Of a DNA stretch of 64,000 nt, positions 1-64,000 are shown piece by piece. Source of the DNA: Cytophagales bacterium (GTDB taxonomy: Bacteria > Bacteroidota > Bacteroidia > Cytophagales > Flammeovirgaceae); NCBI GenBank assembly GCA_025056215.1, contig JANWWC010000003.1:310001-374000 (forward strand), given 5' to 3'. Both the position numbers and the translations under genes were made by a program. Position 1 is the stretch's first letter. Each line of letters begins with the position of its first letter. The notes beneath the pieces were generated by a model. That model was given only the letters and a program-made list of their open reading frames with translations, was not told the DNA's origin and searched no databases.

Positions 1-266
1 CGTCGCTTAGTAGTTTCTGTCTCATTGGTATAAAGGTTAAAAAAATGAGTGCAAAATTAAGATTAAGTCAAAAAATTCGCTCTTAATTAGTAATTTTTGT
101 TGCCTTCTTACATAAGCAGCGAAACAAAAATAAGAAAACTCTTATTATTCTTCTTGTAATATCAAAAGCAATCGATTTCATTTTATTAACAAAAAAGACA
201 ATTTTTTTTTAAAATAAAAAAAATCATGCCATTACATTGGAACTTTTTTAATAAAAAAGCGTTTTA
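1..266. other. AT-rich left-edge region without a recognised gene
   Basis: I see no convincing reading frame, RNA gene or repeat here. The stretch is dominated by A and T runs and leads into the promoter of the ammonium transporter. The end of an upstream gene may lie just outside the window. Confidence 0.5.
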
Positions 267-298
267 TTTGAAAAAGTTATATATTATTCTTAAATTTG
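267..298 (+). promoter_or_regulatory. Candidate Bacteroidota promoter of the ammonium transporter
   Basis: A TTTG at 267-270 is followed after 20 bases by TAAATTTG at 291-298. This matches the Bacteroidota primary-sigma pattern TTTG-N19-21-TAnnTTTG. The predicted transcript start is around 304, leaving a short A/T-rich leader before the ATG at 321. Confidence 0.5.
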
Positions 299-320
299 TT
301 TATCTAACGAATTATTAATT

Positions 321-1769
321 ATGAATTTACGAACACAATCAACTATTATTTTATTCATTTCTCTTAGCCTGATGAGTTTCCATCTATTCGGTCAAGAGTA
401 CGTAGATGTAGCTTCTATCAAAAATAATTTAGAAGATACGACTTTGAATTTGAATAGGCTCTGGGTTACGATTGCCGCAGCGATGGTCTTTTTTATGCAA
501 GCAGGTTTCAAAGCTCTTGAGGTAGGTTTAGCGCGACCGATGCATACTACTGCTATCGGATTAAAAAATGTGGTAGATTGGCTTATTGTGAGCTTAGTAT
601 TCTTTTCTGTAGGCTTTGGGTCTATGTTTGGGCACTCGGCAAGCGGATTTATAGGTACAGATTTATTTTTTTTGAATGGTATTGAAGATGGCAACAAACT
701 AGGAACTGTCTTTTTTTTATTTCAACTCGCTTTTGCAGGAACATCAGTTACCATTGTTTCTGGTGCGATGGCGGAACGAACAGGTTTTATCGCTTATGTC
801 ACACTTTCTTTATTTGTAGCGCTGCTCATTTACCCTGTTATTGGTCACTGGTGTTGGGGCAATCTATTTTTTGAAAACAATCCTGCTTGGTTAGCAGATA
901 TGGGTTTTATTGATTTTGCAGGTTCGACAGTAGTGCATTCGGTAGGAGCCTGGACGGCTCTGGTAGGAGTTTGGGTAGTAGGTCCTCGTATTGGAAGATA
1001 TAATGCCAAAGGAACCCTTCAACCTATGGGAGGAAGTAACTTAGCTTACTCTGTATTAGGAGTATTTATTCTTTGGTTTGGTTGGTGGGGATTTAATGGA
1101 GGGAGTCTTTTAGAAATAAACGATAAAGTAGGTGAGGTTATTCTTAACACGAATATCGCTGCCTCTGTTTCTGGCATAACATCTTTCTACCACTCTTATC
1201 TTTTTCAGAAAAGCAGAGATATTTACGAAAAATTATTAGGAGGCATCGTAGGAGGCTTAGTTGCTATCACGGCGTGCTGCCATTTAGTGACTCCTTTATC
1301 TTCTCTTGTTATTGGATTAGGAGCGGGTATTATCCATAATCTTTCTTTTGATTTAATTATCAAAAAACTTAGACTTGATGACCCCGTAGGTGCGATTCCT
1401 GTGCACGGATTTTGCGGAGTATGGGGCACATTGTGTGTAGGTTTTTTTGGAGAAGCCTCTCGCTTCCCAGAAGGATGGGATAGAGTATCTCAAATTGGAA
1501 TTCAAGCATTAGGCATTGTCGTTACCTTTGTATTTGTCATTACAGTTTCTTACATCATTATGATGATTCTCAAATCTACTGTGGGATTGCGAATTTCTCC
1601 TATGGAAGAAAAAACAGGAATGTACTTTGCGATCGCTCCAGAAGAGGAAGGACAAGAAGAAATTGACGCTGAAACGCTTATGAAATTCATGGAGGGAATA
1701 GAAGAAGAAAACCCTCAAGAAAACATCGACACAAATCTTTCTGAACAAGAGCAGAAAAAACAGATATAA
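321..1769 (+). CDS. amt: Ammonium transporter (Amt family)
   Basis: Inner-membrane channel for ammonium/ammonia uptake. A cleavable signal peptide (residues 1-25, ending LFGQ) precedes about eleven membrane segments, as in other Amt proteins. The conserved pore histidines are visible as H206 in STVVHSVG and H362 in IPVHGFCGVWG. The family block FQLAFAGTSVTIVSGAMAER is at about 134-153. The C-terminal cytoplasmic tail after about residue 425 is long and acidic (EEEGQEEID, EEENPQEN), which is more than the usual tail. A P-II (glnK) gene normally follows amt but is not present; a 69-residue unknown protein follows instead. The start at 321 gives the intact signal peptide and sits 23 bases after the promoter box. 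Function is certain at family level; the role of the tail is unknown. Confidence 0.95.
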   Translation: MNLRTQSTIILFISLSLMSFHLFGQEYVDVASIKNNLEDTTLNLNRLWVTIAAAMVFFMQAGFKALEVGLARPMHTTAIGLKNVVDWLIVSLVFFSVGFGSMFGHSASGFIGTDLFFLNGIEDGNKLGTVFFLFQLAFAGTSVTIVSGAMAERTGFIAYVTLSLFVALLIYPVIGHWCWGNLFFENNPAWLADMGFIDFAGSTVVHSVGAWTALVGVWVVGPRIGRYNAKGTLQPMGGSNLAYSVLGVFILWFGWWGFNGGSLLEINDKVGEVILNTNIAASVSGITSFYHSYLFQKSRDIYEKLLGGIVGGLVAITACCHLVTPLSSLVIGLGAGIIHNLSFDLIIKKLRLDDPVGAIPVHGFCGVWGTLCVGFFGEASRFPEGWDRVSQIGIQALGIVVTFVFVITVSYIIMMILKSTVGLRISPMEEKTGMYFAIAPEEEGQEEIDAETLMKFMEGIEEENPQENIDTNLSEQEQKKQI

Positions 1770-1796
1770 AGTTTTAACTGATTACCTTTGAATGCT

Positions 1797-2006
1797 ATGT
1801 CAAGAACAATTCATCAAGTATCTGTACAAAAAACTAAGGGAGGATTTAACCTTATGACTGTCGAGGAGTTTATGGAAATTCCTGCCTTGGAGCGCATGGA
1901 ACTTGCTTTCAAAAAAAAGGTAACCTTTTTAGATGAAAACGGTGAAATTATTCCCCCAGCGGAGGGTATGAAAATTCTCACTGAAATGTTCAAAAACAAA
2001 AAGTAA
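1797..2006 (+). CDS. Small conserved-looking protein of unknown function
   Basis: Encodes 69 residues from the ATG at 1797 (MSRTIHQVSV). A TTG nine bases upstream would add three residues, but ATG is preferred because nearly all neighbours use it. The protein is soluble, lysine-rich, and contains a VEEFMEIPALERMELAF helix-like segment followed by a short turn-rich KKVTFLDENGEIIPP stretch. I recognise no domain. It lies 27 bases after amt and 39 bases before the propeller/PP2C gene on the same strand, so co-transcription with amt is plausible. Its position matches where glnK would usually be, but it does not look like a P-II protein. Confidence 0.65.
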   Translation: MSRTIHQVSVQKTKGGFNLMTVEEFMEIPALERMELAFKKKVTFLDENGEIIPPAEGMKILTEMFKNKK

Positions 2007-2045
2007 AGCTTTTAGTCTTTCCCCAAAACTAAACGAATAATTACT

Positions 2046-5000
2046 ATGGAACTCTTTTCAAAACAAAAGAGAATGTGTTTTCTTTTGTTGGTTCTGATTG
2101 TTCATCTTGCACATTCTCAAGCAAATTTTGAGTATCTTACTCAATATACTTCTCATTATTATGGAGCTGAGGAAGGTTTTTTATCTGCTTCAGTTACAGG
2201 AATTGAACAAGATAACCATGGCTTTCTTTGGATTACCTCTGAAAGTGGGCTGTACCGCTTCGATGGATTCCAGTTTAAAGAATATTCTCTTAAAGATTTT
2301 CCTTATTTAGATAATAACTTTTTTGCAGCAATACAAAAAGACGAAGCAAGTGGAAAATTATGGATAGCTACACGCCAAAATGGACTTATTTCATATCAAG
2401 ATTTCAATTTTCAAGGAACAGATTCTTTTAGCCTCCATCAATTTCAATATACTATTCTTACAATTCATCTTATTTCTAAAGGAGTACTTATCGGAACACA
2501 AAAAAATGGTTTATGGATTTACCAAAACGGAGTTTATCAAAAACTTTCAATCTCATCAGAAATCGATAACTCATCTATTACAGCGATAGCCAAAAGCACA
2601 CTAGGTTCTATCTGGATAGCTGTAGCTAATCGAGGAATTTATCGCTTAAAATCTATTTCGCGCGAAAGATGCCGAATTGATGCCTTTTATCAAGATTCTT
2701 CGCTTAATAATGTATATGCTCTTATTTCCAATCTTACTTATCTGTGGGCAGCAACTTCACACGGTTTTGTAAAGGTGGTAGGAAACTCATTACAACTAAT
2801 AGAATCTACCCAAAATATACCAATTTATCACTGTCTTCAAGACACTTTGCATAAAAACTTCTGGTTAGCTACAGCTAAAGGAATTGCAAAATATAACTAC
2901 CAAACCAATTCTATCCACTGGCTAACCCCTAAACAAGGACTGAATTTCGAGGGTTGCCGTTATCTTTTTATAGATAGAGAAAAAACTATCTGGGGAGCAT
3001 CTTCCGATATTAAAGGAGAACTCGTCCAACTTATTGGTGGAAAATTTTTAGTCTATTCCATTCATGAAGGACTTCCTTCTAACTACATTCATCGCGTTAT
3101 TCAACTGCAAAAAGATTGTGTTCTCATTATTAGCCATGCTCACGACATTACAATTCTTACACCTCACTCCCAATATAACATTACATTTTCTGATACAATA
3201 CAAGATGCTATCTTCGTAGGAAATCATTATTATATAGCTGGAAATATTCTTTATAAAACTCAACCAGACTTAAAGATATTGCAGAAAATCCCAGAAATTA
3301 TACATCCTTATTATTTGTATACAGATAGAAAGCAATCTGTTTGGATAGCAACTCCCACATATTTATTTAAAATTTCGGAAGTACATCATCCTTTACGAGT
3401 AGCCGATATTAAAGAATTTTATGTTTATAAGATAGAGGAAGACAACGAGGGGAATTTATTATTAGCTACTTCAAAAGGTTTTTTTAAACTTTCTTCTTCA
3501 CAACAACTCGCTAATCTTTATAATTCCCACGCTGTTTATAGTTTTTTACAAGTAGATAGCCGCATTTTATTGGCAACACATCACGGAATTCAGATTTTTC
3601 ATCCTAACGGTCCTAAAATAGTTCCTGTTAACTTAAAGCTTCCTACGGATATTATTTACGACATTGTAACAGATTCTCAAGGGAGATTTTGGATCTCTAC
3701 AGCAAAAGGAATTGCCGAGTTAGGGGCTTCTTTTTTACAAGCCAACCAAAGCGCAGAACCTTCTCGTTTTTTGGATGTTCGCGATGGACTTCGAAGCGCT
3801 TTTTTCCAGTATCCTATTCATATACAATTGGATAGTGTTAATAATCTCTGGATATACACCGATAAAGGGCTTCATGTGTTAAAAACAGATGATATTGTAT
3901 TGAACTATCAAAAACCTGCTATTAGCATCTATGGCTTTTGGGCAGATAATCAACTAATAAATGTAACGAACTTTTCTAAGGTAAGCATTCCGCCCGGGGT
4001 TAATCGTTTTGAAATTGATTATGCAGTAGTAAGCTTGCTCAATCCTTCAAAAGTACGTATCAAATACAAACTTGAAGGATTTGACATAGATTGGCGCGAA
4101 GTTGAAACAGAGCGAAAAGCCATCTATACCAATTTGCCGAGCGGAAACTACACTTTTAAAGTAATTGCATGTAATGCAGATAATATATGGAACTTAGAAG
4201 GAAAATCAATTTCATTTCACTATCAGCCTTATTTTTATAAAACAACTCTTTTTTATGTTATTGTAGCCTTTCTTATTTCTATAGTAGCCATTTATTTCTA
4301 TCGCTCTAAAATACAAATTCATAAGAAACGCTCAGAAGATTTGATGCGAATTGTCGTAAGGAGAACCAACGAATTAGCTCATCAAAAAAGACAAATTGAG
4401 CAACAAAAAGAGGAAATAGAGCACGCTTATTACACCATTTCTACAGTAAGTCAAATCGGACAAAAAGTGACTTCTACACTAAACTTACAAGAAATTATAG
4501 CAACTGTCCGACAAAATTTAAAATCTCTTATGCCTACAGAAATCTTTAGCATCGGATTTCTCGACGAACTCAACACAAGCTTAGAGATTCAGCATTTTTT
4601 AGAAGGTACCGAACCCAAATACTATTTTAAAGAATATCTCGACAACACAGATTCTCCCTTCGTGCGCTCTGTAGTAGAAAGAAAACCTCTTATAGTGAGT
4701 AGCGATGTAAAAAATTCTTTCACATCAGAGCCAGAATCGGCATTGTATGTTCCTCTCACACTCGAAAATCGAGCAATCGGAGTAATTAGTATACAATCTT
4801 ATCAAAAAAATGCATATCAAGAAAGCGATATCACAATTCTACAAACATTGGCTTCTTACGTCTCCATTGCATATTTAAACGCACAAACATATCTAGTGAT
4901 TGAAGAAAAAAATCAAAACATTACAGATAGTTTGCGCTATGCTCAAACAATTCAACAAGCCCTTCTACCTACACGCTTTGAATTAGAACAAGTGTTTCAA

Positions 5001-5672
5001 GAATATTTTCTTATTTATTTGCCAAAAGATATTGTTTCAGGAGATTTTTATTGGTTTATGCAAGTAGACCAAGTGAAATTTATCGCTGCTGTAGATTGCA
5101 CGGGGCACGGTGTTCCTGGAGCTTTTATGAGTATGATTGGAAACGAATTTTTGAATGAAATCATCGGTGTAGAAAAAATCTATGAGCCTGCTAAAATTTT
5201 AGAAAGACTCCACACTAATGTTCGGCGTGCTCTCAGGCAAGAAGAAAATCAAAATACAGACGGTATGGATGTTTGTTTATGCAGAATAGAAGCGATTAGT
5301 CTCGGACATCGAAAAATCGTTTTTGCAGGGGCAAGGCGCTCACTAATTTATACAAACCGCGGAGAACTACGGGAAGAAAAAGGAGATAAATGCTCAATCG
5401 GTGGAATTCAACGCGAGAACATTCGAACCTTTCAGCAAAAAGAACTTATCTTATCAAAAGGAGAAATTATTTATTTGTTTACAGATGGAATTGTAGACCA
5501 AAACAATCCACAAGGAAAAAGATTAGGCTCTGCCCGCTTTTTTAGTTTGATTGATGAAATCAAATCACTTTCTATGCGTGAGCAAAAAGCTCTTATCTTA
5601 GCAGAATTGGCTTCACATCAGAGCAGTAGTTTGCAAAGAGATGATATCACTGTCATTGGTATAAAAATATAA
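2046..5672 (+). CDS. Two-component-regulator propeller sensor with GAF and PP2C/SpoIIE phosphatase output
   Basis: A 1208-residue membrane sensor. A signal peptide (1-25) is followed by a large periplasmic region of propeller repeats (about 30-630; for example GFLWITSESGLYRFDG). A Y_Y_Y domain follows (about 655-725, with YKLEGFDIDWRE and LPSGNYTFKV). One membrane helix lies at about 732-755 and a coiled coil at 765-800. A GAF domain (about 805-945) precedes a C-terminal PP2C-type SpoIIE phosphatase (about 975-1208). The phosphatase shows GDFYW near 999, TGHGVPGAF near 1019 and FTDGIVDQ near 1145, which carry the metal-binding aspartates. Propeller/Y_Y_Y proteins usually end in a histidine kinase; here the output is a serine/threonine phosphatase, probably acting on an anti-sigma-factor-antagonist-type partner (inference). 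The signal sensed is unknown. It ends 3 bases before the convergent DUF423 gene. Confidence 0.9.
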   Translation: MELFSKQKRMCFLLLVLIVHLAHSQANFEYLTQYTSHYYGAEEGFLSASVTGIEQDNHGFLWITSESGLYRFDGFQFKEYSLKDFPYLDNNFFAAIQKDEASGKLWIATRQNGLISYQDFNFQGTDSFSLHQFQYTILTIHLISKGVLIGTQKNGLWIYQNGVYQKLSISSEIDNSSITAIAKSTLGSIWIAVANRGIYRLKSISRERCRIDAFYQDSSLNNVYALISNLTYLWAATSHGFVKVVGNSLQLIESTQNIPIYHCLQDTLHKNFWLATAKGIAKYNYQTNSIHWLTPKQGLNFEGCRYLFIDREKTIWGASSDIKGELVQLIGGKFLVYSIHEGLPSNYIHRVIQLQKDCVLIISHAHDITILTPHSQYNITFSDTIQDAIFVGNHYYIAGNILYKTQPDLKILQKIPEIIHPYYLYTDRKQSVWIATPTYLFKISEVHHPLRVADIKEFYVYKIEEDNEGNLLLATSKGFFKLSSSQQLANLYNSHAVYSFLQVDSRILLATHHGIQIFHPNGPKIVPVNLKLPTDIIYDIVTDSQGRFWISTAKGIAELGASFLQANQSAEPSRFLDVRDGLRSAFFQYPIHIQLDSVNNLWIYTDKGLHVLKTDDIVLNYQKPAISIYGFWADNQLINVTNFSKVSIPPGVNRFEIDYAVVSLLNPSKVRIKYKLEGFDIDWREVETERKAIYTNLPSGNYTFKVIACNADNIWNLEGKSISFHYQPYFYKTTLFYVIVAFLISIVAIYFYRSKIQIHKKRSEDLMRIVVRRTNELAHQKRQIEQQKEEIEHAYYTISTVSQIGQKVTSTLNLQEIIATVRQNLKSLMPTEIFSIGFLDELNTSLEIQHFLEGTEPKYYFKEYLDNTDSPFVRSVVERKPLIVSSDVKNSFTSEPESALYVPLTLENRAIGVISIQSYQKNAYQESDITILQTLASYVSIAYLNAQTYLVIEEKNQNITDSLRYAQTIQQALLPTRFELEQVFQEYFLIYLPKDIVSGDFYWFMQVDQVKFIAAVDCTGHGVPGAFMSMIGNEFLNEIIGVEKIYEPAKILERLHTNVRRALRQEENQNTDGMDVCLCRIEAISLGHRKIVFAGARRSLIYTNRGELREEKGDKCSIGGIQRENIRTFQQKELILSKGEIIYLFTDGIVDQNNPQGKRLGSARFFSLIDEIKSLSMREQKALILAELASHQSSSLQRDDITVIGIKI

Positions 5673-5675
5673 AGT

Positions 5676-6062
5676 TTAAAGAACTAATTTTCTAAAAGAC
5701 CAACCTAAAAACAACCAAGCTGCGATGAGCATGATTCCTCCAAAAGGAGTAATAAAACCTATCCATCGATAAGAAGTAACAGAAAAAACATAAAGAGACC
5801 CTGAAAAAAGAATAATTCCCCATAAGAATAATTGGCCAGCTTGATGAATTGAGCGGTTTTGTTCTGGGAAAATTTTTTGTAAAATTCCTACGCCAATTAG
5901 TGCTAAAGCATGATAGAAATGATATTCAACAGCTGTTTGGTAGATCGCTATTTTTTGGTTTGCTTCTAAAAAATTTTTAAAAGCGTGCGCGCCGAATGCT
6001 CCTAAAACAATCGCTTTTGCTCCCGCTACAGCTCCTACAGATATCCAATTTTTAAACATCAT
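5676..6062 (-). CDS. DUF423 family small membrane protein
   Basis: A 128-residue protein with four predicted membrane helices. It matches the DUF423/YgdD family by its N-terminal AGAKAIVLGAFGAHAF motif, the central YQTAVEYHFYHALALIGVG motif and the C-terminal ITPFGGIMLIAAW motif. The length is typical of the family. The biochemical role of the family is unknown. The gene is downstream of the NYN-RNase gene on the same strand, but the 299-base gap with two parS sites makes independent transcription likely. It converges on the propeller/PP2C gene with only a 3-base gap and no obvious terminator. Confidence 0.9.
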   Translation of the reverse strand: MMFKNWISVGAVAGAKAIVLGAFGAHAFKNFLEANQKIAIYQTAVEYHFYHALALIGVGILQKIFPEQNRSIHQAGQLFLWGIILFSGSLYVFSVTSYRWIGFITPFGGIMLIAAWLFLGWSFRKLVL

Positions 6063-6085
6063 AAAAAATAAATTTTTACATAAAA

Positions 6086-6101
6086 TGTTCCACGTGGAAC
6101 A
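6086..6101. other. parS: parS-type centromere site (16-bp perfect palindrome)
   Basis: TGTTCCACGTGGAACA is a perfect 16-bp palindrome matching the ParB-binding consensus TGTTNCACGTGNAACA at every fixed position. It lies in the non-coding gap between the DUF423 and NYN genes, 116 bases from a second copy. It probably nucleates ParB spreading for chromosome segregation. Confidence 0.85.
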
Positions 6102-6217
6102 GCTACAAAGTTATATTCCATTAATACTTTTAGAAGTACAAAATTAATTTCTCGCTTAGCACTCAAACCAAATCTATATAGCAACTTCAATCATAGCACT
6201 ATTTTCCAAAACTCACG

Positions 6218-6233
6218 TGTTTCACGTGAAACA
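6218..6233. other. parS: parS-type centromere site (canonical)
   Basis: TGTTTCACGTGAAACA is identical to the canonical Bacillus-type parS sequence and is a perfect palindrome. It is the second site in the same 299-base gap. No ParA or ParB gene is in the window. Confidence 0.9.
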
Positions 6234-6361
6234 AAAAATCTCACAAGTCGGATTTTTACTCTGATTTTTTAAACAACCTATTTTCAACAAAAGAATGTTT
6301 CAAAAATTTAAAATAGTTCAATTTTTTTAGGTTTTGATTGATGATATTGCTAAAGAAGCTA

Positions 6362-7276
6362 CTAAATCCTTCTGACGTCTACTGCTACATCGCTATTTTC
6401 TCGTTTCTCAATTCGGAACTCTACCCAGTCTCCTTCTTTTAGTTGAGAAAACTCATCGTTTACCACAGCCGAATAATGAAAAAACAAATTGCTTGGCGGG
6501 TAACTAATAAAGCCATAACCCTGCTTGATGCTAAAAATAGTACTTCTTTTATAAAGTAAGCTGTTTTGAGTTGGACCTAATTCATTAGAAAGAGATTCTT
6601 GTTTTTTAGATACAATCTCTTTCTGTACAAACAAATTGTTAATTAAAGCATCATTTCGATTGATTTTATTATCAATAATTTCATGCATAAGTATCGGATA
6701 AGTAGCTTCTTTGAGAAGTTCTAATGAAGTAGTGGTTCGCTTTTGCCTTCCTGTTCGCTCATCTGTGAATTCAAAATCCCACCCTATTACCATTACGCGT
6801 ATGCCTAAAGTATTCAGTTTTCGTACTAATGAAACATAATCACCATCACACGCAATCAGCACAACAACGTTGAATTTTTTATACATAGATAACTCAAACG
6901 CCTCTAAAGCGAGCCACACATCTATTCCTTTTTCTTCGCGTTTGCCTTCGCGAATGCGTAAAGGTAAATAATGAGTAACAACACCTTCGCTCATCAAAAT
7001 ATCGTCGAAAATACGCTCCGCTAAGAGTTTGTTCTGCTCTTCTGCATCATAAGAACTCAACCTCCCTCTGAAATAATGCGCATCTACAATATGGCAAAAC
7101 TTAAGTTCTACTTTTTCATACTCAGCTACTTTATTTCTTATGAATTCGTGTAGACCAGAAATGCTAAGTCTTGCATTTCTAGGATGCTCGTAGTTATAAT
7201 AATTACTTACATGAAAAAAATAGTTTCCGTCATAAAAAACACCTATCTTGATAAGTTTCCCATCATTTTCGAACAT
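6362..7276 (-). CDS. NYN (PIN-like) RNase fused to a cold-shock domain
   Basis: A 304-residue cytoplasmic protein. The N-terminal NYN/LabA-like domain (about 8-195) has the acidic residues expected for a metal-dependent nuclease: D16 in VFYDGNY, D119 in KGIDVWLAL, and D144/D146 in ACDGDYVSLV. The C-terminal 60 residues form a cold-shock/OB domain with KQGYGFI (251-257) and LFFHYS (264-269), resembling RNP1 and RNP2. The linker (about 200-243) is low-complexity and charged. The domain pairing suggests an RNase targeted to single-stranded or structured RNA (inference). Its substrate is unknown. A -7 promoter box lies 50 bases upstream. It is transcribed away from MoxR, and the parS sites are just downstream. 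Confidence 0.85.
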   Translation of the reverse strand: MFENDGKLIKIGVFYDGNYFFHVSNYYNYEHPRNARLSISGLHEFIRNKVAEYEKVELKFCHIVDAHYFRGRLSSYDAEEQNKLLAERIFDDILMSEGVVTHYLPLRIREGKREEKGIDVWLALEAFELSMYKKFNVVVLIACDGDYVSLVRKLNTLGIRVMVIGWDFEFTDERTGRQKRTTTSLELLKEATYPILMHEIIDNKINRNDALINNLFVQKEIVSKKQESLSNELGPTQNSLLYKRSTIFSIKQGYGFISYPPSNLFFHYSAVVNDEFSQLKEGDWVEFRIEKRENSDVAVDVRRI

Positions 7277-7325
7277 ATCTTTTTTTGATTACTTTTTTAT
7301 CTATTTTAAAATTTTGGCTTTCTTT

Positions 7326-7333
7326 CAAAAGTA
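7326..7333 (-). promoter_or_regulatory. Candidate -7 promoter box of the NYN-RNase gene
   Basis: Read on the minus strand this is TACTTTTG, matching TAnnTTTG, 50 bases upstream of the start at 7276. No good TTTG element was seen at the right distance, so the assignment is tentative. Confidence 0.3.
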
Positions 7334-7552
7334 AGAAATTATTATTGAAATTGAAAGTTGTATTCTTGCGGTTTTGCATAGAACAACAGTAGAATAATCT
7401 TGATTTTAGCAAAGTAGAAGGAGAATTATCCGACACTCAAAAACACCCTCGATGCTTAGAAATACAGAAAAGTATTATAAGTTCTTTTTGCAAGAGAGAG
7501 TTTCCATTTATATTTTAGCTTTTTTGAAAATATTCCAACTAAAACACCAAAC

Positions 7553-8521
7553 ATGAATATGAAATATACTTCTGATAAAGAAGCTGCTGATGCACTACAA
7601 GCGTCTTTTCAAAAATTAGAAAAAGAAGTTTCTAAAATCATTATTGGTCAAGAGGAAGTTATTAAACTACTGGTAACCGCTATTTTTTGCCAAGGTCATT
7701 GTCTTTTAGTAGGAGTTCCAGGTTTAGCAAAAACCTTGCTCATTCAAACTCTTAGTAAAGCTCTCAATCTGGTTTTTAATAGAATTCAGTTTACTCCTGA
7801 CCTCATGCCTTCTGATATACTAGGCTCTGAAACCATGGACAAAGAACGAAATTTTCAATTTATTAAAGGACCGATTTTCGCAAATATCATTTTGGCAGAT
7901 GAAATCAACCGTACTCCTCCTAAAACCCAAGCGGCGCTTTTAGAATCTATGCAAGAATATTCTGTAACAGTTTCAGGAAGACACTTTCAACTCGACCGTC
8001 CTTTTTTTGTGCTTGCTACACAAAATCCTATCGAACAAGAAGGAACTTATCCGCTTCCTGAAGCCCAACTTGATAGATTTATGTTTAATATTCTGTTGGA
8101 CTATCCCAGTTATCGGAGTGAAGTTGAAATTGTTAAAAATACTACTTCTGACAATAAACCTACTGTGGAAATTGTAATGAACAAAGAAGATATTCTTTAC
8201 TTTCAGCAACTTGTTCGCAGAGTCCCTGTAGCGGATAACGTAATAGAATACGCCGTTCGACTAGTAAACAAAACACGTCCTCAAAAAGAATTAGCTACCG
8301 AAATTACTAACGAATATATAGAATGGGGAGCGGGTCCACGCGCTTCTCAATCGTTGGTGCTGGCTGCTAAATGTCATGCTTTGTTGCTTGGAAAGTATTC
8401 GCCTGATATTGAAGACGTTCAAGCTGTCGCAATTCCTGTATTGCGTCATCGCGTTGTGCGCAATTTCAAAGCAGAAGCCGAGGGAATTACGATTGAAACA
8501 ATCCTTCAAAAACTCATGTAA
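7553..8521 (+). CDS. MoxR family AAA+ ATPase
   Basis: A 322-residue cytoplasmic AAA+ chaperone-like ATPase. Walker A is GVPGLAKT (54-61) and Walker B is IILADEIN (112-119). The family block TQNPIEQEGTYPLPEAQLDRF follows Walker B, and the C-terminal AAA lid ends at LRHRVVRNF. Length and motifs fit the MRP subgroup common in Bacteroidota. MoxR usually sits beside DUF58, BatA/BatB (von Willebrand A) genes and assembles or activates those partners. Here no such gene follows; the next gene is ceramidase-like, 195 bases away. Its client is therefore unclear. Confidence 0.95.
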   Translation: MNMKYTSDKEAADALQASFQKLEKEVSKIIIGQEEVIKLLVTAIFCQGHCLLVGVPGLAKTLLIQTLSKALNLVFNRIQFTPDLMPSDILGSETMDKERNFQFIKGPIFANIILADEINRTPPKTQAALLESMQEYSVTVSGRHFQLDRPFFVLATQNPIEQEGTYPLPEAQLDRFMFNILLDYPSYRSEVEIVKNTTSDNKPTVEIVMNKEDILYFQQLVRRVPVADNVIEYAVRLVNKTRPQKELATEITNEYIEWGAGPRASQSLVLAAKCHALLLGKYSPDIEDVQAVAIPVLRHRVVRNFKAEAEGITIETILQKLM

Positions 8522-8716
8522 TTTTTTGTTTGAAGATTTTCTATGTTTTAAACGCTTTTTACTTTCAATTGTGAAAAAGGCGAAATATGCCTTGTTTGTG
8601 CAAAATGCTATTTCTGTTAGATTAAATTTTCCATTCAACAATATTTTTCTTTCTAAACCATAAAAAAACTTCTTTTTTTACGTTTCTTATATACGAATTT
8701 GAAAATGTAAGTATTC

Positions 8717-9475
8717 ATGCCTATTCATTTAGATAGCTTAAGAAAATTACATTCTACCGTTCGACCTTCTTGTATTCGAGATAGCGGACCTATTTATACA
8801 GAAACTCTTCAAAATGGCTGCCATCACAAAAACATAATTATTGAACCTTGGAATACGATGTCAGCCGTCCCATTTGTGATAGTAGCCTTTTATATCCTAT
8901 GGAAATTGATAAGCGAACGAATCCTTAACTGGTTTTATTACTACATTGCTATTTTACTTTTTATTGGAGGTATCGGAGGGGTTTTGTACCACGGATTTCG
9001 CTCTTCTGAATGGTACTTACTTATGGATTATGTTCCTATTGTAGTGCTTTGTTTCACTGCCGCAGTTTACTTTACTGCACAACTTTTCGAAAAAAGAAGG
9101 CACGGTGTAGTAATTATCTTAGGAGTAATCTTTTTTAATTACTTGCTTAACCTTGTCTTCGAAAAAGCATGGACAGACAACCTGAACTACGCTTATTTAG
9201 GTGCTGTTACGACTCTTCCTTCTATTTTGTTTGCTATTAAAACGCGTTTTGCAAAGAGTCGATATTTGCTAATTGCTTTTTTTTCTTTTGTAATAGCGCT
9301 TTTTTTTAGAATCTCAGACGACGAATATTGGCTCATTCGCATCATGCCCTTTGGTTCTCATTGGCTATGGCACTTGTTTGGAGCTGTTTCAAGTGCTTCT
9401 TTGATATACTACATATTCGTTACTTACAAAGTAAGAAAACGAGGATTAAAACGTTCGCTTACCGAAACAGACTGA
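8717..9475 (+). CDS. Ceramidase-like seven-helix membrane hydrolase
   Basis: A 252-residue membrane protein of the alkaline ceramidase family. The hallmark IEPWNTMS motif is at about 42-49. H92 in LYHGF, D104 in LLMDYVP, and H215 and H219 in SHWLWHLF match the zinc-binding and catalytic positions of the family. About seven hydrophobic helices follow the 40-residue N-terminal segment, which carries a CHH. The family cleaves the amide of ceramides; the substrate here is likely a ceramide-like or sulfonolipid-like lipid, or the gene may act on another amide (inference). It converges on comB with a 17-base overlap of coding ends. Confidence 0.8.
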   Translation: MPIHLDSLRKLHSTVRPSCIRDSGPIYTETLQNGCHHKNIIIEPWNTMSAVPFVIVAFYILWKLISERILNWFYYYIAILLFIGGIGGVLYHGFRSSEWYLLMDYVPIVVLCFTAAVYFTAQLFEKRRHGVVIILGVIFFNYLLNLVFEKAWTDNLNYAYLGAVTTLPSILFAIKTRFAKSRYLLIAFFSFVIALFFRISDDEYWLIRIMPFGSHWLWHLFGAVSSASLIYYIFVTYKVRKRGLKRSLTETD

Positions 9476-10172
9476 TTTCCCCACTTTCTTGAAGTTCAGC
9501 CACTCCCTGCATTAGATTAAAAGTAATACAATAGTCCAAATCTTCTTTTACGTTGAGGTGCCTTAAACGCTGATAATGAGAACTCAGCGCAACAAACTCT
9601 TTCAGATTGGAAGCTACTCTTTCATACATTAATAAGCATGACGTAGTAGCATCGTCGTTGTTTGCCTGAAAATGAAACTCGAAAAGTTTTTTCGCTAAAG
9701 CCCCTGCAAATAGGGAATCTTCTAAACTATATTTTCCTTTCCAACCCGCACATACTAATACAACATTTTTGTTTTTCTGCACGATATACTCCGCTACTGC
9801 ATCAAAGTTTAAGAAAGCACCTAAAACTACGTGCGAAGCTCCTTTTGCTTTAAGAATAGCTTGCGTTCCATTAGTGGTAGTCATCACTATCTTCTTGCCT
9901 TTTTGCGACATAAATTCAAAAGGAGAATTTCCTAAATCAAAACCTTCTATCTTTCGACCATCTCGTTCGCCAGCAGCAAGGTAACCTCTCTGACGATAAG
10001 GAAAACACTCCTCCACTTGACTCACAGCTTTAATACTTACTACACCATGGTTCAAACCAGTCGTTATGCAAGAAGTTGCCCGAAAAATATCAATAATTAC
10101 AGCAGTTTTATCAGTAAAATCGTGTTGAAAAGAAAGTTCAGGAGTTAAACAAGTTTCAACAGAAAGAGGCAT
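9459..10172 (-). CDS. comB: 2-phosphosulfolactate phosphatase (ComB family)
   Basis: A 237-residue soluble enzyme of the ComB family, which dephosphorylates 2-phospho-3-sulfolactate to sulfolactate. Family blocks are all present: VIIDIFRATS (25-34), GERDG (68-72), GFDLGNSP (77-84), TTTNGT (98-103) and CAGWKGKYSLEDSLFAG (141-157). In archaea this step belongs to coenzyme M synthesis. In Bacteroidota a role in sulfonate or sulfonolipid metabolism is possible but not shown here. ComA and other sulfolactate genes are not nearby. The 3' end overlaps the ceramidase-like gene by 17 bases in convergent orientation. Confidence 0.9.
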   Translation of the reverse strand: MPLSVETCLTPELSFQHDFTDKTAVIIDIFRATSCITTGLNHGVVSIKAVSQVEECFPYRQRGYLAAGERDGRKIEGFDLGNSPFEFMSQKGKKIVMTTTNGTQAILKAKGASHVVLGAFLNFDAVAEYIVQKNKNVVLVCAGWKGKYSLEDSLFAGALAKKLFEFHFQANNDDATTSCLLMYERVASNLKEFVALSSHYQRLRHLNVKEDLDYCITFNLMQGVAELQESGEISLFR

Positions 10173-10196
10173 TTTCAGTAAAGATTAAAAACAAGC

Positions 10197-10204
10197 CAAA
10201 ATTA
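10197..10204 (-). promoter_or_regulatory. Candidate -7 promoter box of comB
   Basis: On the minus strand this reads TAATTTTG, a TAnnTTTG match 25 bases upstream of the comB start. The upstream TTTG element is not evident. Confidence 0.3.
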
Positions 10205-10240
10205 AAAGTTAATTAGTTCTTTTTTTAAAAATAGAACATT

Positions 10241-12724
10241 TTAGGTTAGGGGTGCTCTGAAAGAAAGGAGTGCGCAAAAGCTATCTTCTTTGGTGTTAAA
10301 CTCTACATTTCCTTGAAGAGCTTCTACTTGAATTTTAGTAATATACAAGGGAAGCTCTAATCCGTCAATTTGGTTCTGAGAACTTGCGCTATAAAACTGA
10401 ATACGAGCATCTTTATAGGAGAGAACTACTTTGCCATGGTTCGGCAAGTACGAGGCTTCTATCACGACGTCTGCCAAATTCATATCCATTCGAAAAGTAG
10501 CGCTATATTGAAGCAAAGTTCTAAAAATATCAACAAGAATCTCGAAATCTGCTAATACCTGAAAATACAAAGATGGATGTATACTAATTTCAGAAACTTT
10601 TGATTTAAGTATTGCTTCTTGAAGAGCATCAGAAAGTTTGATAGATTTAAGATTTTCTAATTGAATTGATAATTCTTTCATATTCAAAACAGTCATCATA
10701 TTATGAAGAACACTATCTGCATTATATGCCTCTTTATTGATAGATTGAATAATTTGCTGAACTTGAGAAGCATTTTCTTTTTCTTTATGAAACAAATAAC
10801 TCAATCCTAAAATCCTGGCAATAGGAGCGCGGAGATTATGAGCAGTTAGAAAACTAAAGTTGGTAATTCGATTAGCATATTCTCCTAATTTATGATTGAG
10901 CTTTGTGAGTTGTTCAGTTCTTAGTTCAACAATTTTTTCTAAATTCGCATTATACTCTTGTAATCTTCGATGTTGCCGCCTGATAATGCGTTGGGCTTTT
11001 TTCAAGTGTCTGAATTGAGAACCAATCTTTTGGTTCTTTTGCTCTATTTCTAACTTCTGAGCACTAATTTGCTCATGCTGTATTTGAAGTTCCTCGTTTT
11101 GAGACAAGATTTCCTTTTGTTTGGATTCTAATATCTCATAAGCAGCTTTTAGTTTTTTATAATGATAAAAAATGACTCCTCCAAAAATAGAAACAAGCAA
11201 TAAGATTCCTAAAACAGTACTTATCCATTGAAATCGCTCATTTGCTTTAAGTTCCTTGATTTGAGTTTCTTTTTGAAACAAAGCAAGTGCGTTTTCTTTT
11301 TTTTCGAGCTCAAGCTGTATAGCTCTGATTTTGGTCTGAGCCGTTTGGTTATTGTCAAACATCTCTTCGCGAATTCTTTCTAACTCTACTGCTATCAAAT
11401 AAGCTTTTTCATATTGCTTTGCTTTATATAAGCAACGATGATAAGTGCGGTAAGCCTTTCTAATTCGATATTTATTAGTAGTTTTCAAAGCATGATTGAC
11501 AGATTTTTCGTAATAAAAACAAGCTTTGGGATAGTTTTCTTGACTTTCATAAATCTGTCCAATAGCATGATAAACGTTATACGACTCTTCTGAATTTTTT
11601 AAATTCAAGAATATAAAAAGCGCCGAATCATAATAAAAAAGAGCTTGCTTATCTTGTCTTTTTTTTGCGTAAGCGTTGCCAAGTAATTTATAAGAAATAG
11701 CAATCTGATTCCTCTCTCCTAAAAATAAAGCTATTTTTAATCTCTTGTATAAATATTCAAAAGATTTTTTTTCTTGCATCAAAGAAAAAGAAAGAAATGA
11801 CGCACTCTCTAACAAAGCATAAATACTATAATCAGTACTTGGCTGAAGAGTATCTAACAGTTTTTCTGCTTGTGAATAATAAAATTGAGCACTATCCGAT
11901 TGACCAATTTTCTGAAATATCTGAGCAAAAGTAATATAATATTCCGCTTGTTTTCCTATCGTAAATTCGCTTTTATAAGAAGTAAAAAAATTCTTTGTTT
12001 CGTTTATCCAAAAATTTAATGAAAGAGTATCTTTCTGAATACAGTGTTGTAACATAAACAGATAAGCTTGTAGGGCATCTTTCAAACTGTCAATCTGTGT
12101 AAAAACCTTGATAGCTTTCTGAACCTGTTGAGCAACGTTTTCAAGAATATCCTGATGACTCAATAGTTTCGCAATACGTAACAATGCAGATGCTTGCTCG
12201 TATAAATCATGATGTTGCTCACTAAGGCGCAAAGATTCTATGTAAGTAGAAAACGCCTCTGCATAATCGCTTTTAATAAGGTAGTACTCTGAAAGCAGCC
12301 TTAAAGCCCAAAACTCTGCTTTCAAACATGAATCTTGTTGATAGTACAATCTTGCCTGTTGAATGGAAAAAATGGCGCTATCAATCGGATTTTGATAACG
12401 ATAGCCTACCGAAAGAATGTGATAAGCACCCGCAACTCCCTGCTTATAACGAATTCTCTGAGCTTCCTGAAGTGCCAGATATGCATATACAAAAACGCTA
12501 TCAGGATAAAATGACCTATTCATGTAAGCAATGGCTAAATACCAATCGACTTTTTGTGAGTCCGTAAGATTATTTCGATTGAAAGAATGAGCTTTACAAA
12601 AGCAGGGACTTGTTTCACAATGAAAACTTTCGTATATCCTTTTCCACTCAATACATCTTTGTGAAAACTGGCTTTGTACGTTGGCGGTAGTAATGGCAAA
12701 AAATAAAATAAAAATGATACGCAC
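10241..12724 (-). CDS. TPR membrane protein with histidine-kinase-like module and degenerate ATPase domain
   Basis: An 827-residue protein with a signal peptide (1-18) and TPR-type helical repeats (about 40-470). A membrane helix (about 500-520) is followed by a long coiled coil (about 525-610) and a HisKA-like segment. The H-box is clear: TAHNLRAPIARILGL with H629, as in many Bacteroidota TPR kinases. The C-terminal domain aligns in order with a HATPase domain but lacks usable ATP-binding motifs. The N-box position reads LLQYSATFR, the DxGxG position reads YKDARIQF, and the G2 position reads GLELPLYITKIQ. It may be a pseudokinase, a phosphotransfer protein or a dimeric scaffold (inference). 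No response regulator gene is adjacent; the nearest is at 49.6 kb. Confidence 0.85.
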   Translation of the reverse strand: MRIIFILFFAITTANVQSQFSQRCIEWKRIYESFHCETSPCFCKAHSFNRNNLTDSQKVDWYLAIAYMNRSFYPDSVFVYAYLALQEAQRIRYKQGVAGAYHILSVGYRYQNPIDSAIFSIQQARLYYQQDSCLKAEFWALRLLSEYYLIKSDYAEAFSTYIESLRLSEQHHDLYEQASALLRIAKLLSHQDILENVAQQVQKAIKVFTQIDSLKDALQAYLFMLQHCIQKDTLSLNFWINETKNFFTSYKSEFTIGKQAEYYITFAQIFQKIGQSDSAQFYYSQAEKLLDTLQPSTDYSIYALLESASFLSFSLMQEKKSFEYLYKRLKIALFLGERNQIAISYKLLGNAYAKKRQDKQALFYYDSALFIFLNLKNSEESYNVYHAIGQIYESQENYPKACFYYEKSVNHALKTTNKYRIRKAYRTYHRCLYKAKQYEKAYLIAVELERIREEMFDNNQTAQTKIRAIQLELEKKENALALFQKETQIKELKANERFQWISTVLGILLLVSIFGGVIFYHYKKLKAAYEILESKQKEILSQNEELQIQHEQISAQKLEIEQKNQKIGSQFRHLKKAQRIIRRQHRRLQEYNANLEKIVELRTEQLTKLNHKLGEYANRITNFSFLTAHNLRAPIARILGLSYLFHKEKENASQVQQIIQSINKEAYNADSVLHNMMTVLNMKELSIQLENLKSIKLSDALQEAILKSKVSEISIHPSLYFQVLADFEILVDIFRTLLQYSATFRMDMNLADVVIEASYLPNHGKVVLSYKDARIQFYSASSQNQIDGLELPLYITKIQVEALQGNVEFNTKEDSFCALLSFRAPLT

Positions 12725-12996
12725 TTTTAAAATAAGTAAATTAAAATTAAGTAAAGTTCATGTAAACGCATTGCTGCAAAATTTTTTAAAAGTAATGCTC
12801 TGCTGTTATTGTTTTAAACGCAATACTTTTTTAAAATGTTATAATTTAATGATTTTTGTAAAAAAATATATTTATTAGACTACACAACTTTTTAAAAAAC
12901 AAGCTTTTGCAATTTAAAAAAACTGTAAATCAGTTTATTAAAATAATGTTCTTCTGAGCCATCATAAGAAAAAAATGAAGTAATAAATAAATTAAA

Positions 12997-14343
12997 ATGT
13001 CATCAATTCATTTTATAGCAATCGGAGGTAGTGTAATGCATACATTAGCTATAGCATTGCACAAAAAAGGAGATAATATAACAGGTTCTGACGACGAGAT
13101 TTTTGAACCTTCTCGCAGCCGATTAGCAGCCTACAATTTGTTGCCCGAATCACTAGGTTGGTTTCCAGAAAAAATTACATCTAAATTAGATGCGGTCATT
13201 GTAGGAATGCACGCTCGAGCAGATAATCCTGAATTATTAAAAGCGCAACAACTCGGCTTACCTATCTACTCCTATCCCGAATTTATTTATGAAATTGCTA
13301 AAGAAAAAAAAAGAATTGTAGTAGCAGGAAGCCACGGCAAAACAACTACTACCGCTATGATCCTCCACGCTTTGGCTTTTCATCAAATTCCTTTCGATTA
13401 CGTCATCGGAGCAACTCCTCACGGCTTCGAAACTAATGTACGACTTTCTGATGCGCCTTTAATTGTTATAGAAGGAGACGAATATACTACTTCTCCTACA
13501 GACCTGACTCCCAAATTTTTACATTATCATCATCATATTGCTGTAATCACTGGAATTGCATGGGACCACATCAATGTATATCCTGACTTTTCCACTTACC
13601 TTCAACAATTCTCACGCTTAATTCAACAAACCCCTAAGGATGGATTATTAATATACAACCAAACTGATGAAAATGTGGTCAATCTTCTTAAAGAAATTAA
13701 GGATGTTCCACAAAAACCATATTGTCTACACGAACATGTTGTAGAAAAAAATATTACTTACCTAATCACACCACAAAATCAAAAAATACGAGTAAATTTT
13801 TTTGGTGCCCATAATCTACAAAATGTGTCAGCAGCTAAGCAAGTTTGTATGGAACTCAACATGCAAGCAGAAAAATTCTATGAGGCTATTCAACTTTTTC
13901 AAGGAACTTCTAAGCGGCTAGAGTTGCTCAAAACTTACGGCAAAACTCATCTGTATCGAGATTTTGCTCACGCACCCTCTAAGCTAACAGCAACTATTCA
14001 AGCTATGAAGCAACAGTATCCTATGCAAAAATTAGTGGCGGTTTTCGAACTTCACACTTACAGCAGTTTAAACAAATCTTTTTTAGTTTATTATGCGAAT
14101 AGTATGCAAGATGCTGACACAGCTATTGTCTATTATAATCCTAAAACCCTAACTCTCAAACGTATGGAAATGATTTCAGAAGAAGAAATCAGAAGAGCTT
14201 TTCAAAGGCATGATCTGTTAGTATTCACAGATTCAACCCAACTGTACAACTATTTACAAAACTATTCTTGGGGTGAAGATAATTTGTTGATGATGTCCTC
14301 GGGAAATTTCGACAATCTCGATATTCAAAGCATTATCAAATAA
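12997..14343 (+). CDS. mpl: UDP-N-acetylmuramate:peptide ligase (Mpl-type Mur ligase)
   Basis: A 448-residue cytoplasmic Mur-family ligase. The N-terminal Rossmann part begins IHFIAIGGSVMHTLA. The ATP-binding loop is GSHGKTTTT (111-119). The central-domain motifs EGDEYTTSPTDL and ITGIAWDHINVYPDF, and the C-terminal RDFAHAPSKL, are all present. HARADNPEL near 72-80 and the MHTLA in place of the MurC GxGMSG context favour Mpl over MurC. Mpl ligates recycled L-Ala-D-Glu-mesoDAP tripeptide to UDP-MurNAc. No other mur genes are nearby, which also fits a recycling enzyme. The next gene starts 41 bases downstream and may be co-transcribed. Confidence 0.85.
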   Translation: MSSIHFIAIGGSVMHTLAIALHKKGDNITGSDDEIFEPSRSRLAAYNLLPESLGWFPEKITSKLDAVIVGMHARADNPELLKAQQLGLPIYSYPEFIYEIAKEKKRIVVAGSHGKTTTTAMILHALAFHQIPFDYVIGATPHGFETNVRLSDAPLIVIEGDEYTTSPTDLTPKFLHYHHHIAVITGIAWDHINVYPDFSTYLQQFSRLIQQTPKDGLLIYNQTDENVVNLLKEIKDVPQKPYCLHEHVVEKNITYLITPQNQKIRVNFFGAHNLQNVSAAKQVCMELNMQAEKFYEAIQLFQGTSKRLELLKTYGKTHLYRDFAHAPSKLTATIQAMKQQYPMQKLVAVFELHTYSSLNKSFLVYYANSMQDADTAIVYYNPKTLTLKRMEMISEEEIRRAFQRHDLLVFTDSTQLYNYLQNYSWGEDNLLMMSSGNFDNLDIQSIIK

Positions 14344-14384
14344 ATTACCCTTGCAAGACTCTTTTGTAAACTTAATTCGAAAAT

Positions 14385-15554
14385 ATGAAAATCATCGAAG
14401 TAACTACTCCAGAGCACCGAAAAGCTTTTTTAATGCTCCCCGTAAGGCTCTACGCGCGAGAAAAATACTGGATTCGCCCGCTCGATGAAGACATTGAAGC
14501 TGTATTCGACAAAGAAAAAAATAAATTTTTTAAACACGGAGAATGTACTCGATGGATTCTTCAAAACGATAGTGGCGAAATCATCGGACGCGTTGCTGCA
14601 TTTATTGATAGAAAAACTGTCATGAAAGACAATCGACAACCTACGGGAGGTATGGGATTCTTTGAATGCATCGCCGATAAGAAAGCAGCCTTTTTGCTTT
14701 TTGATACTTGTAAGCAATGGCTTATGGAGCGAGGCATGATGGCTATGGATGGTCCTATTAATTTCGGAGAACGCGATAAATGGTGGGGCTTATTAGTAGA
14801 AGGTTTTGACAAAGAGCCTAATTACTGCATGCCTTATCATTTTCCATACTATCAAGAATTTTTTGAAGCTTACGGATTTCGGGAATATTTCAAGCAATTC
14901 ACCTTTGCGCGCAAAGTAATGGACTCACTTGATGAAAAATTAGCCCGTAAAGCATCACTTATCACCCAAGACCCTAATTATTCTTTCAGACACATCGACT
15001 TAAAAAATTTGGACAAATACGCTGAAGATTTTCGAATCGTTTACAACAAAGCATGGAGTAAGCATGCAGGAGCTGCAGAAATGTCTTCTTTACAAGCAAA
15101 AGCGCTTATGAGACGAATAAAACCTATATTAGATCCTAAAATTGTTTGGTTTGGCTACTATCAGGAAGAGCCTATTGCCTTTTATATCATGCTGCCCGAA
15201 ATGAACCAAATTTTTAAGCACGTCAATGGAAAATTAGACTGGTGGGGCAAAATCAAATTTTTATATCATCAACTTATGAAAACCAATCGAAAAATGTTTG
15301 GGGTTGCCTTTGGGGTGGTTCCAGAACATCAGGGGAAAGGAGTCGATGGAGCAATTATTATGGCAGTGAGAGAACTTGTTCAAGAAAAATATAAAAGATA
15401 TGACGATTTCGAAATGAATTGGATTGGCGACTTCAACCAAAAAATGATTCGCGTCGTAGAACAAGTAGGTGCTTACAAAGCCAAAACTCATATTACTTAT
15501 CGCAAATTGTTTGATGATAGCATCCCTTTTGAAAGAATGAAAATGAAAGATTGA
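14385..15554 (+). CDS. GNAT-fold acyltransferase-like protein (YghO-like)
   Basis: A 389-residue soluble protein. The N-terminal half resembles the family with RLYAREKYWIRPLDED, FFKHGECTRWIL, GEIIGRVAAFIDR and DGPINFGERDKWWGLLVEG. The C-terminal half contains a second GNAT-like region with FGVVPEHQGKGVDGAII, an acyl-CoA-binding-type loop. From memory, related proteins include E. coli YghO and an acyltransferase implicated in bacterial ceramide synthesis; that relationship is not tested here. The function could be N-acylation of a lipid precursor or another amine. It lies 41 bases after mpl and converges on leuS across a hairpin terminator. Confidence 0.75.
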   Translation: MKIIEVTTPEHRKAFLMLPVRLYAREKYWIRPLDEDIEAVFDKEKNKFFKHGECTRWILQNDSGEIIGRVAAFIDRKTVMKDNRQPTGGMGFFECIADKKAAFLLFDTCKQWLMERGMMAMDGPINFGERDKWWGLLVEGFDKEPNYCMPYHFPYYQEFFEAYGFREYFKQFTFARKVMDSLDEKLARKASLITQDPNYSFRHIDLKNLDKYAEDFRIVYNKAWSKHAGAAEMSSLQAKALMRRIKPILDPKIVWFGYYQEEPIAFYIMLPEMNQIFKHVNGKLDWWGKIKFLYHQLMKTNRKMFGVAFGVVPEHQGKGVDGAIIMAVRELVQEKYKRYDDFEMNWIGDFNQKMIRVVEQVGAYKAKTHITYRKLFDDSIPFERMKMKD

Positions 15555-15561
15555 AGAAAAA

Positions 15562-15596
15562 AAGATGGAACATTCATATAAACTTTGTTCCATCTT
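15562..15596 (-). terminator. Hairpin terminator between the GNAT gene and leuS
   Basis: An 11-bp perfect stem, AAGATGGAACA (15562-15572) with TGTTCCATCTT (15586-15596), flanks a 13-base loop. On the minus strand it is followed by a run of T (complement of the A run at 15555-15561), so it is best placed to end leuS transcription. It may also serve the + strand gene. Confidence 0.75.
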
Positions 15597-15602
15597 CTCC
15601 TC

Positions 15603-18428
15603 TTACACTACCACATTCACAATTTTGCCAGGTACAACAATTACCTTCTTAGCAGGTTGATTGTTGAGCCATTTTTTTACTACCTCATCGGAGAGCACCA
15701 CTTGTTGAATCGTTTCAACAGAAGCATTAGCATCGAAAGTAATTTTAGTGCGCATCTTGCCATTTACCGAAACAGGATATTCAATTGTGTCTTCTATTAA
15801 ATACTCTGAATTATAAGTAGGAAAAACGGCTTTTGTAATACTGGTTTGGTTGCCGAGTAAATGCCATAACTCTTCGGTTATGTGAGGAGCAAAAGGAGAA
15901 ATGATAATCAACAAATCTTGCAGAATTGCTCTTTTATTGCATTTGAGAGCTGTAAGCTCATTTACACATATCATAAAAGAACTTACTGATGTGTTTAGGT
16001 TGAGCTTTTCTATGTCCTCTTCTGTTTTTTTAATGGTTTTGTGCAGTATTCTGAGTTCTTCTTTGGTAGGCGCTTCATCGGAAACAAAAAAGTTGCCTTT
16101 TTCATCATGAAACAAATTCCATAGCTTGCGAAGAAATTTGTAAACCCCCTCAATTCCATCTGTATTCCAAGGCTTTGAGACCTCAATCGGACCTAAAAAC
16201 ATTTCATACAGACGCAACGTATCGGCTCCATATTTTTCTACAATATCATCAGGGTTGACGACATTATATTTCGATTTAGACATTTTCTCAATAACACTTC
16301 CACAAATAAACTTTCCTCTGATTACTTCTCCACTTTCATGCCTACCAAGTTTTGCACCTTCAGTAATGAATTCTGCATCTTTATACTCAGGACGCCATTT
16401 TTTAAAAGCCTCAATATCAAGCTCATCGCCTCTTACTAACGAAATATCCACGTGCAACTCGACAGTTTCTCCATAGTAGCCATCGAGCAAATGGTAAGAA
16501 ATAAACTTATTTTCGTATTTATCTTTATAAATAAGACTGCTCCTTCCTTGAATCATTCCTTGATTGACAAGTTTTTGAAAAGGTTCTTCATGGTTAATGT
16601 AGCCCATGTCATAAAGAAACATGTTCCAAAAACGGCTGTAAAGCAGATGTCCTGTAGCGTGTTCTGTCCCACCGATATACAAATCGACAGTATTCCAATA
16701 GTTAGAAGCTTCTTTGCTGCAAAAAGTCTGGTCATTTTGAGGATCCATGTAGCGCAAAAAATACCAACTAGAACCAGCCCAGCCTGGCATCGTAGTATGT
16801 TCGTAGTCGTATTCATTACCGTCTTCGTCTCTGTATTTCCAATTTTTGGCACGTGCCAAAGGCGGTTCTCCAGTAGGTGTAGGTTTATACTGATCGATTT
16901 GGGGAAGTTCTAATGGAAGCTTTTCAAAAGGAACAAGATGAGGAATCCCATTTTTATAATAAATCGGAACAGGTTCCCCCCAATAACGCTGACGACTAAA
17001 AACAGCATCGCGCATGCGATAGTTTATTTTTCGCCTTCCAAAACCTCGTTCTTCTGCATATTCAATAGCTTTCTGAATGGCTTCTTGCGTATCTAATCCA
17101 TTAAGAAATCCGGAATTGATGAGTTTACCATGCTTGATTTCTGTAGGATTTTCCAGATTTTCTGTTCCTGCTATCACAGGAATAATAGGTAAATCAAATG
17201 CTTTCGCAAATCGATAATCGCGGTCATCAGAGGAAGGGACAGCCATCACGACACCCGTTCCGTAGCCTGCCAACACGTAATCTGCAATCCAAATTGGTAC
17301 TTTTTCTCCCGTGAAAGGATTGATCACATAACTTCCTGTAAAAACTCCTGTAGTCGTTTTTACTTCTGCTTGTCTTTCTCGTTCCGAACGATTGATAGCT
17401 CGCTGTACATACTGCTCTACGTTCTTTTTTTGCAACTTGCTAGTAAGACGTGGAACAAGTTCGTGTTCGGGAGCAATCACTACATAGGTAACCCCAAAAA
17501 CTGTATCGGGTCTTGTAGTAAATACGGTGAGAGTAATGTCAGAATTCACTACTTTAAAATCTATTTCGCAGCCAAACGACTTTCCTATCCAATTTCGCTG
17601 CATTTCTTTCATGGCTTCACTCCAATCGAGTTTATCTAAGTTCCTAAGAAGGCGCTCTGCATATGCTGTAATTCTCATCATCCATTGTCGCATCTTTTTA
17701 CGTTCTACTGGATAACCTCCGCGTTCGCTAACACCATCTTTTACTTCGTCGTTAGCTAATACTGTTCCAAGCGCCTCACACCAATTTACCATCACTTCAT
17801 CCAAATAAGTCAATCGATAGCCAAGTAAAATTTTAGCTTTTTCTTGTTCAGATTTATTTTTCCACTCTTGAGCGGTGAAAATTTTGATATTCTCATTGCA
17901 AGCAGCATTTACGTGGCGATTTCCATCCTTTTCAAAAATATCGATAAGCTCAGCGATAGGACGAGCTTTATCCGCTGTATAATCATACCAAGCATTAAAA
18001 AGCTGCTGAAAAATCCACTGAGTCCATTTATAGTAAGAAGGATCAGAAGTCTTCACTTCGCGATCCCAATCATAATCAAAACCAAGAATAGAAAGTTGTT
18101 TCTTAAAAGTAGCGATATTTTTTTCAGTAGTGATGGCAGGATGCTGACCCGTTTCGATAGCGTATTGTTCAGCGGGAAGTCCAAAAGAATCAAAACCCAT
18201 TGGGTGAAGAACATTGTATCCTTTTAGTTTTTTAAAGCGGCTTACAATATCAGAAGCAATATATCCGAGTGGATGACCTACGTGAAGCCCTGCTCCCGAA
18301 GGATAAGGAAACATATCTAATACATAAAACTTAGGTTTTGTAGTATCATTCGTTACTTTATAAACTTTTTGTTCTGCCCATCGAGCTTGCCATTTAGATT
18401 CTATTGCCTTGTGTTGATATTCTGCCAT
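15603..18428 (-). CDS. leuS: Leucyl-tRNA synthetase
   Basis: Class I aminoacyl-tRNA synthetase of 941 residues that charges tRNA-Leu. The HIGH-type motif is HVGHPLGY, preceded by FYVLDMFPYPSGAGL, and the KMSKS motif is EKMSKSKYN. The CP1 editing domain carries TTRPDTVFG. An insertion at about residues 145-220, between SYYKWTQWIF and YLDEVMVNWC, makes the protein longer than the E. coli enzyme (860) and is typical of Bacteroidota. The C-terminal domain ends VIVVPGKIVNVVV. The gene stands alone with its own terminator. Confidence 0.98.
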   Translation of the reverse strand: MAEYQHKAIESKWQARWAEQKVYKVTNDTTKPKFYVLDMFPYPSGAGLHVGHPLGYIASDIVSRFKKLKGYNVLHPMGFDSFGLPAEQYAIETGQHPAITTEKNIATFKKQLSILGFDYDWDREVKTSDPSYYKWTQWIFQQLFNAWYDYTADKARPIAELIDIFEKDGNRHVNAACNENIKIFTAQEWKNKSEQEKAKILLGYRLTYLDEVMVNWCEALGTVLANDEVKDGVSERGGYPVERKKMRQWMMRITAYAERLLRNLDKLDWSEAMKEMQRNWIGKSFGCEIDFKVVNSDITLTVFTTRPDTVFGVTYVVIAPEHELVPRLTSKLQKKNVEQYVQRAINRSERERQAEVKTTTGVFTGSYVINPFTGEKVPIWIADYVLAGYGTGVVMAVPSSDDRDYRFAKAFDLPIIPVIAGTENLENPTEIKHGKLINSGFLNGLDTQEAIQKAIEYAEERGFGRRKINYRMRDAVFSRQRYWGEPVPIYYKNGIPHLVPFEKLPLELPQIDQYKPTPTGEPPLARAKNWKYRDEDGNEYDYEHTTMPGWAGSSWYFLRYMDPQNDQTFCSKEASNYWNTVDLYIGGTEHATGHLLYSRFWNMFLYDMGYINHEEPFQKLVNQGMIQGRSSLIYKDKYENKFISYHLLDGYYGETVELHVDISLVRGDELDIEAFKKWRPEYKDAEFITEGAKLGRHESGEVIRGKFICGSVIEKMSKSKYNVVNPDDIVEKYGADTLRLYEMFLGPIEVSKPWNTDGIEGVYKFLRKLWNLFHDEKGNFFVSDEAPTKEELRILHKTIKKTEEDIEKLNLNTSVSSFMICVNELTALKCNKRAILQDLLIIISPFAPHITEELWHLLGNQTSITKAVFPTYNSEYLIEDTIEYPVSVNGKMRTKITFDANASVETIQQVVLSDEVVKKWLNNQPAKKVIVVPGKIVNVVV

Positions 18429-18543
18429 AATAGTAATTTTTTGAAGCTTTGAAGATCCTAAAAATGGGTCGTGAAATTACAAAAGAGAAAAAGCCGAGGC
18501 AAAAGAACGCACACAAACAAAAACCTTGTGCAACCTATAAAAA

Positions 18544-19734
18544 TCATAGCATATTTTTCTCTTCGAAGTAGTTAATATAAGTAGTTAAATCTTTGTCGCC
18601 TCTTCCAGAAAGGTTCACTACTGCTATTTCATGAGATTGGGCATTTAGTTTAGGAAGGTAAGCAAGGGCATGAGCTGTCTCTATCGCAGGGATAATACCT
18701 TCCAATCGTGTGCAGAGCAAGCCAGCTCGCATCGCTTCTTCATCCGTAATAGGGAAATAACTTGCTGCTCCTGATTTAGCGAGCCATGCATGCAAAGGAC
18801 CAATCCCTGGATAATCAAGACCTGCTGAAATAGAATGAGGCTCTATTACTTGTCCATCTTCTGTTTGGATGACCAACGATTTGCTGCCATGCAAAACACC
18901 TACCCTTCCAACGGCAATAGTAGCAGCAGTCATTCCTGAATGGATGCCGTGCCCACCTGCTTCTAAACCGATGAGTTTAGTTTTAGAATTCTGATAAAAA
19001 TGATAAAAAGCACCTGCTGCATTGCTTCCTCCTCCTACACAAGCAAGAACATAGTCAGGTTCGCTTCTACCTACAGAAGATTGGAGTTGTTGTGCGATTT
19101 CTTCGCTAATGACTGCATGGAAGCGAGCTACCATATCTGGATAGGGGTGAGGTCCTACCACAGAGCCTATAATATAATGAGTGTCAACAGGATTATTAAT
19201 CCAAAACCGCATAGCTTCGTTGGTAGCATCTTTGAGAGTCTTGCTTCCACTAGTAGCTGGAATTACTTTTGCCCCGAGCATGCGCATTCTATCGACATTA
19301 GGTTTTTGACGCTTCGTATCGAGTTCTCCCATAAATACTATACATTCCATTCCCATGAGAGCGCATACAGTAGCAGTAGCTACACCATGCTGCCCTGCCC
19401 CTGTTTCTGCGACAATACGTTTTTTGCCTAACCGCTTAGCCAACAAAATTTGTCCTATTGTATTATTAATTTTATGAGCGCCTGTATGACACAAATCTTC
19501 TCGCTTAAGATAGATATGAAATCCCATATGCTCAGAAAGCCGAGTAGCATAATAGAGAGGAGTAGGCCTTCCTACGTAATCGCGCAGCAAACGGCGAAAT
19601 TCTTTTTGAAAATCATCCGATTCTATAATAGATAAATAATTTTTTTGTAACTCCTCTATATTAGGATATAGCATTTCAGGAATGTATGCTCCTCCAAATT
19701 CACCGTAATATCCTTGCTGAGTAATAGGAAACAT
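18544..19734 (-). CDS. trpB: Tryptophan synthase beta chain
   Basis: A 396-residue PLP enzyme joining indole and serine to make tryptophan. The PLP lysine is K88 in the HTGAHKINN motif, the AETGAGQHG motif follows, and the C-terminal glycine-rich phosphate loop is [10 protein letters not shown]. The N-terminal [14 protein letters not shown] start marks the TrpB1 type that partners TrpA. No trpA or other trp gene is in the window, so it is separated from the usual operon. It follows leuS on the same strand upstream, with 115 bases between; no attenuator-like leader peptide was seen. Confidence 0.97.
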
Positions 19735-19945
19735 GTTTCTCTAAATCAATAGTTACAATATTGCGCATTTTTTATCAAAATATGAAAAATACTTAGATTT
19801 TTTAATTTTTTTTTAGTTTATTTTAAAAACATTACATTTTTGCAAAAGAATTCTTATACAAACAAATACGACAAATATTCAGATTCTTATAATTTTCTTG
19901 AATATTTTGAGTTAATGTAGTAGGTTGAAAAAGATTTTTAGAAGT

Positions 19946-20431
19946 ATGGTAGATATTATGTTTGTCATTCTACTAATTGTTACTGTAAACCTTTTTATAG
20001 TCGCAGGTTTATATTTTGGAGGTCTTCGCAATTTAACACCTGCGCAAGGTTATTTTTCTTTTGCTCTTATTATTGCAGCTCTAATAATAATAGACATTTG
20101 GATATATCGAGGGCTTTCTGCTCAACAAAATGCTAAATGCTCTAAAGAAAGAATCGAACAAATTTTCAACGAAATTTCAAAGGGAAATGCCAAATTTAAA
20201 AAAGAACTTTTAGAATGTGCAGGAGGCGACGGCAATATATCTATTGTAGTGCGAGACGTCGCCGCTAGTCAGAACGTGAAATTTAGTGGAAAAACAAAAA
20301 AAATCAAATTGATTGAATACATCAACAGCTTGGAAAAAACAGCATTAGGTAATAAAATTGCCATTACTGAATACCGCCAAGATTTGCAGGGGCAAATTAT
20401 CTTTTTAGAAATCACAGAAAACTATAACTAG
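19946..20431 (+). CDS. Two-helix membrane protein of unknown function
   Basis: Encodes 161 residues from the ATG at 19946 (MVDIMFVILL). An in-frame TTG at 19925 would add MKKIFRS, a positively charged segment typical before a first membrane helix, so the start is uncertain. Two membrane helices (about 4-24 and 35-55) are followed by a charged cytoplasmic domain (about 60-161) containing IEQIFNEISKGNAKFKKELL and a C-terminal IIFLEITENYN. I recognise no family. It is 7 bases from the following coiled-coil lipoprotein gene, so the pair is almost certainly an operon. Confidence 0.7.
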   Translation: MVDIMFVILLIVTVNLFIVAGLYFGGLRNLTPAQGYFSFALIIAALIIIDIWIYRGLSAQQNAKCSKERIEQIFNEISKGNAKFKKELLECAGGDGNISIVVRDVAASQNVKFSGKTKKIKLIEYINSLEKTALGNKIAITEYRQDLQGQIIFLEITENYN

Positions 20432-20438
20432 TAGGCTT

Positions 20439-21377
20439 ATGAAAAACACATGGTTTAACTTTAAAACGTATTTAATAGCAATCTTCATCGGCATATTTTC
20501 AATTAGCTGCGGCGATAAAGCCTCTAATGAAATAAATGAAGTAGAAGTATATCGCGAAAAAATTGCAAGCCAAAAAGTAATGCTCGACGATGCTATTAAA
20601 CAACTAGAATACGAAAAAAAACAAGTTAAACTTCTCCAAGACCAAATCGCTATCAAAGAGCAACAAGTACAACTCGCAGAAAAAAATGAAAACGAACTCA
20701 AAAACTTACAAGCGAGTTATGCCCGCATGAAAAGAGATGTAGAAGAGTGGAAGGCTCTTTTGAGCACACAAGAAAAAGAGTACAACAAAGTTAAGAAAGA
20801 CCTTGATGTAGTATTAAATTATCTGAGTAGCCGAAACATCCAGATTGTGCGCAACAAAATGGGAGAAATCGAAAAGCTCACATCAGAAACTCTCTCTTCT
20901 TCAGGTTCGAGCAATTTCGATTCTTTGATGTTAATCCTAGAAAATGAACGCGCGTCGAACAAGCAAGTTATTACAAGGCTTGAAAACATGATCGCTAACT
21001 ATCAAAAAGAAGTACTGAGATGGCAAAAAAGATTCAATGAAAATGGCATATTTTTGAGCGAACATCTTTCTAATTTTATAGTAATTCTTTCGGCTGATAC
21101 CTCTCAAAACAATCAAATTCAATTGAACGCTTCGCTCTTGCGCCAGATTGGCAAACCTAAAAGAGGAGAAATCTCGGTGCGAATCTCGTGCAAAATGCCC
21201 AATGGAAACTTGTTCGATGTCTATACTGGAAAAGTAGCTTACCAAAAAAAAGAAACTAAAATCAAAGTAAATGATATCAAGCCTTTCGATATTGAAGCTT
21301 CCGGCTCTCATAAGATTGTAGTCTACTTAGATAACAAAGAAGCTTATTTCGAGGATATGGTTTTTACGCGCAAATAA
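20439..21377 (+). CDS. Coiled-coil lipoprotein of unknown function
   Basis: A 312-residue protein with a lipoprotein signal: a hydrophobic segment then SISCGD, with lipidated C24. A long coiled coil (about 32-125, VEVYREKIASQKVMLDDAI onward) and a second helical part (to about 200) precede a C-terminal beta-rich domain (about 210-312) with VRISCKMPNGNLFDVYTGKV. It is likely anchored in the inner or outer membrane facing the periplasm. The preceding gene encodes a membrane protein with a cytoplasmic domain, suggesting an envelope-spanning pair (inference). The AI-2E transporter gene follows after 14 bases. Confidence 0.8.
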   Translation: MKNTWFNFKTYLIAIFIGIFSISCGDKASNEINEVEVYREKIASQKVMLDDAIKQLEYEKKQVKLLQDQIAIKEQQVQLAEKNENELKNLQASYARMKRDVEEWKALLSTQEKEYNKVKKDLDVVLNYLSSRNIQIVRNKMGEIEKLTSETLSSSGSSNFDSLMLILENERASNKQVITRLENMIANYQKEVLRWQKRFNENGIFLSEHLSNFIVILSADTSQNNQIQLNASLLRQIGKPKRGEISVRISCKMPNGNLFDVYTGKVAYQKKETKIKVNDIKPFDIEASGSHKIVVYLDNKEAYFEDMVFTRK

Positions 21378-21391
21378 ATATGAATTAAACC

Positions 21392-22495
21392 TTGTTCTTT
21401 AACAAAACATTTTTAAATATCTTAATTGGCTTAAGCATTATAGGGCTGCTTCTTTGGTTATTGGCAGGAGTGGTGGAGTATTGTTTACTGGCACTAGTTC
21501 TTTCTGCCATTTTGCGCACTCCTATCAATTACCTTACACAATGGCAAATTTTAGGCGCTAGAATTCCTCGCACACTTGCCGTAATCCTCTCCTTCATTCT
21601 TCTTATTTTTATTATTGTATTGTTTTTTGCACTTTTTGTTCCCTTGATTTTAGATCAGATAGAAGTATTATCAAAACTCAATTTTTCTGAAATTTTTGCT
21701 AAAATTATCACGCCTATCGATAAAATTGAAAACTACCTTTTGGGCATTGGTCTACTAGAAGTTCCAAAAGGTACATTACAAAATAATATTTTGCATTATT
21801 TTACTAATTGGTTCGAAAAACTCGATATCACTTCTTTTTTAAATCAACTCTTTTCTTATACAGGAAGTATATTAGCAGGTGCATTCGCTACTTTTTTTAT
21901 TAGCTTCTTTCTACTCAATGAGACGAGTTATATCCGCAAAAAATTGATTTCTTTCATTCCTAATCGATATTTTGAGGTTTCTATTACAGCCATTATTAAA
22001 ATAGAAAAGCTACTTTCTAATTACTTATTAGGGCTATTTTTGCAAATGATAGCAATTTTTGCGACTTGCTCATTAGGCCTTTCGATTATTGGAATCCACT
22101 ATGCTCTTACAGTTGGAGTTTTTACTGCAGTAGCTAATCTGATTCCTTACATAGGTCCACTTTTAGGAGCTGTATTTGGAGTTTTCGTCGGAATGTCTAA
22201 CGCTGAAGCTCATCTTATTTCACAAGATTCTTTGTGGATCCTTAGCAAAATTTTAGTAGTTTTTGGCATCGTTCAGCTAATTGACAACATTTTACTACAA
22301 CCCATTATTTTTTCGAGAAGTGTAAAAGCGCATCCGCTAGAAATCTTTTTGGTAGTAGTTATAGGAGCTAATTTATTAGGTGCCATCGGCATGGTGATGG
22401 CTATTCCTGCCTATACAGTCATAAAAGTTTCAGTAAAAGAGTTTTACCAAGGGTATTTAAAATATAGATTCTTTAAAAAACAAGCTGATTTTTAA
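21392..22495 (+). CDS. AI-2E family transporter/permease
   Basis: A 367-residue membrane protein of the AI-2E (UPF0118) family, with about eight membrane segments. Motifs include AVANLIPYIGPLLGA (about 245-259) and the C-terminal HPLEIFLVVVIGANLLGAIGMVMAIPAY. Family members export autoinducer, sodium or unidentified substrates; no ligand can be inferred. The start is odd. The ATG at 21380 is in frame but followed by AAT and the stop TAA, so the annotated start is the TTG at 21392; no internal ATG occurs before about residue 220. A single base change at 21386 would restore MNKTLFFNKTF. It is probably expressed from TTG, or else the copy carries a nonsense change. Confidence 0.85.
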   Translation: MFFNKTFLNILIGLSIIGLLLWLLAGVVEYCLLALVLSAILRTPINYLTQWQILGARIPRTLAVILSFILLIFIIVLFFALFVPLILDQIEVLSKLNFSEIFAKIITPIDKIENYLLGIGLLEVPKGTLQNNILHYFTNWFEKLDITSFLNQLFSYTGSILAGAFATFFISFFLLNETSYIRKKLISFIPNRYFEVSITAIIKIEKLLSNYLLGLFLQMIAIFATCSLGLSIIGIHYALTVGVFTAVANLIPYIGPLLGAVFGVFVGMSNAEAHLISQDSLWILSKILVVFGIVQLIDNILLQPIIFSRSVKAHPLEIFLVVVIGANLLGAIGMVMAIPAYTVIKVSVKEFYQGYLKYRFFKKQADF

Positions 22496-22528
22496 ATAAT
22501 ATTCTTCCCAACTTTAAAAACGAAACTT

Positions 22529-22559
22529 TTTGAATATCGAATGGTGCATAATACCTTTA
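22529..22559 (+). promoter_or_regulatory. Candidate Bacteroidota promoter of uvrA
   Basis: TTTG at 22529-22532 is followed after 19 bases by TACCTTTA at 22552-22559, one base off TAnnTTTG. The uvrA ATG is 20 bases downstream. No LexA-type operator was recognised. Confidence 0.4.
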
Positions 22560-22578
22560 AAGAATATTCATAGAACAT

Positions 22579-25419
22579 ATGAAGGTCTCTGAATCAGAAG
22601 ATATAAAGCGTTATATTTTAATCAAAGGAGCTAAAGTTCATAATTTAAAAAATTTAAGCGTTGCAATTCCAAGAAATCGATTAGTAGTCATTACAGGAGT
22701 CAGTGGCTCAGGAAAATCTTCTTTAGCCTTTGATACTCTTTTTGCTGAAGGACAAAGACAGTACGTAGAAAGCCTCAATTCATACGCTCGTCAGTTTTTG
22801 GTGCGCATGGAAAAACCCGATGTAGAATACATTAAGGGGATCTCACCTGCAATCGCTGTAGAACAAAAAGTTACTACATATAACCCGCGTTCCACTGTAG
22901 GAACTACTACTGAAATTTATGATTACCTTAAACTTCTGTTTGCACGCATCGGAAAAACTTATTCTCCTGTTTCTGGAAGAATCGTTCAAAAAGATAGCGT
23001 AAGCGACGTAGTAGACTTTATTCAATGTCATGAAAACGGAACGCGTTACATGATTTTAGCGCCTCTTGTTCTAAACCAAAACCGAAAAATTGCTGACGAA
23101 TTCAATGTCCTACTACAAAAAGGATTCACCAGGATAGTTCATCAAGAAAATATCTATCAAATTGAAGAACTTTTAGAAAACAACTTTGCGCTCACTGGTG
23201 ATTTATTTTTACTTATTGACAGAGGAATTGTAGAAAAGCAAGAAGAAGAAAGGCAATTTCGCCTTGCTGATTCTATCCAAACAGCTTTCTATGAAGGAAA
23301 TGGAACTTGTATCGTAAAAATTTTCTCAGAAGAAAACAAAGAAACGCGTTACTTTTCAGATCGATTTGAAGCCGACGGAATAGTTTTCGAAGAACCTTCT
23401 GTAAATCTTTTTAGCTTTAACAATCCTTATGGCGCATGCAAAACTTGTGAAGGAACAGGAAAAGTAATCGGCATTGATAAAGATTTAGTCATCCCTGATA
23501 AAAGTTTGTCTGTTTATGACGGCGCAATTGCTCCCTGGCGAACTGACTTAATGAAAGAATGGTTGCGCCCTCTTTTAAGGCACGGAGTAGAGTTTGATTT
23601 TCCAGTGCATCGAGCCTATGCTGATTTGACACCTGCTCAACAAGAACTTTTATGGAAAGGAAACGAGTATTTTAAAGGAATTAATCAGTTTTTTGAATAT
23701 TTGGAAAGCCAGTCTCACAAAATTCAATATAGAGTACTACTCTCAAAATACAAAGGAAAAACTACTTGCCCTGATTGTCTTGGAACCCGCATTCGCAAAG
23801 ATGCTTCTTATGTTAAAATTCAAGGAAAATCTATCCAAGAATTGGTTTTAATGCCTATCAGCGATTTGTTTTATTTTTTTCAAAACTTACAACTTTCCGA
23901 ATACGAAAACCAAATTGCAAAACAATTGTTAGCCGAAATTCGCAATCGGCTAAGTTACCTAATCAAAGTAGGCTTGCCTTATCTTACACTTAATCGACTT
24001 ACCTCCACTCTTTCTGGAGGAGAATATCAACGCATCAAGTTAGCAACTTCTTTAGGAAGTGCTTTAGTAGGTTCTATGTATATCCTTGACGAACCCAGTA
24101 TAGGATTGCATCCGCGCGATACTAAAAACCTCGTAGCCGTTCTTAAAGAATTGCGCGACCTGGGAAATACTGTGATTGTAGTAGAACACGAAGAAGAAGT
24201 TATCCGAGCAGCTGACCAAATCATCGATATAGGACCTGATGCGGGAAGGCTCGGAGGAGAAATCGTTTTTCAAGGAAGTTGGCACGATATTCAAAACGAG
24301 CATTCTACTCAAAGCCATACAATTCGGTTCTTAAAAGGAATCGAACAAATACCGATTCCAACTACTCGGCGCCGTTGGAAAGAGTATATTGAAGTAAGGG
24401 GTGCGCGCGAAAACAATCTCAAAAATATAAATGTAAAATTTCCATTAGAATGCTTAACAGTTGTTACAGGTGTAAGCGGCTCAGGAAAATCTACTTTGGT
24501 CAAAAGAATTTTAGTACCTGCCATGCAACGGCTCTTAGAATCTGCTTCTGTCTCTGAAGTAGGGCACTTCGATCGCTTAGAGGGAAACACAAAACAAATT
24601 ACCCGCTTAGAATTCATCGACCAAAACCCTATAGGAAAATCAACTCGCTCTAATCCTGTTACTTATATGAAAGCGTACGACGCTATTCGTACCTTGTATG
24701 CCGAACAACCTCTTGCTAAGCGACTCAATTATACTCCAGCTTTTTTTTCTTTCAATGTACCAGGAGGAAGATGCGATGCCTGTGAAGGAGAAGGCGTTAT
24801 AAAAGTAGAAATGCAATTTATGGCAGATATTTATCTCACTTGTGAAGCGTGCAAAGGAAAACGTTTTAAAGAAGAAATTCTAAACATCAAATACAAAGAA
24901 AAATCTATTTATGATGTATTAGAAATGACTGTTGATGAAGCAATGATATTTTTTAAGGAGCATCCAAAAATTATTGAAAGGCTTCAACCTCTCGAAGAAG
25001 TAGGATTAGGATACATCAAGTTAGGACAATCTTCTTCTACGCTTTCAGGAGGAGAAGCACAACGCATCAAATTAGCCTTTTTTTTGGCAAAAGGCAGCAT
25101 CGCAGTTCATGAAAGAATTTTATTTATCTTCGATGAACCTACTACAGGTTTGCACTTTCATGACATTAATAAGCTCCTTTACGCTTTACAAGCTCTTATT
25201 GAAAAAGGACATACTGTAATTGTCATCGAACATAATTTGGATGTTATTAAATGCGCCGATTGGATTATAGACCTCGGACCAGAAGGTGGAGAGAAAGGAG
25301 GATACATTTGCTTTGAAGGAACTCCCGAAGAAATGATACATCAGAAAGATAACATTACGGCGCAATTCTTGAAAGAAAAATTTTTAAGAAATAATACTCA
25401 TGGTGTTTTCTCTTTTTGA
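22579..25419 (+). CDS. uvrA: Excinuclease ABC subunit A
   Basis: A 946-residue ABC-type ATPase of nucleotide excision repair that loads UvrB on damaged DNA. Walker A motifs are GVSGSGKSSLAFD (first half) and GVSGSGKSTL (second half). Signature motifs are TLSGGEYQRIKLA and TLSGGEAQRIKLA, each followed by a Walker B (ILDEPSIGLHPRD and IFDEPTTGLHFHD). Zinc-finger cysteine pairs occur in both halves (CKTCEG/CPDCLG and CDACEG/CEACKG). The length is standard. The last 20 bases overlap the start of the next gene, implying translational coupling. uvrB and uvrC are not in the window. Confidence 0.97.
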   Translation: MKVSESEDIKRYILIKGAKVHNLKNLSVAIPRNRLVVITGVSGSGKSSLAFDTLFAEGQRQYVESLNSYARQFLVRMEKPDVEYIKGISPAIAVEQKVTTYNPRSTVGTTTEIYDYLKLLFARIGKTYSPVSGRIVQKDSVSDVVDFIQCHENGTRYMILAPLVLNQNRKIADEFNVLLQKGFTRIVHQENIYQIEELLENNFALTGDLFLLIDRGIVEKQEEERQFRLADSIQTAFYEGNGTCIVKIFSEENKETRYFSDRFEADGIVFEEPSVNLFSFNNPYGACKTCEGTGKVIGIDKDLVIPDKSLSVYDGAIAPWRTDLMKEWLRPLLRHGVEFDFPVHRAYADLTPAQQELLWKGNEYFKGINQFFEYLESQSHKIQYRVLLSKYKGKTTCPDCLGTRIRKDASYVKIQGKSIQELVLMPISDLFYFFQNLQLSEYENQIAKQLLAEIRNRLSYLIKVGLPYLTLNRLTSTLSGGEYQRIKLATSLGSALVGSMYILDEPSIGLHPRDTKNLVAVLKELRDLGNTVIVVEHEEEVIRAADQIIDIGPDAGRLGGEIVFQGSWHDIQNEHSTQSHTIRFLKGIEQIPIPTTRRRWKEYIEVRGARENNLKNINVKFPLECLTVVTGVSGSGKSTLVKRILVPAMQRLLESASVSEVGHFDRLEGNTKQITRLEFIDQNPIGKSTRSNPVTYMKAYDAIRTLYAEQPLAKRLNYTPAFFSFNVPGGRCDACEGEGVIKVEMQFMADIYLTCEACKGKRFKEEILNIKYKEKSIYDVLEMTVDEAMIFFKEHPKIIERLQPLEEVGLGYIKLGQSSSTLSGGEAQRIKLAFFLAKGSIAVHERILFIFDEPTTGLHFHDINKLLYALQALIEKGHTVIVIEHNLDVIKCADWIIDLGPEGGEKGGYICFEGTPEEMIHQKDNITAQFLKEKFLRNNTHGVFSF

Positions 25420-26194
25420 AAATCGCAAAAAAAAATTTCAAATTCCTTACGACGTAGGAGAAAAAAAACAAATTTGGAAACTCCATATAGATTTTTTTCA
25501 ACCCAATCATTTAATCGTAGAAACTCGAAAAAATGGAGAAATCTTTTGCACAGTATTAGATATACAAAATCAAACCATCTTACAACCAGAATTCGCTCTT
25601 CCTACTGATTGGTACTGTTCTATCAGTCAAATTGCAAATCATGTGATGTTTATCACCCGCTATGAAGGTACGCACAATCCGATTGCTGCTTCTATAATAG
25701 CCTTTGACATTGAAAATCAAAAGATCTTATGGGAAAAATTAAAAGCTCATTTCGTGGAAGCCCAGCCTGAAGTAGTATGCATAATTCAAAACGAGGCTAT
25801 ATCTTGGCTTGAGACTAAAAGCGGAAAAACTACTCATAAACCTTCGCAATTTTCTCAAAAAAAGACACGAGTAATTTTACCTCAACATTATTTGCAATCT
25901 GATGAATATTTTACCTGGATAAAAGATTTTTTAAAAACGAAATGCATAGAAGATATCGTAGGAGCAATTGATTATTGGGAGGATAGTCATACTTTTCTAA
26001 TAAGTTATTATCAACCATATAATCAACAACTTACGAACTATTTGAGCGCCTTCGATAAGCATGGAAACGAACTCTGGAGCTACCTTTTACAAGCTAATTT
26101 AAAAGGAATCTCTGATGAGACCTTTTTTATTATGAATCAAAATGTAATATTTGTGCAGAACAAACGATTTTTGTATGTGAAAAAATTGCCATAA
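25400..26194 (+). CDS. DUF4905-like protein
   Basis: A 264-residue soluble protein without signal peptide or membrane helix. It begins VFSLFENRKKKF and has repeated beta-rich stretches such as IIAFDIENQKILWEKL and SAFDKHGNELWSYLL, which look like PQQ/propeller-type blades. I associate it with the DUF4905 family of Cytophagales from its overall pattern; this needs a profile search. It overlaps uvrA by 20 bases and is followed after 20 bases by the LysM gene, so it may be part of a uvrA-led transcript. Function unknown. Confidence 0.7.
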   Translation: MVFSLFENRKKKFQIPYDVGEKKQIWKLHIDFFQPNHLIVETRKNGEIFCTVLDIQNQTILQPEFALPTDWYCSISQIANHVMFITRYEGTHNPIAASIIAFDIENQKILWEKLKAHFVEAQPEVVCIIQNEAISWLETKSGKTTHKPSQFSQKKTRVILPQHYLQSDEYFTWIKDFLKTKCIEDIVGAIDYWEDSHTFLISYYQPYNQQLTNYLSAFDKHGNELWSYLLQANLKGISDETFFIMNQNVIFVQNKRFLYVKKLP

Positions 26195-26214
26195 AATCTT
26201 AAACTCATAAAAAT

Positions 26215-27402
26215 ATGATAAAACTCTTATTTTTCATGCTTTCGTATTATTGTGTACTTGCAAGCCCCCTAGACTCAATAGGCTTAGAGCGAAGAAACAA
26301 CACTTTATACATCATTCATCGCGTAGAACAAGGAGAAAAAATTGGAGATATTGCGAAAAAATATTCTACTACTATCGAAGAAATTAAACATCACAATACT
26401 CTCGAGGGAGAGTTGCTAGTAGGGACTTTGTTGCGCATTCCTTTTGCGTACGAAAATATTTCTCTTGCACAAAACAAAAATCCAGCAGCTTTTCCAGGAG
26501 TTACCTCCGTATCTACTAAAACGCGCATGTTGCACAAAGTACAGCGAGGGGACACCTATTACAACATTGCAAAAAGGTATGGCATGAGCTTAGATGATTT
26601 GTTTCGAATCAATAAAATTACTGCTGATACAATCTTGAAGATAGGTAGAGACATCGTAGTAGAAACGACTACTACAACTGTGAAGCCTACAGTTTCTCCT
26701 CAAAGAGAAGAATGGATATATCGATTAGCAGTTTCACCAGAGTCTTTATACAAAAAACACCTTATCAAACATAAAGTCTCCAAACACGAAACTATTAATC
26801 AACTTTCTCAAAGATACAAAATAGAAGTCGATAGTATTAAGCATTGGAACCAACTCTCTTCAAACATTTTACCTGTGGGCAAGGAAATTATTGTAGGTGT
26901 TGAGTTTCGTGATAGCTTGGGGAATGTGCGCGTTCGCTTCGGAGGAGAAAAAGCGTCTTCTTTCGTTGAACCATCAACTTTCTCAACAATCTCTTCTAAT
27001 AAACAAGAAAAAGAAGCTATCGCTGAAGTGAATGGAGTTATTATCACTAAAAAAGCGACGCTTTCTTCCACTACTATTAAAAATGAACCGTTGCGTCTTC
27101 TTGAAACGAGCGGAAAAGCCTACCTCATTCCAAAATCATCAGATGCTCAGTTAGATAGGTTAAATATCCATTTCGGCACCAACGAAAGTTTTATCGGCTG
27201 CCAAGCAATTGTATTCCACGAGCCTACTAAAGAAAAAATTAGCGCTAAAATCATCGGAACAGTAAACCAAGTAGATTGGAACAAAGGAATTATTGCTTAT
27301 CTTTCTCACGGCGTAACAAAAAAGCTACTTATTAATGAAAACCACTATGTAAGCAACGATAAAGCGGTGCAAGTAAAGATATCATTAGTTTGTATACAAT
27401 AA
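26215..27402 (+). CDS. Secreted LysM-repeat protein
   Basis: A 395-residue exported protein. A signal peptide (about 1-17, ending LAS) precedes three LysM-type modules: HRVEQGEKIGDIAKKYSTT (about 35-78), HKVQRGDTYYNIAKRYGMS (about 104-148) and HKVSKHETINQLSQRYKIE (about 184-227). LysM binds N-acetylglucosamine in peptidoglycan. The C-terminal domain (about 285-395) has no recognised catalytic motif but contains YLIPKSSDAQLDR and a beta-rich end. A role in cell-wall binding or assembly is likely. It converges on lpxD with a 24-base gap. Confidence 0.85.
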   Translation: MIKLLFFMLSYYCVLASPLDSIGLERRNNTLYIIHRVEQGEKIGDIAKKYSTTIEEIKHHNTLEGELLVGTLLRIPFAYENISLAQNKNPAAFPGVTSVSTKTRMLHKVQRGDTYYNIAKRYGMSLDDLFRINKITADTILKIGRDIVVETTTTTVKPTVSPQREEWIYRLAVSPESLYKKHLIKHKVSKHETINQLSQRYKIEVDSIKHWNQLSSNILPVGKEIIVGVEFRDSLGNVRVRFGGEKASSFVEPSTFSTISSNKQEKEAIAEVNGVIITKKATLSSTTIKNEPLRLLETSGKAYLIPKSSDAQLDRLNIHFGTNESFIGCQAIVFHEPTKEKISAKIIGTVNQVDWNKGIIAYLSHGVTKKLLINENHYVSNDKAVQVKISLVCIQ

Positions 27403-27426
27403 AAAACCCTTAAAAAAAGAGAGTTT

Positions 27427-28467
27427 TTAATCTATTCCACTAGAAAATAGCTTTTTTTCTAAGCGCTCTAAACGTTTCCAAACCTCACTTAACCTTTTGA
27501 ACACAGCTAGTGCGCGAAGATGTTCTTTAAGAGGCATCACAGGAACGCCCATAAGCTGCTGCCCACTTTCATTGATATCACCCATCACCCCAGATTTACC
27601 TGCAATACTCGTTTTATCTGCTACTGTAATATGACCTGCAAAACCCACTTGCCCTCCTATTACACAATAAGCCCCTATTTTAGTAGAACCCGAAACTCCC
27701 GTTTGGGAGGCAATTACAGTATGCTCTCCTACTTCAACATTATGGGCAATCATAATTAAATTATCTAATTTTACACCTTTCTTAAGAATAGTATTTCCTA
27801 AAGTAGCTCTGTCTACTGTAGTGTTAGCACCTATGCTCACATCGTCCTCTATGATTACTCCTCCTATTTGCGGAACAGGTTTATAAGATCCATCAGGCTG
27901 AGGAGCAAAACCGAATCCATCCGAGCCTATTACTACTCCGCTGTGCAAAACACAATTCTTTCCAATCTTGCACCCTTGATAAATTTTTACACCTGCATAA
28001 ATCACTGTATTATCTCCTATAATGCAGGAATCACCTATGTAAACATGTGGATAAATTTTTACTCCTTTTCCAATTTGAACATTTTCACCAATGTAAGCAA
28101 AAGCTCCTATGTAGCAATTTTCGCCTACTTGCGCAGAGTGATGTATAAAACTAGGCTCTTCTACCCCCAATTTGGGGCGAAATATTATCTTCTGATATTC
28201 TTCTAAAATTTTGCTTAGCGCTGTATAAGCATCCTCTACTGCTATTAAATTAGTAGAAACAGGTCTCTGAGGTTGAAAATCTTTATTCACAATGACAGCG
28301 GTAGCTTTCGTCTGATAAAGGTAAGGCTCGTACTTCGGATTAGCAAGAAAGCAAATAGCGCCTCGATGTCCTTCTTGAATTTTAGCAATAGTATAAACTT
28401 TTTCTTGCGGGTTTCCTATTACAATCCCATCCACTAAACGAGCAATTTGTTCGAGCGTAAATTCCAT
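27427..28467 (-). CDS. lpxD: UDP-3-O-(3-hydroxyacyl)glucosamine N-acyltransferase
   Basis: A 346-residue enzyme of lipid A synthesis that adds the second acyl chain. I place the start at the ATG whose protein begins MEFTLEQIARLVDG; the frame stays open 92 codons further upstream but that stretch is not LpxD-like and would overlap surE. An N-terminal uridine-binding domain (about 1-100) is followed by left-handed-helix hexapeptide repeats (for example NCYIGAFAYIGENVQIG). The catalytic histidine lies in LIMIAHNVEVGEHT. A C-terminal helix (SEVWKRLERLEKKL) ends the protein. It confirms that the cell makes lipopolysaccharide-type lipid A. Confidence 0.95.
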   Translation of the reverse strand: MEFTLEQIARLVDGIVIGNPQEKVYTIAKIQEGHRGAICFLANPKYEPYLYQTKATAVIVNKDFQPQRPVSTNLIAVEDAYTALSKILEEYQKIIFRPKLGVEEPSFIHHSAQVGENCYIGAFAYIGENVQIGKGVKIYPHVYIGDSCIIGDNTVIYAGVKIYQGCKIGKNCVLHSGVVIGSDGFGFAPQPDGSYKPVPQIGGVIIEDDVSIGANTTVDRATLGNTILKKGVKLDNLIMIAHNVEVGEHTVIASQTGVSGSTKIGAYCVIGGQVGFAGHITVADKTSIAGKSGVMGDINESGQQLMGVPVMPLKEHLRALAVFKRLSEVWKRLERLEKKLFSSGID

Positions 28468-28554
28468 AATGGCAATAAAATTAAGCAAAACTGACAAAAA
28501 GTGTTTATAAAGCCAAAAAATATTGCTTTTCCGAATACTTTGAGAAAATGTCCA

Positions 28555-28562
28555 TAAATTTG
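28555..28562 (+). promoter_or_regulatory. Candidate -7 promoter box of surE
   Basis: TAAATTTG matches TAnnTTTG 22 bases upstream of the surE ATG. No TTTG at 19-21 bases upstream was found. Confidence 0.35.
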
Positions 28563-28584
28563 CAGTGAAAATTATCTCATTTTT

Positions 28585-29388
28585 ATGTCCAAGCCATTTC
28601 CTCTGATTCTCATTACTAATGACGACGGTATTAAAGCTAAAGGAATTGCCAATCTCGTGGAGGCTATGCGCGGATTGGGAAGACTTGTAGTAGTTGCGCC
28701 GAGTGCTCCACAATCTGGTATGGGACACGCAATTACAATTCAAAATCCATTAAAAGTTTTTAAAACAAATATTTTTGGTTCCGATGTAGAAGCGTATGAA
28801 TGCAACGGAACCCCTGCCGATTGCATAAAACTTGCTAAAGTGTATATTCTCAAAAATGAGATTCCTGATTTAGTAGTAAGTGGTATTAATCATGGTTCTA
28901 ATAGCTCCGTAAGTGTATTGTACTCAGGAACGATGTCCGCTGCTATAGAGGCTTCTATCGAAGATATGCCTGCCATAGGATTTTCTCTTTGTGACTACGA
29001 CGCAGACGCTGACTTTAGCCACTCACTTCCTTTCGTAAGGCAGATTGCTCAACAAGCGCTTACAAGACCTTACCCTTCTGGAATTGCGCTTAACGTAAAT
29101 ATTCCTCCTATTACAAAAGGAAAAATTAAAGGAATCAAGGTTTGCAGACAAGCCAAAGGAAAATGGGTAGAAAAATTTGATGAAAGAACAGACCCTTATG
29201 GAAGAAAATATCTATGGCTTACAGCAGATTTTATTCAGCAAGACCATGGAGAAGATACTGATGAGTGGGCTTTAGCACATCAATATATCTCTGTTGTACC
29301 TATTTCTTACGACATGACTGCTTATCATGCGATGGCTACTCTCAACTCAGAATGGAATTGGGACCTTGCTACTCTTGAAATTTCATAA
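28585..29388 (+). CDS. surE: 5'/3'-nucleotidase SurE
   Basis: A 267-residue metal-dependent nucleotidase/exopolyphosphatase. The N-terminal ITNDDGIKAKGI carries the metal-binding aspartates D13 and D14. Other motifs are CNGTPADCIKLA, VVSGINHGSNSS and LYSGTMSAAIEA. The length is usual for SurE. It is transcribed divergently from lpxD across 117 bases and is followed after 14 bases by a small conserved gene and then xth, so surE, the 117-residue gene and xth likely form an operon. Confidence 0.95.
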   Translation: MSKPFPLILITNDDGIKAKGIANLVEAMRGLGRLVVVAPSAPQSGMGHAITIQNPLKVFKTNIFGSDVEAYECNGTPADCIKLAKVYILKNEIPDLVVSGINHGSNSSVSVLYSGTMSAAIEASIEDMPAIGFSLCDYDADADFSHSLPFVRQIAQQALTRPYPSGIALNVNIPPITKGKIKGIKVCRQAKGKWVEKFDERTDPYGRKYLWLTADFIQQDHGEDTDEWALAHQYISVVPISYDMTAYHAMATLNSEWNWDLATLEIS

Positions 29389-29402
29389 AATCAATCAAAG
29401 CT

Positions 29403-29756
29403 ATGGTTGAAGATAATTTTCAAGAAGAATGGCGACGTTTTTTAACCAAATTCTCTGATTTCACTGGCAAAACTCCTACAGACCTTAATCCTATCTTGTT
29501 GCTCATCGGTATACAGGAACTCGGAAAAGGACATCGTTACTTTAGTAAAGAAGAAAAGCAAGACCTCCTTCATATCGCGGTTTGCAAACTTATGAGTTAT
29601 GCAGGCTATTACACTTTTGAAGGTTTTGACAAAGATGGATGGCCTCATTGGAGATTAGTCAAAAAAATTCCTTATTTGAACCTACAAAATCAAGAAGAAG
29701 CTTTGAAAAGGTTTATTTTAGAATATTTTAAAAAAGAAGTCGGCTGGGAATGGTAA
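29403..29756 (+). CDS. Conserved small hypothetical protein
   Basis: A 117-residue soluble protein, acidic and rich in aromatic residues. Landmarks are LNPILLLIGIQELG, YFSKEEKQDLLHIAVCKLMSYAGYY and DKDGWPHWRL. It looks like a well-folded helical protein of a family I associate with Bacteroidota, but I know no function. It overlaps xth by 7 bases and follows surE after 14 bases, so translation is probably coupled within one transcript. Confidence 0.75.
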   Translation: MVEDNFQEEWRRFLTKFSDFTGKTPTDLNPILLLIGIQELGKGHRYFSKEEKQDLLHIAVCKLMSYAGYYTFEGFDKDGWPHWRLVKKIPYLNLQNQEEALKRFILEYFKKEVGWEW

Positions 29757-30523
29757 AAATTGCTTCTTACAACGTAAATGGCATTCGATCAGCTATCCAA
29801 AAAGGATTGGTAGAGTGGCTTGCTGTTACAAATCCTGACATACTTTGTCTACAAGAGATAAAAGCTTCAAAACAACAAATCGACTTTCAGAACTTTGAGA
29901 AATTAGGATATCAGTACATCGCATGGAATGAAGCACAACAAAAAGGATACAGTGGCGTAGCTATTTTTTCGAAATATCCGTTTGAATCTTATTATTGCGG
30001 CATTCGTTCAGCTCGCTACGACAATGAAGGAAGAGCCATTACTGTGGTGTTTCCTACCTTTTATCTGTGCAACATCTATATTCCTTCTGGCACCTCGGGC
30101 AATATAAGACAACAAATCAAGTACGAGTGGCTCAACGACTTTGATATTTTTCTCGACACCTTCCCTTCAGACCGACCCTTGATAATTGGTGGAGATTTTA
30201 ACATTTGTCATACAGAAAAAGATATTCATAATCCCGTTGCCAACAAAAACAGCAGTGGATTTTTACCTGAAGAGCGTGCTTGGCTTTCTAAGTTCTTTGA
30301 AAAAGGATTTGTAGATGCTTTCCGATACAAAAATCCTCATGAAATCAGTTATACTTGGTGGAGCTACAGGTTTAATGCTCGAAAACGGAACCTTGGCTGG
30401 AGAATCGATTATTTTGCGGTTTCTTCTTTTGCGAAAGAAAATATCGTAGATTGTAACCACCAACTTGACGCTTATCATTCCGACCATTGTCCTGTTTTAC
30501 TTACTCTCAGTCTTTCACTGTAG
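29750..30523 (+). CDS. xth: Exodeoxyribonuclease III (AP endonuclease)
   Basis: A 257-residue nuclease of base-excision repair. Catalytic motifs are present: N8 and N10 in SYNVNGIR, E36 in LCLQEIKAS, GGDFNICH, TWWSYRFNARKRNLGWRIDYF, and the C-terminal D245/H246 in HSDHCPV. The length is normal. Its 3' end overlaps the dapA 3' end by 49 bases, the largest overlap in the window, and the overlap includes the codons of the SDHCPV active-site motif. Confidence 0.96.
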   Translation: MVKIASYNVNGIRSAIQKGLVEWLAVTNPDILCLQEIKASKQQIDFQNFEKLGYQYIAWNEAQQKGYSGVAIFSKYPFESYYCGIRSARYDNEGRAITVVFPTFYLCNIYIPSGTSGNIRQQIKYEWLNDFDIFLDTFPSDRPLIIGGDFNICHTEKDIHNPVANKNSSGFLPEERAWLSKFFEKGFVDAFRYKNPHEISYTWWSYRFNARKRNLGWRIDYFAVSSFAKENIVDCNHQLDAYHSDHCPVLLTLSLSL

Positions 30524-31422
30524 CAAACAAGTTTGAGTTCTTCGAGATTAGCAAGCATTTTTTCTAGCAACTTATCACTACCAGCGACTAATGGAAGCCT
30601 CACTTCTTTGCTACAGAGTCCTAAAATCTCTAATAACAACTTAATACCTACTGGATTTCCTTCTGCAAACAAAAGATTAATGATTTCATAAAGTGCGAAC
30701 ATGTCCTTCATGGCTTCTTGAAACTGGTGCCGAAATGCGGCGCGCACAGAACGACTTATTTCTAAAGGAAAAGCATTTGCCGCTACCGAAATCACTCCAA
30801 CAGCCCCGAATGACATCATAGGAATCGTAAACAAATCATCCCCTGAAATCAAAAGGAAGTCTTTAGGCTTATCTTTTGCGATTTTCATTGCCTGCATCAA
30901 ATTGCCAGAAGCTTCTTTTATACCAATAATATTAGGATGCTCTGCAAGCCGCAACGTTGTTTCAGCTTCCATATTGGTACCTGTCCTTCCAGGAACATTA
31001 TACATTACAATGGGCTTAGGAGAAGCATCTGCAATCGCTGTATAATGCGCAATTAGGCCTCTTTGAGAAGGTTTGTTATAATAAGGTGAGACAGTAAGAA
31101 TCGCATCTACTCCTGTCAAATCAATCGTTTGGAGCGCCTCAATAGTTTCTTCTGTAGAGTTTCTACCAACTCCAAACATGATAGGTCGTTTCGTTGAGTT
31201 ATGAGTTACAGCAGTGCGAAGAAGTTCATTGCGTTCTTCTTGAGTGAGCGTAGGAGATTCAGCAGTAGTTCCATTAACTACCCAATAATCTACATATTTG
31301 CCCGTATAGTCAAGCAGTTTTTTAAATTGCTCAAAATCTATGCTTTTCCTTTTGTCGTCTTTAAAGGGTGTTACTAAGGCTACACCTGTGCCGTAAAAAA
31401 GTCTTTGAATATCGGATGCCAT
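30475..31422 (-). CDS. dapA: 4-hydroxy-tetrahydrodipicolinate synthase
   Basis: A 315-residue lysine/DAP pathway enzyme that condenses pyruvate with aspartate semialdehyde. The Schiff-base lysine is K169 in IGIKEASG, Y141 is in MYNVPGRTG, and VNGTTAESPTL is at 49-59. It is somewhat longer than the usual ~292-300 residues. The last 15 residues (YSERLRVSKTGQWSE) lie entirely within sequence antisense to the xth end, suggesting a tail gained by loss of an earlier stop codon (inference). It supports meso-DAP peptidoglycan, consistent with mpl. Confidence 0.95.
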   Translation of the reverse strand: MASDIQRLFYGTGVALVTPFKDDKRKSIDFEQFKKLLDYTGKYVDYWVVNGTTAESPTLTQEERNELLRTAVTHNSTKRPIMFGVGRNSTEETIEALQTIDLTGVDAILTVSPYYNKPSQRGLIAHYTAIADASPKPIVMYNVPGRTGTNMEAETTLRLAEHPNIIGIKEASGNLMQAMKIAKDKPKDFLLISGDDLFTIPMMSFGAVGVISVAANAFPLEISRSVRAAFRHQFQEAMKDMFALYEIINLLFAEGNPVGIKLLLEILGLCSKEVRLPLVAGSDKLLEKMLANLEELKLVCYSERLRVSKTGQWSE

Positions 31423-31469
31423 TACATCGGTAGCTTTATATGAAACATTGCCTTTCAGCTCTTTTCCAG

Positions 31470-31477
31470 CAAAATTA
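31470..31477 (-). promoter_or_regulatory. Candidate -7 promoter box of dapA
   Basis: Minus-strand TAATTTTG, matching TAnnTTTG, lies 48 bases upstream of the dapA start. The upstream element is not clear. Confidence 0.3.
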
Positions 31478-31545
31478 CAACAAGTAACTCAAATTGTAAA
31501 ATTTCACGTTGCCAACAACTTTTTAACTGACGCATACGAACGCAG

Positions 31546-32862
31546 TTAATCAAATTTTCTATCTTGAGAAGCAAAAGCCCACGGTGCTCCTTTGTTTTCG
31601 ATGTTGTGAAACATTACATTCCAAGATTGAGGCGCAGAAGATTCTTCCAATACCATATAACGACGCATTTCTAAGATAATTTCTAAAGGATTGATATCAA
31701 TAGGACATGCCTCTACACATGCATTGCAAGTAGTACAAGCTAATAATTCTTCTTTAGTAACATAATCTCCGTACAACGATTTTCCATCGGAGGCTTGCAA
31801 AGAATTCTGAGCTAAAAAATTCCCGAGTTCGTCAGCTCTATCTCGAACATCCATGACAATTTTTCGAGGTGATAGCTTTTTGCCAGTCAGGTTGGCAGGA
31901 CAGACAGAAGTACACCTCCCACACTCCGTACATGCATACGCCGAAAGAATTTGTCTCCAACTTAAATCTGTTACATCTTTTACACCAAAACGAGAAGGCG
32001 CTCCTACAAAGCTTTCATTTGACAAACCTAGCATAGTTTTCACTTCTGCTTCTACTTCTGGCATGTTAACCATTTTTCCTTTGGGAGTCTGATTGGCATA
32101 ATAGGTATGAAAAAATGCTAATAGAATATGAAGGTGCTTAGAATAAGTAATGTAAACAGCAAATCCTAAAATTCCTAAAATATGCATCCACCAAGCTATC
32201 CTTTCTACTACTAATAAAGTAGTTGTATCATAATTTTTCCAAAGAGGCATCAGAAATTGGCTTACCCAAAAACTCCCTACCTTAGGAAAGTGAGAAGCAA
32301 TATATTCGCTTTCTTCTGCTCGCTCTTGCAATAGGCTATCGGTAGCGTTCATAGTGTAGAGAGCAAGCATAAGAAAAATTTCCCACACCAAAATAATGGC
32401 TGCATCTACTATCGGGAAGCCACTCAGTTCAGGACTTCTAAAACGAGGAATTTTCAAAACATAGCGCCGTACTAAAAAGACAACGCATGCAACTAATACT
32501 CCAAAAGCTAACAGTTCAAAAAAGTTTATGAGAAATGTATATAAATTTCCTAAGTGAGGTGCAAAAATTCTATGTTTTCCTGTAAAGCCGTCTAAAAATA
32601 TTTCCAAAATTTCAATATTAATAATAAAAAAACTTGCATAAATGATACCGTGTAAAACTCCTACTATCGGTCTATCGAACATTTTTTGTTGGCCAAAAGC
32701 TTTTTTAAGCATGTTGAGCCACCTTTTTTTAGGATTAGAATCGTTTAAAGATTCATCTTTTCCTAAAAAGATATTTCTTTTTAAAACGCTAGCTCGATGA
32801 CCTATCCATACAGCCATTGCTATCACCACTCCCACAAAAAAAATTTGTTGAATCCAAGCCAT
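31546..32862 (-). CDS. Membrane-bound 4Fe-4S dicluster electron-transfer protein
   Basis: A 438-residue protein with about five membrane helices in its first ~240 residues and a cytoplasmic C-terminal ferredoxin-like part. Two 4Fe-4S motifs are visible: CTECGRCTSVCPA from C311 and CTTCNACVEACPID from C376. It resembles the membrane Fe-S subunits related to heterodisulfide reductase and FadF-type electron carriers. In related bacteria a separate CCG-domain (HdrB-like) Fe-S gene often follows; here dapA follows 123 bases downstream instead. The donor and acceptor are unknown; transfer between a quinone pool and a soluble partner is plausible. Confidence 0.85.
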   Translation of the reverse strand: MAWIQQIFFVGVVIAMAVWIGHRASVLKRNIFLGKDESLNDSNPKKRWLNMLKKAFGQQKMFDRPIVGVLHGIIYASFFIINIEILEIFLDGFTGKHRIFAPHLGNLYTFLINFFELLAFGVLVACVVFLVRRYVLKIPRFRSPELSGFPIVDAAIILVWEIFLMLALYTMNATDSLLQERAEESEYIASHFPKVGSFWVSQFLMPLWKNYDTTTLLVVERIAWWMHILGILGFAVYITYSKHLHILLAFFHTYYANQTPKGKMVNMPEVEAEVKTMLGLSNESFVGAPSRFGVKDVTDLSWRQILSAYACTECGRCTSVCPANLTGKKLSPRKIVMDVRDRADELGNFLAQNSLQASDGKSLYGDYVTKEELLACTTCNACVEACPIDINPLEIILEMRRYMVLEESSAPQSWNVMFHNIENKGAPWAFASQDRKFD

Positions 32863-32987
32863 ATAAACAATTTTTTATTTTTTAAAACGATAAAAACAAC
32901 TTAAACGTTGAATAAGTGAGTTAGAAAACATTTTCGTTAAAATTTTATGATTATATCTAGCAAGAAATTACTTTTTAGTAAGTAAAT

Positions 32988-33995
32988 ATGAATTACACAA
33001 TAAAAGTTGCTATCATACTCCTCCTTTTAGGAAGTTGTTCTGAAAATAATCATTCTGTTCAAAAAAAAAGATTTGTAGTGGGTGTTTCTATTGATACTAA
33101 GGGAAGCGAACGATGGCAAAAAGACAAAATGTTTTTAATAGAAAAACTTCATGAAAGGGGAGCTGAAATCGTTGTCGATGAACCTCAAGGCGATGATCAC
33201 TTACAACTCGAACAAGTAAATGAAATGATTGCAAAAGGAATTCATATCCTTATTATTGTGCCTGTGAATTCACGTACGGCTACCGTTATCGTAGAAAATG
33301 CTCATCGACATAATGTAAAAGTAATTGCCTATGATAGACTTATTCAATATGCTCATGTAGATATACACGTATCGTTCGACAACGAAAAGGTGGGAGAACT
33401 GCAGGCTCTTTATCTTCTGCGCGAAGTTCCTAAAGGACGATATGCTATTATAGGCGGTGCTATCCATGACAACAATAGCTACCATCTAAAAAAAGGCCAA
33501 ATGAAAATTCTTAAGCCATTAGCAGATAAAGGAGAGATAGATATAGTATTTGACGACTGGGCACAGAGTTGGACATCAGAAGAAGGAAAACGTTTATGCG
33601 AACTATCACTTTCATTATCGCCTTCTATCGATGCTATAGTTGCTCCTAACGATGATATAGCAGAAGGAGTTTTAAGCGCATTAGCCACTCACGATTTAAT
33701 CGGAAAAGTAGCTGTTTCTGGGCAAGATGCTACGCTTAAAGCATGTAAACGCGTTTTGAATGGTACACAAACTATGACTGTCTACAAACCTATCAAAAAT
33801 TTAGCAGAGGTTGCTGCTGAGGTTGCCTATAAATTGCACTTTCAAGAACCTATTTACGAAATCAACGCCCAAATTCATAATGGACTTATTGAGGTTCCAA
33901 GTATTTTACTAGAACCAATTGGCGTAGATGAATCTAATATTTATCAAACTGTGGTATATGATGGATTTATTACTCCTTCTGAATTAGAAAACTAA
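32988..33995 (+). CDS. Sugar-binding lipoprotein (XylF/periplasmic-binding-protein-like)
   Basis: A 335-residue protein with a lipobox LLLGSC (C17) and a type I periplasmic-binding fold. Family signatures of xylose-binding proteins are visible: FVVGVSIDT, YDRLIQYAHVDIHVSFDNEKVG, IGGAIHDNN, VAPNDDIAEGVL, VSGQDATLKACKRVLNGTQTMTVYKPI. No ABC permease or ATPase gene is nearby, so a sensory role or scavenging with a distant transporter is likely (inference). Its stop codon shares one base with the start of the following glycosyltransferase, implying translational coupling. Confidence 0.85.
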   Translation: MNYTIKVAIILLLLGSCSENNHSVQKKRFVVGVSIDTKGSERWQKDKMFLIEKLHERGAEIVVDEPQGDDHLQLEQVNEMIAKGIHILIIVPVNSRTATVIVENAHRHNVKVIAYDRLIQYAHVDIHVSFDNEKVGELQALYLLREVPKGRYAIIGGAIHDNNSYHLKKGQMKILKPLADKGEIDIVFDDWAQSWTSEEGKRLCELSLSLSPSIDAIVAPNDDIAEGVLSALATHDLIGKVAVSGQDATLKACKRVLNGTQTMTVYKPIKNLAEVAAEVAYKLHFQEPIYEINAQIHNGLIEVPSILLEPIGVDESNIYQTVVYDGFITPSELEN

Positions 33996-34642
33996 TGGTT
34001 TCAGTAGTAATTCCAGTATATGGCGCTCCAGAAATCTTACCAGAACTGGTAGAACGGCTCAGTACTTACGTACCGTTGCCACATGAAATTATTCTGGTAG
34101 ATGATGCTTGTCCTCAAAATTCATGGAAAACTATAGAAGCACTCTCTCAAAAAAATAATAATATTGTTGGAGTAAAACATTCACAAAATCAAGGGCAACA
34201 TCACGCTATATGGACAGGGCTCAACCTTGCAAAAGGTACTAAAATCGTTATTACTGATTGCGACTTGCAAGATAATCCTGCTGATATTCCGAAACTCTTA
34301 GAACACGCCCAATTTCACCAAGCAGTGATTGCAGTAAGAACATCCAGAAAAGATCCCTTCTTTAAAAAACTATTCTCTTATTGGTTTTGGAAGATCCTTT
34401 CTTGGAGCACAGGACTTTCTTTTCACCCTTTAGCGGGCAATTTCGGAGTGTATGATAAACAACTTGTTAAACAAATATGTCAAAAATCTTGGAAGTTTTA
34501 CTTTTTTCCAGCTATGGTTCGAACGTGTGCCTGTGATATTGTGTATATTCCAGTAAATCATCAACAAAGGCATAGTGGAAAATCTTCTTATAAATGGAAA
34601 AAACTCTTTCGACTGGGTTGGAACGTGCTGCGATTTTACTGA
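33995..34642 (+). CDS. Family 2 glycosyltransferase, DPM/ArnC-like, without membrane tail
   Basis: A 215-residue GT-A enzyme. The N-terminal VSVVIPVYG and the LVDDAC motif, then ITDCDLQDNP (the DxD-type nucleotide-sugar/metal site) and QQRHSGKSSYKWKKLF, match polyprenyl-phosphate sugar transferases. It lacks the two C-terminal membrane helices of ArnC-type proteins and ends just after the GKSSY motif, like soluble DPM1 enzymes. Either it is a genuine short form or the membrane part was lost. It is coupled to the upstream sugar-binding lipoprotein, with sucA 93 bases downstream. Confidence 0.85.
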   Translation: MVSVVIPVYGAPEILPELVERLSTYVPLPHEIILVDDACPQNSWKTIEALSQKNNNIVGVKHSQNQGQHHAIWTGLNLAKGTKIVITDCDLQDNPADIPKLLEHAQFHQAVIAVRTSRKDPFFKKLFSYWFWKILSWSTGLSFHPLAGNFGVYDKQLVKQICQKSWKFYFFPAMVRTCACDIVYIPVNHQQRHSGKSSYKWKKLFRLGWNVLRFY

Positions 34643-34735
34643 AAAAAATATGCTCAATCGTTTTAGAATCAGGAATCTATCTTGCAAATTTGTATGGCTT
34701 TAGTGAGAAGAAGTTTATCAAATTGTTAAGTATAA

Positions 34736-37477
34736 ATGAACAAGTTTTCTTATATTTCGAATGCAGAAGGTTCTTATATTGATGAACTGTACGCGTCTTA
34801 TAAATCCAATCCTGAGTCGGTAGATAAGTCGTGGCAACTTTTCTTTGAAGGATTTGAATTTAAAAACTACGGACAAGACGGCGCGCAGCTTGCTCCTAAT
34901 GCCATCGACAAAGAAATGCTCCGCAAGGAAATCGCAGTTCGTGAACTTATAAACGGCTATCGTTCTCGTGGGCATTTGCTTTCTAAGACTAATCCCATTC
35001 GTCCACGATTGGATCGAAAAGCACGATTAGACTTGCAAGACTTCGGACTTAGCGAAGCAGATCTTGACACAGTTTTCGAGGCAGGTGAAGAAATCGGAAT
35101 TGGACCTGCTCCTCTCCGCAAAATTGTAGAAGCTCTTCAGAAGATTTACGTAGGCACGATTGGTTTTGATTATGCGGGCATTCGGGATCCAGAGATGCTT
35201 TCTTGGTTTCGCACTAAAGTAGAAAAAGAACAACTTCAAGTAAGATTCTCTACAGAAGAAAAAAAGCGAATTCTCGCCAAACTCAACGAGGCAGTCGTAT
35301 TCGAAAATTTCTTACACACGCGCTATGTAGGACAAAAACGATTCTCTCTCGAGGGAGGAGAATCTACTATTCCAGCTTTAGATGCTATCATTCAATATGG
35401 CTCAGAGCTCGGGCTTGAAGAAATTGTGATTGGAATGGCGCACCGAGGTCGCTTAAATGTGCTCGCTAACATCATGGGCAAAACTTATGAGCAAATTTTT
35501 AATGAATTTGATGGACAAACCATCCCAGACCCTACCTCAGGTGATGGTGATGTAAAATATCACATGGGATACTCTTCACAAGTAGTCACCAAAGCAGGCA
35601 AAACGATTACTCTCAATTTAATTCCTAATCCTTCTCATTTAGAGGCTGTCAATCCTGTAGTTTTAGGAAATGTTCGGGCTAAAATCGATACGATTTACAA
35701 AGATTCATCTAAAATCGTACCCCTACTCATTCACGGAGATGCGGCTGTAGCAGGACAAGGAATTGTATATGAAACTACCCAAATGGCAAACCTGCGAGGC
35801 TATACCGTGGGTGGGACTATTCACTTTGTAATCAACAACCAAGTGGGTTTCACAACTGACTTTACGGATGCACGCTCTTCAATTTATTGTACGGACCTAA
35901 GCCAAATTCTTGAAGCGCCTGGTTTACACGTAAACGGCGACGACCCTGAAGCAGTCGTATACGCTATTAAACTAGCAGTAGAATTCCGTCAGCGCTACAA
36001 GAGCGATATATTTATTGATATGGTTTGTTATCGTCGCCACGGACATAACGAGTCTGACGAACCTAAGTTTACACAACCTAAGCTCTACAACTTAATTGCT
36101 AAACACCCTAACCCTAGAGAAATTTATTTAAAAAAATTAATAGAATCCGGCGATATTTCTCGAGAAGAAGGTGAAAAACTCGAAAAAGAATTCTTCCAAC
36201 TTTTAGAGGATCGGTTGAACATGGTAAGACAGAAGCCTTTACCTTACAAGCCTCAAAAACTTGAAAAACAATGGGAACAACTTCGCAAATCAAGACCTGA
36301 AGATTTCGAACATTCTCCTAAAACAGGTGTTACGCTTGAAAAAATCGAAAGAGTAGCCAAAGCTATCACTACTATTCCAGAAAACTTTAAACCTATCAAA
36401 CAAATTGAAAAACTTCTCAAGGACCGTAAGCAAATGATGGAAGAGCGCAAAATTAATTGGGCAACCGCCGAACACTTTGCTTATGGAACGCTCGTCTTAG
36501 AAGGAAAAACTGTCCGCGTTAGTGGACAAGATGTAGAAAGAGGCACTTTTTCACACCGACACGCTGTGCTGAACGATGCTGAAACAAATGAAAAATACTA
36601 CAGCTTACATCATTTGGATAGCAAAAAAAATGGAGCCTTTTATATTTACAATTCGCCTCTTTCCGAATACGGTGTATTAGGATTTGAGTACGGCTATTCT
36701 TTGGCTAATCCAAACGCTCTCGCTGTTTGGGAAGCTCAATTTGGAGATTTTGCTAACGGTGCTCAAATTATTATCGACCAATTTATTAGCAGTGCAGAAT
36801 CTAAATGGAACAGACAAAGCGGATTGGTTATGTTGCTGCCTCATGGCTACGAAGGACAAGGACCTGAACACTCTAACGCTCGCCCCGAGAGATTCCTGCA
36901 ACTTTGTGCAGAATACAACATGATAGTTTGCAACCTTACTACACCGGCTAATTTTTTCCATATGTTGCGACGACAATTAGCATGGGAATTTCGCAAACCA
37001 TGTGTACTTATGTCTCCCAAATCAATGCTTCGGCATCCAGAATGCATTTCTCCGCTCGCCGACTTCCTAGGAGATACTCACTTTATAGAAGTATATGGAG
37101 ATAACAGTATTACTTCTGTCCGCTCCGTTGAAAAAGTATTGATGTGCACTGGAAAAGTATATTACGATTTATTAGAATATCGTCGAAAAGAAAAAATCAC
37201 TGATGTTCCCATTATTCGCATCGAGCAATTACATCCATTTCCTGAAAAACGCGTCAATGAAGAACTTGCTAAGTATCCTAATCTCAGAAAAGTCGTATGG
37301 GTGCAAGAAGAACCTGTTAACATGGGTTACTGGCAGTTTTTGATGCGTTCTTTCACTTATAAGCGCAACGATGTGGAACTTGTAGCCCGCAAACCAAGTG
37401 CTTCTCCTGCTACTGGCTACCCCAAAGTACATGCGCAAGAACAACAAAGAATTGTAGAAGCTGCTTTCAGACGTTAA
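34736..37477 (+). CDS. sucA: 2-oxoglutarate dehydrogenase E1 component
   Basis: A 913-residue thiamine-diphosphate enzyme of the TCA cycle. The N-terminal tail (FSYISNAEGSYIDELYASYKSNP) is the E2-interacting region, and MAHRGRLNVLANIMGK, HGDAAVAGQG and the E1 C-terminal RIEQLHPFPEKRVNEEL are typical. The length fits the family. sucB (E2) usually follows directly. Here a hairpin and an unrelated helix-hairpin-helix gene follow, so the E2 gene must lie elsewhere. Sampled lines of this + strand gene are richer in C than G (about 40 to 22 over 36241-36420), unusual for a coding strand. Confidence 0.97.
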   Translation: MNKFSYISNAEGSYIDELYASYKSNPESVDKSWQLFFEGFEFKNYGQDGAQLAPNAIDKEMLRKEIAVRELINGYRSRGHLLSKTNPIRPRLDRKARLDLQDFGLSEADLDTVFEAGEEIGIGPAPLRKIVEALQKIYVGTIGFDYAGIRDPEMLSWFRTKVEKEQLQVRFSTEEKKRILAKLNEAVVFENFLHTRYVGQKRFSLEGGESTIPALDAIIQYGSELGLEEIVIGMAHRGRLNVLANIMGKTYEQIFNEFDGQTIPDPTSGDGDVKYHMGYSSQVVTKAGKTITLNLIPNPSHLEAVNPVVLGNVRAKIDTIYKDSSKIVPLLIHGDAAVAGQGIVYETTQMANLRGYTVGGTIHFVINNQVGFTTDFTDARSSIYCTDLSQILEAPGLHVNGDDPEAVVYAIKLAVEFRQRYKSDIFIDMVCYRRHGHNESDEPKFTQPKLYNLIAKHPNPREIYLKKLIESGDISREEGEKLEKEFFQLLEDRLNMVRQKPLPYKPQKLEKQWEQLRKSRPEDFEHSPKTGVTLEKIERVAKAITTIPENFKPIKQIEKLLKDRKQMMEERKINWATAEHFAYGTLVLEGKTVRVSGQDVERGTFSHRHAVLNDAETNEKYYSLHHLDSKKNGAFYIYNSPLSEYGVLGFEYGYSLANPNALAVWEAQFGDFANGAQIIIDQFISSAESKWNRQSGLVMLLPHGYEGQGPEHSNARPERFLQLCAEYNMIVCNLTTPANFFHMLRRQLAWEFRKPCVLMSPKSMLRHPECISPLADFLGDTHFIEVYGDNSITSVRSVEKVLMCTGKVYYDLLEYRRKEKITDVPIIRIEQLHPFPEKRVNEELAKYPNLRKVVWVQEEPVNMGYWQFLMRSFTYKRNDVELVARKPSASPATGYPKVHAQEQQRIVEAAFRR

Positions 37478-37488
37478 AAAGCTTATAA

Positions 37489-37513
37489 GCCTACAAGTAA
37501 AGAGCTTGTAGGC
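37489..37513 (+). terminator. Hairpin after sucA
   Basis: A perfect 9-bp stem, GCCTACAAG (37489-37497) and CTTGTAGGC (37505-37513), encloses a 7-base loop. No strong T tract follows (GCTTCTCTTA), so it may be a weak terminator or mRNA 3'-end structure. It lies 11 bases after the sucA stop and 17 bases before the next ATG. Confidence 0.5.
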
Positions 37514-37529
37514 GCTTCTCTTAGTGAAA

Positions 37530-38438
37530 ATGTTTAGAAAACACTACTATCAACTATTAGCTTTTTTACGAGCATATTTCGGTTATACCGACCGAGAAGC
37601 GAAAGGTTACTTAATGCTAATCTTGTTACTTTTCGGTCTGATGGTAGTTCCCTCGTTCATTCGAGTGCCGGACAACTATTCTGAAGAACAATTTCAAAAG
37701 GATCAAAAAACGCTCGACAGCCTTTTAATTCTTTACCAGAGCAACTCAAACGCTAAAGCTACAACAAAAGATTCCTCTTTTTTACCTTACTCCGATGTTT
37801 CATTATCGCCTTTTAATCCTAACCGCATCGATAGTATTGGTTGGATAAAGTTAGGAGTTCCCTCTTGGATAGTAAGTAGAATCATAAAATACAAAAGCAA
37901 AGGAGGATACTTCAAAAGAAAAGAAGATTTACAAAAAATATATGGATTTCCTCTCCAACTTTACCGTAAACTCGAACCTTACTTAGTATTCGATACTCTT
38001 AATACAAAAATTCCTGCTAAGGAGAAAACAATTTTATCTCTTCCAAAACCTGACCTCAACAAAGCTAGTGAAACCGATATAGAAAAAATACGAGGCATTG
38101 GAAAAACTACAGCTCAAAGAATTATTAAATTTAGAGAAAAAATGGGAGGATTTGCTTCATGGGAAATTGTAAAAAAAACCTATGGACTTAAACTAGAACA
38201 GTTCGAATCGCTTCAAAAATACTTCACTCTTTCGCCTCTATCTTTCAAAAAGATTCCTATTAACTCAATCTCAACAGAAGATTTAGCTCAATTTCCTCTT
38301 ATCAGCAAAAAACAGGCACAGGTAATTACTTATTATCGCCAGCAACGCGGAAAATTTATAGATTTTGAAGATTTTGTAAAGACTTGTGAAATACCCGATA
38401 GCCTAGCAAATCTCTTAAAACCTTATTTAGAATTTTAA
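37530..38438 (+). CDS. Helix-hairpin-helix membrane-anchored DNA-binding protein (ComEA-like)
   Basis: A 302-residue protein from the ATG at 37530 (a GTG two codons upstream is possible). An N-terminal membrane helix (about 20-40) is followed by three to four helix-hairpin-helix units. KLGVPSWIVSRIIKYKSKGGYFKRKEDL, IRGIGKTTAQRIIKFREKMGGF, and FPLISKKQAQVITYYRQQRGKF are the clearest. ComEA-like proteins bind incoming DNA in the periplasm during natural transformation. This one is larger and might instead have another DNA-related role. comEC is present at 58.3-60.4 kb. Confidence 0.85.
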   Translation: MFRKHYYQLLAFLRAYFGYTDREAKGYLMLILLLFGLMVVPSFIRVPDNYSEEQFQKDQKTLDSLLILYQSNSNAKATTKDSSFLPYSDVSLSPFNPNRIDSIGWIKLGVPSWIVSRIIKYKSKGGYFKRKEDLQKIYGFPLQLYRKLEPYLVFDTLNTKIPAKEKTILSLPKPDLNKASETDIEKIRGIGKTTAQRIIKFREKMGGFASWEIVKKTYGLKLEQFESLQKYFTLSPLSFKKIPINSISTEDLAQFPLISKKQAQVITYYRQQRGKFIDFEDFVKTCEIPDSLANLLKPYLEF

Positions 38439-38477
38439 TTATTTACATCATTCTCAAGTTAAAATTTTAAGAGCATC

Positions 38478-39128
38478 ATGACATATTATGTGATAGATTT
38501 TGATAGCACTTTCACCAAAACAGAAGCTTTAGACGAGCTTGCCAAAATAGTGCAAGGCAAAGAAGGTACAGAAATTGCCGAAAAAATAAAACGTATTACC
38601 GAAATGGCTATGGAAGGAAAAATAGGTTTTGGGGAAGCATTAGAAGAAAGAATCAAGATTTTAGGCGCTCATAAGAAACATTTACTACCACTTATCGAAT
38701 TACTTCGATCTCTTGTATCAGACTCTCTTGTTCAACAAAAAGAATTTATTCGTCAGAATGCTCATAGGATTATTATTATTTCTGGAGGTTTTAAGGATTT
38801 CATTTTGCCTGTAGTTACGGAATACGGAATTCTTCCTGAAAATGTTTATGCAAACACTTTCCTATATGATGAAGAAGGAAACATCATAGGAGTGGATAAA
38901 ACAAACCCACTTTCTCAAACTAAAGGAAAAGTAAAACTTATCGAACAACTCCGACTAAAAGGAAAAGTGTGTGTAGTAGGCGACGGATATACAGATTACG
39001 AAATTAAAGAAGCTGGTTTGGCTGATATATTTTGTGCCTTCACTGAAAATGTGATACGTCCGCAAGTAGTCGCTAAAGCCGATATTGTTGCCGATTCATT
39101 TGAAAAAGTGTTTCAATTATGTGAATAA
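38478..39128 (+). CDS. serB: HAD-IB phosphatase, SerB-like
   Basis: A 216-residue haloacid-dehalogenase-fold phosphatase. The nucleophile motif is D7/D9 in VIDFDSTFTK, the second motif is IIIISGGF, and the third is KGKVKLIEQ with VVGDGYTDYEIKEAG. These fit phosphoserine phosphatase, the last step of serine synthesis. Other HAD-IB substrates are possible. The TAA stop sits inside the first of a series of DnaA-box-like nonamers that fill the following non-coding gap. It starts 39 bases after the HHH gene. Confidence 0.85.
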   Translation: MTYYVIDFDSTFTKTEALDELAKIVQGKEGTEIAEKIKRITEMAMEGKIGFGEALEERIKILGAHKKHLLPLIELLRSLVSDSLVQQKEFIRQNAHRIIIISGGFKDFILPVVTEYGILPENVYANTFLYDEEGNIIGVDKTNPLSQTKGKVKLIEQLRLKGKVCVVGDGYTDYEIKEAGLADIFCAFTENVIRPQVVAKADIVADSFEKVFQLCE

Positions 39129-39540
39129 GATGACAATTGAATGTGAAAAACTAGCATGCTTTTTCTAAAAAATTCACACCTAAATTTTTACAAATAAAGC
39201 AATTTGAATAAGCATAAAGTTTCTCACACAAGATTGATGATTTTTTCCAATCAGATTTTTTTCACACTTTTGAAAACGAGAATTGTGAAAACGTGAACAA
39301 ACTACAAAAATAGTTTGCTATCAATTTGTTCGATTGCAGGAAACTTGTGAATAAAATTTTATGAAGAAGTTTTTCACAATCTCACATAAGTACACCAAGA
39401 GCACTAAAAACAGTTTTTTTAAAAAAGAAATATTTGTATGAATTGTCCTTTCAAAAAAAGCATCATTTTTATGGGTTTTTAAGTTTGAAATTCCTTAAAT
39501 AAAGTTATTTTTATGTGGCTTTTTACCCGACATAAAACAA
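39120..39540. other. Candidate chromosomal replication origin (oriC) with DnaA-box cluster
   Basis: The non-coding gap between serB and the TPR-CHAT gene carries eight or nine nonamers ending in TCACA. Two match TTATNCACA exactly: 39120-39128 and 39346-39354, both minus strand (TTATTCACA). Near matches are TTTTTCACA at 39142-39150(-), 39258-39266(+) and 39370-39378(+), GTTTTCACA at 39284-39292(-), AAATTCACA at 39170-39178(+), TTTCTCACA at 39220-39228(+), and AATCTCACA at 39378-39386(+). An A/T-rich stretch with long T and A runs (about 39410-39530) follows, a candidate unwinding element. No dnaA gene is near, which is common in Bacteroidota. The two parS sites lie 33 kb to the left. No protein or RNA gene is seen in the gap. 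Confidence 0.7.
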
Positions 39541-39566
39541 GAACGCTGTGACTAACCGAAGTTAAC

Positions 39567-42500
39567 ATGTACTTTCATAGCTTATATATAATAATTTTTT
39601 GCTTAATTGCAGCAATTCAAGGTTTTTCGCACGAGAAGCATTTAGAAATTTGCGAGCGATATTATGAAGAAGGTCAATACGACAAAGCCTTAGAGCAAAG
39701 TCAAAGACTTATTAACAAGCTTCAAAAAGGTGACTATGGTTTCGTAGTGGCAAAAGTAATGCTCTATCAAGCTAAGTATTACGAGGCATTAGGGCGCTAT
39801 TCTGATTTTGAAAGTGTTTTGCTTCAAGCTCTTAAAGTTTTCCAAACCAAGGGAAATGAAAGCATCTCGTTTGGCGTTGCCAATCTGATGGCTGCTTACT
39901 TGTATACGATATACTCAGATATCAATACAGCAGAAGTGTATTTGAAGAACTCGGAAGAGATATTATCGAATTTTAAAAATGAAATAGATGAAGATCATTC
40001 AATTAACTTTACGAAACTGTATGTAAAGGCTCAAATACTGTTAGAGCGCGGAGATTATAAAGGATTCTGGGCAATTTCTGATGTCCTTAAAAACGCAGCA
40101 CAGAAGCAAATAACATCTTCTGAAACGGTATTTGAAATTTATAATGACAAATTTGTTACCAAAAAACTTACACCCGCCCAATTGAGAAGGCGAAAAAGGC
40201 AATACGCTCATGTACTTACTCTAATAGCGCGCTCTTACAGGCTGTATGGAGATTATCAGGCTGCTGAGATGAAGCTTAACGAAGCGGAAAACTGGATTAA
40301 AAGTAATCTTAACAACAAAGATATGGCATTTGTGCGCAATCAAACTGAAAGAATCCAGCTTCGAATCGATCGACTTGAGCCTGCTTCTGAGATAAAAAAA
40401 GATCTGCAGACCAATATCTTTTTAGCTGAACGCCGCTTTGGTCTTTCTCATAAAGACTTTTTTGAACTTCATCAAGTTCTTATAGACTTTATGATGAAGG
40501 CTAATTATACCAATACTACCAACTTTCAGCTTTGGGAAATGCGCACTAATGCTTCTAAATTTTATGGAAAGGATAAGCTTCCGTATGCTGTCTGGGGAAG
40601 ACAAAATGCCCAAAGGCTCATGCTACAAGGAAATTATAGGGCAGCGCGTCAGGACCTCGAAGAGCTCTTAGCAGACTTTCGGAAGGTGCCCTCTAACCAT
40701 ATAGAGCGCATAAAAATATTAGATTTAATGTATCAGCTTCTCATAAAAGCAGACGATTATGAAGCAGCTTATAAGTTCCTTAAGAAAAAACAGGAGGCTA
40801 TTAGAACTGTTTTAGGAGAAAACTCTCTTTTGTACTTTTTCGCTAAAGTCGATGAGTCTGTTTATTATTTGAATTTTACAAATAATTTTCAAGCTTCAGA
40901 CTCACTTTATCGCGAATACTTTGAAAGTAAAGTTTCCACTGCTATTGCCAAAACTCATAAAGATTATGTAAAATATCTTTTTCACCGCTCCGAATATTTT
41001 GAGATCTTAGATCAATATTCCCGTGCCAGAGAATGCTTGGAGGAAGGCCTAGATATTTTAAAACAAAGATTTCCAGAAAATTCTATTCCTTACGCAGCAG
41101 GATTAGAACGTTTGATAGACTTAGAGCTCACGCAAGGCGACTATAGGGCTGCTAACGAACATATAGAGAAAGTTCTCTCTATCTTTAACGCACAGTATGA
41201 TGGCCATACACACCAATATGAATACTCTAAAGCTCTCGAAACTTCTGCTCGTTACTTTGCTTTATTAGGGTTGTTCGATGATGCTAAACAAAACTTAAGC
41301 CGTTCCTCGAAACTTTATAAGCGTTCTGAAACATCGATAGCCGCATCGAAATCTGCTGACGAGCTTGCTTATTTGTACATTCGGTCCGAAAAATTTAATC
41401 AAGCCGAAAACATTCTCTTGAAAGCGATTGACATTCGGAAGCAGCGATACGGACAAGAAAACCGTTTTCTTATTACTTCTTATAATCAACTTGCGCGTCT
41501 TAGGTATATTTTCGGTGAATATTTAGAAGCAGAACGGCTTGCTAACGAAGCGTATCATCTTGCAAAAAAAATTTTTGGCGATAGCTCTGTAAAGGTAACG
41601 GAGAGCCTTATTCTACGTTCTGAGCTTTACATGGCTATGGGGAACTATCAAACTGCTGAAGAGAGCATATCAGAAGCTATTAGAATTCAGGAACTTCTCT
41701 ATGGCAAAAATCACATTCAATTAGTCAATTCTCTTACTCAACTAGCTTTGATTAAATTTTATAACAATGAACCAATCGAAAAAATAGAAAGCTTGCTTTT
41801 GCAGGTGTTAGCAATTATCAGAGAGAATTTGGGAGAGGATAATCCGATGTACGCGAATGCTTTGAAAAACTTAGCTCTTGTCTATACGGAAGGTACTAAA
41901 TACGAGGAAGCCCTTGCCTCTCTTCGGCAAGCAAATCAGATTTGGATAAGCAAGTTCAAAACAGAAAAAAACACCAACAGCGCTGAAATAGAGCTTCTCA
42001 TAGGAGACGTAGAAATGCGCCGCAACCAATTACAAGACGCTGTCGATCAATATAATAAATCGAGAAAAACTTACAGAAAAGTATTTAATAAGCAGCATCC
42101 GATGTATGTAAAAGCTATTTCAAAGGCGGGGAGAGCTTATTACGCACAGCGCCGTTATTCACGTGCACTTACATTTACTAACCGCGCACTTAAAAGTTAT
42201 TTGAATTATATCGAGAAGTTTTTTCCAGCTCTTAGCGAGAGAGAAAAAACTCGCTATTGGAATCTAATTCGGAACGATTTTGAGTTTTACAATAGTTTAG
42301 CAATTCGCGCACGTAATCCGTTTCGAGAAAGGTTGCCAGGTAAAATGTATAACAACGTTTTGGCTACTAAAGGAATTTTGTTGAGTTCTTCTATTAAAAC
42401 CCGAAATAAAATTCTTAACAGCGGAGATTCATCTCTTATTGCTTTATACAACACTTGGATTGAAAAAAAAGAGCTCCTTACCCAAGTAATTGCTATGAAT

Positions 42501-43802
42501 GCAGAACAACTTCGCGAAGAAGGTATAGATATTAAAAAAATTGAAAAAGAAATCGAAGCTATTGAAAAGCAATTGAGCCAAACCTCTGCTGAGTTTGGAA
42601 CTTCAAAAGAAAAGCTTGTTACTTGGAAAGATGTTAGAAAGAATCTAAAAGAAGATGAGGTGGCCATCGAAATTGTACGTTACCGGCATTTTGAAAGAAC
42701 TTTTACTGATTCAATTATTTACTTAGCCCTTCAAGTATCTCCTCGAAGTTATAAGGCGCCTAAAGTAATAATTTTTTCAAACGGAAAAGAAATGGAAGAA
42801 AGAATGTTAAAATATTATAAATCTTCCATTAAGTATAACATAGAAGATGAACTTTCATATAAAAGTTATTGGAAACCAATTGATTTGCAACTACCTCCAA
42901 ACTGCAAAAAAGTATATTTTTCTCCTGAAGGTGCTTATACTCAAATCAATTTGGAATCCATTGTTGACGATACAGGCACTTATTTAATCGATCGATTGAA
43001 TATTGCTCTCATTGGTTCAACGAAGGATATTGCAGTCCGACACGAAAAGGAAATGATGAAGTATCGCCGAGAAATTGTTTTGTTTGGTAATCCTGCTTTT
43101 TATAAAGATATGACTGACAAAGATATTTTGGTAGATCTTAAACGCAATATTCCGCAGTTGCCAGGGACTTATTACGAAGTGCGGGGAATTGATAGCATGC
43201 TCATTACTCGAACTACTTATATTGTCAATACTTACACAGGTACGTATGCTACAGAAGAAGAGCTTGTTCAAATCGAAAGCCCAAAAGTGTTCCATATTGC
43301 TACCCATGGTTTTTTTATGCCTGATGAAGAAGAATCTAATACAGAAAATGCTTTGAATGCAAACCGAACTTTTAACAATCCTTTGCTTCGATGTGGCGTT
43401 TTACTTCGCAATGCTGGTGAAATGATGAAAGATAAAAATATTTTCAGCTATAACAAAGAACCTGGTATTCTTACTGCGTATGAAGCCATGAACCTGAATT
43501 TGGATTATACGGAGTTAGTGGTACTTTCTGCTTGTGAAACAGGTCGCGGCGATGTAAAAGTAGGAGAAGGAGTTTATGGTTTGCAACGAGCTTTTTTGGT
43601 AGCAGGTGCGAACGCACTTGTGATGTCTTTGTTTAAAGTAAACGATGAAGCTACACAACGTCTGATGCTTTATTTCTATCAGAATTGGATAGAGCGGAAA
43701 ATGGATAAAAGAGAAGCTTTTATATTAGCTAAAAAGCAACTTCGAAAAAAGTATCCAGAACCTATTTTCTGGGCACCTTTTATTATGATAGGGGCTGTTT
43801 GA
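39567..43802 (+). CDS. Secreted TPR-CHAT caspase-like protease
   Basis: A 1411-residue exported protein. A signal peptide (about 1-21) leads into many TPR repeats (about 25-900), several of the NB-ARC/kinesin-light-chain type with AGLERLIDLELTQGDYRAANEHIEKVL. A coiled-coil linker (about 985-1020) precedes a C-terminal CHAT domain (about 1100-1411). The caspase-type dyad is H1247 in FHIATHGFF and C1323 in VLSACETGRGD, and the family end VAGANALVMSLFKVNDEAT is present. CHAT proteins are cysteine peptidases, sometimes activated through TPR contacts. The target is unknown. It is a single gene between the candidate oriC and groES, ending 82 bases before groES. The signal peptide distinguishes it from cytoplasmic defence-type CHAT proteins. 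Confidence 0.9.
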   Translation: MYFHSLYIIIFCLIAAIQGFSHEKHLEICERYYEEGQYDKALEQSQRLINKLQKGDYGFVVAKVMLYQAKYYEALGRYSDFESVLLQALKVFQTKGNESISFGVANLMAAYLYTIYSDINTAEVYLKNSEEILSNFKNEIDEDHSINFTKLYVKAQILLERGDYKGFWAISDVLKNAAQKQITSSETVFEIYNDKFVTKKLTPAQLRRRKRQYAHVLTLIARSYRLYGDYQAAEMKLNEAENWIKSNLNNKDMAFVRNQTERIQLRIDRLEPASEIKKDLQTNIFLAERRFGLSHKDFFELHQVLIDFMMKANYTNTTNFQLWEMRTNASKFYGKDKLPYAVWGRQNAQRLMLQGNYRAARQDLEELLADFRKVPSNHIERIKILDLMYQLLIKADDYEAAYKFLKKKQEAIRTVLGENSLLYFFAKVDESVYYLNFTNNFQASDSLYREYFESKVSTAIAKTHKDYVKYLFHRSEYFEILDQYSRARECLEEGLDILKQRFPENSIPYAAGLERLIDLELTQGDYRAANEHIEKVLSIFNAQYDGHTHQYEYSKALETSARYFALLGLFDDAKQNLSRSSKLYKRSETSIAASKSADELAYLYIRSEKFNQAENILLKAIDIRKQRYGQENRFLITSYNQLARLRYIFGEYLEAERLANEAYHLAKKIFGDSSVKVTESLILRSELYMAMGNYQTAEESISEAIRIQELLYGKNHIQLVNSLTQLALIKFYNNEPIEKIESLLLQVLAIIRENLGEDNPMYANALKNLALVYTEGTKYEEALASLRQANQIWISKFKTEKNTNSAEIELLIGDVEMRRNQLQDAVDQYNKSRKTYRKVFNKQHPMYVKAISKAGRAYYAQRRYSRALTFTNRALKSYLNYIEKFFPALSEREKTRYWNLIRNDFEFYNSLAIRARNPFRERLPGKMYNNVLATKGILLSSSIKTRNKILNSGDSSLIALYNTWIEKKELLTQVIAMNAEQLREEGIDIKKIEKEIEAIEKQLSQTSAEFGTSKEKLVTWKDVRKNLKEDEVAIEIVRYRHFERTFTDSIIYLALQVSPRSYKAPKVIIFSNGKEMEERMLKYYKSSIKYNIEDELSYKSYWKPIDLQLPPNCKKVYFSPEGAYTQINLESIVDDTGTYLIDRLNIALIGSTKDIAVRHEKEMMKYRREIVLFGNPAFYKDMTDKDILVDLKRNIPQLPGTYYEVRGIDSMLITRTTYIVNTYTGTYATEEELVQIESPKVFHIATHGFFMPDEEESNTENALNANRTFNNPLLRCGVLLRNAGEMMKDKNIFSYNKEPGILTAYEAMNLNLDYTELVVLSACETGRGDVKVGEGVYGLQRAFLVAGANALVMSLFKVNDEATQRLMLYFYQNWIERKMDKREAFILAKKQLRKKYPEPIFWAPFIMIGAV

Positions 43803-43807
43803 ACTGT

Positions 43808-43832
43808 CAGTTTGTCAGCATTTTGACAACTG
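43808..43832. promoter_or_regulatory. Inverted repeat upstream of groES, candidate operator
   Basis: CAGTTTGTCA (43808-43817) faces TGACAACTG (43824-43832) as an almost perfect palindrome with one extra T in the left arm; a further TGTCA lies at 43805-43809. It sits 52 bases before the groES start, between the TPR-CHAT stop and groES, where a heat-shock operator would be expected. It is not CIRCE. The regulator is unknown. Confidence 0.4.
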
Positions 43833-43883
43833 GAATAAAAATTGAGTGCTGAAACAAATGAACAACCTTTATTTACCACGAAA

Positions 43884-44159
43884 ATGGCACTTAACATCAA
43901 ACCATTGGCGGACAGAGTTCTGGTAGAACCTGCTCCCGCAGAAGAAAAAACAGCCTCTGGAATTATTATTCCTGACACTGCAAAAGAAAAGCCTCAAAAA
44001 GGAAAAGTTGTAGCTGTAGGACCCGGCAAGAAAGACGAGCCTACAACAGTAAAAGTAGGAGACACTGTCCTTTACGGGAAGTACGCTGGAACTGAAATCA
44101 ATATTGACGGCACAACTTATCTTATCATGAGAGAATCTGACTTGCTTGCTATTCTTTAG
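43884..44159 (+). CDS. groES: Co-chaperonin GroES
   Basis: A 91-residue Hsp10 subunit that caps GroEL. I start at the ATG giving [16 protein letters not shown]; a TTG 42 bases upstream would add 14 non-family residues. The mobile loop (about 15-33) reads [19 protein letters not shown], and [15 protein letters not shown] follows. groEL starts 42 bases downstream in the usual order. Confidence 0.97.
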
Positions 44160-44180
44160 TCTCTTTTCACCTTAATTTAA

Positions 44181-45833
<1,653 letters not shown>

Positions 45834-45852
45834 AAAAGATTTACGAAACTTT

Positions 45853-45886
45853 AAAAGCCTATAAGGTAAGGCACTTATAGGCTTTT
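45853..45886 (+). terminator. Strong intrinsic-type terminator after groEL
   Basis: A perfect 13-bp stem, AAAAGCCTATAAG (45853-45865) with CTTATAGGCTTTT (45874-45886), encloses an 8-base loop. The 3' arm ends in TTTT and CTTCTTCTTT follows. It isolates the groESL transcript from the GldG-like gene. Confidence 0.85.
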
Positions 45887-45976
45887 CTTCTTCTTTATTG
45901 CTTCAAAACTCATTTGTTTTTAGTTTCGCGCAACATTTTGGTTGCCTAATTTTTATGATGGTCAAACAAAGAGAAC

Positions 45977-47494
45977 ATGAAAAATAGAAGTACTTTAAGA
46001 TTGTTTTTGTGGGTAGCGGGATTTATTGCATTAAACTTGATAGCTTCTTTTTTCTTCTTTCGATTGGATTTTACAGCAGACCAGCGCTATACTTTGAGCA
46101 AAGCTACTAAAAATATATTGCAACAAATTGGCGATTCATCTATACAAGTAACAGCTTATTTTTCAAAAGACCTTCCTCCCCAGCTTCTTACGACTCGACA
46201 AGATTTTGAAGATCTTCTTCGAGAATATCAAGCACTCTCTAAAGGAAAACTTTCTTATCAGTTTATCAATCCTAACGAAAGTGAAGAAAAAGAACGAGAA
46301 GCACAGATGAAAGGAATCGCGCCTTTGTTGGTAAACGTAGCAGAGCGCGATCAAATGAAGCAAATCCGAGCTTATATGGGTGCTATTCTGAAAAGAGGAA
46401 AAGCAGGCGAAGAAGATGTTATTCCTGTCATCCAGTCTAGTGGAGGAATGGAATACACACTTACCACCTCTATCAAAAAATTAACAACTGTTGAAAAGCC
46501 TGGTATTGCGTTCTTGCAAGGTCATGGGGAGCCACGGCTTTCTGCTCTCTCGGATATTCGACAGGCTCTGAGTGTACTCTATACGCCTGAACATTATACA
46601 ATTACAGATAGCACTTCGATTCCTCTTAAATACAAGGCTCTTGTGATTATTGGTCCTAAATATCCTTTTGATAGTATATCGCTCATAAAGATTGACAATT
46701 ATTTAGATAGCGGAGGAAACTTGTTAATTGCTTACAGCCCTGTAAGAGGAGAACTGCAACAAATGATGGCTTATAAAAATGAAGAGAATGCGAAGTTCCA
46801 TGATTGGCTAGCAAAAAAAGGAATTCGTTTTAAAGATAAAGCTTTGATTGATAAAAATTGTGGGCAAGTGAGTGTACAACAACAGATCGGACCGTTTTCA
46901 GGATATATTCCTGTAGCATTTCCTTATTTTCCTTATATTACTAATTTCTCAGATCATGCTACTACTCAAGGATTAGAAGCTGTGATGTTTACTTTTTCTG
47001 CTCCTATTCGAACAGATAGTTTACCAGAAGGAGTAGACTTTACTTCTTTAGCTTACTCATCAGAAGTATCTGGTTTAGTGGATTTGCCTGTAATCGTAAA
47101 TATTCAGAAGCAATGGACAAAAGCAGATTTTAATGTAAAATCGCAAACCGTAGCAGCAGGAATCAATTTAAGCAAACCTAAAGGCAGAATCATTTTGTTT
47201 GCTAACGGAGATTTTTGTGTAAACGGCGATGGTGAGCGAGAAAGACAGCTTCCTCCCGACAATATCAACTGGGTTGTGAATACGATAGAATGGCTTTCTG
47301 ACGATACAGGCTTAGGCGATTTACGAACAAAAGGAGTTGCCTTGCGATTATTAGAGCCTGTTGAAGACACTTTAAAAAATTTGCTTAAGTATGGTAATTT
47401 CTTATTGCCTATTTTGGTTATTTTGGGGTATGGTTTGTATCGAAAACAAGTTGCAAGGCGCAAGCGCGAAGACTGGATTCAGGAAAAGTACTAA
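45977..47494 (+). CDS. GldG-type ABC-associated membrane protein
   Basis: A 505-residue protein with an N-terminal membrane helix (about 8-28), a large extracytoplasmic region (about 30-470) and a second helix near 472-490. Matches to the GldG/ABC_transp_aux pattern include the N-terminal FRLDFTADQRYTLSKATKNIL, VTAYFSKDLPPQ, YQFINPNE and VIQSSGGMEYTLTTSIKKL. GldG proteins work with an ABC ATPase (GldA) and a permease (GldF), classically in gliding motility. Neither partner gene is adjacent: groEL with a terminator lies upstream and pyrF starts 3 bases downstream. A gliding role should not be assumed. Confidence 0.85.
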   Translation: MKNRSTLRLFLWVAGFIALNLIASFFFFRLDFTADQRYTLSKATKNILQQIGDSSIQVTAYFSKDLPPQLLTTRQDFEDLLREYQALSKGKLSYQFINPNESEEKEREAQMKGIAPLLVNVAERDQMKQIRAYMGAILKRGKAGEEDVIPVIQSSGGMEYTLTTSIKKLTTVEKPGIAFLQGHGEPRLSALSDIRQALSVLYTPEHYTITDSTSIPLKYKALVIIGPKYPFDSISLIKIDNYLDSGGNLLIAYSPVRGELQQMMAYKNEENAKFHDWLAKKGIRFKDKALIDKNCGQVSVQQQIGPFSGYIPVAFPYFPYITNFSDHATTQGLEAVMFTFSAPIRTDSLPEGVDFTSLAYSSEVSGLVDLPVIVNIQKQWTKADFNVKSQTVAAGINLSKPKGRIILFANGDFCVNGDGERERQLPPDNINWVVNTIEWLSDDTGLGDLRTKGVALRLLEPVEDTLKNLLKYGNFLLPILVILGYGLYRKQVARRKREDWIQEKY

Positions 47495-47497
47495 TTT

Positions 47498-48310
47498 ATG
47501 ACACAGCAAGAACTCGTCGCCTTGATTAAGAAGAAAAAATCCTATTTGTGCGTAGGGCTTGATACGGATGTTTGTAAAATACCCTCTCATCTGAAGACTT
47601 CAAAAGACCCAGTTTTTGAATTTAATAAACAAATTATTGATGCTACGATAGAGTACGCAGTAGCTTACAAGCCTAATATTGCTTTTTATGAAGCGTTGGG
47701 CTCAAGAGGATGGGAAAGTCTTTACAAAACAATGGATTATTTGCCCAAGAATGTATTTACAATTGCAGATGCAAAGCGGGGTGATATCGGAAATACTTCT
47801 GAAATGTATGCGAAGACTTTTTTTGAGCATATGAATTTTGATGCGATTACAGTAGCTCCTTATATGGGAGCCGATTCTGTTTTGCCGTTTTTGAAGTTTC
47901 CTAATAAATGGGTGATTTTGCTTGCACTTACTTCTAACCAAGGAAGTTGTGATTTTCAGCAACTTATACTACAAAATGGAAGACCACTCTACCAAGAAGT
48001 AATTTTAAAGAGCCAAGCTTGGGCCTCAGAAAATCAAATGATGTATGTGGTGGGAGCTACTCATATTGAACATTTGAAAGAGACTCGAAAAATTGCTCCT
48101 CATCATTTTTTGTTGGTTCCGGGAGTAGGAGCGCAAGGAGGTTCATTAGAAGAAGTTTCTAACGTTGCTCTTAATGCCGCTAATATAGGTATTTTGGTGA
48201 ATGTTTCAAGACAGATTTTATATACTTCTCCTTCTCAAGATTTTTTTATTCAAGCTAAAAAACAAGCCAAAGCTTTACAAGAAACGATGGCTTCTTTTTT
48301 AGATTCCTAA
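47498..48310 (+). CDS. pyrF: Orotidine 5'-phosphate decarboxylase
   Basis: A 270-residue enzyme giving UMP in pyrimidine synthesis. The catalytic DxKxxD is D91/K93/D96 in FTIADAKRGDIGNTS. YLCVGLDTDVCKIP at about 16-29 and LLVPGVGAQGGS near the phosphate-binding end mark the type 2 family, longer than the E. coli enzyme. It starts 3 bases after the GldG-like stop and is likely co-transcribed with it. Confidence 0.96.
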   Translation: MTQQELVALIKKKKSYLCVGLDTDVCKIPSHLKTSKDPVFEFNKQIIDATIEYAVAYKPNIAFYEALGSRGWESLYKTMDYLPKNVFTIADAKRGDIGNTSEMYAKTFFEHMNFDAITVAPYMGADSVLPFLKFPNKWVILLALTSNQGSCDFQQLILQNGRPLYQEVILKSQAWASENQMMYVVGATHIEHLKETRKIAPHHFLLVPGVGAQGGSLEEVSNVALNAANIGILVNVSRQILYTSPSQDFFIQAKKQAKALQETMASFLDS

Positions 48311-48719
48311 AATATTTTTCGTTTAAATACTACAGCAGTCTTCATTCTTGTAAAATTTCCTATTTTAACACTTTTGTAAAGTTTTCAAAACAATTCGAAA
48401 ACATTTGCGAAACGACGAGTATCTCTATAAGTTCAAAAACAATCAACTGATTATCAATTGTTTAGTAAAATTAGCTTTTTTATTTGCCATCGATTGAAAA
48501 GTTAATGTTGTTTTAATAGAGACTAAAAAAAATTTCAATTTTTTTTAAAGAAAATATCTGAAAAGTTACATGAAAATTCTGTTAAGGTCGTTATTTCAAC
48601 AGAAAAATGATAATAAATCCAAGAATTTGTTATACATTTGCGAAAATGTTAATGAAACTAAATGAATCTAAATACTCTTTTATAAAGTATTTGAATGGTT
48701 TCACTTTAAAAGTTTTGTT
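48311..48719. other. AT-rich non-coding region after pyrF
   Basis: About 400 bases with no convincing reading frame, RNA gene or strong hairpin. It contains short inverted pieces such as TTGATTATCAATTG-like sequence near 48450 and long A/T runs. It ends with a -7 box and the leader of a small secreted protein. A small RNA cannot be excluded. Confidence 0.4.
48633..48640 (+). promoter_or_regulatory. Candidate -7 promoter box before the small secreted protein
   Basis: TACATTTG matches TAnnTTTG, 79 bases upstream of the ATG at 48720. No TTTG at the right spacing was seen upstream. Confidence 0.3.
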
Positions 48720-48884
48720 ATGAGCGCTCTGAAGTATTGCCTTTTTAAGTTCATTTTTTTGATGTCTCCTTTGTTGTTTGCCTCTTTTAATCCAGATGCA
48801 CCCAAGAGAAGTAAATTGAGTACTCGCTTGAATGGAGGCTTTAAATCAAAAACAAGTTCGGCTGCTTTTACAAACGAGCTTTAA
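48720..48884 (+). CDS. Small secreted peptide (54 residues)
   Basis: ATG at 48720 opens a frame of 54 residues. The N-terminal MSALKYCLFKFIFLMSP, then LLFAS, form a positively charged, hydrophobic segment typical of a signal peptide, with likely cleavage after FAS. The mature part, about 32 residues (FNPDAPKRSKLSTRLNGGF and a Lys/Ser-rich end), is strongly basic. I recognise no family. It lies in a 690-base gap between pyrF and a membrane protein gene. A basic secreted peptide could be a processed signal or antimicrobial-type peptide, but function is unknown. Confidence 0.5.
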   Translation: MSALKYCLFKFIFLMSPLLFASFNPDAPKRSKLSTRLNGGFKSKTSSAAFTNEL

Positions 48885-49004
48885 GATCTGATTTTGCGTA
48901 GCATCTTATCCAAAGTATTTTTTGCATATCCCAATTTTTTTATTAGATTGGGGAGCTTATAATTGGTAAATCAACAGTGCAGGGAAATCAAAAAGTTTTT
49001 AACA

Positions 49005-49502
49005 ATGGATTTGTTTTATAAAATACAAACAACAGAAGTTCCTCTGCAAAAATCTACTATTTTGGTTCTCCCTTTTTCTCGAGATGAATTTTTAGATAAA
49101 CTTGCCAAATCTACCCTGACGACTTGTCGAAATCATTCATCGAGCCAATCCGAAAGCTATTTATTCTGCGGAAAAATAGACAAACAAAAGTTTAAAATAC
49201 TTCGGAAATCTGTCCATGGGGTCACTTTTTTGCCTATTTTAGAAGGGTACGTAGAAGATACTAAAAGAGGCTGCATTGTTTTTCTTCACTATAAATTATT
49301 TAACAACATAAAGCAGTTTTTCTTTTTTGCTCTACTTTTTATATTATGTGTGAGTGGTTACTTCTTCTTTATTAAAGAAGAACCTATGAATACTTTTTTA
49401 TGCTTCCTCTTTATAAGTTTAAATTACGCGGTAGCTCACGTTAATTTTCGACGGCAAGTTCGCCTTACTCACCAAGAACTTATTAAAGTGATAGAGTCAT
49501 AG
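49005..49502 (+). CDS. Membrane protein of unknown function
   Basis: A 165-residue protein from the ATG at 49005 (MDLFYKIQTTEV). A TTG 42 bases upstream is possible but less likely. The N-terminal ~95 residues are soluble with SRDEFLDKLAKST and GYVEDTKRGCIVFLHYKLF. Two membrane helices near the end (about 104-124 and 130-150) read FFFALLFILCVSGYFFF and NTFLCFLFISLNYAVA. The C-terminus FRRQVRLTHQELIKVIES is cytoplasmic. I recognise no family. It stands alone, followed by a response-regulator gene 146 bases downstream. Confidence 0.65.
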   Translation: MDLFYKIQTTEVPLQKSTILVLPFSRDEFLDKLAKSTLTTCRNHSSSQSESYLFCGKIDKQKFKILRKSVHGVTFLPILEGYVEDTKRGCIVFLHYKLFNNIKQFFFFALLFILCVSGYFFFIKEEPMNTFLCFLFISLNYAVAHVNFRRQVRLTHQELIKVIES

Positions 49503-49539
49503 AGGTGTGTAAATTGCATTTTTACCTTAAACTAATCCT

Positions 49540-49547
49540 TAAATTTG
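49540..49547 (+). promoter_or_regulatory. Candidate -7 promoter box before the response regulator
   Basis: TAAATTTG matches TAnnTTTG, about 100 bases upstream of the response-regulator start. The distance is long, so the leader may be extended or the box may be fortuitous. Confidence 0.25.
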
Positions 49548-49648
49548 ATGTATGATATTTTTATTTCTTGTTTGCGTAAGTGATATAATTCTTCTATTTT
49601 ACGAAAAAACTAAGCCTTTGATAATTAAATCCATAAATTTTTTAAACG

Positions 49649-50020
49649 ATGTCAAAGCGTATTCTGATTGCAGAAGATAGTTCTGTTATACAAAATATCA
49701 CAAAAAAAGTACTTCAATTTCAGAATTTTGAGATTGAAGCGGTTAAAAATGGTCGGGAAGTTTTAGACAAAATACAAGAAAAAAACTTCGACGTCATTCT
49801 TCTTGATATTAATATGCCTTTAATGGATGGAATGGAATGTGCCCGAGCCATTCGTGCATTGCCTAATAGACAAAAAGCGGCTATTCCTATTATTGCCATT
49901 ACAGGAAATGCTAAAAATTATTCTGTAGACGATTTTAAATCTGTAGGTATTAATGAATACATTCCCAAGCCTATTAATTTCGACAATTTAGTAGCTTTAG
50001 TAAAAAAATACGTGTCATAA
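49649..50020 (+). CDS. Single-domain response regulator (CheY-like receiver)
   Basis: A 123-residue receiver with no output domain. The acidic pair is E9/D10 (AED), the phosphoacceptor is D53 in LLDINMP, the switch threonine is T85 in AITGN and the lysine is K107 in YIPKPIN. It may act as a phosphate relay or by protein contacts, as CheY and Spo0F do. No kinase gene is adjacent; the TPR histidine-kinase-like protein at 10-12.7 kb has no neighbouring regulator, but pairing is only a guess. The transglutaminase gene starts 35 bases downstream. Confidence 0.95.
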   Translation: MSKRILIAEDSSVIQNITKKVLQFQNFEIEAVKNGREVLDKIQEKNFDVILLDINMPLMDGMECARAIRALPNRQKAAIPIIAITGNAKNYSVDDFKSVGINEYIPKPINFDNLVALVKKYVS

Positions 50021-50055
50021 TAAACCCAAACAGAAGTGGCACTGCTTTTTTTGAG

Positions 50056-50928
50056 ATGAAATATAAAGTAACTCACACTACAGAGTATCGCTATAGTGAG
50101 CAGGTAAGTCTTTGCCATAATATTGCTTGTCTGCTACCTCGCTCCTTATCGTATCAGATCAATCATTACTCCGATCTTCAAATAGAGCCTTCTGCTCATT
50201 TACATGCTGAAAGAACTGATTTTTTTGGAAATAGACTTTTCTATTTTTCTATACAACAACCTCACCAAAAGTTGCGAGTAACAGCTGTTAGTGAAGTAGA
50301 GTTATTACCGCGCCCTCAAACTGTTGCGCAAGATATTCCTTGGGAAAAAGTTCGCGACAGTATGCGTTTGATTGGTAAGTCTTCTGAAAGCATTGAAATC
50401 AGACAATTTATTTTTGAATCTCCTATGGTTCCTATTACAAATGATATTAGAGAGTTTGCAAAAATTACCTTTACGCCTCAAAAGGGAATTTTTGAGGCTT
50501 GCTACGAAATGATGCAACGTATTTTTCACGAATTTAGTTTTGTATCTGGTTTTACAACTATTGCAACTCCTCTTTCAGAGGTTTTGAAACATCGAAAAGG
50601 TGTTTGTCAGGATTTTGCCCATTTGGCTATTGCTGCTATACGCTCTGTAGGATTGCCAGCTCGATATGTGAGTGGATACATTGAAACTATTCCTCCTCCT
50701 GGTAAAGAGAAGTTGATCGGAACAGATGTCTCTCATGCATGGTATTCTGTTTATATTCCTAACGAAGGATGGATGGATTTTGATCCTACTAATAATATGA
50801 TGCCTAATCTTCAGCATATTACCATTGCTTGGGGAAGGGATTATTCTGATGTAACTCCTCTAAAAGGAATTATTTATGGAAGTGGTTCTCATACGCTTTC
50901 TGTTTCGGTAGATGTACAAAAGATCTGA
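50056..50928 (+). CDS. Transglutaminase-like cysteine peptidase family protein
   Basis: A 290-residue soluble protein with the bacterial transglutaminase N-terminal domain (about 2-85, MKYKVTHTTEYRYSEQVSL) and a papain-like core. The catalytic triad is C184 in GVCQDFAHL, H227 in VSHAWYSVY and D243 in WMDFDPTNN. Related genes often neighbour an alpha-E domain protein and an ATP-grasp protein, which are absent here. The substrate is unknown; a protease or amide hydrolase role is more likely than cross-linking (inference). Confidence 0.92.
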   Translation: MKYKVTHTTEYRYSEQVSLCHNIACLLPRSLSYQINHYSDLQIEPSAHLHAERTDFFGNRLFYFSIQQPHQKLRVTAVSEVELLPRPQTVAQDIPWEKVRDSMRLIGKSSESIEIRQFIFESPMVPITNDIREFAKITFTPQKGIFEACYEMMQRIFHEFSFVSGFTTIATPLSEVLKHRKGVCQDFAHLAIAAIRSVGLPARYVSGYIETIPPPGKEKLIGTDVSHAWYSVYIPNEGWMDFDPTNNMMPNLQHITIAWGRDYSDVTPLKGIIYGSGSHTLSVSVDVQKI

Positions 50929-50973
50929 AAAAAGCTTTCGCACTTGAAAAATCGCCTTTTAAAAAGATTTCGT

Positions 50974-50981
50974 TACTTTTG
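50974..50981 (+). promoter_or_regulatory. Candidate -7 promoter box of the Wzm-like permease gene
   Basis: TACTTTTG matches TAnnTTTG, 33 bases upstream of the ATG at 51015. The upstream TTTG element is not apparent. Confidence 0.35.
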
Positions 50982-51014
50982 AAGTTCAAAATAAAAAGCC
51001 GAGTTTAATTTAAT

Positions 51015-51872
51015 ATGAGTAATTTGCAAGATGAAAAATGGGATTTAATCATAAAGCCTCATGAAAGTTTAGTGAGACTAAATATATCCGAAATATGGGC
51101 GTATCGCGACTTGCTTATGCTTTTGGTGCGTCGCGACTTCGTTTCGGTTTACAAACAAACAATTTTTGGACCTGTTTGGTTTTTTATACAGCCTGCTCTT
51201 ACGACTTTTACTTATGTTCTGATTTTTAACAACATAGCAGGACTTTCTACTGATGGAATTCCTCCTATCTTATTCTATATGTCGGGAGTAGCGTTCTGGA
51301 ACTATTTTGCAGAATGTTTCAACAGAACTTCTACAACTTTTCGCGACAACGCTCCTATTTTTGGGAAAGTGTATTTTCCGCGATTGGTGATTCCTCTTTC
51401 TATTGTGATTTCTAATCTTACTAAGCTAGGAATTCAATTATTGCTATTTTTAATTTTTTATGTGTATTTTCTTTTTAAAACAGATAGTATTTCTCCTCAA
51501 TGGCATTTATTTCCTGTAGTCATTTTTTTAATTTTGCTGTTAGCGGGATTAGGCTTAGGATTCGGGCTTATTATTACTGCTCTTACGAATAAGTACCGCG
51601 ATTTGATGTTTCTGGTTACATTCGGCATACAATTGTTGATGTATGCGACTCCAGTTATTTATCCTCTTTCTTCTATCCCTGAAAAGTATAAAAATTTCAT
51701 TTTAGCAAATCCACTCTCACCTGTTATGGAAGCATTTCGCGCTATTTTGCTAGGAACAGGTAGTTTTGAATGGCTCCACATTGGATACAGCACTTTGTTT
51801 ACAATCGTGCTATTACTGATTGGAATCATTATCTTTAATTATACCGAGCGCGATTTTATGGATACAGTTTAA
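51015..51872 (+). CDS. ABC-2 type polysaccharide export permease (Wzm/TagG-like)
   Basis: A 285-residue inner-membrane permease with six predicted helices. The N-terminal segment VRLNISEIWAYRDLLMLLVRRDFVSVYKQTIFGPVWFFIQP and the helix-region PLSPVMEAFRAILLG near 233-247 are typical of O-antigen/teichoic-acid exporters. The partner ATPase (Wzt/TagH) normally follows immediately. Here a convergent HTTM gene overlaps its end by 4 bases, so the ATPase must be elsewhere. It probably exports an LPS O-chain or other surface polysaccharide. Confidence 0.88.
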   Translation: MSNLQDEKWDLIIKPHESLVRLNISEIWAYRDLLMLLVRRDFVSVYKQTIFGPVWFFIQPALTTFTYVLIFNNIAGLSTDGIPPILFYMSGVAFWNYFAECFNRTSTTFRDNAPIFGKVYFPRLVIPLSIVISNLTKLGIQLLLFLIFYVYFLFKTDSISPQWHLFPVVIFLILLLAGLGLGFGLIITALTNKYRDLMFLVTFGIQLLMYATPVIYPLSSIPEKYKNFILANPLSPVMEAFRAILLGTGSFEWLHIGYSTLFTIVLLLIGIIIFNYTERDFMDTV

Positions 51873-53362
51873 TGGCATTGACATAATACTTCACGAATGA
51901 CTGTAGGGGTTTCTCCGTAAGGCACACTGGTCTCTTTCATAAAAACAACTTCTAAACTCGTAATATTTTTTTCTGGATATTCTCTTTGTGCTTTGCGGAG
52001 CATATAACTGCAAAAGTAAGGGCGAATTGAGGATTTGCTCACAAACAAATAGTTTTCTAAATACTTTCTCCAGCGGTCATTACGGTAAGTATCAGGTACG
52101 TGGTGAGGTTTTTCATAGCTGACGGGATATTTATTGTTCCAAATATCTGTTTTAAGAGAATCATTAGCGGAAGTAGCTTCTAAAATATACCAGCCATCAT
52201 CTCGAAACACAGTAGGAGCAAACATTCCTACTGTTTGGTCAAAGCGGAAAGCAAGAATAATTTGAGGAATAGGCTCAAGCAATTCAATAATGTTGAGACT
52301 ATGTAATTTCCAAGCGAATTGAAGCCAAATTACAATAGCACTTACGTAAAGCGAGAGCATTCGACGAGTCTCTTGCAATGTTGTCGAAAGGTAGAGCTTC
52401 CAATGAAAAAGTTGCTCTATTTTGGAGAATAAAGCAGTTATTTTTTGCATAAATTCATGAATGTGTTTTCCTATATAGGCATCGAAAATGTTCATGACAG
52501 AACTCGGCAGAATTCCTACAAATCCTAAAATGGGTGTATAGATGAAAATACCTATCATGAAGCAAAATGCTAAACTTCCATGAAAACAAACTAATGAAAT
52601 CCAAAAAATGAGTCGTAAGATTCCTTTTCCGATTGGAATCCATAGAAGGAAAGGCGCTAGCATTTCCCAGTAATAAGTAAAAAAAGTTAAAAATTTCATT
52701 AATCCTGGAAATTGAAAAAAGAATTTTTGAGCGCTCGGATAAGTGATCATATCTAAACTTAGAGCATAATAAACTGCCGAACCGTTTCTCCAGTCTTCGC
52801 CGTTTTTTTGAAAAACTGAGAAATAGTAAAGTGTAAAAATAACAAGTAGGTATCCAATGACGGAAATACCGAAATAATTTTGAGAGTTATCGTACTTTTT
52901 TTTAACTGCATCAACAGAATAATAGTGATGAGTAGGTAAAAAAATGGACCAAAAAACTAAGGAGCGCAGCAAATGATCCCCTCCTTGGTCTATTAAAATA
53001 TTGCGGTTTTGCATTGAAATGAGCATTACCCAACTACCGAGAGCAGCAAGACGCGTTTGGTATCCTATGCAATACAATAGATAAAAAAATAAGGTAACTC
53101 CAAATAAAATAATTTGGACTGTTTTGTTTCCACTAATCACGTGAAATGAAATGAAAGCGGGGTTCCACGTAATCGTACTGGAAAATAAAAAAGAGAGCGG
53201 TAAAACGCCCTCATCGGTATAAAATGCAGTGAGATGAAAAACAGAAACTAACCAATCGCCAATGAGTACACTTGCAATTCCTATTCTCATTAGAGCAAGG
53301 GCTCGTTTGTCTAATGCCCATTCGCTTGTTAAATAGGATACAAGATTTTTTAAGTATTTCAT
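51869..53362 (-). CDS. HTTM-domain (vitamin K-dependent gamma-carboxylase-like) membrane protein
   Basis: A 497-residue membrane protein with about seven to eight helices in its first 350 residues. The HTTM pattern is seen in KRALALMRIGIASVLIGDWL, FYTDEGVLP, and QNRNILIDQGGDHLLRSLVFWSIFLP. The C-terminal ~130 residues (from MFAPTVFRDDGWYILEATS) are soluble and include RNDRWRKYLENYLF. Bacterial HTTM proteins of this kind lack a shown carboxylase role. It begins at the last base after the yajC stop, so it is coupled to yajC. Confidence 0.85.
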   Translation of the reverse strand: MKYLKNLVSYLTSEWALDKRALALMRIGIASVLIGDWLVSVFHLTAFYTDEGVLPLSFLFSSTITWNPAFISFHVISGNKTVQIILFGVTLFFYLLYCIGYQTRLAALGSWVMLISMQNRNILIDQGGDHLLRSLVFWSIFLPTHHYYSVDAVKKKYDNSQNYFGISVIGYLLVIFTLYYFSVFQKNGEDWRNGSAVYYALSLDMITYPSAQKFFFQFPGLMKFLTFFTYYWEMLAPFLLWIPIGKGILRLIFWISLVCFHGSLAFCFMIGIFIYTPILGFVGILPSSVMNIFDAYIGKHIHEFMQKITALFSKIEQLFHWKLYLSTTLQETRRMLSLYVSAIVIWLQFAWKLHSLNIIELLEPIPQIILAFRFDQTVGMFAPTVFRDDGWYILEATSANDSLKTDIWNNKYPVSYEKPHHVPDTYRNDRWRKYLENYLFVSKSSIRPYFCSYMLRKAQREYPEKNITSLEVVFMKETSVPYGETPTVIREVLCQCH

Positions 53363-53716
53363 TTAAGATGAGACCTCTGTTTTTTCCTTCGTGTTTTTTT
53401 CTACTTCTCCTATATTGTAGGAGGCTTTTGTGTTTTCGTAAGAAATGGAGGATTTATCAAATTTAAGCACTGTCCCTCTACATACTTCTATTAGGACGCA
53501 ATCCTTCTCAAAGCCAACTACTTTACCGTGCAAACCACCGATTGTTACAACGTTATCTCCCTTTTTTAGGTTATCCTGAAATTTTTTTTGTTCCTTAGCT
53601 TTGCGTTGCTGGGGGCGAATGGTAAAAAAGTACATCACAATAATCATTCCTATAAAGAGCACAAGCATCGAATAATCTGCTCTTCCACCAGAAGCTTGTA
53701 AAAATAAAGAATACAT
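53363..53716 (-). CDS. yajC: Preprotein translocase subunit YajC
   Basis: A 117-residue SecDF-associated membrane protein. One membrane helix (about 17-35) is followed by the family motif FFTIRPQQRKAKEQKKFQ and the domain KKGDNVVTIGGLHGKVVGFEKDCVLIEV. The C-terminal tail is charged and disordered. It is the first gene of a two-gene unit with the HTTM gene. In related organisms it commonly sits near nusB or other translocase genes, which are absent here. Confidence 0.95.
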   Translation of the reverse strand: MYSLFLQASGGRADYSMLVLFIGMIIVMYFFTIRPQQRKAKEQKKFQDNLKKGDNVVTIGGLHGKVVGFEKDCVLIEVCRGTVLKFDKSSISYENTKASYNIGEVEKNTKEKTEVSS

Positions 53717-53741
53717 TTTCTGATTTCATTTAAGGTTTGTG

Positions 53742-53749
53742 CAAAGCTA
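53742..53749 (-). promoter_or_regulatory. Candidate -7 promoter box of yajC
   Basis: Minus-strand TAGCTTTG matches TAnnTTTG 26 bases upstream of the yajC start. The upstream element is not clear. Confidence 0.35.
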
Positions 53750-53787
53750 CACAAACATTCAAAACTAAGCGACAAAAAACAAAATTT

Positions 53788-53949
53788 TTAAGAAAGATAT
53801 TTTATTGGAAATAATTCCTTTTCAATTTTTTTAATCTGCTCTAATAATTTGTTAGCCTGGCTAAGTTGAAAACAAATTTTCTCCTTTAGAGAAAGTAATT
53901 TTGATTCTAATTCACCTAAACTGGGCGAATTTTCTTTTTTTGCTTCCAT
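53788..53949 (-). CDS. Small coiled-coil protein (53 residues)
   Basis: A frame too short for common gene-length cut-offs runs from ATG at 53949 to TAA at 53788. After MEAKKENSPSLG the protein is a single amphipathic helix, GELESKLLSLKEKI then QLSQANKLLEQIKKIEKEL, with leucine/isoleucine at heptad-like spacing. It resembles small coiled-coil division or chemoreceptor-associated proteins only by composition; I assign no function. It lies on the yajC strand, 71 bases upstream of yajC, in a gap otherwise without genes. Confidence 0.5.
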   Translation of the reverse strand: MEAKKENSPSLGELESKLLSLKEKICFQLSQANKLLEQIKKIEKELFPIKYLS

Positions 53950-54205
53950 AAAAGATCGAAGTTTAAAGGTAAAAAAATGTTTTAATCATAATAAGTTAAG
54001 CATTTCTTCTTAATCTTACAAATGTATTTAATATCATTAACAAACATTTTATTATTATGGGCTCATAACTTTTCATTTAGTAAAATTTTACAGAAAATAT
54101 TTTTTGATTTTAAAATTGCTTAGACTATTTTAATAGAAATAACCAAAAAACGTTCAAGCAAACGTTTAGAATTTTCAAGAAGTGTACCTACAAAATAATC
54201 TTCTT

Positions 54206-55627
54206 ATGATAGAAGAAAGCAGCAGCCAAGAAAAACATGAATCTACACAATATTTCGTCAGTAAAATTGAAGGAATGATAGAAAATGACGAAATTCTCTA
54301 CATGGATATTGTGGAGTTTGAAAGTGCTATTGAATACTTTTTAGAAAAAGGTCAGATACAAAAAGCATTAAAAAGCTGTGAAATAGCCTTAAGAATTCAT
54401 CCTTATTCTACTGACATTTTGCTTACAAAAGTTCAAATCTTATCTTTTTTGGAGCGGAATCAGGAGGCGCTTGAGCTTTTAGAAAAAATAGAAATGCTAT
54501 CTCCTTTCGATTCTGAGGTATTGCAAATGAAGGGTCAGTTACTTTTGTTAAATAATCGATACGAAGAAGCCCTCACTTGTTTTCAGGATCTTTTACTATA
54601 CTCATCTGAAAAATCAGATATCTACTTTCATATAGGTTTTATTTATCAGAGCCAGGAAAATTATGAAAAGGCTATTTCTTATTACAAAAAAGCTATTCAT
54701 ATCAATCCACAAAACGAAGAAGCATTACAAGAACTTCTTTATTGTTTAGAGTTACTCGACAGGTTAGAAGAAGCTATTCCTTTTTATGAGATGCTTGCTT
54801 ATGAAAACTCTGAACTCCATGCTGTTTGGTACAATTTGGGTTTGTTATATCATAAGTTAGGAAACTATGAAAGGGCTATTTTTGCATTTGATCAGGCACT
54901 TGTGATGAATCCAGATTTTTCGTCGGCATATTTTTTCATAGGAAATGCTTATATGAATCTAGAAAATTATGAAATGGCATTCCAGTATTATCTTACTACG
55001 CTGAAAATAGAAGGACCGAGTGCCGAAATTTACTGTCATCTAGGAGCTACGCGCGAGAAGATGGGCGACTACGACAGAGCTATTTATTATTTTAAAAAAG
55101 CTCTTCAAGAAGATAAAAATTACGACGAAGCTCTATATGGGATGGGAGTTTGCATGAATGCTAAGCAAAAATATATTGAAGCAGTCCATTTTTTAAGAAG
55201 CGCTATTGATTTAAATCCTGAAGAGGTAGAATATTGGATCGAGATTGCAGAAGTAGAATATAAACTTGGCAATTATCAATCGAGTTACGATGCGTTTGAG
55301 CAAGCAAGCTTACTCGACCCTGAAATTCCAGAAATATGGCTTAATTGGTCATTAGCGCTTTATGAAAATGGGGAAGTCGCAAAAGCTATTCAAATATTAG
55401 AAACAGGACTCAATCAAACTGAAAACGACCCTGATTTATTGTATAGAATGTGCGCTTATCAACTAAAAGCTGGGCATTTTAAAAAAGCTATTAACTATTT
55501 AGAAATTGCTCTGAGCACTGATTATGAGGGACACACAATTTTATATGATTTTTTTCCCCGTCTTGAGGCTCAAAAAATGATTGCAAAAATTGTAAAAGAC
55601 ATCAAAAAAAGCCTATCTGACTTATAA
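54206..55627 (+). CDS. Tetratricopeptide-repeat protein
   Basis: A 473-residue soluble protein from the ATG at 54206 (MIEESSSQEK); a GTG 24 bases upstream would add eight residues. It consists almost wholly of about a dozen TPR units, for example SDIYFHIGFIYQSQENYEKA and AVWYNLGLLYHKLGNYERA. There is no signal peptide or catalytic domain, so it is a cytoplasmic protein-protein interaction scaffold. The last 6 bases overlap the convergent DUF5686 gene. Confidence 0.9.
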   Translation: MIEESSSQEKHESTQYFVSKIEGMIENDEILYMDIVEFESAIEYFLEKGQIQKALKSCEIALRIHPYSTDILLTKVQILSFLERNQEALELLEKIEMLSPFDSEVLQMKGQLLLLNNRYEEALTCFQDLLLYSSEKSDIYFHIGFIYQSQENYEKAISYYKKAIHINPQNEEALQELLYCLELLDRLEEAIPFYEMLAYENSELHAVWYNLGLLYHKLGNYERAIFAFDQALVMNPDFSSAYFFIGNAYMNLENYEMAFQYYLTTLKIEGPSAEIYCHLGATREKMGDYDRAIYYFKKALQEDKNYDEALYGMGVCMNAKQKYIEAVHFLRSAIDLNPEEVEYWIEIAEVEYKLGNYQSSYDAFEQASLLDPEIPEIWLNWSLALYENGEVAKAIQILETGLNQTENDPDLLYRMCAYQLKAGHFKKAINYLEIALSTDYEGHTILYDFFPRLEAQKMIAKIVKDIKKSLSDL

Positions 55628-58222
55628 ACGAAAAAATATGCCGAGACGTATTCCAAAATTTCTGCGAAGTTCAGGGTGTAAGTAAGTTACTCGATGTGTA
55701 AAATCTATGCGAAGGAGTTTGAAAATGTTCTCGATACTATAGAACACTTCTGCGTAGGGCGAATTTGGAGTAAATGATTTAAAATGCTCTTCTTCAGGCA
55801 AACGATTGCCCCATCTATCAATATAGGGAATTAAATATAAATTAGCCGTGCTAACAGTTCCGTATATCATGCGTGTACCAGCAGAAGTACGCCATTTGAG
55901 TTTTTTTAAGTAAGGAATTCGATTAAAAAATAATCCTTCGAAACGGTGATAGACATGGAGTGAAAGGTATCTGTCACTTACAAATTCTAAATAATTCATA
56001 AGGTTGTAAGCTCCTCTTGCATTAAGAAAAAAAGTTTCATTCCCCAAATGAGTTTCTAAGAGAGGATAAGGAACTGTAGAGGGAATAACGCCTGCTGTAA
56101 TGGTGTATTGGGTTCTTCCCAGACTTCCTAACCGAATATCGTGTTGCATCGAAAGAACGAATTTTCTATAATGAAAGTCTCCTAAATTTTGAAAACGAAA
56201 ACCTTGAGTGAATCGAAAAGTCCAAACAGGATAGCGGCTATAAGTGATAGTATAACGATGATTTCCTCGATTTACGTATCTTTCTCCAATGCTATAACGA
56301 ATTTCAGCTATGACTTCATTTACTTCAAATCGGCTTTTTCTTTCGGGTAAAGAAGCTAAATTTGAAATATCAAATTGTTTTTCAGGTGTTACGGGAATTT
56401 CGTAAAACTCAAAGTTATAAAGCGGTTCAAAAGCGCGATGTCTCAATGTGATTTTACTACGCAACCCTTCTGCTAAATCGCTTTCTATGTAGGCCATTGC
56501 GATATTGTGCAAAAAGGGGTTTTTTAGTTTTCCGAATCTTGCAAATGCTAAAAACAGTTCTGTACTTAAAATATCATCACTAAAAATACCAACTTGATCG
56601 ATATCGCGTTGGTAAGAAATTCCTGCTACACTCCATCGCTCTCTATGAAAAATGGATTTTCCACCAAGATAGTACTTAAAACGGTTATCCTTTGTGCCAT
56701 AAGCTGTATAGGCTTCGAAGACCCATTTTTCACTAAATTTTTCATTGGTGCGAAAACCAGGGCGAAATCGAAATCCTTCTACATCGTTGATGGCTCCCAA
56801 AAATAAGTAAGGGCCAAATTCTACTTTGCCAAGGTCGTGGTAGCCATTCACTACTATGTCGATAATTTCCATGTATGTTCTTACAACAGGGACTTTTTTG
56901 ATAGTATCGATAATAGAATACAAACTCAATGTAGCTTCGGAGAGGGAATCATGTCGGTTTTGTTGCCAATACGATTCATCGGCATTATAAGCGTCTGCTT
57001 CTACGACTACGTCTTGTTCGTAAAAACTAAATGGACGCACAAAATTGATTTTAAAGTTTCGGTTAGAACTATAAAACTTTATTAACATTCCAGCCCAGTC
57101 GTCTTTGATTTCCCCTATGTCAATGATGAGACGCGTTTTATCGGGCAACCAACCTTTATCTTGGGCCACTTCTATCATTTGTTGTTGGATAACGACTTTT
57201 TCAATAAAATTCAAATTTGCTTCCTTAGTAATAGTTACATCTATTTGTTTAAGTGCGTAATGATAGGAGGAATCGGCAATCCACATGACGCCTGTAAAAG
57301 CTAAATCTTGCGGTTGTTTAGGTTTGAACTTGATTTTATAGCATGGAATTCCGTCCATTAGAGTAGTGCGCGGATTATCATCATCATCATTTTCTTGGTA
57401 GATGAGTTCGTAGTCATAAAATAAATTCCAGCTATCAGCAATTGGAGAAATAAAATCTTTTTCAAATAGGCGAATGTAATTGTTGTAAAAATTAAAATCT
57501 TGAAAAGCTTCTTGCATAAACTGTTTAGCAGGACTTGTATCTTTCAGCAAACCCGTGACCTTTTCTTTTTTAATATTTTCTCGCCTTTTTTCTGGAAATT
57601 TTCTATAAAATACATCTGCAATTTGCTCGGAGATAAAAATAGGAATTGTAGGCTTTCCATCTTCTCCTGCAGCGACTTTAGCTGCTTCTAATACATGTAG
57701 TATTTGTTGCATCGACTTTTTTTGTTGAAATTTTTCAGTGATATTATCGATAGAAACTTCTGTTCGAGCGTATCTTTCGTATTCGTAAAAGTCCAAGTTG
57801 TTTTTATTGTTTCTTTCTTTGTTTTCTATCACTTTTCGCATGATAGCATATACAGGGTTTTCGTATTTTCTTTTAGTAATTACTACCTCCTGTAGTTCGA
57901 TTCCTTCAGTAAGTTGAAAATTTATTATTTGTTCTTTGTTTTTTTGGATAAGTTTGTATTTAGGTTGATAGCCTACACTTGTTGCCCAAAGAGTGTCAGA
58001 AGGAGGATTTTCTGAGATTAATCGATAATTTCCTTCGAAATCGGTGGTAGTGCCTTCTACATTCTTGGAAGATTTAAGATATACGTTTGCAAAAGGAATT
58101 CCTTCTCCCGTAGAGGCATCAGTTACTTTGCCTGTAATGATGGTTTTTTGAGCATGAGCATAACTAAAAACTAAAATTAGCAGGCAACAGAAATAAATAA
58201 CAGTCATTGAGAAGTTTGCCAA
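55622..58222 (-). CDS. DUF5686 outer-membrane protein with carboxypeptidase-regulatory-like domain
   Basis: An 866-residue protein with a signal peptide (about 1-24, ending AHAQ). A carboxypeptidase-regulatory-like beta domain follows (about 27-110, ITGKVTDASTGEGIPFANVYLKSS), then the DUF5686 region with ELQEVVITKRKYENPVYAIMRKVIENK. The rest forms an outer-membrane beta-barrel, ending in an aromatic residue near FRL (GIRLGIFFRL). Such proteins are common in Bacteroidota and resemble TonB-linked proteins in their N-terminal domain, but have no plug. It may be co-transcribed with comEC, 85 bases upstream. Function unknown. Confidence 0.9.
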   Translation of the reverse strand: MANFSMTVIYFCCLLILVFSYAHAQKTIITGKVTDASTGEGIPFANVYLKSSKNVEGTTTDFEGNYRLISENPPSDTLWATSVGYQPKYKLIQKNKEQIINFQLTEGIELQEVVITKRKYENPVYAIMRKVIENKERNNKNNLDFYEYERYARTEVSIDNITEKFQQKKSMQQILHVLEAAKVAAGEDGKPTIPIFISEQIADVFYRKFPEKRRENIKKEKVTGLLKDTSPAKQFMQEAFQDFNFYNNYIRLFEKDFISPIADSWNLFYDYELIYQENDDDDNPRTTLMDGIPCYKIKFKPKQPQDLAFTGVMWIADSSYHYALKQIDVTITKEANLNFIEKVVIQQQMIEVAQDKGWLPDKTRLIIDIGEIKDDWAGMLIKFYSSNRNFKINFVRPFSFYEQDVVVEADAYNADESYWQQNRHDSLSEATLSLYSIIDTIKKVPVVRTYMEIIDIVVNGYHDLGKVEFGPYLFLGAINDVEGFRFRPGFRTNEKFSEKWVFEAYTAYGTKDNRFKYYLGGKSIFHRERWSVAGISYQRDIDQVGIFSDDILSTELFLAFARFGKLKNPFLHNIAMAYIESDLAEGLRSKITLRHRAFEPLYNFEFYEIPVTPEKQFDISNLASLPERKSRFEVNEVIAEIRYSIGERYVNRGNHRYTITYSRYPVWTFRFTQGFRFQNLGDFHYRKFVLSMQHDIRLGSLGRTQYTITAGVIPSTVPYPLLETHLGNETFFLNARGAYNLMNYLEFVSDRYLSLHVYHRFEGLFFNRIPYLKKLKWRTSAGTRMIYGTVSTANLYLIPYIDRWGNRLPEEEHFKSFTPNSPYAEVFYSIENIFKLLRIDFTHRVTYLHPELRRNFGIRLGIFFRL

Positions 58223-58236
58223 TTTAATTTATTTTA

Positions 58237-58244
58237 CAAATTTA
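58237..58244 (-). promoter_or_regulatory. Candidate -7 promoter box of the DUF5686 gene
   Basis: Minus-strand TAAATTTG matches TAnnTTTG 14 bases upstream of the first ATG (58222). This close spacing would favour either a very short leader or use of the next in-frame ATG at 58207. Confidence 0.35.
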
Positions 58245-58307
58245 CAAATATGCCTTAAGAATGAATACAGATGCAGGAACTTTTTAAGTTCTTCTCAAAC
58301 TTTATGA

Positions 58308-60374
58308 TCAATCTAAATTAAGATATACACTCCCTTGTTGTTGGATGTTGAATAGTTTTCGAGAATAAATATGTTGCTTTAATCTTGAAAAAGATTTCTG
58401 AGAAACAGACGCATCTGCAATCCAGTAGCGAACTGAAAGAGCAGAACTAACATTAGATATTTTAAACCTGTGATTTGTGATTAAAATATCTATTGAAAAA
58501 GGAACATTTTCATATCCAGATTCAAGCAAGAAGATAGTTTTATTTTGGTATACCCAAAGATGCCCCTCTTGCAAGCGCACGTATGGAATAGGAGAAATAA
58601 AATTACTATCCAGATTAAAAAAGAGAGATTTTCGTTCAGTAGATTGCTGGTGTTGCTTCATTACTTGTTGAACAATTTTATGGTGAGCTAATAAACGTGT
58701 GTCAGCGTAATTATAAGCATTCTCGCTTGAAAAAAAACTGACATGAGTTCCTTGACGAAGGTCGTAAACCCACAATTGATGTTCTTGATAACGCATAATT
58801 TTAGAAATAATATTATAAGAGGCATAACCTACTGCAGCTAAGCAAGCTAATTTGATTCCCATTCGTTGATGATGAAACCAATGAAGAGAAATACCTACTA
58901 AAAACAAATATATCCCGACAGTTTCAAGAGTAGAGAGATAAACAGGCGTGATAACTGCATAAGGAAGATTTGAAAGATGCTCAAGCAGAAAATTCTGTCC
59001 AAGAATTATCTGATTAATTGCGTAGCCTAAAGTTTCAGGTACGAAAGGTAAAAAACTTGTAACAACAATGCTCAAACCTCCTATTAACAAAAGAGCTGCT
59101 AAAGGTACTACGATGAGATTAGAAACAAAAAAGAAAGTTGGAAACTGTCCGAAATAATGAATGCTAATAGGAGCAGTTGCCAAAGTTGCTGCAAGAGCTA
59201 CACAACTAATTTGCCAAATGTAGTCTAACAATCTGTTGTCAAATTCTAAAAGTTCATAAAATTTGGGTTGAAAATAAACAATTCCTACAACAGCAAGATA
59301 AGAGAGTTGAAATCCTACTTGAAACAGCAAAAAAGGTTGAAAACAGAGCAAAAGGAAAGCAGAAACAGCAATAGTATTATAGATGTTTGTTTGACGTCGA
59401 GTCGCTTGGGCAATAGCCATCAACGAGAACATAGTAACGGCACGCAACACCGAAGGCGACAGACCTGTAACAAAAGCATAACTCCATAGAAGAAAAATAG
59501 AAAAAAAGGTTTTTAGAACTATTCCGCGCTTAAAGCGGTCGGTCCAACTGAGTAAAAATTGAATGATTCCGTATAACAATCCTACGTGCAACCCTGAGAC
59601 AGCTAACACATGCATTGCTCCTGTAGAAGCATATATTTGACGTATGTCGTCATGTAGCGAGCTTTTGATTCCTAGCAATAAGGCTGTAAGAATACTGTGA
59701 GCCTCGGAAGATGGTATTGAAGTTTGCAAAACACTATCGGCATAGCGTCTAATTTGCAAACTGATAGACATCCAAATAGAAGGCGGGCGATGATCAATTT
59801 TTAAAATTTTTCCTTGTTTGATATGAAATTGATGAAATATATTTTGATACATCATATATCCCTGATAATCAAACTGAAATGGATTGCCAGGAGCTGGAAT
59901 TCTTTTAGTTTGTTCGAGAATTAGAAATACATCTCCGTAGTAAAATTTTTCTGGGCTTTGAAAGTAAAGAATCGCTTTTCCTTGGCACGTTTTCCAAAAA
60001 GAATCCGTTCGTACAGCTTGTACCTCTACGACAATTTTTGAGCGATTCGATTGTGTTTCAGAGTCGCTGATAGCAACTGCTTTGTATGCAATTCCATGAG
60101 AAACATTTCCAAAATGTTGAGAGTCATTAAGTGCGTAGTATTGATATGAAAGGTTGATTCCTGTTACAACTAAAAAAATACTTCCAATGATTCCTCTAAG
60201 AGTTTCTAATAATAAAAATGTTCTTGGATGAAAAATAAAGGTACAACCGTACAAAATCACAACAAAAATTATCCATTTCATCGGAATAGAAACAGAAAAG
60301 TGATTAAGGTAGGCAATCAAGATTCCAGTGATTAGCCATAAAACGAAGCGTACAAATGGAACTCCTGAAAACAT
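58308..60374 (-). CDS. comEC: DNA uptake channel ComEC/Rec2
   Basis: A 688-residue inner-membrane protein for DNA import during natural transformation. The N-terminal DUF4131-type region has membrane helices and an OB-fold-like segment (FGNVSHGIAYKAVA), and the Competence domain follows with GAMHVLAVSGLHVGLLYG (near 252-266) and LLWSYAFVTGLSPSVLRA. It lacks the C-terminal metallo-beta-lactamase nuclease of long ComEC forms, as is common in Bacteroidota. The C-terminal ~170 residues are soluble. A ComEA-like HHH protein is encoded at 37.5 kb. Confidence 0.93.
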   Translation of the reverse strand: MFSGVPFVRFVLWLITGILIAYLNHFSVSIPMKWIIFVVILYGCTFIFHPRTFLLLETLRGIIGSIFLVVTGINLSYQYYALNDSQHFGNVSHGIAYKAVAISDSETQSNRSKIVVEVQAVRTDSFWKTCQGKAILYFQSPEKFYYGDVFLILEQTKRIPAPGNPFQFDYQGYMMYQNIFHQFHIKQGKILKIDHRPPSIWMSISLQIRRYADSVLQTSIPSSEAHSILTALLLGIKSSLHDDIRQIYASTGAMHVLAVSGLHVGLLYGIIQFLLSWTDRFKRGIVLKTFFSIFLLWSYAFVTGLSPSVLRAVTMFSLMAIAQATRRQTNIYNTIAVSAFLLLCFQPFLLFQVGFQLSYLAVVGIVYFQPKFYELLEFDNRLLDYIWQISCVALAATLATAPISIHYFGQFPTFFFVSNLIVVPLAALLLIGGLSIVVTSFLPFVPETLGYAINQIILGQNFLLEHLSNLPYAVITPVYLSTLETVGIYLFLVGISLHWFHHQRMGIKLACLAAVGYASYNIISKIMRYQEHQLWVYDLRQGTHVSFFSSENAYNYADTRLLAHHKIVQQVMKQHQQSTERKSLFFNLDSNFISPIPYVRLQEGHLWVYQNKTIFLLESGYENVPFSIDILITNHRFKISNVSSALSVRYWIADASVSQKSFSRLKQHIYSRKLFNIQQQGSVYLNLD

Positions 60375-61098
60375 TGAAAAGCATAATTACTCCAACAAAA
60401 TACCAAATTTTAATTTTTATGCAAGTTGTGCGCCTCAAACATGATTGCACTTTTTTACTTTGAATGGTTTGGCCTAATACTCTTGTCTTATAGTTTGCTT
60501 GTGCAATAGAACATACCACCAATTTTTGTAAAAATCCTTGATTGTTGTTTTTTTGCTGATAAGTGATTAGCTTCAAAAGCCGCTTACAAAGGCTAATTGT
60601 AAAATAGCCAACTTTGTTTATTCCATAGAACCTACAACGCCAGCGAAACGAAATTTTACAAAAGAGATTTTCCTCTTAATTTTCTTATATTGTTTATAAT
60701 ACATTTCTAAATCTTGCTTCCATAGAAGCAAAAGCCATTTTTTGGTAAAGTTTCATGCAAAATTCGCCGTTTTTATATTTGACCTTAAAACCCTTATGAA
60801 AAGCATTTTAATCGTTCGCAATTTTAGAGTTAATATGTCGCATTGAAAAATTTGCCGCGAGTTCAATATAAGTCCCTAATGAGAAGAGTTTTCATTTTTA
60901 CTTGTGCATAAAAAAGAATCGAAAAACGCGTAAACCACGTTGAGCATAAAGCCATGCTGCTGTTTTCAAACTTTTTTTGATTTTTGACTTCTTAGAATGA
61001 CGTCTTTTAGTGTATCATAAGCGCAATCATTTTATACCTATTGGCGTTAGAAAAGTAATTTCAACCACCTAATTTTTAGGAAATCTTGAGTAAAGTGG
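60375..61098. other. 724-base gap without a recognised gene
   Basis: No reading frame of convincing coding character, tRNA or rRNA is visible. Frames are interrupted repeatedly on both strands. One small hairpin, TTGCTTC (60714-60720) with GAAGCAA (60725-60731), is followed by AAGCC rather than T residues. The stretch from about 60880 to 61090 might be a decayed gene or a non-coding RNA locus, but I cannot support either. The comEC promoter is probably within its first 100 bases. Confidence 0.4.
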
Positions 61099-62226
61099 TT
61101 AAAAACTTTGTTCAGATTCTTTTGTTTCAGTTTCTTCTGGTTTTGGAGTTTCAGAAGGAGAAGCAGAAGAGGTGGGTTTCTTTTTCTTTTTGGATTTTTG
61201 CGATTTTTTTCCTTTTCCAATTTCAATATACGTATTTTGTTCAGCTACTTGCAAGATAATATCGAACTCATTTTCTTGTAGTTCTTCCTCTTCAGTTTTG
61301 GCATACCATTGCTCATTTTCGAACTCGTTGTAGACGGTATCTGTTTCAGCAGTGGTTTTTTTCTTTTTAAAAATCTTAGCCAATAAGCTGGGTTTTTCGA
61401 TAGGATTTCCTAAGCTATCGTATTCTATTTTTTTACAAAGCAATCCAAATAGATTAGAAAGTTTTTTTTGGCAATTCAATTCTTGTTGAGCTCTTTGAGC
61501 TTCTAATTCGGCTTCCCATTTAGGGCGCATAGAGTCTACGTAATCCATAATCTTTTTTCCAATAGTGTAGTTATAAACAATTTGGTCCCAATTGGCTCCT
61601 TTGAAGAATACAGAGTCAGGAATCATTTTCTTTTCGCGTTTTTCTTGTTTTTGGGGATTTGAAACAGAATCTGGGGCATTTATATTAGAAGTAGCAGTTG
61701 TAGGCTTTTCCTCGGGAGTAGGGAGCACAGGCACTGGAGGAGCATCGCCCGTAATAGTAGAATCGATGACGTATTCTTCTTCTTTTAGAGTTGGGTCAAA
61801 AATTACAGTTTGGGAGGTGTCAGGTTTGTGAATAGTAATGCGTGCTAAGACAATTCTGTTAAAATTTTGTTGCCTTGAAGGGATGATTCTATCGAACAAA
61901 GGAGGATTTTTTTCTCTCAATCCAAACTGATTAGCTTGTGGCCCGCGCATGAAAGGAATATCTTTGGGAATGGTATCGTTATCGAACATCAACATTCCAT
62001 GGTCGTTTTTTTGCCTGATGTCGGCCAACAATTTTTGAGCTTTTCCATACACCACGCTGTCTGTAAGAGGAGCAGGAACAAAGTAAGAAAAGAATTGTTC
62101 ATTCACCTTTTCTCCAAAATGAAAAGCAGTGAAGTAATCAGGGCATACGTATCTTTTAGTACATCCACTTAGCAAGTACAGCAAAACCAATAAGCTGCGA
62201 GTATATGACAATCTCCTTGTTTTCAT
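61099..62226 (-). CDS. Lipoprotein of unknown function with low-complexity tail
   Basis: A 375-residue lipoprotein with the lipobox LLSGC (C22). A conserved-looking domain (about 22-145) contains FTAFHFGEKVNEQFF, QKLLADIRQKNDHGMLMFDND and NRIVLARITIHK. A Pro/Thr/Ser-rich linker follows (about 165-205), then a helical region with WEAELEAQRAQQELNCQKKL, and a Lys/Ser/Thr/Glu-rich C-terminal tail (KKSQKSKKKKKPT). Such a basic tail is probably disordered. I recognise no named family. It is transcribed divergently from the outer-membrane protein gene at 62402. Confidence 0.8.
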   Translation of the reverse strand: MKTRRLSYTRSLLVLLYLLSGCTKRYVCPDYFTAFHFGEKVNEQFFSYFVPAPLTDSVVYGKAQKLLADIRQKNDHGMLMFDNDTIPKDIPFMRGPQANQFGLREKNPPLFDRIIPSRQQNFNRIVLARITIHKPDTSQTVIFDPTLKEEEYVIDSTITGDAPPVPVLPTPEEKPTTATSNINAPDSVSNPQKQEKREKKMIPDSVFFKGANWDQIVYNYTIGKKIMDYVDSMRPKWEAELEAQRAQQELNCQKKLSNLFGLLCKKIEYDSLGNPIEKPSLLAKIFKKKKTTAETDTVYNEFENEQWYAKTEEEELQENEFDIILQVAEQNTYIEIGKGKKSQKSKKKKKPTSSASPSETPKPEETETKESEQSF

Positions 62227-62401
62227 TGATTATTAAGCTAGAGGAATAAGTTTCTTATAAAGACAAACGAAAAAAAATCCTTATACATTTTAAGTTTGAT
62301 AGTTAAAACGCTAACTTGTACTTTTTCGTGTATTTTATTACAAATATAATAAATTTCTTTGTAAACACTAAAATGAGTTGCTTTTGTATTTAATCATTCA
62401 A

Positions 62402-63133
62402 ATGTTTATGCGTTTATTTTTATTTTTCTTTTTCAAGGGGTTATTAGAAATATTTTCGATAAGCTTTGTAGTAGCTCAGAAACATGAAATGGGCTTAGGA
62501 ATAGGACCTACGAATTACAAAGGAGATCTCGCTCCATCAGTAAATTGGAAGAATACGAGTGTAGCAGGAACTTTTTTTTATCGCATGAATATTAGTCGAA
62601 GCATTTCTTGGAAGAGTAATTTGAGTTTTGGTAATATTCGTGCGGCAGACTACTTCGGAAGAGCTATTCAAAAGGAAAGAAATTTTGAATTCTCTTCGTT
62701 TTTTGCGCAAGTTAGTTCACAAATAGAATATAATTTTTTTGATATGCGTTTTCCTAAAAGCAAATATCAATATTCGCCTTACTTATTTGCAGGATTGGGT
62801 ATGGCGAATTACGTTTTTTCTTCAAACTATTCGAGCGCTGTAGAACCCTCCTCGCAAGTTTTATTACCTTTTGGAGTAGGTATTAAAAAAGCTTTTAACA
62901 GAGATCTTAACATCGGGGCAGAATGGATCACGTTCAAAACTTTTTCTGACAATCTAGATGGACTTTCTAACCAAGAAAACTCTTCTTTTCCAAGTGGGTA
63001 TCGCGGTTTTTTTGCTAATGCAGATATGTATTACATAATAAAATTTTCAATAAGTTATGTGATTTATAACATAATATGCCCGCATCATTACAAAAATTAT
63101 ATGATACCTCCTTCTGAAATCTTAAAACCATGA
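62402..63133 (+). CDS. Outer-membrane beta-barrel protein (DUF6089-like)
   Basis: A 243-residue protein starting at the ATG at 62402; a TTG eight codons upstream is also open. The signal peptide MRLFLFFFFKGLLEIFSISF ends at VVAQ. The mature start KHEMGLGIGPTNYKGDLAP is the pattern of DUF6089 proteins, followed by SRSISWKSNLSFGNIRAADY and alternating beta strands. The C-terminal part carries DMYYIIKFSISYVIY. The family is predicted outer-membrane porin-like. It overlaps the next gene by 4 bases (ATGA), implying translational coupling. Confidence 0.85.
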   Translation: MFMRLFLFFFFKGLLEIFSISFVVAQKHEMGLGIGPTNYKGDLAPSVNWKNTSVAGTFFYRMNISRSISWKSNLSFGNIRAADYFGRAIQKERNFEFSSFFAQVSSQIEYNFFDMRFPKSKYQYSPYLFAGLGMANYVFSSNYSSAVEPSSQVLLPFGVGIKKAFNRDLNIGAEWITFKTFSDNLDGLSNQENSSFPSGYRGFFANADMYYIIKFSISYVIYNIICPHHYKNYMIPPSEILKP

Positions 63134-64000
63134 TAGACATGATACGAGTAAGAGAATCGCGTGCAGCTATTGAAAAGATTTATATTGAGATTAGGCATTT
63201 TTTTAATCGAGGCTACTATAAGCCTTTTGGAGTATCTGGAAAAGAAATGATTGACGCACTTTTGATGTTGCGCCCTGAGATTTATGGTTCTATCAACGAT
63301 CCGAAAAAAGTAGAACTCGACGGACTTGTTTATGTGATTGACCGCTTGCCTAAAGGGATTGAAGAGTGTAGAATTATCAATTTTATTTCAGAAGAGGGAT
63401 ATGCCACCTCTAGTTTTGAGCACTTTGTACCTCCTAAACGCAAAAGAAACTGTTATCGGGTGGATAGTGAACAGTTTTGTATTGAAATTACGCGCGGGCG
63501 CAGCGAATTGTACGATATTCTTACGCATCTGACTTTTTTGTTTATTGAAGCTGAAAAAATTAAACGTCGAACCCATGATGAAAAAGGTCGCAAAACCAGA
63601 GAATGGCACTATCTAGAAGAGCTCGCTAAACATAAATACACGCCCGAAGGTAGAGAATTAGAAGTTGCTATTACTCATACAAGCACGATTGTAGGACGCA
63701 CTTTCGATGAAACGCGGCGTGCTTATTATCGATTGGCAGAAAACCCTAAGGATAATAGTGGATTGTTCAACATTGTTTATCATCTGGGGCGGGTAAGTTT
63801 AGAAGAAGAGCGAGAACAAAAGTGGCGTGAAATTCGCTTTACTCCTACTTTGCGCGAACGGATTGGGCAGCACATCTACGGAGAAAGGTGGGCTACTAAT
63901 ATCAAAGAAGTAATTTATAGTCAATATAAAAACCAGCGCCCTTTGCACATTATTAGTGCTAATATGCACAGTGTTTTAAATGCTTTGTTTGCTTATCCTG
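63130..64000 (+). CDS. DUF6909-like protein, cut by the window end
   Basis: The frame opens at ATG 63130 (overlapping the previous stop as ATGA) and stays open to the window edge, giving at least 290 residues. Conserved pieces are IEIRHFFNRGYYKPFGVSGK, MLRPEIYGSINDPKKVELDGL, YVIDRLPKGIEECRII, ELYDILTHLTFLFIEAEKIK and RPLHIISANMHSVLNALF. I associate this pattern with the DUF6909 family found in Cytophagales and some Spirochaetes. No signal peptide is present. The function is unknown. The coupling to a beta-barrel gene is a notable context. Confidence 0.8.
   Translation, partial: MIDMIRVRESRAAIEKIYIEIRHFFNRGYYKPFGVSGKEMIDALLMLRPEIYGSINDPKKVELDGLVYVIDRLPKGIEECRIINFISEEGYATSSFEHFVPPKRKRNCYRVDSEQFCIEITRGRSELYDILTHLTFLFIEAEKIKRRTHDEKGRKTREWHYLEELAKHKYTPEGRELEVAITHTSTIVGRTFDETRRAYYRLAENPKDNSGLFNIVYHLGRVSLEEEREQKWREIRFTPTLRERIGQHIYGERWATNIKEVIYSQYKNQRPLHIISANMHSVLNALFAYP

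Follow-up and report, generated by a model that had tools for sequence, protein, structure and literature searches.

A very probable chromosomal replication origin between serB and a TPR-CHAT gene in a small Cytophagales genome

The gap between a stand-alone serB and a TPR-CHAT gene is, judging from sequence features, very probably the chromosomal oriC of the Cytophagales genome studied here (G000; 2,828,928 b in 17 contigs, 99.5% complete). The gap lies in the window, by which we mean the whole stretch of 64,000 b that was analysed (G000:C11:310001-374000; positions without a contig name refer to it). A reading of the window from its sequence alone had proposed a candidate replication origin here, and this proposal is supported by a change point of the GC skew and by the top box cluster in the scanned part of the genome. 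We consider the explanation as a whole, an oriC in the serB-CHAT gap at which the genome's own DnaA would initiate and ParB/parS would aid separation, highly likely. The origin of a small Cytophagales genome can in this way be placed though its gene neighbours give no clue.

DnaA boxes, GC skew and parS

Within 267 b (39120-39386) there are nine nonamers that end in TCACA; the minus strand has four of them and the plus strand the other five. On the minus strand, the predicted DnaA boxes are TTATTCACA at 39120..39128 and again at 39346..39354, TTTTTCACA at 39142..39150 and GTTTTCACA at 39284..39292. The plus strand carries TTTTTCACA at 39258..39266 and 39370..39378 together with three predicted weak boxes, AAATTCACA (39170..39178), TTTCTCACA (39220..39228) and AATCTCACA (39378..39386). 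Five of the nine fit TTWTTCACA and two fit TTATNCACA exactly, while two (39220 and 39378) have C in place of T at position 4. The stop codon of serB (39126-39128) falls within the first box. The count, the two exact matches and the position of the stop codon agree with the sequence-only reading, which had counted eight to nine two-strand nonamers in 267 bases, two of them exact, and had seen the serB stop inside the first one.

At the genome rate, 0.32 TCACA would be expected in 267 b where nine were observed (P = 7e-11, or 1.4e-4 when multiplied by the number of bases scanned), and dinucleotide shuffles of the cluster stretch contained 1.3 on average, with at least nine in only 1 of 5000. Our box scan covered 2,063,241 of the 2,828,928 b (72.9%), namely all of C11, nine short contigs and, for each of the remaining large contigs, usually 20 kb per 30 kb; a small number of scanned bases are N, and one of the nine short contigs (<2.3 kb) is without G or C and consists of N or nearly so. 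Within this 72.9% of the genome the cluster was the densest place for TCACA, with nine per 300 b and five at the next best place. A looser count (at most one mismatch to TTWTNCACA) gave ten per 300 b in the cluster, followed by two groups of seven at C9:989556 and C11:303231. A box cluster that is unusual within its genome, one of the criteria for an oriC, is present here as judged from the scanned part; similar clusters elsewhere, which had been named as an observation that would speak against an origin, were not seen, none in that 72.9% being its equal. A strand bias of TTWTNCACA on C9 was considered and rejected (31 plus- and 22 minus-strand matches in the sampled stretches past 430 kb). 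The pair pattern TTWTNCACA-N-TGTGNAWAA, searched in nine genomes, had no match in G000 and was informative for G014, G021, G026 and G037.

Contig C11 (422,056 b) was analysed whole for skew and boxes. Its cumulative GC skew has its minimum at window position 38455 and rises thereafter, and a two-level fit places the change point at 38600 (support range 37800..39600, log-likelihood gain 84), a range that contains the box cluster. Within error, this is the minimum anticipated near 39.3 kb, as seen on this 422-kb contig of a genome in 17 contigs. The GC skew switches from negative to positive at the cluster and was seen to do so nowhere else on C11 or in the stretches sampled from the other large contigs. 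These stretches are single-signed apart from near-zero values, for example in the first 5 kb of C12; the exception is C9, where the skew passes from plus to minus between the 190-210 and 220-240 kb stretches. This change is terminus-like, and C9 holds the putative terminus. Near the sign change, three copies of TTATCCACA lie on one strand within 1.3 kb (C9:228290-229596). The loose group of seven nonamers at C11:303231 is found 46 kb to the left of the origin cluster, outside the support range of the skew change. A switch in strand composition, a further criterion for an oriC, is given by the GC skew on C11. The minima of the other two skews lie elsewhere and speak against this place: that of the purine skew at 216244 of C11, away from the cluster, and that of the keto skew at 355671 (window 45671), 6 kb to its right.

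The position of the keto minimum would suit a different reading, that the cluster is a DnaA regulatory or titration site (datA- or DARS-like) near an origin firing some kb off. A relative, G014, does have an extra cluster of six boxes (C1:10898-11062), so clusters alone are no proof of an origin. Such a site is nevertheless improbable here, given that the change-point range of the GC skew contains the cluster itself, that the rest of C11 has at most four TCACA per 300 b everywhere, and that the loose group on the same contig is 46 kb off and outside this range.

The cluster is followed by an AT-rich candidate unwinding element (39395..39535, limits set by eye). AT content reaches 77.5% in 39400-39519, a value attained by 0.96% of 120-b windows; this puts the stretch in the top 1% and bears out the A/T-rich region that had been noted directly after the boxes. 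The last two boxes (39370 and 39378, in the same orientation) turn their CACA ends to this stretch, so that composition and order are those expected of an oriC, where an AT-rich stretch follows the CACA end of the last box. The R1 box of E. coli has the same orientation toward its unwinding element. That the box beside this element is oriented in a conserved way is stated in a passage of PMC5043019. DnaA-trios, scored by a rule taken from a passage of PMC8287927, are weak at the cluster and not convincing: the longest run, of five, is at box 39142 on its left side, a length of at least five being reached by ~5% of control TCACA sites, and both right-hand boxes have runs of one.

Two parS sites, TGTTCCACGTGGAACA at 6086..6101 and TGTTTCACGTGAAACA at 6218..6233, match TGTTNCACGTGNAACA exactly; they are the only exact parS in the whole genome, and both lie in the window, 33 kb from the box cluster. 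Their presence in the same region is likewise a criterion for an oriC. One ParB_N protein is encoded in the genome (gene at C10:126635), and the single dnaA that we found is on another contig than the cluster (C13:191881-193320), its product retaining three Pfam domains. Both the two parS sites at 33 kb and the lack of an adjoining dnaA had been described correctly from the window alone. Exact parS was present in five of the nine genomes searched, G000 included, and absent in G002, G012, G026 and G037, so an exact site is not shared by the whole order; the spacing of the pair is 132 b in G000 and 133 b in G001.

The TCACA repeats could also be sites of another regulator acting on the CHAT gene or serB, since the CHAT gene starts just downstream of them and only five of the nine are exact TTWTNCACA. 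Their coincidence with the skew change point and the parS sites would then have no explanation, and nonamers with T at position 5 (T5) are also the prevailing ones ahead of the TPR gene in the relatives G006 and G004; we regard a regulator of this kind as very improbable. If the gap is an oriC, the single DnaA of the genome would bind the TTWTTCACA boxes on both strands and assemble toward the rightmost box pair, whose CACA ends face 39395-39535. The duplex would open within this stretch, two forks would depart in opposite directions, and ParB, bound to the two parS sites that lie 33 kb leftward, would help to part the copies.

Genes around the gap

To the left of the gap lie a gene for a ComEA-like helix-hairpin-helix protein (37524..38438) and the stand-alone gene for a serB-type HAD phosphatase of 216 aa (38478..39128). 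The right neighbour of the cluster is the gene of the TPR-CHAT protein (1411 aa, 39567..43802); all three are on the plus strand. In 31 of the 33 other genomes with a match, serB belongs to a longer frame of 629-781 aa, which also matches 2-Hacid_dh_C in the four relatives tested and looks, from these matches, like SerB fused to SerA.

That serB ends here could point to a misassembly, in which pieces of the left and right arms were joined near 39 kb, creating a false skew change and leaving a short serB at the join. Against this, the serB match covers the residues typical of the domain (3-212 of the 216 query residues in matches to relatives), and short serB frames are also found in G024 and G033. 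A candidate stand-alone serA is found at C14:159774-161073 among a total of nine 2-Hacid_dh_C matches. It forms a frame of its own that has its own start, and the short stretch in frame ahead of it is not SerB-like. A chance join, moreover, would not place the top box cluster of the genome at this very position, and we judge a misassembly extremely unlikely.

We also asked whether serB marks the origin in relatives, and rejected this. In 80 loci from named records, the 560 b that span and follow the end of serB never held more than a single exact TTWTNCACA, several of these loci ending at contig ends, and none of 109 serB loci (E 1e-15, window proteins) had comEA-like, sucA or CHAT neighbours, 29 of them having only ~1.5 kb of flank. 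The 80 relatives come mostly from Pontibacter, Adhaeribacter, Rufibacter and others, and a few are labelled Chitinophagaceae, Bacteroidia, Latescibacterota or Neisseriaceae. Most of these names we take to be Cytophagales, and the host is presumably a member of the same order.

The usual place of the box cluster in the family

The surroundings of parS were read in three members of the family of G000 (G001, G003 and G014) and in G021, which belongs to another family. The four relatives have in common the order DUF4175-type protein, parS, mnmG, Big_5 protein, AT-rich gap and TPR protein, with the domain matches (DUF4175, and GIDA for mnmG) carried by the G021 copies. A pair homologous to window 29403-30523 lies near the DUF4175 end of this order in G003, G014 and G021, whereas G001 has it towards the TPR protein. 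In these four relatives 4-6 kb separate parS from the box-bearing gap, compared with 33 kb in G000; the distance of this gap to the skew minimum is 7 kb in G001 and 12 kb in G003 (100-120 kb read). Such gaps are about 0.5-1.2 kb long in the other genomes of the family, compared with 0.44 kb in G000. The gap nonamers of G001 and G003 are mostly TTATCAACA, and few fit TTWTNCACA.

The TPR protein was present in 36 of the 38 genomes searched, G009 being the only one of the 17 other family members without a match. A box cluster was found upstream of the TPR gene, which lies near Big_5, mnmG and, in genomes that have it, parS, in all 16 family relatives read: 15 have 7-24 TTWTNMACA in the upstream 1500 b (523 b in G011), and G006 has four TTWTNCACA within about 230 b. 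The upstream counts are less telling for seven of the nine g3 genomes, where the downstream 1500 b are nearly as rich (12-14), and for G008, with seven downstream. Outside the family, where 14 of the 19 genomes with a TPR match were read, six have at least four TTWTNCACA and eight have two or fewer, so this place is common to several families and not universal.

In G000 these genes are dispersed. Its mnmG (C9:103 kb) shares a contig with the putative terminus, a Big_5 homologue is at C10:166 kb and the TPR gene is at C10:133 kb. The TPR homologue (C10:133404) has a single TTWTNMACA upstream and no cluster, and no remnant of an origin at the family's usual place was seen in C10:120001-180000, where there are at most two TTWTNMACA per 500 b and the skew has one sign. 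The cluster of G000 adjoins neither dnaA nor the mnmG-TPR pair of the family, these indicator genes being on C13, C9 and C10, respectively; to our knowledge, such adjacency is common for a bacterial oriC, not defining. Compared with its family, the candidate origin and parS of G000 are both out of the ancestral mnmG/TPR neighbourhood, yet near each other, a separation that would be compatible with the origin having moved or with its neighbours having moved. It would offer a natural case of an origin changing place while staying near parS, with DnaA and its boxes changing together or not.

Further dense groups of boxes were noticed in two other genomes. The second tight cluster of G014 (six boxes, G014:C1:10898-11062), about 100 kb from parS, is perhaps a regulatory DnaA site. 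In G037, 15 box-like nonamers lie in ~700 b (C1:3016750-3017436), far from the TPR gene; we did not call this cluster an origin, as there was no skew minimum there within the 20 kb fetched.

Box spelling, DnaA divergence and known systems

All five exact TTWTNCACA matches in the cluster of G000 have T5, as do all seven nonamers of its gap that were chosen without regard to position 5; the nine TCACA sites were themselves selected by T5, and their count says nothing on a T5 preference. A nonamer at 39186 with at most one mismatch to TTWTNCACA, TTTTACAAA, has A5. We compared spellings in the gaps of 16 genomes (291-1200 b each), nine of them from the family of G000. T5 is frequent also in G006 (7/10) and G004 (9/12). 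A at position 6 predominates in G001 (7/9), G003 (18/23), G005 (20/32), G007 (12/14) and G011 (11/14), with TTATCAACA as the commonest gap nonamer in each; G014 is mixed, and TTATCAACA is again the commonest. The A6 nonamer TTATCAACA is a possible box dialect, to judge from these counts. Outside the family, TTATCCACA leads in G021, G025, G026, G027, G031, G033 and G037. A search by title and abstract, with most subscription journals outside its reach, returned no paper on origin relocation or TTATCAACA boxes in Cytophagales; the TTATCAACA string occurs once in PMC4674748 (Cyanothece).

The DnaA of G000 has diverged unusually and its MnmG has not. DnaA identity of G000 to G001, G003, G006 and G014 is 42-44%, compared with 55-71% among those four, and MnmG identity to G001, G003 and G014 is 68-71%, with 71-76% among those three (aligned lengths vary). 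In a five-taxon DnaA tree the G000 branch measures 1.02 and the next longest 0.36 (ratio 2.8). The corresponding ratios are ~1.0 for MnmG, 1.0 for the TPR protein, 0.8 for DUF4175 and 1.7 for Exo_endo, and part of the DnaA excess may, in view of ratios like the last one, be due to a generally longer G000 branch. We aligned 26 other DnaAs of the order (best matches plus three; 6 of 32 loci were dropped, with no frame extracted). At positions otherwise 90% conserved, G000 has 38 residues of its own and the 26 other rows have 0-15. Its Walker A motif reads GKVGVGKT, compared with GGVGLGKT in most rows, and changes are also found in the ATPase and DNA-binding domains.

Residue numbers of the 399 type are those of E. 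coli DnaA. The equivalent of Arg399 is Lys in G000 and Arg in all 26 other rows; in E. coli DnaA, according to a passage of PMC5742627, Arg399 reads the TTA of the box from the minor groove. G000 has Ser at the equivalent of 438, found in none of the 26, and Ser at that of 435, found in all. According to passages of PMC5043019, Ser at 438 is frequent in Epsilon- and Deltaproteobacterial DnaAs, and T5 is found in every Epsilonproteobacterial box. G006 resembles G000 in two respects, its T5 boxes and an Ala at the equivalent of 436. The relation between DnaA residues and box spelling appears in these alignments as a correlation in few genomes. It is conceivable, at somewhat less than an even chance, that initiation was rewired as a unit, with the origin and parS leaving the mnmG/TPR locus and coming to lie within 33 kb of each other, DnaA outpacing control proteins and altering base-reading residues (Lys for Arg at 399, Ser at 438), and the boxes becoming T5. 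The family would then form a natural series of DnaA-box dialects (TTATCAACA, TTATTCACA and TTWTTCACA).

The candidate origin shares with the oriC of the E. coli/B. subtilis type a cluster of boxes, a flank rich in AT next to the CACA end of the last one, a skew minimum and parS in the domain, and differs from it in that the cluster of G000 is not by dnaA or mnmG, has boxes that favour T5 and shows no clear DnaA-trios. It resembles the Epsilonproteobacterial origins with a TTCAC core, as described in PMC5043019, in the prevalence of T5 and in the Ser of its DnaA at the equivalent of 438; Ser at that of 435 is shared as well, though also with all 26 other rows. Those origins flank dnaA and their DnaAs keep Arg399, a pairing absent from G000, which has Lys at this position and dnaA on C13. 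The TPR-upstream clusters of its own family are like that of G000 in being box-like clusters in an AT-rich gap, with parS nearby where the exact site exists, and unlike it in place, flanking genes and spelling (TTATCAACA in several). Blattabacterium (PMC2768785) likewise has a reduced genome within the Bacteroidota, and its origin, located from the skew, coincides with neither dnaA nor gidA; it has no dnaA, and no boxes were found there, in contrast to G000, which has both. As a kind, the probable oriC of G000 is already known. It stands out by combining a new location, a parS pair that is once more in its vicinity, an altered spelling of the boxes and a DnaA that has changed fast.
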